Positions 1-38,593 of a stretch of 38,593 nucleotides of DNA are shown here, piece by piece (the stretch's first letter is position 1; every line of letters starts with the position of its first letter). The notes beneath the pieces are model-generated. The model saw nothing but the letters and a program-made list of their open reading frames with translations, was not told the DNA's origin and did no database searches. The DNA is from a virus: IMG/VR virus record IMGVR_UViG_3300027793_000151, positions 1 through 38,593 of that record; one strand, written 5' to 3'. Both the position numbers and the translations under genes were made by a program.

Positions 1-1
1 A

Positions 2-157
2 GCCTGGTATTGGAATAGCCGTAAGCTAAATGCAGTAGCCGACCAGGGTGCAACTGATGCAGTAGTAACTAAAGCAACCAAGCTTGTTAACGGAGGTACT
101 ATCGGCCTTGCCGATCGTATAAAACATTTTAAAGAGTTTCATCATTTACTATCTTAA
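2..157 (+). CDS. Endolysin, GH19 chitinase/lysozyme-like, C-terminal end only
   Basis: This is the 3' end of a gene that begins before the window. The open frame gives 51 residues ending in ...FHHLLS and stops with TAA at 155-157. The segment YWNSRKLNAVAD, followed by a TKLVNGG.IGLADR stretch, matches the usual end of GH19 chitinase-type phage lysozymes, where W-N-x-x-x-LN-x-x-AD precedes INGG-x-x-GLxDR. Enzymes of this family cleave peptidoglycan or chitin-like beta-1,4 glycans at lysis. The catalytic glutamates lie upstream and cannot be checked. A lysis gene just before the head genes is compatible with a late unit. Identification rests on a short C-terminal signature. Confidence 0.7.
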   Translation, partial: AWYWNSRKLNAVADQGATDAVVTKATKLVNGGTIGLADRIKHFKEFHHLLS

Positions 158-165
158 AAAAAACA

Positions 166-546
166 ATGAAAAAGAATCTAATCAACGAAGTACGTCAACT
201 GCAAAAGATTGCAGGTATTTTAAAAGAAGATGTAAATGTTACTTCTATCTACGACGATGCAATTAACTACGCCTACCAGATGACACCGGAGCTTATGTAC
301 GAAGACGGAGAATTAGGAGATGACGTAGAAAGCATACTTCAAGCAGAAGATGAATTTAAGGCTCTTTTGCAGGCAAAGCAAGTTAATCCTAAGAGTAATT
401 TAGCTTATCGTAGATACTGGGAAAATGCACTTGGACACGCTAAAGGACATGGAGATATTGACGTAGAAGACTTTAAAGAATGGTTTAAAGATACTGCTGT
501 CGAGACTCAAGCTTACCATGATATTTTTGATTCAATAATAGCTTGA
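166..546 (+). CDS. Small protein with N-terminal capsid-targeting-like tag
   Basis: This 126-residue acidic protein has no family I recognise. It begins eight bases after the endolysin stop, behind an A-rich leader without Shine-Dalgarno. The first 21 residues (MKKNLINEV, then RQLQKIAGILKE) match the starts of the proteins at 6751 and 7128, while the remainder is unrelated to them. The tag ends in LKE, which fits the (L/I)xE cleavage consensus of the T4 gp21 prohead protease. T4 internal proteins likewise carry a short N-terminal targeting peptide that gp21 removes. I infer an internal head protein packaged with the DNA and processed after E21. The body, with helical acidic stretches such as EDGELGDDVESILQAEDEF, gives no enzymatic clue. 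Confidence 0.75.
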   Translation: MKKNLINEVRQLQKIAGILKEDVNVTSIYDDAINYAYQMTPELMYEDGELGDDVESILQAEDEFKALLQAKQVNPKSNLAYRRYWENALGHAKGHGDIDVEDFKEWFKDTAVETQAYHDIFDSIIA

Positions 547-571
547 ATTTAAATAAAGATTGTATTTGAAT

Positions 572-1042
572 ATGACAAACAGAGAAATTATAAGAAGGTT
601 AATACTAAATGAAGTAGAAAGGATGGAACCAAAAGTCCAATCTTTTGAGGACGATCCTATCAACTTTATTCTACAAAAGTATCCTACCCTCCGTAAGACT
701 TTGGAGATGTTAATGTCTCCTGCTTTCAAGGACTACATTACAGGTATTTACATTATTGCACCTAAGCCTACTACTTTTAGAATCGTTTTGCATAACGGAC
801 AAAGCTTTATGCTTACTTTCTTAGGTAAGGCTTACGAGGCTACAGTAGGGGGAAAGAAGTTTTACCTGCAGACAATTGGTGAAAGAGAAAGAGCTACCAA
901 TGCTATTGCACGTCTATTAGCTGTTGGTAATCCTATTGAGACAAAGGGTCCCGAAGGAGAAGAGCAAGTAGCTGGTGAGCCAGAAGAAGGTGTAGAAGAA
1001 ACACCACCAGAGGAGGCAGAAGCAGAAGAAACAGAAGCCTAA
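572..1042 (+). CDS. Unknown protein with acidic C-terminal tail
   Basis: The protein has 156 residues from the ATG at 572. A TTG twelve bases upstream is possible, but the ATG gives a cleaner start. The N-terminus (MTNREIIRRLILNEVERME) is a basic amphipathic helix containing ILNE, another fit to the (L/I)xE protease consensus, though this alone is weak. A central globular part of about 80 residues holds FLGKAYEATVGGKKFYLQT. The last 35 residues are almost wholly Glu, Pro, Ala and Gly. The gene ends eight bases before a strong terminator, so it closes the transcription unit containing the endolysin. A head or internal protein is possible from position, but nothing proves it. Confidence 0.65.
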   Translation: MTNREIIRRLILNEVERMEPKVQSFEDDPINFILQKYPTLRKTLEMLMSPAFKDYITGIYIIAPKPTTFRIVLHNGQSFMLTFLGKAYEATVGGKKFYLQTIGERERATNAIARLLAVGNPIETKGPEGEEQVAGEPEEGVEETPPEEAEAEETEA

Positions 1043-1049
1043 TATAAAG

Positions 1050-1074
1050 CCCGGTTAAAAAAACCGGGTTTTTT
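1050..1074 (+). terminator. Intrinsic terminator
   Basis: A perfect 7-bp stem (CCCGGTT at 1050-1056 with AACCGGG at 1062-1068) closes an A5 loop and is followed by six T residues. It sits eight bases after the stop at 1042 and separates the endolysin-side genes from the terminase unit. Confidence 0.92.
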
Positions 1075-1095
1075 GTTGGTAGTTTAAAAGCTTTT

Positions 1096-1113
1096 CAGTA
1101 ATATATTAGAAAT
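1096..1113 (+). promoter_or_regulatory. AT-rich element CAGTAATATATTAGAAAT
   Basis: This 18-base element lies just upstream of the small gene at 1121. It recurs with one mismatch at 25374-25391, upstream of the last fibre gene. The two copies are in the same orientation and both follow the end of a transcription unit. It may be a promoter or regulator site; its function is not known. Confidence 0.4.
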
Positions 1114-1120
1114 CGTATTT

Positions 1121-1369
1121 ATGAGAACACGAACTATAGTAAAGACACTTAATACCGTTTGCGGAAAAACTATTACTTTTTTACAGACCGAAGGACAGCC
1201 TAATAGAATGCATTCGGTAGATGGACCTGCTCTAATCTATGCAGATGCAGATAGCAAAGCACCCGAATACTACCTCTACGGGATTAAATACTCAAAAGCC
1301 GAATGGAAAGAACGGCTTTCACAGCGAAAACCCCTGGTTTCCCTTGAGATTCCTATTGATTTTCAATAG
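1121..1369 (+). CDS. Small DGPA-motif protein
   Basis: This is an 82-residue protein directly upstream of terminase. It contains H-S-V-DGPALIYAD followed by YYLYGIKYSKAEWKERL. That resembles one unit of the short repeat seen in many phage and bacterial hypothetical proteins, of the form H-x-x-DGPA-(10-15 residues)-WYLNGK-x-x-S-x-x-EW. Those proteins usually carry several tandem units, whereas only one is present here. No role is established. The start ATG overlaps a TATTTAT sequence (1116-1122), so a leaderless transcript is conceivable but unsupported. It lies 41 bases before the terminase start, with a promoter-like element between. Confidence 0.7.
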   Translation: MRTRTIVKTLNTVCGKTITFLQTEGQPNRMHSVDGPALIYADADSKAPEYYLYGIKYSKAEWKERLSQRKPLVSLEIPIDFQ

Positions 1370-1374
1370 CAAAC

Positions 1375-1381
1375 TATTTAT
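1375..1381 (+). promoter_or_regulatory. Late-promoter-like motif upstream of terminase
   Basis: AACTATTTATTA surrounds this core, 29 bases before the terminase ATG. It is one of thirteen same-orientation copies at gene starts. Confidence 0.6.
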
Positions 1382-1410
1382 TAAGGTAAAAAGGTTGTAA
1401 AAATGTACAA

Positions 1411-3000
1411 ATGAGTCAACGCGCAGCTATAAGCGATGCTATAAGGCAAGAACTTATAAGGTGTAAACAGGATCCAGTATACTTCATGAAGAAGTATTAT
1501 ACGATCCAGCACCCAACTAAGGGGAGAATGACCTTCAACCTCTATCCCTTCCAAGAGAAAGTACTTAAACTCTTACAAAGACATGATTATTCTATAATAA
1601 ACAAGTCAAGGCAGTTAGGTATCTCTACTCTAACCTCTGCGTTTGCATTGTGGATGATGCTGTTTGAGCAAGATAAGAACGTTCTTGTTCTAGCTACTAC
1701 TCAAGCTACTGCAAAAAACATGGTAACGAAGGTAAGATTTGCTTATGATAATTTACCTCAGTGGATGCAAATGCCAGTCCTGGAACATAACCGTTTAAGT
1801 CTACGTTTAAAAAACGGATCACAAATTAAAGCTGTATCAGCTGCTACCGATAGTGCACGTTCAGAAGCAGTATCCTTACTTGTAATTGACGAGGCCGCCT
1901 TTATTGATAGGATCGAAGATATTTTTACAGCCGCCCAACAAACACTTGCTACCGGCGGTAGATGTATTGCCTTATCTACACCAAACGGTGTCGGTAACTG
2001 GTTTCATAAGGAGTTTACACGTGCCCAACTTGGTGAAAATAAATTTACACCCATTAGTCTTCCATGGACAGTTCACCCTGAGAGAAATCAAGCATGGCGT
2101 GATGAACAAACAGCTCAACTAGGGCCTCGTAATGCTGCTCAAGAATGTGATTGCGACTTTTCTACATCAGGAGACACTGTGATCGAACCAGGGATTTTAA
2201 ATTTTTACCAGGAAACAACTGTACAAGAGCCTGTAGAGAGGAGCGGACCTAACCATGCTTATTGGGTTTGGAATTATCCTGACCCAATGAAGACGTATAT
2301 GATTGTCGCTGACGTAGCAAGAGGTGACGGTAAAGACTTTTCTACCTTCCACGTCATAGATACATTGACGGTTGATCAGGTAGCTGAGTATAAAGACCAA
2401 ATTCCTACCAAGGACTTTGCACGCATGCTCGTATCTAAGGCTATCGAGTGGAATAATGCAATGCTCATTGTAGAGAATGCAAGTATTGGATGGGATGTCG
2501 TTACTACAATTCAAGAGATGGGTTATCCTAATCTCTATTATGCACCTAAGTCTGAAATTGTAGGTACACAAATTGATCTATACGTTACAAAGTTTGATAG
2601 AGGCGATGGAATGGTACCTGGATTCAGTATGAATCAGAGAACAAGACCTCTCGTTATCGAAAAAGCAAGGTCATTTATGGAGGAAAAGAGTGCTTTAATT
2701 CGTTCACAAAGACTTCTTGACGAGTGGCGAGTGTTTATTTGGAAGCATGGTAAGCCTCAAGCCTTGCAAGGGTATAATGACGACTTAGTTATGCCGTATA
2801 GCATTGGACTTTTCTTACGAGATACTGCACTTCGATTCCGTCAAACAGCTATGGATTTGACTTACGCTAGCCTCAACGGATACACTAAAACTGAACAAAA
2901 CTTCCAAGTTTACACCCCCAATAACGGTTCAAATCAACAAAATCCCTGGCAAATGCCAGTAAACGGACAGCAGGACGATATAACTTGGCTGCTGGGATAA
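1411..3000 (+). CDS. gp17: Terminase large subunit (T4 gp17-like)
   Basis: This is the DNA-packaging motor ATPase and nuclease, which docks on the portal and cuts concatemeric DNA. It has 529 residues, against 610 in T4. The N-terminal ATPase domain shows Walker A SRQLGIST (residues 66-73), Walker B LLVIDEAA (156-163) with the catalytic Glu, and the coupling motif ALSTPNG (187-193). The C-terminal RNase H-like nuclease shows the expected acidic residues: D301 in IVADVARGDGKD, E355 in LIVENASIG, and the DD pair at 457-458 in YNDDLV. No intein or frameshift is visible. It precedes the portal gene by 15 bases, which matches the usual packaging-gene clustering. There is no Shine-Dalgarno; the leader is A-rich. 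Confidence 0.97.
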   Translation: MSQRAAISDAIRQELIRCKQDPVYFMKKYYTIQHPTKGRMTFNLYPFQEKVLKLLQRHDYSIINKSRQLGISTLTSAFALWMMLFEQDKNVLVLATTQATAKNMVTKVRFAYDNLPQWMQMPVLEHNRLSLRLKNGSQIKAVSAATDSARSEAVSLLVIDEAAFIDRIEDIFTAAQQTLATGGRCIALSTPNGVGNWFHKEFTRAQLGENKFTPISLPWTVHPERNQAWRDEQTAQLGPRNAAQECDCDFSTSGDTVIEPGILNFYQETTVQEPVERSGPNHAYWVWNYPDPMKTYMIVADVARGDGKDFSTFHVIDTLTVDQVAEYKDQIPTKDFARMLVSKAIEWNNAMLIVENASIGWDVVTTIQEMGYPNLYYAPKSEIVGTQIDLYVTKFDRGDGMVPGFSMNQRTRPLVIEKARSFMEEKSALIRSQRLLDEWRVFIWKHGKPQALQGYNDDLVMPYSIGLFLRDTALRFRQTAMDLTYASLNGYTKTEQNFQVYTPNNGSNQQNPWQMPVNGQQDDITWLLG

Positions 3001-3003
3001 AGA

Positions 3004-3010
3004 TATTTAT
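3004..3010 (+). promoter_or_regulatory. Late-promoter-like motif upstream of portal
   Basis: GATATTTATTA lies in the terminase-portal gap, ending only five bases before the portal ATG. If it is a -10 element, the portal transcript would be leaderless or nearly so. Confidence 0.55.
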
Positions 3011-3015
3011 TAGAT

Positions 3016-4971
3016 ATGGCAGATCAGCAACCACAAAGGAACCTATTTTCGACACTTAAACGCTTGTTTTCCACTGATGTTATCATCAGAAACGATGGAG
3101 GAACGTTAAGAACTGTCGATGTAAATCAGATCCAAGTCGATGGCGTACTTCAAACTAACGCCCTAGTCGACCGTTTTAACCGTATTTATACTACCTCTAC
3201 CTCTTATGGGGTGAATTTAAACCTTTCACAAAACTATCAGAGTGCGAGAGTACAGATTTACGCCGACTATGAGGCTATGGATACTGATCCTATTATTGCT
3301 TCTGCATTAGATATTATTGCCGACGAATGTACTTTAAAAAACGCACAAGGAGACGTAATTCAAATCCGTTCATCAGATGAAAACATTCAAAAGATACTTT
3401 ACAGCCTTTTCTATGACATACTCAACATTGAGTTTAATTTGTGGTTCTGGATTAGAAATATGTGTAAGTATGGTGATTTTTTCCTTAAGCTAGAGGTCGC
3501 CGAGAAATACGGAGTTTATAATGTAATTCCATTCTCTGCTTACAATATTGTACGCCTTGAAGGCACAAACCCGTCTAATCCATCAGAGGTAATCTTTAAG
3601 TATGATCCAACTGCTGCATTAGGTGCTACTGCAGGTTATTCTACCTCATATCAGAACACCGACTTAGGTATTACGTTCTATAATTATGAAATGGCACACC
3701 TGAGACTAATTGGTGATGTTAACTACCTGCCTTACGGACGTTCATATTTAGAGCCAGGACGTAGGCTTTACAAGCAGTACGTATTAATGGAGGATGCGAT
3801 GATGATTCATCGTCTTACACGTGCACCACAGCGCCGTATCTTCTATGTAAACGTTGGAGCCATTCCTCCAAATGAGGTTGAGAACTACATGCAACGTATG
3901 ATTAACAAGATGAAGAAAACTCCACTTGTTGATCAAAGAACAGGTCAATATAATCTGAACTATAACGTTCAGAACATGCTTGAAGACTTCTTTATTCCTG
4001 TACGCGGTAACGATTCTTCTACACGTATTGATAATGCACCACCTCTCGAGTATAACGGTATAGAAGATATTAACTACTTACTTAATAAATTATTTGCAGC
4101 ACTCAAGATACCTAAAGCATTCCTTGGATATGAAAAGGATTTAACAGGTAAAGCAACATTGGCTGCAGAAGATATTCGCTTTGCACGTACTATTGAAAGA
4201 ATCCAACGTATTGTTCTTTCTGAGTTAACTAAGATCGCTCTCGTTCATCTTTATGCCCACGGATACGATGATGAGTCGTTAACTAATTTCGATTTAACAC
4301 TCACTACTCCTTCTATTATTTACGAGCAAGAGAGAATTGCACTTATGAAGGAGAAAATGGACCTTGCCTCACAAATGATGGAAGCAAGCTTCTTACCGAC
4401 GGACTGGATTTACGATAAACTATTCCACTTCTCTGAAGAAGAGTTTGATGAATACCGTGACTTAATAATTGAGGATAAGAAGAGAATGTTCCGTATAAAA
4501 CAAATCGAAGAGGAGGGTAACGATCCTGCAGAAAGCGGACAAGCATACGGTACACCCCATCAAATCGCTTCTATGTATGGCGGATATGGAACAGCACCTC
4601 TATCTGGTCAAAACGTTCCGCAGGGTTACGACGAAACGAATCCTGGAGAACCTGTTAAGCTACCAGGACGCCCTGCAAATAAAGTATCTTTAATTAACAC
4701 CTCAGACGATCCTCTAGGTAGAGATAGAATGGGTGTTTACGATTTGAAATCTAAATCAAATTCTGGTGAAGACGGGCTAAGAGCCAAGTTTACCGGCGGC
4801 AGTCCGTTATCATTAAGAGAAAATAAGAATACTACTGTAGCCGCTTACTTAACTAATAAGGCTGCATTAGAATCTTTCAAGAAAAATAAGAGAGTTAACA
4901 TTTACGAAAACGATAAAACCAGTGAATTGCTCGACGAATCACGCATTAGACCTGATTCAGATTTAATCTGA
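3016..4971 (+). CDS. gp20: Portal vertex protein (T4 gp20-like)
   Basis: This protein forms the dodecameric ring at one capsid vertex, through which DNA passes and on which head assembly starts. The family signatures appear in order: YEAMDTDPIIASALDIIADE (about residues 85-104), RRIFYVNVG (273-281) followed by the YMQRMINKMKK helix, and VRGNDSSTRID near 330. The stem and clip part, with LGYEKDLTGKATLAAEDIRFAR, follows. At 651 residues it is about 125 longer than T4 gp20 (524). The excess is a C-terminal tail from about residue 515, rich in Gly, Pro, Ser and Asn, ending in a charged stretch. The tail may be a host- or head-specific extension. The next genes are head-assembly candidates, as in T4. 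Confidence 0.95.
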   Translation: MADQQPQRNLFSTLKRLFSTDVIIRNDGGTLRTVDVNQIQVDGVLQTNALVDRFNRIYTTSTSYGVNLNLSQNYQSARVQIYADYEAMDTDPIIASALDIIADECTLKNAQGDVIQIRSSDENIQKILYSLFYDILNIEFNLWFWIRNMCKYGDFFLKLEVAEKYGVYNVIPFSAYNIVRLEGTNPSNPSEVIFKYDPTAALGATAGYSTSYQNTDLGITFYNYEMAHLRLIGDVNYLPYGRSYLEPGRRLYKQYVLMEDAMMIHRLTRAPQRRIFYVNVGAIPPNEVENYMQRMINKMKKTPLVDQRTGQYNLNYNVQNMLEDFFIPVRGNDSSTRIDNAPPLEYNGIEDINYLLNKLFAALKIPKAFLGYEKDLTGKATLAAEDIRFARTIERIQRIVLSELTKIALVHLYAHGYDDESLTNFDLTLTTPSIIYEQERIALMKEKMDLASQMMEASFLPTDWIYDKLFHFSEEEFDEYRDLIIEDKKRMFRIKQIEEEGNDPAESGQAYGTPHQIASMYGGYGTAPLSGQNVPQGYDETNPGEPVKLPGRPANKVSLINTSDDPLGRDRMGVYDLKSKSNSGEDGLRAKFTGGSPLSLRENKNTTVAAYLTNKAALESFKKNKRVNIYENDKTSELLDESRIRPDSDLI

Positions 4972-4979
4972 TACGTCGA

Positions 4980-4986
4980 TATTTAT
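4980..4986 (+). promoter_or_regulatory. Late-promoter-like motif
   Basis: GATATTTATTA lies 17 bases before the ATG at 5004, in the short gap after the portal gene. Confidence 0.55.
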
Positions 4987-5003
4987 TAGTAAGCTTATCA
5001 TCG

Positions 5004-5855
5004 ATGATAAAACATAGCAAATACAAGAATACCGGTATTTTATTTGAGCTTTTAGTACGTCAGTCTACAGCAGATTTAATGTCTAACAAGGATACTAAAG
5101 CCGTTAAAATTTTCAAGAAATACTTCACAAACACGGAGTTAGGTAAAGAATATAGCCTGTACAATACTGTAGCTAGTGCACCAAAACTAACAGAATCTAA
5201 AGCTGAAATTTTAATAAACACTATTGTTGAGCAAGCAAAAAAGCTTGATAGAGTCAAATTAGATAGAGAAAAGTATAATCTTATTAGGGAAGTAAAAAAA
5301 CATTACGATTTAGATGATTTTTTTAAGGCCAAAATAAACAATTATAAGATCTATGCTTCGGTATATACACTTATTGAGAATCAACTTACTAAAAAGTTCT
5401 CTGATACTAAACAGATTGTTACAAATAAGCTCACTCTCCTTGAGCACATTACTAAAGAGTCTTTAACTGAAAAGAAAGTCGCCTCTAAAGTAGTAGAAGA
5501 ATTTATGAAAGAGGACAAGGAGATCAGAATTCTTGCCTATAAGATATTGGTTGAAAAGTTTAACGACAAATACTCAAGTCTCTCCCCAGAGCAAAAGGAT
5601 TTATTAAAAGAATATATTAACAACGTCTCTGATACTAAGAGACTAAGAACCTATCTCAATACAAAACTACTCGAGGTTAAAAGCGAGCTCGTAGACTTAA
5701 AGTCTAACGTCGGAGATAAGGTTCTTAAAATTAAATTAAATGAGGTTTTGAATTTTATTAAGCCCCTCGGTCCAAATGATTCTATAAAGGACGAGGTATT
5801 GATTGGCTTAATGCAGTACTATCAATTGATCAGTGAGCTCAAAGCCGTCAAATAA
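5004..5855 (+). CDS. Putative head-assembly protein between portal and protease
   Basis: This is a 283-residue, Lys- and Glu-rich, largely helical protein. It begins MIKHSKYKNTGILFELLVRQ, a start I associate with uncharacterised proteins of marine T4-type phages. The charged C-terminal half (for example KLLEVKSELVDLKSNVGDKVLKIKLNEVLNFI) suggests coiled coil. In T4 the genes between portal (20) and protease (21) are 67 and 68, both prohead core proteins. By position this protein could be a core component, but sequence similarity to gp67 or gp68 is not evident. Its stop overlaps the next start (TAATG), indicating coupled translation. Confidence 0.8.
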   Translation: MIKHSKYKNTGILFELLVRQSTADLMSNKDTKAVKIFKKYFTNTELGKEYSLYNTVASAPKLTESKAEILINTIVEQAKKLDRVKLDREKYNLIREVKKHYDLDDFFKAKINNYKIYASVYTLIENQLTKKFSDTKQIVTNKLTLLEHITKESLTEKKVASKVVEEFMKEDKEIRILAYKILVEKFNDKYSSLSPEQKDLLKEYINNVSDTKRLRTYLNTKLLEVKSELVDLKSNVGDKVLKIKLNEVLNFIKPLGPNDSIKDEVLIGLMQYYQLISELKAVK

Positions 5856-6754
5856 TGAATAATCAATTCGCTACACAGTTTTTACTTGAAGATCTCGACG
5901 ATTTATCTCACGAAGAACTACCTTTTGATATCGAGGCTATGATCGAAAAGGCTATGTCTTTCGGTTTAACCCGGATTGAGGCATTAGCAATGGTACAAGA
6001 CATTATTAAGGGCTTCAAACTAGACGAAGACGGCGCTGCTGCAGCACCTGCAGGAGGCGGAGGTAGTACAACAGGAGGCGGATCAACAGCTGGAGCCACA
6101 TTTACACCCGGAACGGGAGAGCAATATGCTGCCGGTACACGAAAGAAGAAGGTAAGAGAAGATGCCCCTCGTCTTGCTGGAAATCCTGCGAAAACTAATA
6201 AACAGGGAACTAAAAATTTAACTGCATATAAAAATTTTGGTTTTACTAAAGCACCAAGTGCAGAAGAGGCTGGAAAAAATATTAAAGGAGTACAGGTTAA
6301 GATGCTCTGGAAAGAAGGGCAAACTCCTGCCTGGGATCAAGTAAAAGAGTACGTGCTAAAACTAGCCAAACATTACGGCTACGGAAACGATTACGTAGAG
6401 TACATGAAAGGTTGCTATGAGCAAGGATTAATCGTTAACCCGCAGGACCTGGAAACTTGTACTGCCGGATATGGTGAAGCCCTTCGGGAATATATCAACG
6501 AATCACGAGCTTATTCTCAGTTCAAAAAACAGACAGCCGTTAGATCAAAGGACGAGCAAATGCACGAAGCAGTAAAAATGATTCATAAGAAACTAGAAGA
6601 AGTATCCAAGCTCGTAGAATTCGCTCAGCAAATGAGAACTGAGTTATCTGAGGGTGAAAATACTCTCGAATACAAGCATAACACTAAAAAGATCTTCGAA
6701 AAAATCAATTCTAAAGTAGTAGAAGTATATACAAAAACTAGAGATTTAAAATGA
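5855..6754 (+). CDS. Putative head protein sharing a motif with the major capsid arm
   Basis: This 299-residue protein has an acidic N-terminal helix region (1-58), then an Ala/Gly linker and the segment GGGSTAGATFTPGTGEQYA (about 74-92). The major capsid protein has nearly the same segment (GGGVTNGATFTPGNGEQWA, 65-83) just after its predicted cleavage site. A globular middle part follows (VKMLWKEGQTPAWDQVKEYV...HYGYGNDYVEYMKGCYEQG), then a C-terminal coiled coil of about 80 residues. The gene sits between portal and protease, where T4 keeps prohead core genes. I infer a head-assembly or core protein that shares a contact with the capsid subunit. The start overlaps the previous stop by one base, and the stop overlaps the next start (ATGA). 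Confidence 0.8.
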   Translation: MNNQFATQFLLEDLDDLSHEELPFDIEAMIEKAMSFGLTRIEALAMVQDIIKGFKLDEDGAAAAPAGGGGSTTGGGSTAGATFTPGTGEQYAAGTRKKKVREDAPRLAGNPAKTNKQGTKNLTAYKNFGFTKAPSAEEAGKNIKGVQVKMLWKEGQTPAWDQVKEYVLKLAKHYGYGNDYVEYMKGCYEQGLIVNPQDLETCTAGYGEALREYINESRAYSQFKKQTAVRSKDEQMHEAVKMIHKKLEEVSKLVEFAQQMRTELSEGENTLEYKHNTKKIFEKINSKVVEVYTKTRDLK

Positions 6755-7110
6755 AATTACAGCTTAACGAAATAAAAAGAATGCAGCGTATAGCTGGCAT
6801 TTTAAAAGAAAATGAAGGCATGAGTTTTGATATTGATGATAATAAAGAAAAATTTGTTAAATATATTGTTGTTAATAGAGATATATTATTAAAACATTAC
6901 GATGATATCATGCGATGGACTGAAACTGGTAAAAAATCTAGTGAGTACAACGATCTATTACAGGCTATTAAGAGTTTTGATGATGAAATAAAAGATACTC
7001 CGTACCCTAAACTAAAAAGACTCTTATTCAACTATCGTGTAGGGGAACTTGATGATATTGCTGATAATATTAGAGACTATAAAGAAAATAGCAATCAGAA
7101 ACAGATGTAA
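6751..7110 (+). CDS. Small internal head protein candidate with targeting-like tag
   Basis: This 119-residue protein begins MKLQLNEIKRMQ then RIAGILKE, the same tag as the proteins at 166 and 7128. The tag ends in LKE, matching the T4 prohead protease consensus, so cleavage after E20 would release a mature protein of about 99 residues. The body is Asp- and Lys-rich and helical and resembles no family I know. The gene occupies the interval where T4 has its small core proteins, overlaps its upstream neighbour by four bases and lies 17 bases before the similarly tagged gene. I infer co-packaging in the prohead. Confidence 0.75.
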   Translation: MKLQLNEIKRMQRIAGILKENEGMSFDIDDNKEKFVKYIVVNRDILLKHYDDIMRWTETGKKSSEYNDLLQAIKSFDDEIKDTPYPKLKRLLFNYRVGELDDIADNIRDYKENSNQKQM

Positions 7111-7127
7111 ATCTATCTAAATTTAAA

Positions 7128-7484
7128 ATGAAACAGCGACTAGACGAAATAAAAAGAATACAGAAGCTTGCTGGCATCATCAATGAAGATATGAGTGTAG
7201 ACGATCAAGGAAATCTTCAAGTTGATTATAAATTCAAAATAGGTCAAACAGTAGAATCTTACGGGGAGAATATTGTACATAAAATACTAGATAGAAGACC
7301 TAGCTGGAAAGCAGTTGAAGAAGACCCAAACGATCCGGAATATATAATGAAAAATACAGAGTATAATTTAGAGGAGGAAAATATGTTTAATCCTTGGTAT
7401 TTAATTGAACCTGTAAATACGGAAGAAGATGGAGATTATATGTTCTGGTGGCCTGAAGATGAATTAGAATTGATAAGAAATTAA
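7128..7484 (+). CDS. Small internal head protein candidate with targeting-like tag
   Basis: This 118-residue acidic protein starts MKQRLDEIKRIQ then KLAGIINE, so the tag ends in INE (also (L/I)xE). Within the tag its DNA is close to that of the neighbour at 6751, sharing GACGAAATAAAAAGAAT-like bases, but the rest of the protein is unrelated. The body has a beta-rich look, with DYKFKIGQTVESYGENIVHKILDRRP resembling a small SH3-like barrel, and an aromatic acidic end (DYMFWWPEDELELI). Function is unknown. The tag and the position between portal and protease suggest an internal protein processed by gp21. Confidence 0.75.
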   Translation: MKQRLDEIKRIQKLAGIINEDMSVDDQGNLQVDYKFKIGQTVESYGENIVHKILDRRPSWKAVEEDPNDPEYIMKNTEYNLEEENMFNPWYLIEPVNTEEDGDYMFWWPEDELELIRN

Positions 7485-7494
7485 AATAAAGTAT

Positions 7495-7626
7495 ATGGCA
7501 AAAGGAAAAGGCGGTGAATCTAGAAAGATCACTTTCGGAAAAAGAAAAACAGGTTCTGCACAAAAGAGTTTCAACAAACATAGTCCGCGGCCTAAGAAAT
7601 ACCGCGGGCAAGGAAGGAGACCCTAA
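7495..7626 (+). CDS. 43-residue highly basic protein
   Basis: A short open frame runs from the ATG at 7495 to the TAA at 7624-7626. The product begins MAKGKGGESRKITFGKRK and ends KKYRGQGRRP. About one third of its residues are Lys or Arg, and it has almost no acidic residues. It fills the gap between the tagged gene and the 490-residue gene exactly, on the same strand, which supports it being real. A disordered cationic peptide in the prohead-core interval could bind DNA or the acidic scaffold. I recall similar KGGESRK-type small proteins in marine T4-type phages, but cannot verify this here. Confidence 0.7.
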   Translation: MAKGKGGESRKITFGKRKTGSAQKSFNKHSPRPKKYRGQGRRP

Positions 7627-7629
7627 AGA

Positions 7630-7636
7630 TATTTAT
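7630..7636 (+). promoter_or_regulatory. Late-promoter-like motif
   Basis: GATATTTATTA ends four bases before the ATG at 7641, almost the same spacing as at the portal gene. Confidence 0.55.
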
Positions 7637-7640
7637 TACT

Positions 7641-9113
7641 ATGAAGAATATTCAAGCTCAATACCAAGACCTGTTAGAGGGTAAAATGTCCAAAAGTAAT
7701 TTCATGCGTAATGTACGTATGCAATTTCCCCAACACGTATCACCTACTACGTCTTTCGATGATTCTGTAAGAATCCTAAAAGGTAAGCGTATTTTAAGTG
7801 AAAATACAAACACTGCAGAATCAATTAGAAAACTTGCTCCTTATACAGTTGCCCAGGAAATATCACATGATCTTGATCATGCAATGTATAATTTCACTGT
7901 TCAAAACGGTTCTCCTGATCCAGAAGAAGAAGAAGATATGATCAGAAATCTCGTAGAACAGTATGTCGAAAGAAATAAAATCGATAAAAGTATTGCTATT
8001 AAATACTTAACCAACAAAGCTTGGTGGGAAAATCTACATTATGCTCTTGAAGATATTAAGATAGGCATCCCTAAAATACGTCGAGATCGTAAAAAAGGGC
8101 AAGTAAGGTTTGGAACACTGGGATTAAACGAAGCAAAAAAGCCTGAAGGCGTTTACGGTCATAATCCAAACGCCGAAAACGATACCTATAGAGGTATTGA
8201 TCATTTGAACTACTATCAGGTTTATCATGGCATTCAATATGAACTTGCAAAGATGCCGGAAATTACTGACGAGAATTACGTTAAAGCTAGAAAGAAAGTC
8301 GTTGACACTATTTTAAAAGATCCTGATGCTTACAAACAATTACAGCTTGCAAACTTTAAGGCTGTAAAGGAAATGGATAAGGATCTTGAAATGAAAGATG
8401 TAAAGAAAAACAACCTGACCGATAAGCCTAACGAGATGAAGGTCGTAGCTAAAGATGCTAAGCCTAACACACAAGATACTCTCGAAAAGAAAGAAAAGAG
8501 AAAAGCCAAGAACGGTAAAGGTCTTCAACACATGACCCAAACTCCTAAAGGTAAGCTTGAAGCATTTGCTACCCCCGGTAAGGAGAAGGTAATGGCACTC
8601 AAAGAACATATTCTCGATGAAATGACTACCCAGAACCCTCATCATGAGGAATTTCACAAGGGGATGGAGGTTTATAAAAAAAAAGGTGACGGTACCCCGG
8701 GATCGGTAATCGAATTCGACGGACATACAGCTACAGTTCAGTGGCAGGATGGTCACAAAGAAGACCTGCAGAAAAACGTCCTTACAAAAATCAAGCCTGA
8801 AAAGACTACTATGGAGCTTCCTTCTAGTGAGATGAAGCCTCGTACAATGGTTAAGTGGAGTAATAACGAAGAAAAAGTAAACGAAGATCCTGTAGGACAG
8901 CAAGCTGCTGGCGATCCTGACCAGGAGAAAGAAATGCGCGACACTCTTATAAAAAAAGAAGATAAAAAGGCTAGTCTTAAGGATAAGTTAATGAAGACTG
9001 TAAAAGAGCTCTTATTTAGAGATAAGAAAACAGGTAAAGTGCAATCCTTTCAGCAGAATGATCCAGCTATAAAAGATCCACAGTTCAATCAAGTATTTAC
9101 AAAAGCACAATGA
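7641..9113 (+). CDS. Large head-assembly protein upstream of protease, function unknown
   Basis: This 490-residue, strongly charged protein starts MKNIQAQYQDLLEGKMSKSN and has FDDSVRILKGKRILSE near residues 40-54. Residues 60-160 are helical and acidic. Residues 250-310 form a Lys/Asp-rich disordered stretch. A small SH3/KOW-like beta unit, GTPGSVIEFDGHTATVQWQDGHKEDL, lies near 354-379, and a charged tail follows. Several (L/I)xE sites (LLE, ILSE, ILDE) could be protease targets. The gene overlaps the protease start by four bases (ATGA), so the two are translationally coupled. By position it may be a prohead core component. I recognise no known domain beyond the small barrel. Confidence 0.75.
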   Translation: MKNIQAQYQDLLEGKMSKSNFMRNVRMQFPQHVSPTTSFDDSVRILKGKRILSENTNTAESIRKLAPYTVAQEISHDLDHAMYNFTVQNGSPDPEEEEDMIRNLVEQYVERNKIDKSIAIKYLTNKAWWENLHYALEDIKIGIPKIRRDRKKGQVRFGTLGLNEAKKPEGVYGHNPNAENDTYRGIDHLNYYQVYHGIQYELAKMPEITDENYVKARKKVVDTILKDPDAYKQLQLANFKAVKEMDKDLEMKDVKKNNLTDKPNEMKVVAKDAKPNTQDTLEKKEKRKAKNGKGLQHMTQTPKGKLEAFATPGKEKVMALKEHILDEMTTQNPHHEEFHKGMEVYKKKGDGTPGSVIEFDGHTATVQWQDGHKEDLQKNVLTKIKPEKTTMELPSSEMKPRTMVKWSNNEEKVNEDPVGQQAAGDPDQEKEMRDTLIKKEDKKASLKDKLMKTVKELLFRDKKTGKVQSFQQNDPAIKDPQFNQVFTKAQ

Positions 9114-9739
9114 ATAAGCAAGTCCTTATAGAATATTTACCATTCACGCCTCTACCTAGACAGCTACATGAGGCTAGAATGAATCCTAAAGCACCTCTTA
9201 TTGTAGCCGGTCTTGTACAGGCTGCCGACAAACCTAATGCTAACAGACGTATTTACGATTTTGATACTCTTGCAAAGCAAGTTCAACTCTATATTGACGG
9301 GCCTATAAAGGAAAGAAGAGCACTTGGCGAACTCGATCACCCTGAATCTTCAGTTATCAACCTCAAGAACGTTTGTCATAACATTACACGTCTTTGGTGG
9401 GAGGGAAAAAATTTAATGGGTGAATTCGAAATTTTAGATACTCCATCAGGAAATATCTTACGTGAATTGTTTATGAACAATATAACAGTAGGAGTTTCTT
9501 CTCGTGCTATGGGATCGGTAACACCAATTGGTGAAGGCCTTGTTCAGGTAGAAGATGACTTAGAATTAATCTGCTGGGACTTTGTATCAACTCCATCTAC
9601 GTACGGTGCTTACGTAAGACCGGTTGGAGGATTAAACGAATCTTACGACCCAAATGGCGGAGAAGGTAGAAAAAGTAGTATAAATAAACTTATTTCTGAT
9701 ATTATTTGCACCCAAAGCGGTGTGTGTTGCATTAAGTAA
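9110..9739 (+). CDS. gp21: Prohead core protease (T4 gp21-like)
   Basis: This serine protease matures the prohead by cutting scaffold, internal and capsid proteins after (L/I)xE. At 209 residues it is close to T4 gp21 (212). Family hallmarks are the NANRRIYD stretch (43-50), the catalytic His in GELDHPESS (H77), and the nucleophile region VGVSSRAMGS (S130 or S131). IYGAYVRP-type end residues (TYGAYVRP, 164-171) also fit. It sits directly upstream of the scaffold and capsid genes, as in T4. An odd C-terminal tail, CTQSGVCCIK, holds three cysteines. The start overlaps the previous stop (ATGA). Confidence 0.95.
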   Translation: MNKQVLIEYLPFTPLPRQLHEARMNPKAPLIVAGLVQAADKPNANRRIYDFDTLAKQVQLYIDGPIKERRALGELDHPESSVINLKNVCHNITRLWWEGKNLMGEFEILDTPSGNILRELFMNNITVGVSSRAMGSVTPIGEGLVQVEDDLELICWDFVSTPSTYGAYVRPVGGLNESYDPNGGEGRKSSINKLISDIICTQSGVCCIK

Positions 9740-9753
9740 AAAACTTTTTTACT
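9735..9753 (+). terminator. AT-rich inverted repeat at end of protease gene
   Basis: AGTAAAAAACTTTTTTACT can fold into an AT stem of about eight pairs with a tiny loop, overlapping the stop codon of gp21. It could act as a weak terminator or attenuator before the scaffold promoter. It has no GC content to stabilise it, so confidence is low. Confidence 0.3.
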
Positions 9754-9783
9754 AAGAATCAAGGTTTTCCGTACAGGCAGGGA

Positions 9784-9790
9784 TATTTAT
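9784..9790 (+). promoter_or_regulatory. Late-promoter-like motif upstream of scaffold gene
   Basis: GGATATTTATGATA lies 89 bases before the scaffold ATG, leaving a long leader with two hairpins. Confidence 0.55.
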
Positions 9791-9796
9791 GATAGT

Positions 9797-9861
9797 ATGC
9801 CATCCTAATATGGCATTTTGTATTCTATACACCCTTATATTGCTACACTCTAATTAGCAAT
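9797..9861 (+). promoter_or_regulatory. Scaffold-gene leader with two hairpins
   Basis: The leader holds ATGCCA/TGGCAT (9797-9802 with 9811-9816, loop of 8) followed by TTTG, and ATTGCT/AGCAAT (9839-9844 with 9856-9861, loop of 11). Both are perfect 6-bp stems. They may stabilise or regulate the mRNA. Short AT-rich stems also arise by chance, so function is uncertain. Confidence 0.4.
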
Positions 9862-9879
9862 CCCCGAAACAAATTTAAG

Positions 9880-11076
9880 ATGGAAAATCAAGAATTGTTT
9901 AAGCAAGCAATCCTTGACGCAAAGGCTGTTCGTGAGACTGCAATGGCTGCCGCCAGAACTACTCTCGCTGAACATTTTGAGCCTTTTATCAAGGAGACCA
10001 TGGAAAAGGAACTCACTAAAGAAGAGGACGATACCATGGAAGAGGCTACTGAAATGGAGGAAGCTGCAATGCATCATAAAAAAGATGAAATGCATAAAGA
10101 AGCTACCGAAATGGAAGAGTCTACACTAGATGAGATCCTAGCCGAGCTAGACGCCCTTTCTGAAGAGAAAGTAGAAGAAGAGGCTGATCTAGAAGAGGAT
10201 GCTCATGTTAAAGGAGACGGCTACACTGGTAGCGCTACTGAAAAAAAGAAAACTGGTTACGATGAAAAAGCCCATACCTCTAAAGGCGGTACCGGGTATC
10301 CTGAAAAGGCAAAAAGCTCCATTCACGAAGCTGAAGAAGATGATGAAAAAGAAAAGGAAGATCACGGAGCCGAAGAGGCTGGTGAGGACCTGACTAAAGA
10401 CGTCGAAGCAGCTGAAGGTGGTGAAGAGCAAGAAGTAGTTGACATCACTGTAGGAGAATTGAAAGACATCATTCGTGATGTATTCATGCAATTACAGGGC
10501 GGTGGAATGGCTCCTGAAGCCCCACTAGATGGCGGTACTGATCTTGCAGCCGATTTAGGCGGTGGTGAAGAAATCGAAGCAGGAGAAGAAGAAATTTCTC
10601 TTGATGAAATTCTTGCCGAACTTGAAAAAGAAGAGAAGGTTGAAGAAGGAGCTGCTGCTGGAGAAATTCCTGGCGGTCAGATCGATTCCAAAGCCGGAGA
10701 CGTTTACAAAGTAGAAGAGATGAAGAAAGAACTTAACGAAGCCGTTAAGACTATCAAGGCTCTGAAGACCGAGTTGAACGAAATCAATTTGTTTAGCGCA
10801 AAACTTCTTTACGTTAACAAAATTTTCAAGGCAAAGAACCTTTCTGAATCACAAAAAACAAAAGTTATCAACGCATTTGACAGAGCAACATCTGTTAAAG
10901 AGGTTGAGAACACTTACAAAACCTTACTTGAATCTATCAGTGCTGATACTAAAAAATCATCACTTAAAGAGTCTGTAGGTTTTGCATCAAAACCAATCGG
11001 TAGCGCTCCAGCTCGTCCGATTGTTGAAGCCGATGCCTTCGTATCAAGATGGCAACAGCTTGCTGGAATTAAATAA
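9880..11076 (+). CDS. gp22: Prohead scaffold core protein (T4 gp22-like)
   Basis: This is the internal scaffold around which the capsid shell assembles. It is later degraded by gp21. It has 398 residues, against 269 in T4. Residues 1-240 are extremely Glu/Asp-rich with Met-Glu-Glu and Lys-Lys patches. Two copies of a DEILAELD/E element appear (about 83-90 and 242-249), and a coiled coil begins near 285. The C-terminal part (LFSAKLLYVNKIFKAKNLSESQKTKVINAFDRA) matches the conserved end of gp22 proteins. The last residues, SRWQQLAGIK, repeat the core of the N-terminal tag found on three small proteins in this window. The position between protease and capsid is exactly that of T4 gene 22. Confidence 0.9.
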   Translation: MENQELFKQAILDAKAVRETAMAAARTTLAEHFEPFIKETMEKELTKEEDDTMEEATEMEEAAMHHKKDEMHKEATEMEESTLDEILAELDALSEEKVEEEADLEEDAHVKGDGYTGSATEKKKTGYDEKAHTSKGGTGYPEKAKSSIHEAEEDDEKEKEDHGAEEAGEDLTKDVEAAEGGEEQEVVDITVGELKDIIRDVFMQLQGGGMAPEAPLDGGTDLAADLGGGEEIEAGEEEISLDEILAELEKEEKVEEGAAAGEIPGGQIDSKAGDVYKVEEMKKELNEAVKTIKALKTELNEINLFSAKLLYVNKIFKAKNLSESQKTKVINAFDRATSVKEVENTYKTLLESISADTKKSSLKESVGFASKPIGSAPARPIVEADAFVSRWQQLAGIK

Positions 11077-11109
11077 ACAATTTTTTTCAAAACTAAACAT
11101 TTCTAAAAA

Positions 11110-12825
11110 ATGTCAAACTTAGTGCAATCCCTTTTAGAAAGTGCTAACCCATACAACGATCAAATGGGTGTTAGCCAAAAGCTTGCCAAGAAATGGGCCA
11201 AATCTGGTCTTCTTGAGGGTTTGAAGGATTACGACCGCACAAATATGGCCGTTATTCTTGAGAACCAAGCCAAGCAACTCGTACTCGAGCAATCTTCAAC
11301 TGGTGGTGGTGTAACCAACGGTGCTACCTTTACTCCTGGTAATGGTGAGCAGTGGGCTGGTGTAGCTCTACCTCTTGTTCGTAAGATCTTCGGACAAATC
11401 GCTTCTAAAGAGTTCGTTAGTGTTCAACCAATGAACCTTCCTGCCGGTCTAGTATTCTATCTAGACTTCCAGTATGGTAACAATATCCCTACACCGTTCC
11501 AAAAAGGACAATCCGTGTATGGTACTTTGAACCAAACTCCTAACAGCGGATTCGGTAACTTAGCTTCCGGAGGTCTTTATGGCCAGGGCCGCTTTGGTTA
11601 TTCAATTAACCAATTCTCTGCTTCTTATTTTTCCGGTTCAGCTACTGCTACTCTTGCTACTTTCCAAGATGTAAACTTTAATACAGCTTACTCTCAGTCT
11701 GTAGTAGACAACAAGATGATCAAAATCAGCATCAACACTGGTTCTTTGGTGATCGATACTAACGGAGTTCGTGCTTTCGAAATCTCCGGTAGCAACAATA
11801 CGTCTATCTCTCCTAGCACTCTTATCAATGACTTCACAGTTATTAGCGGTGCTAACTTGGTATTCTTTGTTAGCGGTTCAACACTTGCTACAGTACAAAC
11901 TTCACTTTCTGGTTCTGGTGCCGATAACGCCGTACCTGGTGTAGTATTGTTCTATAACAAGTCTACTAACTTCGCAACTCGTGGTGACTTCGAGGATGCT
12001 CCTCAAGATACACCTACTCCATTCTCTAACCCGAACGCAGCTGCTTCTGCCTCTATCGTTATCCCTGAGATCAACGTGCAGATGAAGTCTGAGACCATCT
12101 CTGCTAAGACTCGTAAGTTGAAAGCACAGTGGACTCCTGAATTCGCGCAGGATTTGAATGCTTACCATAGTCTTGACGCTGAAGCTGAATTGACTGGTAT
12201 GCTTTCTGAGTACATCTCTCTTGAGATCGACCTCGAAATCCTTGACATGTTGATTGAGAATGCACAGACAGTTGCTAACTGGTCTGCTCAAATCGGCCAG
12301 CAAATCAACGCTGCTGGTACTGCTTATGTAAGCAATACTGCCGGTGCTTATTACAACCAAATGTCTTGGTTCCAAACTTTGGGTATCAAGCTTCAGGCTG
12401 TATCTAACAAGATCCATCAGTTGACTTTACGTGGTGGTGCTAACTTCCTAGTATGTTCTCCAACTGTAGCTACAATTCTTGAGTCTATCCCAGGATTTGC
12501 TGCTGACACAGACGGAGCTGCAGACACTATGAAGTATGCCTTCGGTGTTCAAAAGATCGGTGCTCTTAACAGTCGTTACAAGGTTTACAAAAACCCATAC
12601 ATGACTGAGAACACAATCTTAATGGGCTTCCGTGGTAACCAATTCCTTGAGTGTGGTGCAGTTTATGCTCCATATGTACCATTGATCATGACACCTCTAG
12701 TGTACGATCCAAATACCTTCACACCACGTAAAGGTATCATGACTCGTTACGCTAAGAAGATGATCCGTCCTGAGTACTATGGTAAGGTATATGTATCTGA
12801 CCTTCAGGTAGCTCAAGCTAGCTAA
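11110..12825 (+). CDS. gp23: Major capsid protein (T4 gp23-like)
   Basis: This is the main shell subunit, with 571 residues (521 in T4). The first 60 residues form a helical propeptide ending in ENQAKQLVLE; T4 gp23 is cut by gp21 after a matching NQAK...E at residue 65, so cleavage after E60 is expected. The mature protein would start QSSTGGGVTNGATFTPG. Late hallmarks include FLVCSPTVATILES, GFRGNQFLECGAVYAPYVPL and RKGIMTRYAKKMIRPEYYGKV. A Ser/Gly/Asn-rich insertion near 170-290 looks like a surface domain. Codon use is notably biased (GCT, GGT, CTT, AAC), typical of a highly expressed gene. A strong terminator follows. Confidence 0.97.
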   Translation: MSNLVQSLLESANPYNDQMGVSQKLAKKWAKSGLLEGLKDYDRTNMAVILENQAKQLVLEQSSTGGGVTNGATFTPGNGEQWAGVALPLVRKIFGQIASKEFVSVQPMNLPAGLVFYLDFQYGNNIPTPFQKGQSVYGTLNQTPNSGFGNLASGGLYGQGRFGYSINQFSASYFSGSATATLATFQDVNFNTAYSQSVVDNKMIKISINTGSLVIDTNGVRAFEISGSNNTSISPSTLINDFTVISGANLVFFVSGSTLATVQTSLSGSGADNAVPGVVLFYNKSTNFATRGDFEDAPQDTPTPFSNPNAAASASIVIPEINVQMKSETISAKTRKLKAQWTPEFAQDLNAYHSLDAEAELTGMLSEYISLEIDLEILDMLIENAQTVANWSAQIGQQINAAGTAYVSNTAGAYYNQMSWFQTLGIKLQAVSNKIHQLTLRGGANFLVCSPTVATILESIPGFAADTDGAADTMKYAFGVQKIGALNSRYKVYKNPYMTENTILMGFRGNQFLECGAVYAPYVPLIMTPLVYDPNTFTPRKGIMTRYAKKMIRPEYYGKVYVSDLQVAQAS

Positions 12826-12851
12826 TAACTTAGACTAGTTTAAAAATAAAG

Positions 12852-12876
12852 ACCGGCCCCGTAAGGCCGGTTTTTT
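12852..12876 (+). terminator. Intrinsic terminator after major capsid gene
   Basis: A 7-bp GC-rich stem (ACCGGCC at 12852-12858 with GGCCGGT at 12865-12871) with a six-base loop runs into a T tract. It ends the scaffold-capsid unit. Confidence 0.92.
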
Positions 12877-12938
12877 ATTGTATCTATATCAATAAGTTAT
12901 AGTCTCACTATCTCTAGATTTTATTTAAGGAGCCTAAC

Positions 12939-12945
12939 TATTTAT
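12939..12945 (+). promoter_or_regulatory. Late-promoter-like motif upstream of phoH
   Basis: AACTATTTATATC lies 16 bases before the ATG at 12962, following the capsid terminator. It would start a new unit for phoH and the neck genes. Confidence 0.6.
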
Positions 12946-12961
12946 ATCAAATGAAGTGTGC

Positions 12962-13636
12962 ATGGTTGACTCAATAGTTACAAAAAAGAAAAAACTCAAG
13001 AATCCTATCAAATTTCAGGTTACGCTCAATGAAGAGCAGAAATTAGCTAAAGCAACGATTCTCAGGAACAAGATAACAGTTCTGAGAGGAGGTGCCGGAT
13101 CGGGTAAATCGATGGTAGCCGCACAAGCAGCCCTAGATTTACTATTTACTAGACAGGTCGAGAAGGTTATTCTAACAAGACCTGCCGTAACTGCTGGTGA
13201 AGAGTTAGGTTTTATGCCTGGAGATAAGGACGCAAAACTCGCTCCCTACACGGCAGCCATATACGATAACATGTATAGGCTCTACAGTAAGGAGAAGATC
13301 GATAAAGAGATTATAGAAGGGAGAATTGAGGTAATTCCGGTGGCGTTTATGAGGGGTAGAAACCTAACAAACTGCTGTGTAGTAGTAGATGAGGGACAGA
13401 ATATAACGCATCGACAAATGGAGTTGATACTTGGAAGAATATGTGAAGGAAGTAAAATGGTTGTCTGTGGAGATGTTGCTCAAATTGACTTAAAAGATAA
13501 AAAACTATCAGGTTTTAATTTTATATGTAACAACTTGACAAGTGTTCCTGGTTTTGAAGTAGTAACATTAAAGACTAATCACCGTGATCCGATTGTAGAG
13601 GATATCTTAAAAATTTACATCGATCATAGAGACTAA
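12962..13636 (+). CDS. phoH: PhoH-like P-loop ATPase
   Basis: This PhoH-family ATPase has 224 residues from the ATG at 12962; a GTG at 12956 would add two. An ATG at 12951 is out of frame and closes after eight codons. Walker A is GAGSGKS (44-50). Walker B is CVVVDEGQN (139-147), with the family's DE-x-QN. Conserved ILTRPAV (70-76), GELGFMPGD-type EELGFMPGD (80-88) and CGDVAQIDL also fit. PhoH genes are common in marine T4-type phages, where a role in phosphate stress is often assumed. Nuclease or RNA-helicase-linked functions are also proposed for the family. Its place between capsid and neck genes suggests late co-expression with virion genes. Confidence 0.93.
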   Translation: MVDSIVTKKKKLKNPIKFQVTLNEEQKLAKATILRNKITVLRGGAGSGKSMVAAQAALDLLFTRQVEKVILTRPAVTAGEELGFMPGDKDAKLAPYTAAIYDNMYRLYSKEKIDKEIIEGRIEVIPVAFMRGRNLTNCCVVVDEGQNITHRQMELILGRICEGSKMVVCGDVAQIDLKDKKLSGFNFICNNLTSVPGFEVVTLKTNHRDPIVEDILKIYIDHRD

Positions 13637-13641
13637 AAAAC

Positions 13642-14835
13642 ATGGCAAACCCTATTATTTACGACGGATCACCAGGGCCAATATCAGGTAGTACACCATT
13701 TGGCTTTTACGATAACGATCCGGAATATCAGAACGACGGTCCAAAAGTTGCTAACTACTGTGCACGAAAATTAGGCTACCCAGTACTAGATGTCGAACTT
13801 GACGATCTCAACATTTACGCATGTTTTGAAGAGGCAGTATCAATCTATGCTGAAGAGCTTTATCAACTTAAGATAAAAGATAACTACCTAACTCTTGAAG
13901 GACAGCCTACTGCTTCACTTTTAAATAACACTGTAGTATCTCCTAACTTAACCAACATGGTTAACATAGCAGAAACCTACGGACAGGTAGCAGGAGTGGG
14001 AGGATTTGTAAGTTGGAAAAGCGGTTCTTTAGATCTTCTACCTGGACAGCAAAACTATAACGTGTATGATTGGGCTGTTGCATCACAGAGCATGGATCCA
14101 GGAGATAGAATTATCATTCAGAGAATAATGTACCAAGCTCCTCCTGCTATTTACGGGTACGGGTATGGCGCCTACTACCCACAGCTTGGAGGATCGGGTG
14201 CATGGCCTGGCGATTGGGGCGGATATGGCGGTATGGGATATGGAGGAAATAATAGTGTAACTTACTACCCTGTATTTTGGGATATTCAGAGAATTCAAGA
14301 GCTAGAAATGTCAAACGACGTACGTCTACCTGAATGGTCTTTTGAATTGATCGGTACTAACTTGAGAATAACACCTGTACCTTTAGGAGGCAACTATGGA
14401 GGTTACAGACAGTGTGTATCTATCCAGTATGCATTCCAGTCAGACTTAATGTCCCTTACTGAAAACAGTCCATACGGTAGTAATCAGGGGCTAGTAGCAA
14501 ATCCTGCATTAGCACCATACGGCCTTATTACCTACTCAGATATCAATCAACCAGGTAAGCAATGGATCAAGGAGTATACTGCTGCCCTAACATCTGAATT
14601 ATTAGGCTTGATACGTGGAAAATACCAGACTGTTTTGATTCCCGGTGCTGAAGCTACACTCAACTACAACGACTTAATCACACGCGGTAAAGAGATGCAA
14701 GTGGCTTTGCGTGAAAAATTGAGGACTGATCTTGAGGATATGTCTAGACAAAAGCAACTTGAAAGAAAACAGTCAGAGAACAATTCTTTGAGTGATACAT
14801 TGAATAATATACCGTTGATGGTTTATATAGGATAA
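13642..14835 (+). CDS. gp13: Neck protein (T4 gp13-like)
   Basis: This 397-residue protein starts five bases after phoH and is followed by gp14- and gp15-like genes, the T4 neck order. T4 gp13 has 309 residues; it caps the head-tail connector and lets the tail join. The conserved-looking N-terminal helix region (KVANYCARKLGYPVLDVELDD then CFEEAVSIYAEEL) is typical of this group in marine phages. A striking Gly/Tyr-rich stretch (IYGYGYGAYYPQLGGSGAW onward, about residues 168-208) looks like a flexible insertion. The C-terminus (ELLGLIRGKYQTVLIPGAEATLNYNDLITRG) is helical. The assignment rests mainly on order plus weak family resemblance. Confidence 0.7.
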   Translation: MANPIIYDGSPGPISGSTPFGFYDNDPEYQNDGPKVANYCARKLGYPVLDVELDDLNIYACFEEAVSIYAEELYQLKIKDNYLTLEGQPTASLLNNTVVSPNLTNMVNIAETYGQVAGVGGFVSWKSGSLDLLPGQQNYNVYDWAVASQSMDPGDRIIIQRIMYQAPPAIYGYGYGAYYPQLGGSGAWPGDWGGYGGMGYGGNNSVTYYPVFWDIQRIQELEMSNDVRLPEWSFELIGTNLRITPVPLGGNYGGYRQCVSIQYAFQSDLMSLTENSPYGSNQGLVANPALAPYGLITYSDINQPGKQWIKEYTAALTSELLGLIRGKYQTVLIPGAEATLNYNDLITRGKEMQVALREKLRTDLEDMSRQKQLERKQSENNSLSDTLNNIPLMVYIG

Positions 14836-14837
14836 CT

Positions 14838-15332
14838 ATGGCATTATTTGGAACAGTCAGAGATGCAAATATGCAATTTGGTGTAGCAGCCGAATTTGTA
14901 AATAACGTAGTCACCCAGCAAATAGGGTATTATAAGGTAGTTCTCCCTGCAACTCCGCCAAATATGTATGGTGAAGCATTCGTCAAGCAGTATATAGGGC
15001 CAGTACTCTTGAACTGTTTGATAGTGAGAGGAGACTTTACAACTGTTACTGATAATAATTTTGGTCCTGATAGTAGACGAGAAGTAGATTTCCGCTTTTT
15101 AAAACCAGATCTTGAAGCAGCTAACGTAGTGCCTGAAACAGGAGACATTATAATGTATAACGAACTCTACTACGAAGTAGATAATACAAACGAAAATCAG
15201 CTATTCCTCGGAAAGAACCCTGATTACTCGTATTCAGCAGGATTAAACAACTTCGGCGGTAGCTTCTCAATTATTCTTAACACCCATATGACTTCACCAG
15301 AAAGATTGGGTATAACACAACAGAGACTCTAA
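14838..15332 (+). CDS. gp14: Neck protein (T4 gp14-like)
   Basis: The protein has 164 residues, shorter than T4 gp14 (256). The segment GYYKVVLPATPPNMYGEAF followed later by GDIIMYNELYYEVDN...LFLGKNPDYSY parallels T4 gp14, where YYIPRE...P-x-x-x-FGED and ADLIYFPLDNSLFEI...YQLGKN occupy the same order. gp14 with gp13 closes the filled head and provides the tail-binding site. It lies two bases after the gp13-like gene and two before the gp15-like gene, so the three are probably co-translated. The C-terminal helical part of T4 gp14 appears to be absent. Confidence 0.75.
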   Translation: MALFGTVRDANMQFGVAAEFVNNVVTQQIGYYKVVLPATPPNMYGEAFVKQYIGPVLLNCLIVRGDFTTVTDNNFGPDSRREVDFRFLKPDLEAANVVPETGDIIMYNELYYEVDNTNENQLFLGKNPDYSYSAGLNNFGGSFSIILNTHMTSPERLGITQQRL

Positions 15333-15333
15333 T

Positions 15334-16194
15334 ATGTCGCAGATTGTACGACCGCAGAATAGGAGAGAGTTTATGGATAAGCTCATTGTTCCGGCTGATC
15401 CTCAGTATGGAAATCCTAATCTCGTATTTTCTGAGCCATTTAAGCCCGGACAGCCTGAATTCAATAGAGCATACGAGACTGCATTTGAACCTATAGCAGA
15501 CAAAAAATACTCAATAGGACTTGAGGATATTGATTTATCAATAATGTACCATTTTACAAACGTTCTTAAGCTTACGGTATTTCAAAACAATTCTACGGTA
15601 CTGGTTCCGATCATTTACGGATCTCCTGAAAAATGGAAATCAATTCAAAAGGATGGATATTATCGCGATAATGCTGCAAGAATCATGTCTCCTCTGCTTG
15701 TCTTTAAAAGATCTTCAGTAGTTCAAAACCGTACTCTAGGAAATAAGATTGACGGTAATGCTGCAAAAAATGTACAGCTCTACGAAAAGCCTTTTTCTAG
15801 AAAGAATATATACGATAACTTTAATGTTCTACAAAATCAAAAGCCGCAGAGAGAATATACAGTAGTAGTAACTCCTGACTATGTCACTGTAAATTATACT
15901 GTTATAATGTGGACTAACTTTGTAGAACAAATGAACAAATTAATTGAAGCAGTTAACTTTGCTTCTAATTCTTACTGGGGAGACCCCGATTCTTTTCAGT
16001 TTCTCGCTAAGACTGAAACGTTTAATGACGCCCAAGTCTACGAGCAAGGTGAGGATAGACTTGTAAGAACTGAATTTGATCTCACTGTAAACGGTTATTT
16101 GATTCCGGATTCACTGAATGCATATCTCGCACAGCTATCTGGAAAGACCTACAATATCTGTAAAATAGTGTTTACCACCGAGCAGGTCCAGTAA
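15334..16194 (+). CDS. gp15: Tail terminator / sheath stabiliser (T4 gp15-like)
   Basis: The protein has 286 residues, against 272 in T4. After an N-terminal extension, TVFQNNSTVLVPIIYGSPEKW and the following AARIMSPLLVFKRSSV match the T4 gp15 pattern: VPI-Y-AS-K-x, then a conserved Pro-x-hydrophobic strand. Later, TVNYTVIMWTNFVEQMNKLIEAV parallels the YELSIFTRYEDDMFQIVEQI segment. The C-terminus RTEFDLTVNGYLIPDS parallels RRIEWSLTFEVNGWMYP. gp15 forms the hexameric ring that ends the tail and joins it to the neck. Gene order after gp13 and gp14 supports this strongly. Confidence 0.85.
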   Translation: MSQIVRPQNRREFMDKLIVPADPQYGNPNLVFSEPFKPGQPEFNRAYETAFEPIADKKYSIGLEDIDLSIMYHFTNVLKLTVFQNNSTVLVPIIYGSPEKWKSIQKDGYYRDNAARIMSPLLVFKRSSVVQNRTLGNKIDGNAAKNVQLYEKPFSRKNIYDNFNVLQNQKPQREYTVVVTPDYVTVNYTVIMWTNFVEQMNKLIEAVNFASNSYWGDPDSFQFLAKTETFNDAQVYEQGEDRLVRTEFDLTVNGYLIPDSLNAYLAQLSGKTYNICKIVFTTEQVQ

Positions 16195-16224
16195 CGCCAG
16201 GTTGTTTATTGTTGCGGAATTAAC

Positions 16225-16231
16225 TATTTAT
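16225..16231 (+). promoter_or_regulatory. Late-promoter-like motif
   Basis: AACTATTTATAAAC lies 17 bases before the GTG start at 16249. Confidence 0.6.
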
Positions 16232-16248
16232 AAACAAATTTCTTAGGC

Positions 16249-17601
16249 GTGGCCAATACTATTTCACTCGCGGGTATATCACCCGGCCAAATAATTGAAG
16301 CCGATCAGCTCCAAAGGGTTATATATGCGTTGAACGGAGTAAGTGGTAGCGACATTATAATGTCCGGCAGCCTAGGGGTTACCGGATCGGCCGAGTTTTC
16401 TAGTTCTGTAGTGTTTTTTGCAGGCGCAACTGGATCTTTATTTGGTACTTCTAGCTGGGCTCTCAACGCTATAACAGCATCTTACGCACTCAACGCTGCA
16501 GGAAGCGACACCGGATCCCTTCTCTTAACCGCTTCTTTCACCAACCCTTCTATTACTTTTACAAAAGGAAACGGAACTACTTTCTTAATTAACTTATCAA
16601 CGTTAGTTCCAAACACAGCATCATATGCCCTCAATGCTGGTACTGCTTCATACTTTAGCGGTTCAATTTCAAACGCAATTTCCGCTTCTTATGCATTAAG
16701 TGCTTCATATTCGTTATTTGCAGCTACCGCTTCGTATGCTCAAATATTTCCTTTCACTGGTTCAGCTATAATTAGCAGCAGTTTAAGTGTAACAGGTAGC
16801 GCAAATGTTACCGGTTCGTTATTCGTTAACGGATTACTAGTCGGTGCTGATACTGGCGCACAGTTAGCTATATGGCGATACACTTCAAGTCTCTTAACAG
16901 GAGTAGATCCTGGCCCCGGCTACTTTAGACTCAATGCAGTATGGTCCTCATCACCGAATTCAGCATCTTTTGATAATTTTGCCTATAATCCAAGTGTTAG
17001 TTTCTCTGGCTACTTAGATAATCTTACTGTAGGTACTATAATTAAACTCGTTAGCCTTACCGAAGGCGGTACTTACAAGTTATTACAAATTACTAGCACT
17101 ACTCCACCTGAAACCGGCTACGAAACATACGGAGTATCGCAGTTAACATCAGCAGGTAATGATCCTAATGATGGCGATCAATTCGCATTCATTCCTGTAG
17201 GTTCACCAGGTGTAGGCTTTGATACTATTGCCAATCCAGGTCCAGGTAGAGTGATTTTATCAGACGGATCTACCAACGCAGCCTCCGCTTCTGTAAATCT
17301 GATATTTACAGGCAGTAATTTTCTCGTAACCGGCTCTACGATTTTCAATGCAATACAAGGAGAAACCAATATTGTAACTGTAAGATCAGGTAGTGCTAAC
17401 TACTTAACAATAAATACAGCTAGTTTTTTCGACATATATAGCAATCTGTTTAATGTACGTAACCAAACTACACAGCAACCTGTATTAACTGTAAGTCAGA
17501 GTATAGTTCAAATAGCAACTCATTCAGTAGCACCAGCCGGTACAGCACCAAATGGGGGATTATATTTTACTTCTACGAGTTTCTACGTAGGTCTGGACTA
17601 A
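16249..17601 (+). CDS. Fibre-type structural protein 1 (TASYALNA/TGSL repeats)
   Basis: This 450-residue protein probably starts at a GTG (MANTISLAGISPGQ). It is dominated by low-complexity units: TGSLFGTSSWALNAITASYA, repeated TASYALNA-like words, and VTGSANVTGSL steps. Such runs occur in phage fibre shafts and form trimeric beta structures. A less repetitive domain lies at about 205-345 (AIWRYTSSLLTGVDPGPGYF ... GDQFAFIPVGSPG). The end, APNGGLYFTSTSFYVGLD, resembles the GGLY-type C-terminal caps of phage fibres. Role in the virion (tail or head fibre) cannot be told from sequence. It shares the phrase FGTSSWALNA with the 1292-residue fibre. Confidence 0.8.
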   Translation: MANTISLAGISPGQIIEADQLQRVIYALNGVSGSDIIMSGSLGVTGSAEFSSSVVFFAGATGSLFGTSSWALNAITASYALNAAGSDTGSLLLTASFTNPSITFTKGNGTTFLINLSTLVPNTASYALNAGTASYFSGSISNAISASYALSASYSLFAATASYAQIFPFTGSAIISSSLSVTGSANVTGSLFVNGLLVGADTGAQLAIWRYTSSLLTGVDPGPGYFRLNAVWSSSPNSASFDNFAYNPSVSFSGYLDNLTVGTIIKLVSLTEGGTYKLLQITSTTPPETGYETYGVSQLTSAGNDPNDGDQFAFIPVGSPGVGFDTIANPGPGRVILSDGSTNAASASVNLIFTGSNFLVTGSTIFNAIQGETNIVTVRSGSANYLTINTASFFDIYSNLFNVRNQTTQQPVLTVSQSIVQIATHSVAPAGTAPNGGLYFTSTSFYVGLD

Positions 17602-17608
17602 AAATAAC

Positions 17609-17615
17609 TATTTAT
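17609..17615 (+). promoter_or_regulatory. Late-promoter-like motif
   Basis: AACTATTTATTACC lies 22 bases before the ATG at 17638, just after the previous fibre stop. Confidence 0.6.
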
Positions 17616-17637
17616 TACCGTAAAACCTTAAATCAAA

Positions 17638-19008
17638 ATGGCAAATTGGAAAAAAGTCGTAGTATCGGGTAGTGCAGCCGAACTAGATAGTCTCAGAATA
17701 GCAAATAACGGGCTAGTAGTAACCGGATCGGTGAAAGCTGGTCTGAGTAATTCAAACCAAGCTAACATCGTTTCTTACGATACAGCAACTGGCCAGTTCT
17801 TCTATCAAGGAACCGGTTCATTTACTGCAACTACTGCTTCTTATATCCTAAGCTCTGGTGTTGATGGTCCTCTAGGAATGAATAGCATTGCTAGCGCTTC
17901 ACAAGCACTTACTGCATCTCTTGCTCTAAGAACTACTGGAAGTCTTTCTCAAGTAGCAAGTAGAGGTATTGCACCATTTAGCTTTGACGGTAGTACAAAC
18001 GTGCAAATCGAAGTAAGCGGTGCTGCTCAATTAAATAACAATCAAATTACAAAATGGGATTCTACAGATGGTAAGTTTGTGAATTCTAGTGTATTTGATA
18101 ACGGTACTTACGTTTACGGTAGCACTAGCCTGAGATTTACAGGTACAGAAACACAGCTCACAGGTTCGTTTACAGGTTCATTTGCCGGCGAATTCGTAGG
18201 AGTTACCAACCTACCTGATTTAACTCAAGGTACTGGTATTACAGCCTTTACTTATGACGGTGGTGCAACTGCTACTGTAGCAGTATCTGGAGCCTCTAGC
18301 TTAACAACTGATAAGATTACAAAATGGACCGGTGATGCATTTGCAAATACCAGTCTTTCTGATAACGGAACAGTAGTCAGCGGTGCTAGTTCAATTCAAT
18401 TGACCGGAACTAATTCAAGCCTAACCGGTTCATTTACCGGATCATTCAAAGGCGACGGATCTCAGTTGACCGGACTAGTAACGACCTTGAAGATTACCGG
18501 TTCTTATTCTACAGAACCTTCAACCTTTACCACTGTTGATCTCCTCAACCAAGGATTAACAATTGCAGGTACACTCAATGAGATCAACGTTACTGCTTCT
18601 GCACAAACAGTAACTATCGGACTACCTGGATATGTTGAAGTAACCGACCTAACTGTTAATAACAACTTAGTTGTACTTGGTACTGCTAGCTTCCAAAATA
18701 CAACTAACTTAGAGATCAAAGATAGATTCATCCTCTTAGCTTCTGGTTCAAATACGCCCGGCGATGGAGGTTTAGTTGTACAGCAAGCAACTCAAGACGT
18801 AGGAGAGCTATTCGGATTCGATAACGGAACCCAAAGATGGGCTGTAACAGGATCATTCAACGCTTCTCTTTCATCTTTCACACCTGATGCATTCATGGCA
18901 GCAGTAGTAGAGGGAGCTAGCGGAGATCCAACCACAGCACCTGCTAAGTATGTAGCAAAAGGTAATATATTCGTAGGAAGCGATGAAACAATTTGGATTT
19001 ATTCTTAA
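17638..19008 (+). CDS. Fibre-type structural protein 2 (NWKKVVVSGS N-terminus)
   Basis: This 456-residue protein starts MANWKKVVVSGSAAELDSL, closely like the 1292-residue fibre (MPNWKKLIVSGSDASLNSL). The shared N-terminus probably marks a common attachment site on the virion. The body alternates TGSFTGSF words with two copies of a repeated unit: NNQITKWDSTDGKFVNSSVFDNG (about 137-160) and TDKITKWTGDAFANTSLSDNG (about 222-242). A C-terminal domain from about 335 (EVTDLTVNNNLVVLGTASFQ ... DRFILLASGSNTPGDGGLVV ... RWAVTGSFNA) resembles fibre-tip or decoration modules. Function is inferred from composition and neighbourhood. Confidence 0.8.
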   Translation: MANWKKVVVSGSAAELDSLRIANNGLVVTGSVKAGLSNSNQANIVSYDTATGQFFYQGTGSFTATTASYILSSGVDGPLGMNSIASASQALTASLALRTTGSLSQVASRGIAPFSFDGSTNVQIEVSGAAQLNNNQITKWDSTDGKFVNSSVFDNGTYVYGSTSLRFTGTETQLTGSFTGSFAGEFVGVTNLPDLTQGTGITAFTYDGGATATVAVSGASSLTTDKITKWTGDAFANTSLSDNGTVVSGASSIQLTGTNSSLTGSFTGSFKGDGSQLTGLVTTLKITGSYSTEPSTFTTVDLLNQGLTIAGTLNEINVTASAQTVTIGLPGYVEVTDLTVNNNLVVLGTASFQNTTNLEIKDRFILLASGSNTPGDGGLVVQQATQDVGELFGFDNGTQRWAVTGSFNASLSSFTPDAFMAAVVEGASGDPTTAPAKYVAKGNIFVGSDETIWIYS

Positions 19009-19030
19009 TAGGTTTTTAAAAAAGATAGTT

Positions 19031-19237
19031 ATGGGGTTTAACGCAAGAAATCTAACTGTAAATAACAACAGCGTAGAGGAGCCCAAACCGGCTCCTTTAC
19101 CTGTTTTAAATTTAAAAAAAGACGAAGTTGAGCATCTTTTGAATCTCGTTCGAGAATCTCATTTTAAAGGAGAACACGTTCAAAAAATCTTTGAACTCGT
19201 GTTAAAACTACAGGATTACTATATTAAGCTTCCCTGA
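19031..19237 (+). CDS. Small protein following fibre 2
   Basis: The product has 68 residues from the ATG at 19031 (MGFNARNLTVNNNSVEEPKP). An upstream ATG at 18983 would overlap the fibre gene by 26 bases and add a hydrophobic stretch, which is less likely. The N-terminal third is Pro/Asn-rich. The remainder, LKKDEVEHLLNLVRESHFKGEHVQKIFELVLKLQDYY, forms two amphipathic helices, like small helical-hairpin assembly factors. Function is unknown. It lies directly after a fibre gene, as do two other small genes here. Confidence 0.7.
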   Translation: MGFNARNLTVNNNSVEEPKPAPLPVLNLKKDEVEHLLNLVRESHFKGEHVQKIFELVLKLQDYYIKLP

Positions 19238-19245
19238 TTCTCTGC

Positions 19246-19252
19246 TATTTAT
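19246..19252 (+). promoter_or_regulatory. Late-promoter-like motif upstream of the 1292-residue fibre
   Basis: TGCTATTTATATTA lies 95 bases before the ATG at 19348, leaving a long leader. Confidence 0.55.
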
Positions 19253-19293
19253 ATTAAGGACAGCACTGTTGGCCCGGTAAGGGAAGTAGGCGT

Positions 19294-19312
19294 ATACACG
19301 GCATAAGTGTAT
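19294..19312 (+). promoter_or_regulatory. Leader hairpin upstream of the 1292-residue fibre
   Basis: ATACAC (19294-19299) pairs with GTGTAT (19307-19312) around a seven-base loop, inside the 95-base leader that follows a promoter-like motif. Confidence 0.4.
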
Positions 19313-19347
19313 GTATCTAACCGCAGAAGAAACTGTCACAATATAGT

Positions 19348-22300
19348 ATGCCAAATTGGAAAAAACTCATTGTCAGTGGATCAGATGCATCACTGAATTC
19401 TCTCGTAGTAGCTACAAACGTCAATGCCCAGTCCTTTACAGGATCACTGTTTGGTACTTCTAGCTGGGCGTTAAACGCTACTACTGCCTCTTTTGTTACT
19501 GCATCCAACGTATATGGCCCTTATGGAGCAAGTAGCGTATTGAGTGCTTCTTACGCACAGACTGCTTCTTATGCCGTAAATATTACAGTATCAGGAGCTA
19601 TACAAAATGTAGACTATATTGATTTCGATACTACAGCTAGCTACACACTTGCAGAAGGAAGGCTAGGATGGGATAGTGGAGATGGAACATTACAATTAGG
19701 TTTAGCTGGCGGAACCGTACAGTACTCTGTCGGTGAAACGCTTTATGCATATGTATATAATGCAGAAGCAACCACTCTGACAAAAGGACAGGCAGTCTAT
19801 ATTTCCGGATCACAAGGAAACAGGGTTGCCGTCAAATTAGCAAACGATTCCGGAGATCCTTCTTCTGCAGGAACATTAGGGTTAGTTGCCGAAACTATTG
19901 CTGCAGGAGGTACAGGATGGGTAATTACTGAAGGTCCTTTAAGAAAGCTAAACACCCTAGGATTGACAGCAGGAAAGCTCGTTTTCCTCAGTTCTACCCC
20001 AGGGGACTACACTCAGACACCTCCCACTGCCCCAAGCCATAGTGTAAGACTAGGATACGTAGAAAGAGTTAGTGCAACAGTAGGATCAATTTTCGTTAAG
20101 GTCGATAATGGGTATGAAATAGGAGAACTTCACGATGTAGTAGATAACACAACAACATCTTCATACGGCGATTTACTTATTAAGAGCGGTAGTGTTTGGA
20201 TTAATTCAAAACAACTTACCGGCTCCTACACATTAACAGGTTCGTTAAGTACAAGCGGTTCAAATGTCTTTATTGGTAACCAAACAGTAACTGGTAGTTT
20301 ATTTACTAGCGGATCAAATACATTAATTGGATCTACAACATTAACCGGTAGTTTAAATATTACTGGATCTACTACTCAAGTAGGTAATAACAACCTAGTA
20401 GGTAATACATCGCTATCTGGAAGCCTGACTATATCAGGATCTCAAGGCGCCTCAACACCAACTATTAATATTTTTGGTGACATAGAGCAGACAGGTTATA
20501 CTAGATTCCTTCCAGTAACAACAAATATAAACACATCAATATCTGCCTCTTACATTTATGTAAGTGGAACTACAAATGACTTATATTTCTCTCAAAATGG
20601 AGCTGGATATAGTAATACAACTCGTTTACGTTGGTTAGAAGGTAATTTATACACAGGTTTATTAAACGGCGGTGTAATTACCTCACAATCATCCACAGTT
20701 TACCAGATATCAAGTGGTAGCGGTATTATAGTTAATTTAAACGCAAGTTTAAATGATAATCCATACCCTACAGTCCAATACTTAAACTGGCCTAATCTTT
20801 CAGCTAGTATTGCTCCTTTTACAGCATCTTATGACCAAGCATTTGTTGGTATTGATTCAACAAACAACATTTTTGCTCAAGGAACACCTTTCTCTAACGG
20901 CCAATTTGATACTGTAATAAACATTGGTAACGTACTATTCCAAAACGGATCTACAATTAATGGTTTTAAAACACAACCTTCTGTAGCATATGGTTTTGAA
21001 CAATCACAAAATGTATTTAATAGAGCATTTGGACCATTAAAATTATCTGGTTATACTTTATCTCCTAGTGGATCAAGTACAGGAAGTTTAATAGTAGGAA
21101 GCGGTACTGCTTATGCACCTGGGTCTAATTACACAATAGATCCAAATGAACCTTATTATACAGTTGACTCTGGTACTAATATATCTAAAATATTTAGATA
21201 CTATCAATCAGGATCTAGCTGGGTTTATAATACAAATGCTGGTGCTGGTTTTACAACTGTAGATCCAACTCAATATTCTAATAATGGTGTTTTAACAAAC
21301 GTAGGCGCCGGTAACTGGTCTGTTCAAAGAGTGTTCTGGTTCCCTAATAGTGTAACTAAAGCAATAGTGGTTTACTACGGTAACGCCATTTATGCTACTG
21401 AAAATGATGCTCTTGCAAACATCCCGTTTGAATCGTTTGTTGAAGCACCAAATACAGCAGCTAATGCTATTTACCTTGGAGCTATTGTAATTAACGGTAG
21501 CGGTGTATTTACAAACCCTAGTACTTTTACAATCTACCCCGGAGGCCTATTTAGGCAAGTAGGAGGATCTGGAGGCGGAGGATCAGTAGTAACACAAACA
21601 CTATCCGGCCTGTCTGACGTTAACATATCTGGACCAACTGATTACCAACCTCTAGTTTACAGTACAACTCAAGCAAAATGGATTAACGCATCCTTTATCA
21701 GTGCTTCTATTTCAGGAAATGCAGCTACAGCAACAACTGCTTCCTACGTACTAAACGCAGTATCGGCATCGTTTGCAACTAGTGCGTCTTATGCCCTTTC
21801 AAGCTCTTATGCCTTGAATGCGACTTCTGCATCAAGTGTAACTGGAGGTACAACAAATTACGTAGCTCTTTGGAAAACAAATACAGCATTAAGCCGTAGT
21901 GCTTTTTATCAAGACCCAAATAACAATAACTACGTAGGTTTATTTACTAACGCACCTTCTTACAGTCTGGATGTTCTCGGGGACGTAAGAGCACAAGTAG
22001 ACTTGCGCGGTGAAGCTAAGGTATATTTCCCGAACCTAGCAGAAGGATCTCCGTCTACAGATGTATTGATCTGGGATTCAGCTGTCGGCCAACTCTACCG
22101 TACCGGATCCAGCGGATTAAGCGTAGGTAGTGCCTCCTTCGCCACTTCTGCATCTAGAGCAATTAGTTCAGCAACAGCTTCTTATGTATTACAGTCTATA
22201 TCTGCATCTTATGCAGCTACAGCCTCTTCAGCAGATAACTTTACTATTAGAAATAACTTCTTTGTACCTTCAATAAGTGATCAAAGGATATTGTATAAAT

Positions 22301-23226
22301 CAGGAAGCGCAGTAACTGGGTCAAATGATTTTACTTGGAATTACACCTCAAATCAATTAACAATCAACGGAGGTGCTGCTTCCGGACAGATACAAGTTAA
22401 TCCATTAGGCGTAGACGGCGTTTATTTAGGTGCTAGAGCTGGAATAACTGCAGGAGAAGCAGGTCTTTATAGCGCTAACAGCGATCAATCAATCGCACTC
22501 TATGATCCTGGTGTAAACAGCTACTATTACAGTAACGGTAATTATAAGTTTGACGGTAATATCCATCAATTTACAGGATCTGCAGCAATCACTCAAAACG
22601 TTACCGCCTCTAATGCACTTATTACAGGTACAATTACGGCACAGACCCTCGTTGTACAGACTGTCACTTCTTCAATCGTTTATTCTTCAGGTAGTAACAG
22701 GTTCGGTAATCAGTTAAGTGATACACAGCAGTTTACAGGATCGGTATCTATTACTGGATCTCTGGCCGCAAGCCTGACTAATGTTGATCAAACTAATATC
22801 GTAGGCTATAATACGTCTACCGGTCAATTATTCTATCAATCTACAAGTTCACTAAGTGTCACTTCGGCATCCTATGCTGCTACAGCAAGCTATGCTACCG
22901 TATTTAACATCTCATCTTCACTATACTCTGCAGGAGCAAGAACAGCACCGGCCGGGGCAGAAACAGCTATCATAACCCTGAATACAGGGTCATATACAGC
23001 TGCATTCTTTGATTACACAGTATCATCAGGATCAAATGCTAGGGCCGGTACAGTAATGTCGGTGTGGAATGGTGCAAGCGTTCAATATACAGATAATTCA
23101 ACACTTGATATTGGAGGTACTTCTGATATTACGTTGAAGGTAGAAGTAGGAGGTGCTAACGCCCAGCTAGTAGCTACAACAACGACATCTGCTTGGACGG
23201 TGAAAACAACCTACAGATTAATATAA
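19348..23226 (+). CDS. Long fibre protein (1292 residues)
   Basis: This is the largest gene in the window. The N-terminus PNWKKLIVSGS is shared with fibre 2, followed by TGSLFGTSSWALNATTASF repeats. Residues about 85-265 form a conserved-looking domain: DYIDFDTTASYTLAEGRLGW, KGQAVYISGSQGNRVAV, VITEGPLRKLNT and SVRLGYVERVSATVGSIFV. TGSL steps follow. A long unique domain spans about 390-745 (FLPVTTNINTSISASYIYV ... VQRVFWFPNSVTKAIVVYYG ... PGGLFRQVGGSGGGGS) and is more AT-rich than its flanks. TASYAL repeats, a LGDVRAQVDLRG beta segment and a distal domain follow, ending in WTVKTTYRL. It is probably a tail fibre or tail spike subunit with modules in series. No peptidase or lyase motif was seen. 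Confidence 0.85.
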   Translation: MPNWKKLIVSGSDASLNSLVVATNVNAQSFTGSLFGTSSWALNATTASFVTASNVYGPYGASSVLSASYAQTASYAVNITVSGAIQNVDYIDFDTTASYTLAEGRLGWDSGDGTLQLGLAGGTVQYSVGETLYAYVYNAEATTLTKGQAVYISGSQGNRVAVKLANDSGDPSSAGTLGLVAETIAAGGTGWVITEGPLRKLNTLGLTAGKLVFLSSTPGDYTQTPPTAPSHSVRLGYVERVSATVGSIFVKVDNGYEIGELHDVVDNTTTSSYGDLLIKSGSVWINSKQLTGSYTLTGSLSTSGSNVFIGNQTVTGSLFTSGSNTLIGSTTLTGSLNITGSTTQVGNNNLVGNTSLSGSLTISGSQGASTPTINIFGDIEQTGYTRFLPVTTNINTSISASYIYVSGTTNDLYFSQNGAGYSNTTRLRWLEGNLYTGLLNGGVITSQSSTVYQISSGSGIIVNLNASLNDNPYPTVQYLNWPNLSASIAPFTASYDQAFVGIDSTNNIFAQGTPFSNGQFDTVINIGNVLFQNGSTINGFKTQPSVAYGFEQSQNVFNRAFGPLKLSGYTLSPSGSSTGSLIVGSGTAYAPGSNYTIDPNEPYYTVDSGTNISKIFRYYQSGSSWVYNTNAGAGFTTVDPTQYSNNGVLTNVGAGNWSVQRVFWFPNSVTKAIVVYYGNAIYATENDALANIPFESFVEAPNTAANAIYLGAIVINGSGVFTNPSTFTIYPGGLFRQVGGSGGGGSVVTQTLSGLSDVNISGPTDYQPLVYSTTQAKWINASFISASISGNAATATTASYVLNAVSASFATSASYALSSSYALNATSASSVTGGTTNYVALWKTNTALSRSAFYQDPNNNNYVGLFTNAPSYSLDVLGDVRAQVDLRGEAKVYFPNLAEGSPSTDVLIWDSAVGQLYRTGSSGLSVGSASFATSASRAISSATASYVLQSISASYAATASSADNFTIRNNFFVPSISDQRILYKSGSAVTGSNDFTWNYTSNQLTINGGAASGQIQVNPLGVDGVYLGARAGITAGEAGLYSANSDQSIALYDPGVNSYYYSNGNYKFDGNIHQFTGSAAITQNVTASNALITGTITAQTLVVQTVTSSIVYSSGSNRFGNQLSDTQQFTGSVSITGSLAASLTNVDQTNIVGYNTSTGQLFYQSTSSLSVTSASYAATASYATVFNISSSLYSAGARTAPAGAETAIITLNTGSYTAAFFDYTVSSGSNARAGTVMSVWNGASVQYTDNSTLDIGGTSDITLKVEVGGANAQLVATTTTSAWTVKTTYRLI

Positions 23227-23231
23227 AGCTT

Positions 23232-23405
23232 ATGTATCAAGTACAAATGGAATTTATTCCAGGTAATGATCAAATTTGGGTAGCACGTCTCAATCCAAAC
23301 GATCCGGTATATGAATACCCGACCCTTATGGAAGCAGAAGCAAAAGCATTTGAGTTAGAAAGTGCCGATCCAACCAATAGAAAGTATAGAGTTGTAGAGG
23401 TATAA
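23232..23405 (+). CDS. Small protein following the long fibre
   Basis: The product has 57 residues from the ATG at 23232 (MYQVQMEFIPGNDQIWVARL). An alternative start at 23193 lies inside the fibre gene and is less likely. It looks like a compact alpha/beta fold: a beta hairpin, then a helix (TLMEAEAKAFELESA), then a beta strand (RKYRVVEV). This resembles short phage proteins of unknown function. It begins five bases after the fibre stop and may be a fibre assembly partner, by position only. Confidence 0.7.
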   Translation: MYQVQMEFIPGNDQIWVARLNPNDPVYEYPTLMEAEAKAFELESADPTNRKYRVVEV

Positions 23406-23406
23406 C

Positions 23407-23413
23407 TATTTAT
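23407..23413 (+). promoter_or_regulatory. Late-promoter-like motif
   Basis: AACTATTTATATAC lies 45 bases before the ATG at 23459 and immediately follows the previous stop. Confidence 0.6.
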
Positions 23414-23426
23414 ATACAAAACCCCT

Positions 23427-23450
23427 ATCTCAGGGAAAGTGAACTGAGAT
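23427..23450 (+). promoter_or_regulatory. Leader hairpin
   Basis: ATCTCAG (23427-23433) pairs perfectly with CTGAGAT (23444-23450) around a ten-base loop, between the promoter-like motif and the start of the kelch fibre gene. Confidence 0.5.
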
Positions 23451-23458
23451 GATATAAT

Positions 23459-25369
23459 ATGGCTAACGAGTTTGTAACCAGGTGCGGATTAGTATCCCGC
23501 GATAATTCTCAAATGTCCGGTTCTTTACAGGCAACCGGATCACTAGGTGTGACAGGAAGCGTTGGATTTGCTTACAATACACTAGTAGCAGGAGCTGCAG
23601 CTTGGTCGGCAGGAGGAGCTATGATCACTGCTAGATCCTTCCTAGCAGGAGCAGGTACGCAAAATGCAGGTCTTGCATTTGGTGGATATTTCGCCCCTGC
23701 AGTTAGAGCTTGTACAGAAGAGTATAATGGCTCATCTTGGACTGCCGGCGGTACAATGATTACTGCTAGACGGACATTAGCAGGAGCAGGAATACAAAAT
23801 GCAGCTCTTGCTTTTGGAGGAAGTCCAACGGGCGGGGTAGCATGCACAGAAGAATACGATGGAGCTTCGTGGACCGTTGGCGGTGCTTTATCAACAGCTA
23901 GATATGAGCTAGCAGGTGCAGGTACGCAAAATGCAGGCTTAGCCATCGGTGGAGTTACCATTTTTGGTGTACAATCTTGTACAGAAGAATATGACGGTAC
24001 TTCATGGTCAGCAGGCGGTGCTTTAAGTACTGCTAGATTCGCACTAGGAGGTGCAGGTACGCAAAACGAAGCACTTGCTTTCGGAGGTATGAATTCAGGG
24101 TACATTCAAGTATCCTGCACCGAAGAGTATAACGGAACATCATGGTCGTCAGGCGGTGCTTTAATAACAACCAGATTCAGATTAGCAGGAGCAGGTACGC
24201 AAAACGCTGGTCTAGCTTTTGGAGGGTATACCAACACAAGAGTTAGCTGTACAGAAGAATATAGTGGAACCTCATGGACGGTAGGCGGTGCTATGATTAC
24301 TGCAAGACAATATCTAGCCGGAACTGGAGATTCAAACTCTTGTGCACTTGCTTTTGGCGGAATGGCCCCATCCGCAGTAGCATGCACAGAAGAATATGCA
24401 GCAACTACAACAGTATCAACAGTAAAAACATTCGACTATTCGTCAACAACGGGTAATATAGCAGCAACCGGATCTTTATTCGGTACTGCATCTTACGCAA
24501 CATTAACAGCTAGAGCAGAAACAATATTTCCGTTTACAGGCTCGGCTATAATGAGCGGTAGTTTACAATTGACCGGCAGTCTTTTTGTAACAGGCTCGCC
24601 TGTAACCATTCTCTCAAGCGTTTACATGAATCCCCAAACTTTACTTGGAGATGTAAACATACCCGATAATACAAATGCATTAATTTTAGGCCCTTACACT
24701 ATTTCCGGCAGTATTAATTTAGGTACAAGTTCGAGTTTACTTGTTATAGATGATTTTAATGCGTTAGCTACGACCGGATCCAATACATTCAACGGTGATC
24801 AAATCGTAAACGGAAGTATAAGTGCTACAGGAGGCTTTACAGGATCTCTATTAGGAAATGCTAGTACAGCAACAACTGCAAGTAATGCAACTACAGCCTC
24901 ATATATCCTAAACGCAGTATCTAGCTCATTTGCTACTTCAGCATCTAGGGCAGAAACAATATTTCCATTCACAGGATCGGCTATTATTAGCGGTAGCTTG
25001 ATTATTACAGGATCTGCAAGTATTAGTACAACTTTAACTGCACAGAGTATTGTTGAGACGTCTGCTTTAAGGTATAAAGAAAATATTAAAGATTTGCAAC
25101 CAATAGACGCTATCTATAAATTACGTCCTGTAACTTTCAATTGGAAAAATACACCAAAGTATGATATAGGTTTTATAGCAGAAGAAGTACAGGGTATAAT
25201 TCCAGAATTAGTAGAATTGAATGAAAACGGCGAAGTAGAAGGCATCAAGTATTCTAAGATATCTACCCTTGTAGTTAAAGCCTTGCAATCCCAGGAAAAA
25301 CAAATCAAAGAATTGCAAGAGCAAGTCACTAGATTGACTAAAGAAATCAATGATTTAAAGAATACATAA
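23459..25369 (+). CDS. Kelch-like fibre with C-terminal S74 chaperone domain
   Basis: The protein has 636 residues. After a short TGSLGVTGS start, residues about 47-318 hold six kelch-like repeats of about 45 residues (W-(S/T)-x-GG-A-(M/L)-ITAR ... GAGTQNAGLAFGG ... CTEEY-x-GTS). This should fold as one six-bladed beta-propeller. TGSL/TASYAL shaft segments follow. The last 100 residues are a peptidase S74 intramolecular chaperone: SALRYKENI has the Ser and the Lys five residues later that form the family's dyad, then IYKLRPVTFNWK, DIGFIAEEV and a C-terminal coiled coil (QEKQIKELQEQVTRLTKEI). In this family the chaperone trimerises the fibre and then cuts itself off before the Ser. The propeller could bind a receptor. 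Confidence 0.88.
   Translation: MANEFVTRCGLVSRDNSQMSGSLQATGSLGVTGSVGFAYNTLVAGAAAWSAGGAMITARSFLAGAGTQNAGLAFGGYFAPAVRACTEEYNGSSWTAGGTMITARRTLAGAGIQNAALAFGGSPTGGVACTEEYDGASWTVGGALSTARYELAGAGTQNAGLAIGGVTIFGVQSCTEEYDGTSWSAGGALSTARFALGGAGTQNEALAFGGMNSGYIQVSCTEEYNGTSWSSGGALITTRFRLAGAGTQNAGLAFGGYTNTRVSCTEEYSGTSWTVGGAMITARQYLAGTGDSNSCALAFGGMAPSAVACTEEYAATTTVSTVKTFDYSSTTGNIAATGSLFGTASYATLTARAETIFPFTGSAIMSGSLQLTGSLFVTGSPVTILSSVYMNPQTLLGDVNIPDNTNALILGPYTISGSINLGTSSSLLVIDDFNALATTGSNTFNGDQIVNGSISATGGFTGSLLGNASTATTASNATTASYILNAVSSSFATSASRAETIFPFTGSAIISGSLIITGSASISTTLTAQSIVETSALRYKENIKDLQPIDAIYKLRPVTFNWKNTPKYDIGFIAEEVQGIIPELVELNENGEVEGIKYSKISTLVVKALQSQEKQIKELQEQVTRLTKEINDLKNT
23594..24410 (+). repeat. Six tandem kelch-like repeats, module A
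   Basis: Six units of about 44-48 codons each start at a conserved Trp. Each has ITAR-like, AGAGTQNAGLAFGG and CTEEY landmarks. The variable part lies between the GG and the CTEEY. Confidence 0.85.
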
Positions 25370-25373
25370 TACT

Positions 25374-25391
25374 CAGTTATATATTAGAAAT
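25374..25391 (+). promoter_or_regulatory. AT-rich element CAGTTATATATTAGAAAT
   Basis: Second copy of the element at 1096-1113, with one mismatch in 18 bases. It begins four bases after the stop of the S74 fibre gene and precedes a promoter-like motif at 25431. Confidence 0.4.
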
Positions 25392-25430
25392 AACATTACT
25401 CGTTCTTAGATTTCTATCTTAAGATGGTAC

Positions 25431-25437
25431 TATTTAT
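25431..25437 (+). promoter_or_regulatory. Late-promoter-like motif
   Basis: TACTATTTATAGAT lies 51 bases before the ATG at 25489. It is the last copy I find before 38497. Confidence 0.55.
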
Positions 25438-25488
25438 AGATACGATTGTTTATTTCTTTAATATTCTAGCTGATAAAACAAATCTATA

Positions 25489-28400
25489 ATGAGTACTCTT
25501 AAGGTAAATAATATTACACCTTTTACAGGGAATTCCGTAACTATATCCGGACAGTTAATAACTTCCGGTAGCTCTGCTCAACTTACAGGCTCTCTGTTTG
25601 GAAGCTCCTCATATGCCACTAGTGCATCATATACAGTTAACGCTACGACCGCCTCATTTGCCACTAGTGCATCATATACAGTTAACGCTACGACCGCCTC
25701 ATTTGCCGCTACTGCATCGTATGTCGCTAATGTCAATCCATTCCCTTTTACAGGTTCTGCGATTGTGAGCGGATCTGTAGTAGTTACAGGAAGCATGCTA
25801 CTTGCTTATAACAGACTTATACCGGGCCTCTCCGGATGGTCAACAGGCGGATCTTTAATTGTAGCCAGAAGCTGTGGTGCTGGAACAGGAACACAAAATG
25901 CCGGTCTAGCCGCTGGAGGTTACGGACCTCCTGGTGCTGTCTACCAGTGTACAGAAGAGTATGACGGAACATCGTGGACGGCGGGCGGAGCAATGATCGG
26001 CCTCATGTGTGCAAACGCAGCAGCAGGTACACAAAATGCCGGTCTTACTTTCGCAGGTAGGAACCCTTCAAAACAATGTTCTGAAGAGTATGACGGAACA
26101 TCGTGGACAGCGGGCGGTACTTTGATTGACGTGTCGTGCTTACGTACAGGTGCAGGGACACAAAACGCCGGTTTAGCGTTCGGTGGATTTGGTGCATATC
26201 AATGCACAGAAGAGTACGATGGGACATCGTGGACGGCGGGCGGAGCAATGATTATAGGTGGATCTGCAGCAGCCGGAGCTGGTACGCAAAACGCCGCACT
26301 ATCGATTGCTGGCGCTTCACCTAGTCCTTCGTTTGCTATTATGGCTTGTTCTGAAGAATATGACGGAACATCCTGGGCAGTAGGCGGTGCATTAAGTCAA
26401 GCGAGATATACGCTAGGAGGTGCAGGTATACAAAATGATGCTATTGCATTTGGAGGATGTAATTTTCCCGGCTATACAACTTCTAACTGTACCGAACAGT
26501 ATAACGGAACAACCTGGTCGAGCACTTCTGCTATGATTTGTGGAAGAATTTACGTAAGGGGTGCAGGAGCATCAGGAACTTCAGCTCTAGCATTTGGAGG
26601 ATATAAAATAAGCCCTTTTGCTGTATTATCGTGTACTGAAGAATTTAGTGTGACCGACCCGACAGTAGCAATGACATCAACATTTATTTACGATAATTTA
26701 TCAGGATCGATATCAGCTACCGGGTCTCTTCTAGGAACAGCTTCTTTTGCAACAAATGTAGGTATATTAACCGGATCACTTGTTACTAGCGGAAGCCTTA
26801 TAGTAACAGGAAGCGCACAGTTCAGTTACCTCGGTACATTCGGAGGCTGGTCTGCAGGCGGTGCATTAATTACTGCTAGATGGATCTTGGGAGGAGCAGG
26901 CACACAAAACGCCGGCTTAGCCTTCGGCGGTTACTGTGCCCCTACAATTCGAGCGTGTACAGAAGAATATAATGGAACATCGTGGACAGCAGGCGGTGCA
27001 TTAATCACCGCCAGAACCTACCCAGTAGGAGCAGGTACACAGAACGCCGGTCTTGCTGCTGGAGGAAGTTATACTACTTGTACAGAAGAATACGATGGAA
27101 ACACATGGACAGCAGGCTGTGCTATGATTAGTGATTGCAGCCAACGAGCAGGAGCAGGAAGTCAGAACGCAGCTCTAGCATTTGGAGGTTCGTATCCCAG
27201 ACAGTCGATTACAGAAGAGTATGACGGTACAACATGGACATCAGGCGGTGCTTTAATTATTGCTGTTCGTCAACTCGCAGGAGCTGGTACACAAAACGCC
27301 GGTCTTTCTTTTGGCGGTGTTAACCCTAGTGCAACAAATGTAACTGAAGAATACGACGGTACGTCTTGGGCGACAGGAGGTACTTTAAACACAGCAAGAG
27401 CTGATCTCGCTGGCGCAGGTACACAAAACGCAGGTTTAGCTATGGGAGGAGGAAATGCAGGCTGTACAGAAACATATAACGGAACTTCTTGGACTACGAG
27501 CGCTGCATTAATTACTGCTAGATATCAACTTGCAGGAGCTGGAACACAAGCATTAGGGTTAGCCTTTGGAGGTCGTAGTAATGCTCCACAATTTTCTTGT
27601 ACAGAAGAATTCATACTTCCTTACTTTGAAGCAGTTAGAACTTTTAACTACTGTAATACAAATGGAGCGATATCAGCAACCGGTTCTTTATTCGGTACCG
27701 CTTCGATAGCTTTAAGCGCTTCATTTGCCACCAGTGCATCTAGCGCGATAACAATATTTCCTTTCACAGGTACTGGATCTGTAAACGGAAGCCTGATAGT
27801 TACCGGCTCTTTAAATACATCCGGATCTAAAACCAACATAGGCCCTTTTATAAATACCGGATCCGTAACTTTCTCCGGCTCTCTAACTCATACAGGAGGT
27901 GTAGGATTCTGCTATCTCGCCGGTAGCCCAACAGGACCTGCCGCTTGGTCTGCAGGCGGTGCTTTAATCACGGCCCGAGGTGCTGGTGCAGGAGCCGGAA
28001 CGCAGAATGCCGGTCTTTTAGCTGGAGGAAATCCATTCACTACAAACACCGAAGAATATAACGGTACGTCCTGGTCAGGAGGCGGCGGACTACCAATCTT
28101 AGTCACCAGTATGGCAGCAGCAGGAACACAAAATGCTGCATCAGCCTTCGGAGGAAATACGCCAGGCGGAGTCAGTAGTTGTACAGTAGAGTACGACGGG
28201 ACATCCTGGTCTGCAGGAGGTAATTTAATCTGTGCTAGACAATGCCCTGCAGGCGCAGGAACACAAAACGTCGGACTTGCGATGGGAGGATCCTTAGCAG
28301 CTTCCCCTTTTGCACTACTAGCTTGTACGGAAGAGTATGATGGTACCTCTTGGACAGCCGGCGGTGCAATGATTACAGCAAGAACTAGTCTAGCCGGAGC

Positions 28401-28923
28401 AGGAACACAAAACGCCGGACTTGCGATGGGAGGTTTTACTGGTGCTCGCGTTACATGTACAGAAGAATATAATGGAACATCCTGGGCAGCAGGCGGTGCA
28501 ATGATTACTGCTAGAAATAGCCTCGGAGGTGCAGGTACGCAGAATGCAGGCCTCGCTTTTGGAGGTTACGATGGTTCAGTCGCACGAACTTGTACAGAAG
28601 AGTACAACGGAACATCGTGGTCGGCGAAAGCTGCTATGATTACAGCTAGACGAAATCCAGGTGGAGCAGGTATAACATCCTGTGCTCTTGCTATGGGAGG
28701 AGATGTACCAGCAGGTCAATGTAGTTGTACAGAAGAATTTACTGCAGCTACTGTCTTCGCTTTTAACAAAACTTTCGACTATTCTTCTTCATCAGGAGCC
28801 GTAATTCTATCCGCTGTATCCGCTAGCTTAAATTTTGCAGACGATACCGAAGCAGCAACCGGAGGAATACCGCTCGGAGGGCTTTATAGAAGTGGAAGCC
28901 TCATTAGAATAAGATTAAGTTAA
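25489..28923 (+). CDS. Triple kelch-propeller fibre (1144 residues)
   Basis: The protein starts MSTLKVNNITPFTGNSVTIS, then a TASYTVNA shaft with an exact 15-residue duplication (about 43-72). Three modules of six kelch-like repeats follow (about residues 115-388, 453-708 and 819-1084), separated by shaft linkers of the type GSISATGSLLGTASFA. The C-terminus is a short cap, DDTEAATGGIPLGGLYRSGS then LIRIRLS, a form seen at the ends of many phage fibres, in place of the S74 domain of the previous gene. The two kelch fibres share long stretches of similar DNA. Six blades per module fits a closed propeller. Likely surface-exposed and adhesive; target unknown. Confidence 0.87.
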   Translation: MSTLKVNNITPFTGNSVTISGQLITSGSSAQLTGSLFGSSSYATSASYTVNATTASFATSASYTVNATTASFAATASYVANVNPFPFTGSAIVSGSVVVTGSMLLAYNRLIPGLSGWSTGGSLIVARSCGAGTGTQNAGLAAGGYGPPGAVYQCTEEYDGTSWTAGGAMIGLMCANAAAGTQNAGLTFAGRNPSKQCSEEYDGTSWTAGGTLIDVSCLRTGAGTQNAGLAFGGFGAYQCTEEYDGTSWTAGGAMIIGGSAAAGAGTQNAALSIAGASPSPSFAIMACSEEYDGTSWAVGGALSQARYTLGGAGIQNDAIAFGGCNFPGYTTSNCTEQYNGTTWSSTSAMICGRIYVRGAGASGTSALAFGGYKISPFAVLSCTEEFSVTDPTVAMTSTFIYDNLSGSISATGSLLGTASFATNVGILTGSLVTSGSLIVTGSAQFSYLGTFGGWSAGGALITARWILGGAGTQNAGLAFGGYCAPTIRACTEEYNGTSWTAGGALITARTYPVGAGTQNAGLAAGGSYTTCTEEYDGNTWTAGCAMISDCSQRAGAGSQNAALAFGGSYPRQSITEEYDGTTWTSGGALIIAVRQLAGAGTQNAGLSFGGVNPSATNVTEEYDGTSWATGGTLNTARADLAGAGTQNAGLAMGGGNAGCTETYNGTSWTTSAALITARYQLAGAGTQALGLAFGGRSNAPQFSCTEEFILPYFEAVRTFNYCNTNGAISATGSLFGTASIALSASFATSASSAITIFPFTGTGSVNGSLIVTGSLNTSGSKTNIGPFINTGSVTFSGSLTHTGGVGFCYLAGSPTGPAAWSAGGALITARGAGAGAGTQNAGLLAGGNPFTTNTEEYNGTSWSGGGGLPILVTSMAAAGTQNAASAFGGNTPGGVSSCTVEYDGTSWSAGGNLICARQCPAGAGTQNVGLAMGGSLAASPFALLACTEEYDGTSWTAGGAMITARTSLAGAGTQNAGLAMGGFTGARVTCTEEYNGTSWAAGGAMITARNSLGGAGTQNAGLAFGGYDGSVARTCTEEYNGTSWSAKAAMITARRNPGGAGITSCALAMGGDVPAGQCSCTEEFTAATVFAFNKTFDYSSSSGAVILSAVSASLNFADDTEAATGGIPLGGLYRSGSLIRIRLS
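25615..25704 (+). repeat. Perfect 45-bp tandem duplication
   Basis: Units 25615-25659 and 25660-25704 are identical and in frame, each encoding ATSASYTVNATTASF. Identity at third codon positions points to a recent duplication. Confidence 0.95.
25834..26654 (+). repeat. Six tandem kelch-like repeats, module B
   Basis: Six units each begin with Trp. The first four end CxEEYDGTS (CTEEY or CSEEY). Adjacent units share near-identical DNA around GAGTATGACGGAACATCGTG, for example near 25960, 26083 and 26213. Confidence 0.85.
26848..27613 (+). repeat. Six tandem kelch-like repeats, module C
   Basis: Six units run from WSAGGALITARWILGGAG to the CTEEF at the module end. Units 3 and 4 have lost the Cys before TEEY. 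Confidence 0.85.
27947..28740 (+). repeat. Six tandem kelch-like repeats, module D
   Basis: Six units run from WSAGGALITARGAGAGAG to CTEEF. Unit 2 reads CTVEY, and unit 1 lacks the Cys. Confidence 0.85.
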
Positions 28924-28953
28924 CTACTTTTAACAACTGATAAAGCAAAAAAA

Positions 28954-29190
28954 ATGAAATACTTTGTAGCAGAAAACACCGGAAAAGGGTTCATTACTCA
29001 CCAAGACAGCGAAAGATCACATATTGCAGGCTATCCAGGTAATGTCTGGGCTACTGAAAGTAATGAAGCCTGGGCATCACGCACTAATGCTGTAGAAAAG
29101 ACCAGAGATGAGGCTCAAGCTCTCATCGACGCAGCTATCGCTGGAGTAACTGATCCTGAAGGAAAACAAATAGTTATAACTCTTCCATAA
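28954..29190 (+). CDS. Small protein following the triple-kelch fibre
   Basis: This 78-residue protein (MKYFVAENTGKGFITHQDSE...) follows the fibre stop by 30 bases, behind an A8 leader. GNVWATESNEAWASRTNAVEKTRDEAQALIDAAI suggests a beta N-terminus and one amphipathic helix, then IVITLP. I recognise no family. It is the third case here of a very small gene immediately after a large fibre gene, which suggests a fibre-assembly or capping partner. Confidence 0.75.
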   Translation: MKYFVAENTGKGFITHQDSERSHIAGYPGNVWATESNEAWASRTNAVEKTRDEAQALIDAAIAGVTDPEGKQIVITLP

Positions 29191-29245
29191 AAAGAGTTGT
29201 AATATTGAAAAATAGTTATTATATTAAATTAATTGAAATATTGTT

Positions 29246-29950
29246 ATGAGTGAAAATCAAGAAAAACAGAGTTACGAATTAGCTATCCCTAGTGATTTAC
29301 AGAATATTCTAGCGGTTCTCAAACCGGAAGATGCAAAAGAAGTTTTAAGATTAAAAGAAGAACTGGCTGATAACTGGAATAAAAAGCAAATTTTCCGTAC
29401 CGAAACGGAAATGCGTGTATCAGTTCTCAATGATGCCAAGCACCCAACTCCTGCTTCTAAATACTGGCAATCTGTTAGAGAGATGTCTGCGCACTTTGAT
29501 GCAATGATGAATCTCTCTTTTGATATGCGTAGGGCCGATGTTGAAAGACTTAAGCTCGAGCGTAAAATGAAAGAAGCAGAGTTAAAAGGAGATATGCTAG
29601 AAATCATGGAAATTCAGATTGATCTCGATCAGAATCTTTATGGAAAAGCCTGTATGGAACAAGTAGCTCACGATCGTGTAAGAGAAATTCAGACTTGGTC
29701 TAAAATTAAGACCGAACTTAACGACGGAAGTTTCGATGATAGAAATGTTAATACACATCAGGCTGAAAGTCTGGGATTGAGACTTGAAAATAGAGTTAAG
29801 GCATTAAGCCCTAATAGCGAACCCAGTGAAGTTATTAATGCTGTAGGTCCTCTACAGACTCTTCAGAGACTAAAAACAGAAGGTAATACGTTACTTACCT
29901 TTGAACAGACTCGTCAACAACTAACTCAACAAGCCGATTCCCAGCAATAG
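29246..29950 (+). CDS. Helical protein of unknown function
   Basis: This 234-residue, mostly helical protein is strongly charged in the middle (RRADVERLKLERKMKEAELKG then DMLEIMEIQIDL), consistent with coiled coil. The C-terminus is Gln/Thr-rich (FEQTRQQLTQQADSQQ). The upstream 55 bases are AT-rich, with no TATTTAT motif and no Shine-Dalgarno. It separates the fibre genes from the oxygenase block. I see no catalytic motif. It may be a structural or assembly protein. Confidence 0.75.
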   Translation: MSENQEKQSYELAIPSDLQNILAVLKPEDAKEVLRLKEELADNWNKKQIFRTETEMRVSVLNDAKHPTPASKYWQSVREMSAHFDAMMNLSFDMRRADVERLKLERKMKEAELKGDMLEIMEIQIDLDQNLYGKACMEQVAHDRVREIQTWSKIKTELNDGSFDDRNVNTHQAESLGLRLENRVKALSPNSEPSEVINAVGPLQTLQRLKTEGNTLLTFEQTRQQLTQQADSQQ

Positions 29951-29970
29951 AGTAAAAATACCTAACAGTT

Positions 29971-30558
29971 ATGTTTTTCTACAGAAAAGAAAATGCCCTT
30001 TCCCCGGAATTATGTAAGTCTTTTATAGATTCCTTTGAAGCATCAGAAGACAAGCGCCCTGGAGTATCCTACGGCCCTGATGGTACCGCTTCAACGGGAG
30101 CTAAAAAGTCTACTGATATTACCTTCCACCCCCAATACCGGAATCACCCTGTATGGGGTACCTTGTTAGGCTCGTTAGTAGATGTCTTAGAAAGAGGACT
30201 TAGAGATTATAGAGATAGGCATTCTTTAGCTTTTTCTAATTTAGATCCATTACAAATAAGTTCGTTATTCAATCTACAACGTTATGATCCAGGTGAAGGT
30301 TTTTATGGATGGCATTGTGAAAGAGCTACTAACAGGTGTAATACTAGGTATCTAGTTTGGATCTTATACCTAAACACTATCACGGACAGAGGTGAAACAG
30401 AGTTCTACTATCAACATCACTTTGAATCTGCTATACAAGGTAAATTGGTTATTTGGCCTTCCGACTGGATGTATTTACATCGCGGTGTTCCTTCGCCTTC
30501 ACAAACAAAGTATATACTAACCGGATGGTATACTATGATCGATAGACAAGAAAAATAA
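29971..30558 (+). CDS. 2-oxoglutarate/Fe(II)-dependent oxygenase 1
   Basis: This 195-residue protein belongs to the 2OG-Fe(II) dioxygenases, which couple 2-oxoglutarate decarboxylation to hydroxylation of a substrate. Metal ligands are likely H115 and E117 in YGWHCERA and H170 in MYLHRGVP. K180 in SQTKYILTGW is the probable 2-oxoglutarate anchor. RYLVWILYLNTITDRGETEFYYQ is the typical strand before the second His. The first motif is H-x-E rather than the commoner H-x-D, a variant known in this superfamily. The substrate (protein, nucleotide or small molecule) is unknown. It is the first of five such genes. Confidence 0.88.
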   Translation: MFFYRKENALSPELCKSFIDSFEASEDKRPGVSYGPDGTASTGAKKSTDITFHPQYRNHPVWGTLLGSLVDVLERGLRDYRDRHSLAFSNLDPLQISSLFNLQRYDPGEGFYGWHCERATNRCNTRYLVWILYLNTITDRGETEFYYQHHFESAIQGKLVIWPSDWMYLHRGVPSPSQTKYILTGWYTMIDRQEK

Positions 30559-30562
30559 ATAT

Positions 30563-31174
30563 ATGTTCCCATTAAAACCGTATAATGATTTTAAACCTCA
30601 GTCTAACTGGAGTACTTTTTACTATTTCAAGAACGTATTTAACGATCAAATGATTCAAGAGTTAGATGAGATGGTAAAATCGAATTATAAATTTTCTAAA
30701 GGTAGAACAGGGGTTAGAGAGTTAGGAAGTGATACGGATTCTTACAAGACTAATAACAGAGATATTGCCTATCTAAATCCAGCCCCACATACAAAATGGC
30801 TTTACGATATTTTATTTCCTTTAGTATTAGAAGCAAATAGTAAGTTATTTCACTTTGATATTGATACTGTAACCGACCCTATTCATTATGTCATCTATCC
30901 AACCGATGGCGGACACCTTGATTGGCATATGGATGTTGGAGCATTAGGGGTTAATAAGAGAAAAATTGCCACCACTATTCAACTTTCTGATTCTAAAGAC
31001 TACGAAGGCGGTGATTTTGAAATTTGGTTTGGCGGAAAAGAATCTATTATTGTCCCGCGAGAAAAAGGAGATGTTATTTGCTTTCCAGCATTTTGTATGC
31101 ATAGGGTGAGACCAATTACTAGAGGGGAACGTAAGTGTATGGTATTTTGGACAGGCGGACGCCCATTTAGGTAA
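30563..31174 (+). CDS. 2-oxoglutarate/Fe(II)-dependent oxygenase 2
   Basis: This 203-residue protein has the classic dioxygenase triad H122-x-D124 (LDWHMDVG) and H180 (FCMHRV), with R190 in TRGERKCMVFW to bind 2-oxoglutarate. YEGGDFEIWFGG and KGDVICFPAF between the two histidines fit the double-stranded beta-helix fold of prolyl-4-hydroxylase-type enzymes. The gene starts four bases after oxygenase 1 without Shine-Dalgarno. Similar proteins are frequent in marine T4-type phages, where their substrates are mostly unknown. The two neighbours are distant in sequence, so this is not a recent duplication. Confidence 0.9.
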   Translation: MFPLKPYNDFKPQSNWSTFYYFKNVFNDQMIQELDEMVKSNYKFSKGRTGVRELGSDTDSYKTNNRDIAYLNPAPHTKWLYDILFPLVLEANSKLFHFDIDTVTDPIHYVIYPTDGGHLDWHMDVGALGVNKRKIATTIQLSDSKDYEGGDFEIWFGGKESIIVPREKGDVICFPAFCMHRVRPITRGERKCMVFWTGGRPFR

Positions 31175-31185
31175 AAAAATATTTT

Positions 31186-31791
31186 ATGGAATTTAAAGTT
31201 TATGAACAACTCTGGTTTACAACCCCTGTATGGGAGTGTCCCGTATCAGGAATCGACAATCAATCTATCAAGCAGTACTGTTTAGAGACACGTAGACAGA
31301 AACCAGGAGTTACTATCTCAAATAGGGGAGGATGGCATAGCGGCGAACTGCTATTCCCTATACCTACAGCTCTTGAAAGGTTATTTAACGATCTCACAGT
31401 ATTTGCAAATGATGTTTGTGCTCGATATACTGGAATCAAAGATCTGCAATTAGGTAATTTTTGGATTAACATTAACGGACATCACGATTATAACCTAATA
31501 CACGATCATCAAAGCAGTGTTTTATCAGGAGTATACTACGTATCAGTTCCCCAGAGTAACATGGGAGATTTAGTGCTACATAGGGGAGACAACATGGAAT
31601 TCTTTATGACAGGTAAAGTCGAAAGAGAACAGACAATGTCTAATGCTCTATCGGTTACCAAGCCGGCTCAAGAATCTACTTTTTACCTATTTCCGAGCTG
31701 GGTCAAGCATCACGTCGAAAGAAACGAATCAAATCAAGAGAGAATTTCAATAGCCTTCAATTTTGTACCTAAAGAGTTTATTAACAAATAA
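31186..31791 (+). CDS. Putative 2OG-Fe(II) oxygenase of the TIGR02466 type, 1
   Basis: This 201-residue protein has the order typical of this family: FWININGHHDYNLIHDHQSS (92-111), LSGVYYVSVP (113-122), then FYLFPSWVKHHVERN (166-180) and RISIAFNFVP (186-195). The H-x-H at 106-108, the His at 175 or 176 and R186 are the likely metal and 2-oxoglutarate ligands. Members are annotated as putative oxygenases and are common near structural genes of marine phages. Substrate is unknown. It follows oxygenase 2 by 11 bases. The region before residue 90 is not diagnostic. Confidence 0.82.
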   Translation: MEFKVYEQLWFTTPVWECPVSGIDNQSIKQYCLETRRQKPGVTISNRGGWHSGELLFPIPTALERLFNDLTVFANDVCARYTGIKDLQLGNFWININGHHDYNLIHDHQSSVLSGVYYVSVPQSNMGDLVLHRGDNMEFFMTGKVEREQTMSNALSVTKPAQESTFYLFPSWVKHHVERNESNQERISIAFNFVPKEFINK

Positions 31792-31804
31792 AATATAAAA
31801 TCAC

Positions 31805-32014
31805 ATGAAACTATTCAATCTCGGAGATGCTTCTCCATCAGCACGAATGACTTTTTTATCAATTGGACTTGTTGTTTTCCTCGGTAATTGGCTAACAGGA
31901 TTCAGCAATGTTAGTTGGGTACTGTGGTTACCGCCAACTTTACTGCCACTTGCTGCTTTAACCGGAATCTGTCCTTTCAAAATTATTTGGGAAAAGTTAG
32001 GCTTTAAAAAATGA
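31805..32014 (+). CDS. Small membrane protein, DUF2892-like
   Basis: The protein has 69 residues with two hydrophobic segments (about 15-31 and 37-55) joined by a short loop. The ending LAALTGICPFKIIWEKLGF matches the DUF2892 pattern, where a second helix ends in TG-x-CP-x-x-x-hydrophobic-x-x-LG. Such proteins sit in the inner membrane, and some are fused to rhodanese domains that handle sulfane sulfur. The stop overlaps the next start (ATGA), so it is coupled to another membrane protein. Role in the phage is unknown. Confidence 0.7.
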   Translation: MKLFNLGDASPSARMTFLSIGLVVFLGNWLTGFSNVSWVLWLPPTLLPLAALTGICPFKIIWEKLGFKK

Positions 32015-32343
32015 TATTAATAACTGTATTTGTACTCACTGTAGGATTTTTATACTGGCTTATAGGCTATAGAAGAATATTAGAAAGATATTTAATGTTC
32101 TTTAAAAAAGAATATTGGACAGACTATAATACAGTAGAGTTTGCAGCCTGGATGGCTAAAGCTTTAATTATCGTACCGGGACTAGTTTTCGGTAAGGAGA
32201 TTTGGTGGTTACATTTCTTTACACTTATAACCTCTTCTCTTCTTATTTGGGCTAGTATGCGAAAATCTTTACCTACCTTAATTGCTTTTAATACTCTTTG
32301 GATAGGAATTTCATTAACAATTATACTTAGAAACATACTTTAG
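32011..32343 (+). CDS. Integral membrane protein, four predicted helices
   Basis: The protein has 110 residues with hydrophobic stretches at about 1-18, 46-62, 66-81 and 90-108, and basic or acidic loops between them. No family is recognised. It lies between the DUF2892-like gene (4-base overlap) and the halogenase (one base between stop and start). It may anchor or supply substrate to enzymes of this block, but that is only positional. Confidence 0.7.
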   Translation: MILITVFVLTVGFLYWLIGYRRILERYLMFFKKEYWTDYNTVEFAAWMAKALIIVPGLVFGKEIWWLHFFTLITSSLLIWASMRKSLPTLIAFNTLWIGISLTIILRNIL

Positions 32344-32344
32344 T

Positions 32345-33820
32345 ATGCATATTTGCATAGTAGGTTCAGGAGCTAGTGGATGGCTGGTAGGTAATCAGTT
32401 AAAAGAACTTTCTTTTGTAGAGAAAGTAACGATAATAGGTTCCCCTAAAATACCACACATTGGGGTAGGTGAGTCAACTACATTGACATTACCTATGGCA
32501 CATACAAAATTTAATGTTAAACTTGAAGATTTTATAAGAGAATCGCATGCAGCTGTAAAATACGGAGTATATTATAAAGGATGGAGTAAGCACGACTGGA
32601 TTCATTTTTTTAAGTCTGAGATACCTTTTAAAAAAACTAAATTATCTGCAAGAAAGTATATAATGTTACTAGGTAATAAAGACCCTGAAACATTCATACA
32701 CGATATCTACGGTTCCACAATATGGAATGAAGTAGTTGGTAAAAATAACGTATTTCCAGAGAACTATGGAATGGAGTTAGAAAACGAATATCCGAATACG
32801 TACCATTTTGATGCAGGTCAGTATATAGAATTTTTAAAAAAGCAAGCATTTAAATCCTCTAAAGTAGAGTTTATAGCAGATACTGTTGACCGGGTTAATT
32901 TTATAGAACAAGGGTATATTCCAAATTTGATGTTGGAAAGCGGGAGAATAGTAGAGGCTGATTATTATATAAATACAACAGGCCAGAATTTAAAAGTAAA
33001 GAATGTATTTAACGAACAGTACGATAGTATAGGAGATGTTTTGCTGACAACTAAAGCTGTCGTTTACCCACTTCCTTATACAAATAAAAGAGAGCAGTTT
33101 CACCCTTACACGGTAGCGAAGACCATGAAATACGGGTGGAGATGGATTACTCCAACATGGGAAAGAATAGGGACAGGCTATACTTTTTCTGAAAACCATG
33201 TAAGCGTAGATCAAGCGATAAATGAATTTATAACGGATATAGGGGATGAATCTATTATACCTAGTGTAGTTGATTTTAGACCTCGGGTTAACAGGCAGAC
33301 GTTTAAAATTAATAGTTGTTCAATTGGAATGGCTAACGGATTTTTAGAACCTCTAGATGCCCCCGGTTTAGCTTTAACTAGTACAGTTACCGTAGTATTA
33401 GAGAGAGTTCTTGAAACCTACCACCAGGCATTCAAAGATAAGAGTGTAAAGTATAACGGAAATTATAATAATAATGCTCTAATTTTTGCAAACAGTGAAA
33501 TTAAAAAAGCTTATAAATTCTGGACAACTTTTATTTTAAATCAGTATAAAACCTGTCATAGGTTTGATACTCCATTTTGGATAGATCAAAAACAGGTAAA
33601 GTGGGATGATTGGACTTTAGCAATGAAAGACCTTAATGCTTACTGTGATTTAATCAAAAACGATTACGACGTGATGATGCTTGCTCAAACTACCGCAGCA
33701 CGAAATATTCAATATTATACCCCGGTATCTAAAGAAATAAGACCTATAAAATTACCAGAGACAGTACCAACAGCTATGCATCATTTTGATTATATTGAAA
33801 GTTTTCATAGATTAAAGTAG
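32345..33820 (+). CDS. Flavin-dependent halogenase (tryptophan halogenase family)
   Basis: These enzymes use FADH2, O2 and halide to make hypohalous acid, which reaches the substrate through a lysine haloamine. The protein has 491 residues. It shows the FAD-binding GSGASGW (7-13), GVGESTTLTL (40-49, as in family GVGEAT), the catalytic-Lys region HAAVKYGVYYKGW (68-80, Lys72), YHFDAGQYIEFLKK (153-166) and WRWITP (265-270), a variant of the diagnostic W-x-W-x-I-P. Marine cyanophage Syn10 encodes VirX1, a characterised halogenase of this class with broad iodination activity. No flavin reductase gene is in the window, so reduced flavin would come from the host. The substrate is unknown. Confidence 0.9.
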   Translation: MHICIVGSGASGWLVGNQLKELSFVEKVTIIGSPKIPHIGVGESTTLTLPMAHTKFNVKLEDFIRESHAAVKYGVYYKGWSKHDWIHFFKSEIPFKKTKLSARKYIMLLGNKDPETFIHDIYGSTIWNEVVGKNNVFPENYGMELENEYPNTYHFDAGQYIEFLKKQAFKSSKVEFIADTVDRVNFIEQGYIPNLMLESGRIVEADYYINTTGQNLKVKNVFNEQYDSIGDVLLTTKAVVYPLPYTNKREQFHPYTVAKTMKYGWRWITPTWERIGTGYTFSENHVSVDQAINEFITDIGDESIIPSVVDFRPRVNRQTFKINSCSIGMANGFLEPLDAPGLALTSTVTVVLERVLETYHQAFKDKSVKYNGNYNNNALIFANSEIKKAYKFWTTFILNQYKTCHRFDTPFWIDQKQVKWDDWTLAMKDLNAYCDLIKNDYDVMMLAQTTAARNIQYYTPVSKEIRPIKLPETVPTAMHHFDYIESFHRLK

Positions 33821-33821
33821 T

Positions 33822-34469
33822 ATGAGTAAATCACATGTTTTTCCTCTCTTTCCAATTCCGCTCTACGTAACAACTTATGAAGAAGATACTACTGAGATAG
33901 TAAAGTACTTCGATAGCTGTGAGATGAATGACGGAAGAAACAGTCCTTATGGTTGGATTTCAAAAAATAGTTATATTATAGATCATCCTATATGTAAGCC
34001 TCTTGCAGACTTTTTCATGTTTCATTTTAGAGAGTTTGCAACTAATATAATGAGATACCGGTATAAAGAATTACAGTTTGCTCAGTCGTGGCTTACCTAT
34101 AAAGAACCAGGTCAATTTCATAAAGCGCACACCCATCCAAATACGCTCCTTGCAGGAGTATTCTATTTTGATCATCAACCAGGAGATGCTGCAATATGTT
34201 TTAGTAAGAAAGCAGGATCTCAATATAGAACTTATATGGAACCTTCCTTAGAGGAGGATTACCAGGAGCATCCATTTTCTCAGGAAGAAATCTATTTTAT
34301 ACCACAACGAAATAATTTTATTATATTTCCATCCTATGTTACTCACGGTGTACCCCCTAATAGAACTAGTAAAACAAGGAAAGCGTTAGGCATAAATGCC
34401 TTAACAAAAGGAACACTAGGAGACAAAGAAACAATTTCAGAGATAATATTTGGGCGTTATGCAAGTTAA
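33822..34469 (+). CDS. Putative 2OG-Fe(II) oxygenase of the TIGR02466 type, 2
   Basis: This 215-residue protein is closely related in plan to the next gene. Both start with LFPIPLYVTT-like residues, have YGWISKNSYIIDHP near 43-56, QSWLTYKEPGQFHKAHTHPN (88-107), LLAGVFYF and IIFPSYVTHGVPPN (167-180). The likely ligands are His103, His105 and His175 with R186. It starts one base after the halogenase stop, so translation is probably coupled and the two may act on the same target. The substrate is unknown. Confidence 0.82.
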   Translation: MSKSHVFPLFPIPLYVTTYEEDTTEIVKYFDSCEMNDGRNSPYGWISKNSYIIDHPICKPLADFFMFHFREFATNIMRYRYKELQFAQSWLTYKEPGQFHKAHTHPNTLLAGVFYFDHQPGDAAICFSKKAGSQYRTYMEPSLEEDYQEHPFSQEEIYFIPQRNNFIIFPSYVTHGVPPNRTSKTRKALGINALTKGTLGDKETISEIIFGRYAS

Positions 34470-35097
34470 GTATGAAATCCTAGAACTATTCCCGATCCCT
34501 GTTTACACAACAATGATACCGCCTGGTTTTTCCAAGGTAATATCGTTTTTTGATAAGCAAGATATGGGTACAGACGCTGATTATGATAATTACGGTTACC
34601 GGTCTAAAGACAGTTATATTTTAGATAGACCAGAAAGTAAAGAATTAGCGCAGTTTATTTTAGGTAACGTTAAGATGTATGCCGATCAACTTGGATACGA
34701 TTACTCCGAGTATAGATTCGGACAGTCGTGGATCTCAGTAAAAGCACCAGGGCAACATCATACGATGCACACCCATCCTAACGGACTGATCTCAGGAGTA
34801 TTCTATTACGGACCTACAGTAGAAAAAACACCAGCTATCAAGTTTCACAAGATCGCCGCTGCAGTTAACGTATCGTATATTCTACCTAAAACGGTAGACA
34901 AGAAAAAAAATCTGAAATACTCTCAGAATGAATTTTCAATAATATTCGAACCCGGTCTTTTACTTCTTTTCCCTTCCTATCTTAACCATTCGGTACCTAT
35001 AAATAAAACAGATAAACCCAGACATAGTCTTGCATTCAACATAGTACCTACAGTAGGTTTCGGAGATGAAAGAAATTTAACAGAATTAATATTTTAA
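34459..35097 (+). CDS. Putative 2OG-Fe(II) oxygenase of the TIGR02466 type, 3
   Basis: The protein has 212 residues from the ATG at 34459, overlapping the previous gene by 11 bases. A TTG three codons upstream is possible. It is a paralogue of the preceding protein: ELFPIPVYTT, YRSKDSYILDRP, FGQSWISVKAPGQHHTMHTH, LISGVFYYG and LLLFPSYLNHSVPINKT align throughout. The ligand set is His104, His106 and His177 with R188. The pair probably arose by tandem duplication, and divergence of about half the residues suggests different substrates or a heteromeric enzyme. Confidence 0.82.
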   Translation: MQVKYEILELFPIPVYTTMIPPGFSKVISFFDKQDMGTDADYDNYGYRSKDSYILDRPESKELAQFILGNVKMYADQLGYDYSEYRFGQSWISVKAPGQHHTMHTHPNGLISGVFYYGPTVEKTPAIKFHKIAAAVNVSYILPKTVDKKKNLKYSQNEFSIIFEPGLLLLFPSYLNHSVPINKTDKPRHSLAFNIVPTVGFGDERNLTELIF

Positions 35098-35098
35098 T

Positions 35099-36043
35099 AT
35101 GCAACAAGGTTACGTATACAATCCTGAACATGAAGAGAGCGTAGTAGAGTTTAAATCTAAAAAATCAAATAAATATTTTATTTGGCATATTCAGGGCGGA
35201 CTAGGTAAAAATATAGCAGCCACAGCTTTATGTAAAGACTTGAAAGAAGCTTATCCTGATCGTAAACTCATAATGGTAGTATCCTATCCGGAAGTCTTTC
35301 TAAACAATCCATACATTGATAGGGTTTATAATCTAGCTCAAGCGCCTTATTTCTATGAGGATTATATAGAAAATAAGGATGTAATTGTCTGTAGACATGA
35401 ACCTTATAATCAAACCGGTCATATTACTAAATCAAAACATCTTATTGAAAACTGGTGCGATCTTTTAGAGATCACTTATACAGAACAGCAACCAAGTGTA
35501 TATGCTAACTTTGTGCAGAGACAACTAATCGGTCTTTGGTTAAGGCAAAAACCAACAATCGTCATACAAACTAGTGGAGGACCTCTACAGGGACAGAAAT
35601 ATAGCTATTCTTGGACCCGAGATATTCCCCAAGATTTAGCGCAAACTATTGTTAACAAATTCAAAGATCAATATCATATCTTCCAGATAACTAGACCTGA
35701 CGGGTATCGACTTGAAGGAGTAGAGAGGATTGATCAGCAGTACTCCGGTATTGAGTTATTTGCTATATTAATTAATGCGCAAAAACGTATTTTAATCGAC
35801 TCATGTCTTCAACATGCTGCAGCTGCTTTTAAACTACCTTCTACAGTATTTTGGATAGGTACTTCACCGACTGTATTCGGGTATAACCTACATAACAATA
35901 TTACTGCTAAACTACCTAAAAGAGCAAACCAGCTTATAGGATCTTACCTTTTTGATTTTCAATTTGAAAACAATATACACGAATGTCCTTATATGGAGTT
36001 AGAAGATGTATTTGATATCAAGGAAGTAATTAGTAATATTTAA
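35099..36043 (+). CDS. Glycosyltransferase, GT9-like (heptosyltransferase fold)
   Basis: This 314-residue protein has the GT-B layout of family 9. The N-terminal Rossmann half opens FIWHIQGGLGKNIAATALCK (27-46), with PDRKLIMVVSYPEVFLNNPYIDRVY as the usual second strand and loop. The C-terminal half has IVIQTSGGP (154-162) and IDSCLQHAAAAFKLPSTVFW (233-252), matching the GT9 D-x-x-x-x-H-x-A-A-A nucleotide-sugar-site motif. Family members add heptose or other sugars to lipopolysaccharide or glycans. A phage copy could alter host surface glycans or decorate its own proteins. It starts one base after the oxygenase stop. Confidence 0.75.
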   Translation: MQQGYVYNPEHEESVVEFKSKKSNKYFIWHIQGGLGKNIAATALCKDLKEAYPDRKLIMVVSYPEVFLNNPYIDRVYNLAQAPYFYEDYIENKDVIVCRHEPYNQTGHITKSKHLIENWCDLLEITYTEQQPSVYANFVQRQLIGLWLRQKPTIVIQTSGGPLQGQKYSYSWTRDIPQDLAQTIVNKFKDQYHIFQITRPDGYRLEGVERIDQQYSGIELFAILINAQKRILIDSCLQHAAAAFKLPSTVFWIGTSPTVFGYNLHNNITAKLPKRANQLIGSYLFDFQFENNIHECPYMELEDVFDIKEVISNI

Positions 36044-36045
36044 TC

Positions 36046-36867
36046 ATGAAACAGACAATATTTTATCAAAGCTCTTTACCGAGAGCAGGCTCTACGCTTC
36101 TACAAAACCTTATAGGCCAAAATTCCGACTTCCACGTAACACCTACATCAGGAATGATTGATTTAGTTCTAGGCGCTAGAATAGGTTATAACGGCAACAA
36201 AGAGGCATACGCAGGAGATAAGGATATGTGGCGTGATGGATTCTATGCTTTTTGCAGAGAAGGATTAAGAGGGTATGTAGAGAATCTTACTGATAAACCT
36301 TACATTCTAGACAAAAATAGAAACTGGGGATCTATTTACTCATTAGTAAATAATATCTACCCCAATCCAAAGGTACTCTACATGGTTAGAGACTTACGAG
36401 CAGTATTTGCTTCTATGGAAAAAAAGTTTAGAGCTAATCCCGATAGAGACATGGGCGAGATAGATAATGCTAAACTAAAAGGACTAACTACACAGCAGAG
36501 AGTCGAACAGTGGGCCGTAAGTCACCCAATTGGACATGCTATACCAAAATTATATCAAGCAATCCTTGATAAGACAGCTAGAAACTTTTTAATCATTAGG
36601 TATGAAGACCTCTGTACCAATCCTGAAGGTATGATGCAGAGTATCTACCGATATCTTGAAATACCTTATTTTCAACATAACTTTAATCACATACCTCAAA
36701 TCACAGTCGAAGACGATACCGTTCACGGTATCTACGGAGATCATACCATCAGAAATAAATTAGGAGCACTACCTGACGATTCAAAAGAGATACTAGGTAC
36801 TTATACCTCTGAATGGATATACAACAATTTTAATTGGTTTTTTGATACTTTCAATTACAAACATTGA
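36046..36867 (+). CDS. PAPS-dependent sulfotransferase
   Basis: The enzyme transfers sulfate from PAPS to a hydroxyl or amine. It has 273 residues. The 5'-phosphosulfate-binding loop is SSLPRAGSTLLQNL (9-22). The 3'-phosphate-binding motif is LYMVRDLRAVFASME (111-125) with Arg115. ILDKNRNWG (87-95) matches the conserved DK-x-R in this Pfam sulfotransferase_3-like group, and IRYEDLCTNPEGMMQ follows. No signal peptide is present, so it acts in the cytoplasm. Its stop overlaps the APS kinase start (TTGA), tying donor synthesis and donor use together. The acceptor may be a glycan, lipid or protein; sequence does not say. Confidence 0.9.
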   Translation: MKQTIFYQSSLPRAGSTLLQNLIGQNSDFHVTPTSGMIDLVLGARIGYNGNKEAYAGDKDMWRDGFYAFCREGLRGYVENLTDKPYILDKNRNWGSIYSLVNNIYPNPKVLYMVRDLRAVFASMEKKFRANPDRDMGEIDNAKLKGLTTQQRVEQWAVSHPIGHAIPKLYQAILDKTARNFLIIRYEDLCTNPEGMMQSIYRYLEIPYFQHNFNHIPQITVEDDTVHGIYGDHTIRNKLGALPDDSKEILGTYTSEWIYNNFNWFFDTFNYKH

Positions 36868-37319
36868 TTATAGTTTTATTTGGACAACCGCATTGCGGTA
36901 AATCAACGCTTGCAAAAAAGCTTATAGGAGAGGAATGCTTCAGTCAATACTGGAATATTGACGGAGATGAGCTACGTGAAATTTTTAAAAATAAAAGCTT
37001 CAACAGGAAAGGGCGTATTCAGAACCTGAACAGGGCTAGCGACATTGCGCACTACCTAAATAGTATAGGAAGCGACGGTATTATTCTATCACTGGTATAT
37101 CCGTATAGAGAGGCTCGCAACTACCTTAATAGTTTAACCGACGATGTTAAATGGGTGTATTTAACCTACGAAGGAGAAAGAGGTAGAGAAAAATTTCACG
37201 TTCAAGATTTTGAATTACCAGAAAAAGAACGTATATTACATTTAGACACGTCTAAACTATCAATATCAGAATGTGTTGATGCAATAAAGCGTTATACTAA
37301 TGAAGAACTACCTAGCTAA
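36864..37319 (+). CDS. cysC: Adenylylsulfate (APS) kinase-like
   Basis: The enzyme would phosphorylate APS to PAPS, the donor for the adjacent sulfotransferase. It has 151 residues, shorter than usual (about 180-200). Walker A is GQPHCGKST (7-15). IDGDELREIF (32-41) matches the LDGD-x-x-R motif, FNRKGRIQNLNRASDIAHYL (46-65) the R-x-x-N-x-x-R region, and LSLVYPYREARNYL (75-88) the SPYR-x-x-R motif. DTSKLSISECVDAI matches the family's C-terminal DTSKL. The lid region after residue 100 is shortened. The start is a TTG at 36864 overlapping the previous stop; no in-frame ATG exists before Walker A. A related small kinase is possible, but motif order favours APS kinase. Confidence 0.85.
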   Translation: MIIVLFGQPHCGKSTLAKKLIGEECFSQYWNIDGDELREIFKNKSFNRKGRIQNLNRASDIAHYLNSIGSDGIILSLVYPYREARNYLNSLTDDVKWVYLTYEGERGREKFHVQDFELPEKERILHLDTSKLSISECVDAIKRYTNEELPS

Positions 37320-37686
37320 AGCACAAAGTAAATCAGGGGAGTGGGCTATGTTTATCGGAAGATGGCAACCTTGGCATCCTGGACATCGTTGGCTTATTGA
37401 TCAAGCCCTCGAAGAAGGAAAGAAAGTGTTGCTATGTATTCGCGACGTCCCTGTAAGTGAAAAGAACCCGTGGACGGCTCAAGAAATTCTAATGAATCTA
37501 TCTATCGAGTTAAAAGATCTTGTAGAAGAGGGTAAGCTAAATATCATGAAGATTCCAGATATTGAATCAATTAATATAGGCCGTGGAGTAGGTTACGATG
37601 TTATTGAACACGTACCCCCTCAAGACATTCACGATATATCCGCAACTAAGATCCGCGAGCAAATGAAAGCTGAAGGTAAGCTATGA
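37300..37686 (+). CDS. HxGH-type nucleotidyltransferase
   Basis: This 128-residue protein shows MFIGRWQPWHPGHRWLIDQA (17-36), with the HPGH signature, and ISATKIREQM (113-122), equivalent to the ISSTxIR phosphate-binding motif of the cytidylyltransferase/NMNAT-like superfamily. These enzymes transfer AMP or CMP from ATP or CTP. The context (APS kinase upstream with 20 bases overlap, sulfotransferase before that) suggests a role in sulfate activation, perhaps APS formation, since ATP sulfurylase belongs to the same broad fold class. That is inference; NAD, CoA or sugar-nucleotide synthesis remain possible. An internal ATG at 37348 would remove 16 residues and the overlap. Confidence 0.82.
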   Translation: MKNYLAKAQSKSGEWAMFIGRWQPWHPGHRWLIDQALEEGKKVLLCIRDVPVSEKNPWTAQEILMNLSIELKDLVEEGKLNIMKIPDIESINIGRGVGYDVIEHVPPQDIHDISATKIREQMKAEGKL

Positions 37687-38024
37687 AGAAGTTTCCTACG
37701 TGTTTTGTTGACATCGATGGTACTCTTATAAAGTATAGACCTTTTGATGTGCTTCAGACAGCAGAACCTGAACCTATACAGAGCGTTATCAATTTAGTGA
37801 ACAAAGAGTATAATGAAGGTGCACATATAGTAATAACAACTGCTCGTCCTCCTGAACTAGAGGTGTTTACAAAACAAGAACTAGAAAAGCTAGGGGTAAA
37901 ATATCATCAAATAGTTTTTGGAATCGGTAGAGGAACTCGTTATCTTATAAATGACCGTGATCCTGAACAGCCAAACGTAGATAGAGCTGTTGCAATAAAT
38001 TTAAATAGAAATTCAGGTATATGA
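37683..38024 (+). CDS. HAD-superfamily hydrolase, short
   Basis: The protein has 113 residues. HAD motif I is VDIDGTL (9-15), with Asp10 as nucleophile and Asp12 as acid. Motif II is ITTARP (51-56). A basic residue follows in KQELEKLGV (65-72), and INDRDP (89-94) is the motif III-like end. There is almost no cap domain, so large substrates or protein substrates could reach the site. Similar short HADs appear in marine phages. In this sulfation run it might hydrolyse the 3'-phosphate of PAP, or act on a sugar phosphate, but sequence does not decide. It overlaps both neighbours by ATGA. Confidence 0.85.
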   Translation: MKKFPTCFVDIDGTLIKYRPFDVLQTAEPEPIQSVINLVNKEYNEGAHIVITTARPPELEVFTKQELEKLGVKYHQIVFGIGRGTRYLINDRDPEQPNVDRAVAINLNRNSGI

Positions 38025-38254
38025 TAGACGTTAAGGTAAGGTGGAACACTCAATGTAAAGATAATCATAACTTTTGGAGAATATTGATTGATGGAGAGGA
38101 GCGCATTTGTTGTAATGTTATATTTCAACTACCTGTACATACGACTCGAGATACGGTTTGGGATTCATTAAGAAACCAAGAAGTAGATAAACACCACATA
38201 AGTTGCCAAGCAACTGAAGTTATTTGGAAAGGTGACGTAGTATTAATAAGATGA
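38021..38254 (+). CDS. Small protein of unknown function in sulfation run
   Basis: This 77-residue protein (MIDVKVRWNTQCKDNHNFWR...) has a beta-rich look with three Cys (12, 30, 31) and another at 62. VRWNTQCKDNHNFWRILIDGEERICCNVIF may form a small sheet. Three cysteines plus HHISCQATE could bind metal, though no clear zinc motif is present. It is linked by four-base overlaps to the HAD gene before and the DUF2061 gene after, so it is part of the same coupled run. Function is not known. Confidence 0.75.
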   Translation: MIDVKVRWNTQCKDNHNFWRILIDGEERICCNVIFQLPVHTTRDTVWDSLRNQEVDKHHISCQATEVIWKGDVVLIR

Positions 38255-38478
38255 TAGTAGAGAAAAAACGACATATAGCGAAAACCATCAGTTATCGCGT
38301 TTTGAGTACCTTGATTGGATTCGTAATAATGTGGGGAGTTTCTGGGTCAATTAAAATCGGTGCTGCGTTTGGTGTTGCCGAACTCGTTTACAAACCAATT
38401 CAGTACTATATACACGAACGAATATGGTATAGATGGGTTACATACGGTCTTAAGAAAGAAGAAGATATAAAGACATAG
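38251..38478 (+). CDS. DUF2061 membrane protein
   Basis: This 75-residue protein has the DUF2061 pattern: KTISYRVLSTLIGFVIMW (11-28), a short loop GSIKIGAAFGVAELVYKPIQYYIHERIW (31-58), then a charged end. Two membrane helices are expected. As I recall, members in bacteria are often encoded near sulfate-activation genes (cysC/cysN/cysD), which would fit the APS kinase four genes upstream; I cannot check this here. A role in sulfate or sulfonate entry, or as an anchor for the sulfation enzymes, is possible. It ends the coupled run that began with the sulfotransferase. Confidence 0.8.
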   Translation: MIVEKKRHIAKTISYRVLSTLIGFVIMWGVSGSIKIGAAFGVAELVYKPIQYYIHERIWYRWVTYGLKKEEDIKT

Positions 38479-38496
38479 TTCTGCAGGTTTATTCGA

Positions 38497-38503
38497 TATT
38501 TAT
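38497..38503 (+). promoter_or_regulatory. Late-promoter-like motif
   Basis: CGATATTTATATATTAG lies 18 bases after the DUF2061 stop. It is the first copy after a gap of about 13 kb. A second copy follows 32 bases downstream. Confidence 0.55.
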
Positions 38504-38528
38504 ATATTAGATCCCATAAATACGGTAC

Positions 38529-38535
38529 TATTTAT
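38529..38535 (+). promoter_or_regulatory. Late-promoter-like motif
   Basis: TACTATTTATTACC lies 16 bases before the ATG at 38552. It marks the return to a structural-type transcription unit. Confidence 0.6.
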
Positions 38536-38551
38536 TACCAAACAGCTAAAA

Positions 38552-38593
38552 TATGATACTCGCAACCATCCTCGCAAAGTTAAAGAGTCTTTT
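38552..38593 (+). CDS. Start of a further gene, truncated by window end
   Basis: An open frame from the ATG at 38552 gives MILATILAKLKSLF before the window ends. It follows two copies of the late-promoter-like motif and an A-rich leader (AACAGCTAAAAT), the same arrangement as at confirmed structural genes. The N-terminus is hydrophobic and then basic. Fourteen residues are too few to identify it. Confidence 0.45.

Follow-up and report, generated by a model that had tools for sequence, protein, structure and literature searches.

A phage gene cluster joining a sulfotransferase to a short-lid APS-kinase-family protein and a small nucleotidyltransferase: a candidate module for PAPS synthesis and sulfotransfer

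Background

In PAPS synthetase (human PAPSS1) and in bacterial cysDNC, a kinase of the APS-kinase fold is coupled to a nucleotidyltransferase, and the two are sometimes fused with the kinase in front, kinase first being the domain order of PAPSS. The phage locus described here shows the same coupling, and it shares a DUF2061 companion gene with bacterial cysCDN loci. A plasmid nodulation locus of Mesorhizobium huakuii (L133) also resembles it, having sulfotransferase, DUF2061, cysD, and cysN in a row. In contrast to PAPS synthetase and cysDNC, the phage nucleotidyltransferase (NT) is only ~128 aa long, NadM-like, and without the ATP-sulfurylase motif, and the lid of its kinase (KIN) is shortened. 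L133, in turn, has CysD and CysN (the latter with a CysC part) where the phage has NT and KIN.

Viral cysC has been reported as an auxiliary metabolic gene (PMC10914622, PMC9529941, PMC8190135), in freshwater phages in the first of these papers. Such genes resemble KIN as phage members of the APS-kinase family, a likeness at the level of family, but the main texts read them as part of assimilatory sulfur metabolism. None of the three main texts uses the word "sulfotransferase", and that of PMC10914622 does not use "nucleotidyltransferase" either. Sulfotransferases of the Sulfotransfer_3 kind, to which the phage sulfotransferase (ST) belongs, are encoded by cyanophages S-SRM01, S-SCSM1, and S-SKS1 (25–29% identity to ST) and by metagenomic genomes of OM43 phages, in the description of which the function of phage sulfotransferases is called unclear (PMC10580990). 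Unlike these, ST overlaps a putative PAPS-supply pair, and such a pair lies near approximately half of the viral ST loci (best 80 of 576). A literature search on the terms of the module combined found no paper.

Locus sets

Locus scans covered the best 80 of 538 matches for NT, 80 of 547 for distant KIN, 80 of 576 for ST, and 80 of 514 viral and 80 of 551 genomic matches for DUF2061, as well as all 54 close KIN matches. Many of the scanned contigs are near-identical, and distinct loci were obtained by dropping identical anchor DNA, which reduced five sets from 54 to 39, 80 to 63, 80 to 67, 80 to 69, and 80 to 63. These sets overlap and were then pooled for the count of 184 KIN genes. Whole-contig searches used 50 contigs chosen as long (~40 kb and more; L076 was left out of 51). 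On whole contigs, a recognised sulfotransferase means only one matching PF13469 or either of two ST profiles.

Locus organization

The window, i.e., the whole stretch of 38,593 nucleotides analysed, is a 38.6-kb viral record and possibly a fragment. Positions 36046–38478 hold six ORFs, each overlapping the next by TTGA (36864–36867), by 20 bases (37300–37319), and three times by ATGA (at 37683, 38021, and 38251), so that the end-to-end arrangement described in the first-pass annotation is re-read identically from the ORF coordinates (Table 1).

Table 1. Genes of the cluster and the gene directly upstream
Feature	Position	Strand	Length (aa)	Best evidence
Glycosyltransferase-like protein	35099..36043	+		Directly 5' of ST; weak heptosyltransferase-like match, E 0.069
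ST, PAPS-dependent sulfotransferase	36046..36867	+	273	Sulfotransfer_3 Pfam, 1.1e-17
KIN, short-lid P-loop kinase of APS-kinase family	36864..37319	+	151	PF01583, 1.6e-9
NT, nucleotidyltransferase with HxGH motif and GRGVGY loop, putative minimal ATP sulfurylase	37300..37686	+	128	PF01467 (CTP_transf_like), 5.7e-7
HAD phosphatase, PNKP-3'-phosphatase-like	37683..38024	+	113	HAD_PNKP, 7.2e-6
o77, conserved protein	38021..38254	+	77	Relatives adjoin NT
DUF2061, predicted membrane protein	38251..38478	+	75	PF09834, 1.8e-15

DNA-level and KIN-protein searches against phage records gave no match. Compared with its relative L005, the window shows amino acid identity of 86–91% and dN/dS of 0.03–0.05 for ST, KIN, NT, and DUF2061 (rough values, given dS of 1.2–2.3; o77 and HAD stand outside this comparison), and a search of the L005 locus for HAD found no match. 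The glycosyltransferase-like protein reaches the cut-off of no Pfam family; its gene is seen again next to ST/KIN in relatives and is possibly linked to the sulfate acceptor.

Sulfotransferase and kinase

According to profile searches, ST belongs to Sulfotransfer_3 (PF13469; 65.5 bits, cut-off 27) and also matches Sulfotransfer_1 (3.7e-11), while the nearest solved sequence is that of protein-tyrosine sulfotransferase 1 (E 1.4e-10). Residues of the 5'-PSB (P12, R13, G15, S16, and T17) and the 3'-PB (R115, D116, R118, and S123) are invariant in 18 aligned sequences, and ST looks intact as far as sequence can tell.

As for KIN, it scores 38.4 bits against APS_kinase (PF01583, cut-off 21.1), with a match that spans residues 2–95 only, and its own profile reaches PDB APS kinases at 1.2e-14. 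For its structure model (pLDDT 88.5), the 28 top-ranked VIA matches are all to APS kinases or to APS-kinase(-like) domains within larger enzymes (Z 17.8–20.6, rmsd 1.8–2.4, 132–149 residues aligned), followed by gluconate kinase at Z 17.7, a narrow margin over the last APS-kinase rows. The P-loop residues G12 and K13, the DGDxxR residues D33, G34, D35, and R38, and the R--N pair R51 and N54 are invariant in 26 sequences. The lid region has 18 residues vs 36 in APS kinase, i.e., 18 are missing; this short lid and a score of 35.8 bits against the NCBIfam cut-off of 138.7 speak against a canonical CysC equivalog. Assignment as a polynucleotide kinase was also rejected, since the PHROG match is weak and confined to residues 2–44 and the folds matched are APS kinases.

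Both assignments made at first pass hold up: the sulfotransferase with two PAPS-binding motifs by its Pfam match and motif conservation, and the APS kinase-like P-loop protein by profile and fold alike, APS being the substrate predicted from sequence and model. KIN would phosphorylate the 3'-hydroxyl of APS to give PAPS, and ST would transfer the sulfate of PAPS to an acceptor, which, given the glycosyltransferase-like neighbour, could plausibly be a glycan or a protein surface. With NT condensing ATP and sulfate to APS, the operon would form a compact PAPS-making and sulfotransfer module, a reading that we hold with slightly better than even confidence.

Nucleotidyltransferase

The alignment of 29 NT sequences has 25 invariant columns, and the HxGH (H26, G28, H29) and SxTxxR (S114, A115, T116, R119) residues are invariant in all 29. 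The closest profiles and folds are NadM-type NMN adenylyltransferases (NadM/NMNAT) and PPAT, and phage NadM genes adjoining nicotinamide phosphoribosyltransferase are known. Both observations would suit NAD salvage, with NT as a shortened NMN adenylyltransferase and KIN as a nicotinamide-riboside-type kinase, as in NadR. This appears very improbable, since the distance from HxGH to the second motif is 82–84 residues in NT vs 122 in phage NadM (~38 shorter), GR[GD]VGY replaces part of that stretch, NT scores 35.2 bits against an NMNAT equivalog cut-off of 181.2, and the best KIN alignments are with APS kinases. In NadM the segment between the two motifs holds the NMN site; the inter-motif stretch of NT being ~38 residues short, a small acceptor would therefore fit.

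NT was also rejected as an ATP sulfurylase of known type: it has GRWQPWHPGH instead of the ATP-sulfurylase motif QxRNPxHxxH and no match to PF01747 at E 0.1. A fold search with the NT model gave no ATP-sulfurylase structure among the matches listed, which excludes nothing; loop 90–106 of the model has pLDDT <50. The earlier suggestion that NT could form APS finds no backing in the sequence tests for ATP sulfurylases but gains support by association, namely by DUF2061 with cysCDN, by CysDN replacing NT in two MAG loci, and by SAR11, as described below.

Taken further, NT may be the founder of a third ATP sulfurylase class, a 125-residue stand-alone HxGH enzyme with GR[GD]VGY as oxyanion loop, which would have arisen from a NadM-like adenylyltransferase when the segment for the nucleotide acceptor was lost; together with the short-lid kinase it would be a phage miniature PAPS synthetase, and the same pair would serve in SAR11 bacteria, for which a lack of assimilatory sulfate reduction has been stated. 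This proposal is tentative, and we rate it a little below an even chance. NT is a small enzyme and easy to assay, and if it makes APS, phage sulfotransferases would gain a donor pathway.

Viral gene neighbourhoods

Among 184 distinct viral KIN genes from the pooled best-match sets, 181 have NT in the same locus (156 of them within ≤150 bp) and 3 do not. Of the 69 distinct viral loci anchored on DUF2061 (best 80 of 514), 68 likewise contain NT, which lies no more than 150 bp away in 54 of them. Because of the former linkage and the low dN/dS relative to L005, the genes do not look like a chance arrangement. The sulfotransferase families beside the core differ, being Sulfotransfer_3, a Sulfotransfer_1-type (L117), or the Sulfotransfer_2-like STB; the core would then be KIN-NT-DUF2061, to which various phages add different sulfotransferases. 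Whereas viral cysC has so far been interpreted as enhancing sulfate assimilation, the ties of KIN to NT, DUF2061, and varied sulfotransferases point to sulfation, and to phages that sulfate something in infected cells.

ST-anchored viral loci show a looser association, with KIN and NT within the 8-kb flanks in 32 of 63 distinct loci and absent from the flanks in 31 (best 80 of 576). Two further loci, L402 and L403, carry ST-KIN-DUF2061 without NT, and many hosts possess CysDN or Sat. Together with the sequence of NT, which is not that of an ATP sulfurylase, these facts would fit KIN and ST making and using PAPS from host APS, with NT serving another task (regulation or another adenylylation). 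We regard this as unlikely: the KIN-NT linkage is almost invariant and takes the form of a fusion in two Stenotrophomonas phages and in 1 of 398 sampled Pseudomonadota genomes, and NT is tied to DUF2061 even where KIN is missing. Indeed, NT-DUF2061 also occurs without a local KIN, and a KIN search over 12 whole contigs of this kind (fragments) found none.

Some KIN-NT settings lie apart from sulfotransferases. Of 67 distinct loci of distant KIN (best 80 of 547), no more than 22 have a recognised sulfotransferase, a lineage with DUF3310-KIN-NT-DNA methylase has neither DUF2061 nor ST within reach, and the fused KIN-NT of phage Bhz60 adjoins a NADAR-domain gene and a DNA methyltransferase. Since several settings are without a recognised sulfotransferase, and one also without DUF2061, sulfation may not be the sole use of the pair. 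The last two settings also favour a different product, in which NT would couple AMP to some small acid that is not sulfate and the ribose would be phosphorylated by KIN, with CDP-phosphoramidate kinase and the PPAT/dephospho-CoA-kinase pair as parallels; this we consider distinctly unlikely, as sulfotransferases go with the core and DUF2061 links it to cellular sulfate activation. With respect to the linked system envisaged at first pass, the survey thus upholds the joint occurrence of KIN and NT (in the best-match sets), but not a constant bond with ST, which has the pair in about half of its loci, nor with DUF2061, which one KIN-NT lineage does not show within reach.

Cellular DUF2061 loci

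In bacterial DUF2061 loci (best 80 of 551), a CysC-type kinase is found in 76 of 80, CysD in 72, and CysN in 71, and all three (cysC-cysD-cysN) stand by DUF2061 in 71, in Bacteroidota. These loci are mostly from Flavobacteriia and therefore not independent. The counts were made with the CysD and CysN queries of L155, and "CysN" matches over KIN ORFs were traced to the CysC part of the Mesorhizobium CysN query. DUF2061 and CysC are fused in 7 of the 80, and one of the 76 loci with a CysC-type kinase, L137, is KIN-NT-DUF2061. Two flavobacterial MAG loci, L155 and L186, combine a phage-type kinase with DUF2061-CysD-CysN, and a search for NT in their genomes found none. Microvirga has CysD-CysN-DUF2061. 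As for plasmids, sulfur-activation genes are present in 2 of 8 DUF2061 regions opened, from 16 records matched.

SAR11

Among 201 SAR11 genomes, NT is found in 145, Sulfotransfer_3 in 127, DUF2061 in 60, PF01747 ATP sulfurylase in 9, and CysD in none. Kinase adjoins NT in 21 of the 22 loci read, in the same gene order as in the phage; these are host genes, however, with NADEVR in place of DGDxxR and without DUF2061 adjacent in the loci read. NT co-occurs beyond chance neither with Sulfotransfer_3 (94/145 vs 33/56, p 0.51) nor with DUF2061 (p 0.73) in these genomes, many of which are incomplete. The wider spread of NT than of Sulfotransfer_3 or DUF2061 agrees with an adenylyl compound other than APS, whereas the near absence of known ATP sulfurylases from the sampled SAR11 argues against a supply of host APS.

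Because KIN is linked to NT and NT to DUF2061, DUF2061 stands by cysCDN, the MAG loci with CysD and CysN are without NT, and the 201 SAR11 genomes have no CysD, rarely PF01747, and mostly NT, KIN-NT probably makes PAPS, in which NT would take the place of ATP sulfurylase. According to Table 3 of PMC5069961, which covers 7 SAR11 strains, cysC is present in 5, cysQ in 7, cysD in 1, and cysN in 2, and a passage of its text gives cysDNCHIJ and sat as absent from Ca. P. ubique. We assume that the cysC of this table is the kinase of the SAR11 kinase-NT pair. If NT makes APS, it would fill a gap in SAR11, since most strains listed with cysC and cysQ have no entry for cysD and cysN (PMC5069961, same table).

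Accessory genes

DUF2061 scores 57.6 bits against PF09834 (cut-off 23.1) and would be a small membrane protein accompanying sulfate activation in many cells; that it helps sulfate to enter, or serves as a tether, is a guess. HAD scores 26.6 bits against HAD_PNKP, slightly below the cut-off of 27.6, and no family of CysQ or inositol-phosphatase type is among its matches at E 0.1. Proteins related to it mostly carry the annotation polynucleotide kinase/3'-phosphatase or phosphoheptose isomerase. HAD follows NT, or lies between KIN and NT, in some relatives, and from this recurrent adjacency it is possible that HAD clears PAP. As for o77, profile searches gave no family reaching the cut-off. Several 72–77-aa proteins of the DUF3310 lineage were rejected as DUF2061, the profile of which gave no match there, and those read (L224, L260, and L275) are relatives of o77. 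In L402 and L403, DUF2061 carries a fused domain related to o77.

Operon and gene neighborhoods

The 38,593-base IMG/VR virus record encodes phage terminase, portal, and major head proteins. Six overlapping genes had been claimed at its right end by the first-pass annotation, and ORF coordinates and overlaps bear this out: a sulfotransferase (ST), a short-lid APS-kinase-family protein (KIN), an HxGH nucleotidyltransferase (NT), a HAD phosphatase, the 77-aa protein o77, and DUF2061. According to dN/dS between the window and its relative L005 (0.03–0.05 for each), ST, KIN, NT, and DUF2061 are working genes. Upstream lie a glycosyltransferase-like gene and a halogenase/oxygenase set, and comparable sets recur near KIN–NT in the lineage with a carbamoyltransferase and STB, a second, Sulfotransfer_2-like protein.

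Features of the window and of related loci (L numbers)
Feature	Location	Description
Upstream set	window:32345-35097	tryptophan halogenase and two 2OG-Fe(II) oxygenases, just upstream of operon
ST	window:36046-36867	sulfotransferase
KIN	window:36864-37319	kinase
NT	window:37300-37686	nucleotidyltransferase, 128 aa
HAD	window:37683-38024	phosphatase
o77	window:38021-38254	no family
DUF2061	window:38251-38478	75-aa predicted membrane protein
KIN-NT fusions	L129:2587-3327, L130:2620-3351	Stenotrophomonas phages; kinase first
KIN-NT fusion	L479:1462-2280	Pseudomonadota genome; kinase first
Kinase-NT pairs	L297:974-1773, L296:1074-1854	SAR11
STB lineage	L272:6177-7844	as in relatives, carbamoyltransferase immediately before KIN-NT-DUF2061
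o77-DUF2061 fusions	L402:5411-5851, L403:4007-4438	DUF2061 carrying a fused o77-like domain, the next gene after KIN; no NT in locus
115-aa ORF	L390:6133-6480	KIN-like start (P-loop), NT-like end (GRGVGY...ISAT); resembles a deletion fusion

Viral neighborhoods were scanned from five overlapping anchor sets, with loci having identical anchors removed. The close-KIN scan (39 loci) has NT in 39, DUF2061 in 37, and ST in 33, and the distant-KIN scan (67 loci from the best 80 of 547) has NT in 66, DUF2061 in 34, and a sulfotransferase in 22. As for the other anchors, NT (63 loci from the best 80 of 538) is accompanied by KIN in 62, DUF2061 in 59, and a sulfotransferase in 44, and DUF2061 (69 loci from the best 80 of 514) by NT in 68, KIN in 38, and a sulfotransferase in 33. 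When the scans are pooled, NT shares the locus with 181 of 184 distinct KIN genes and lies at most 150 bp away in 156; the 3 genes without it are the L263/L264 gene and those of L402 and L403. KIN–NT is therefore the tightest pair, followed by NT–DUF2061, with ST frequent but optional. The ST–KIN arrangement of the window is not general: KIN and NT occur together, within the 8-kb flanks fetched, in just 32 of the 63 ST-anchored loci (from the best 80 of 576).

A whole-contig search covered 18 contigs, which may be fragments. KIN was found elsewhere on none of 12 NT–DUF2061 contigs lacking a local KIN and on 2 of 6 ST contigs lacking a local KIN–NT pair. A phage lineage including L421, L449, and L469 carries NT–DUF2061 with no KIN on the contigs tested; in several of its loci a UV-endonuclease-like gene (named by eye) precedes the pair.

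Kinase and nucleotidyltransferase

The APS kinase-like P-loop assignment is upheld by both profile and predicted fold. KIN exceeds the PF01583 cut-off in Pfam, and its family profile retrieves APS kinases first from the PDB (1.2e-14). The 28 top-ranked VIA matches to the predicted model (pLDDT 88.5; Z 17.8–20.6) comprise APS kinases and the APS-kinase(-like) domains of PAPS synthetases and ATP sulfurylases; gluconate kinase comes next (Z 17.7). DGDxxR, R51, and N54 are invariant among 26 aligned sequences, and the lid region has 18 residues versus 36 in a bacterial CysC.

NT is a relative of archaeal NMNAT/NadM (PDB profile search, 4.5e-9) that keeps both HxGH and SxTxxR, separated by 82–84 residues versus 122 in a phage NadM. 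The alignment of 29 sequences has 25 invariant columns; relatives outside it show variation, such as GRWQTWH, GRWQNWH, and one GRAVGY. Between the two motifs sits a GR[GD]VGY stretch, and it is at this loop that the model is least reliable (pLDDT <50 at 90–106). Single-chain KIN–NT proteins are encoded by two phages of Stenotrophomonas and by one Pseudomonadota genome. In the wider Pseudomonadota draw NT is rare (3 of 398 genomes, SAR11 centre included); one of the three carries the fused KIN–NT and one a weaker partial match.

Sulfotransferases

ST matches the Sulfotransfer_3 profile, and both PAPS-binding motifs described in the first-pass annotation are invariant among 18 aligned sequences. 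Among proteins of solved structure, protein-tyrosine sulfotransferase 1 comes closest in sequence (E 1.4e-10). Sulfotransfer_3 exceeds its cut-off in 26 of 50 long contigs, namely 24 of the 25 whose KIN shares 50% or more identity with that of the window and 2 of the other 25. Three more of these other 25 (L117, L118, and L121) show a weaker match, and the L117 protein exceeds the Sulfotransfer_1 cut-off (29.9 vs 22 bits). Profile searches of the 50 contigs gave no PF01747 and no PF01507 above cut-off, with one weak PF01507 match.

STB (18 of 78 loci), found in a carbamoyltransferase–KIN–NT–DUF2061 setting, has sulfotransferase-like motifs. Sulfotransfer_2 is matched by 4 of 15 members (best 9e-5), and of the PDB entries the STB profile matches heparan sulfate 2-O-sulfotransferase best, though weakly (E 0.017). 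By contrast, the DUF3310–KIN–NT–(o77)–DNA methylase setting shows neither DUF2061 nor a recognised sulfotransferase, and further KIN–NT–DUF2061 loci (e.g., L266, L287, and L292) have no recognised sulfotransferase within the fetched flanks.

DUF2061 and sulfate activation in cells

Among the best 80 of 551 genomic DUF2061 relatives, mostly Flavobacteriia by record title, the locus contains a CysC-type kinase in 76, CysD in 72, CysN in 71, and all three in 71; in 4 all three are absent. In 72 loci DUF2061 lies no more than 300 bp from the kinase or, as in 7 of them, forms one protein with it. One of the 76, L137, is a KIN–NT–DUF2061 locus itself, on a 9-kb contig. Two loci from flavobacterial MAGs, L155 and L186, combine a phage-type kinase (E 2.5e-51 and 5.8e-43 against the KIN profile) with DUF2061, CysD, and CysN, and NT was not found in either genome; here CysDN occupies the place held by NT in phages.

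As for plasmids, a Mesorhizobium symbiosis plasmid has sulfotransferase–DUF2061–cysD–cysN and a Microvirga plasmid CysD–CysN–DUF2061. No sulfur-activation gene was seen in six further plasmid regions, two from P. aeruginosa and one each from Haloterrigena, Natrinema, Halomicrobium, and Bradyrhizobium; the DUF2061 family in general therefore extends beyond sulfate activation.

The pair in SAR11

NT was found in 2 of 3 Pelagibacteraceae genomes reached through DUF2061; one of these two belongs to a SAR11 genus in which 145 of 201 genomes carry NT. A KIN-profile gene adjoins it in 21 of the 22 SAR11 loci read, or 22 of 23 counting L295 (the L137 contig). Across the 201 genomes CysD occurs in none, PF01747 in 9, DUF2061 in 60, and Sulfotransfer_3 in 127, many in reading frames of about 420–590 codons, which indicates a different subfamily from ST. 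The text of PMC5069961 describes Ca. P. ubique as lacking cysDNCHIJ and sat, while Table 3 (7 strains) gives cysC in 5, cysQ in 7, cysD in 1, and cysN in 2. NT could fill this pathway gap, but the gene content is not proof: NT is independent of Sulfotransfer_3 (p 0.51) and DUF2061 (p 0.73) across these incomplete genomes and the SAR11 kinases have NADEVR where KIN has DGDxxR.

Earlier reports and proposed mechanism

Viral cysC has been described several times and read as assimilatory sulfur metabolism (PMC10914622, PMC9529941, PMC8190135, PMC8066274), with 62 cysC in freshwater phages and transcripts in lake samples (PMC10914622) and further genes in deep-sea trench viruses (PMC9529941). Viral nadM is listed as well in PMC8066274 and could be either NT or a different gene. 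Sulfotransferases are described as abundant viral genes (PMC12285232, PMC13079714); the function of the phage enzymes is called unclear in PMC10580990, and modification of nucleotides or proteins is proposed in PMC10829341. In the portions of open-licence PMC articles consulted, no joint report of phage sulfotransferase, cysC, and nucleotidyltransferase was found. The operon possibly harbours a new enzyme class.

In the route considered most likely, NT would form APS from ATP and sulfate in place of ATP sulfurylase, KIN, by its family, would make PAPS, and ST, likewise by its family, would sulfate a putative acceptor. The equilibrium of ATP sulfurylase is unfavourable, so direct NT–KIN coupling would help; such coupling would be in keeping with how seldom the two genes are apart and with the fused proteins. 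HAD, a PNKP-type phosphatase, may remove the 3'-phosphate of PAP; some of the relatives also have it, either beside NT or between KIN and NT.
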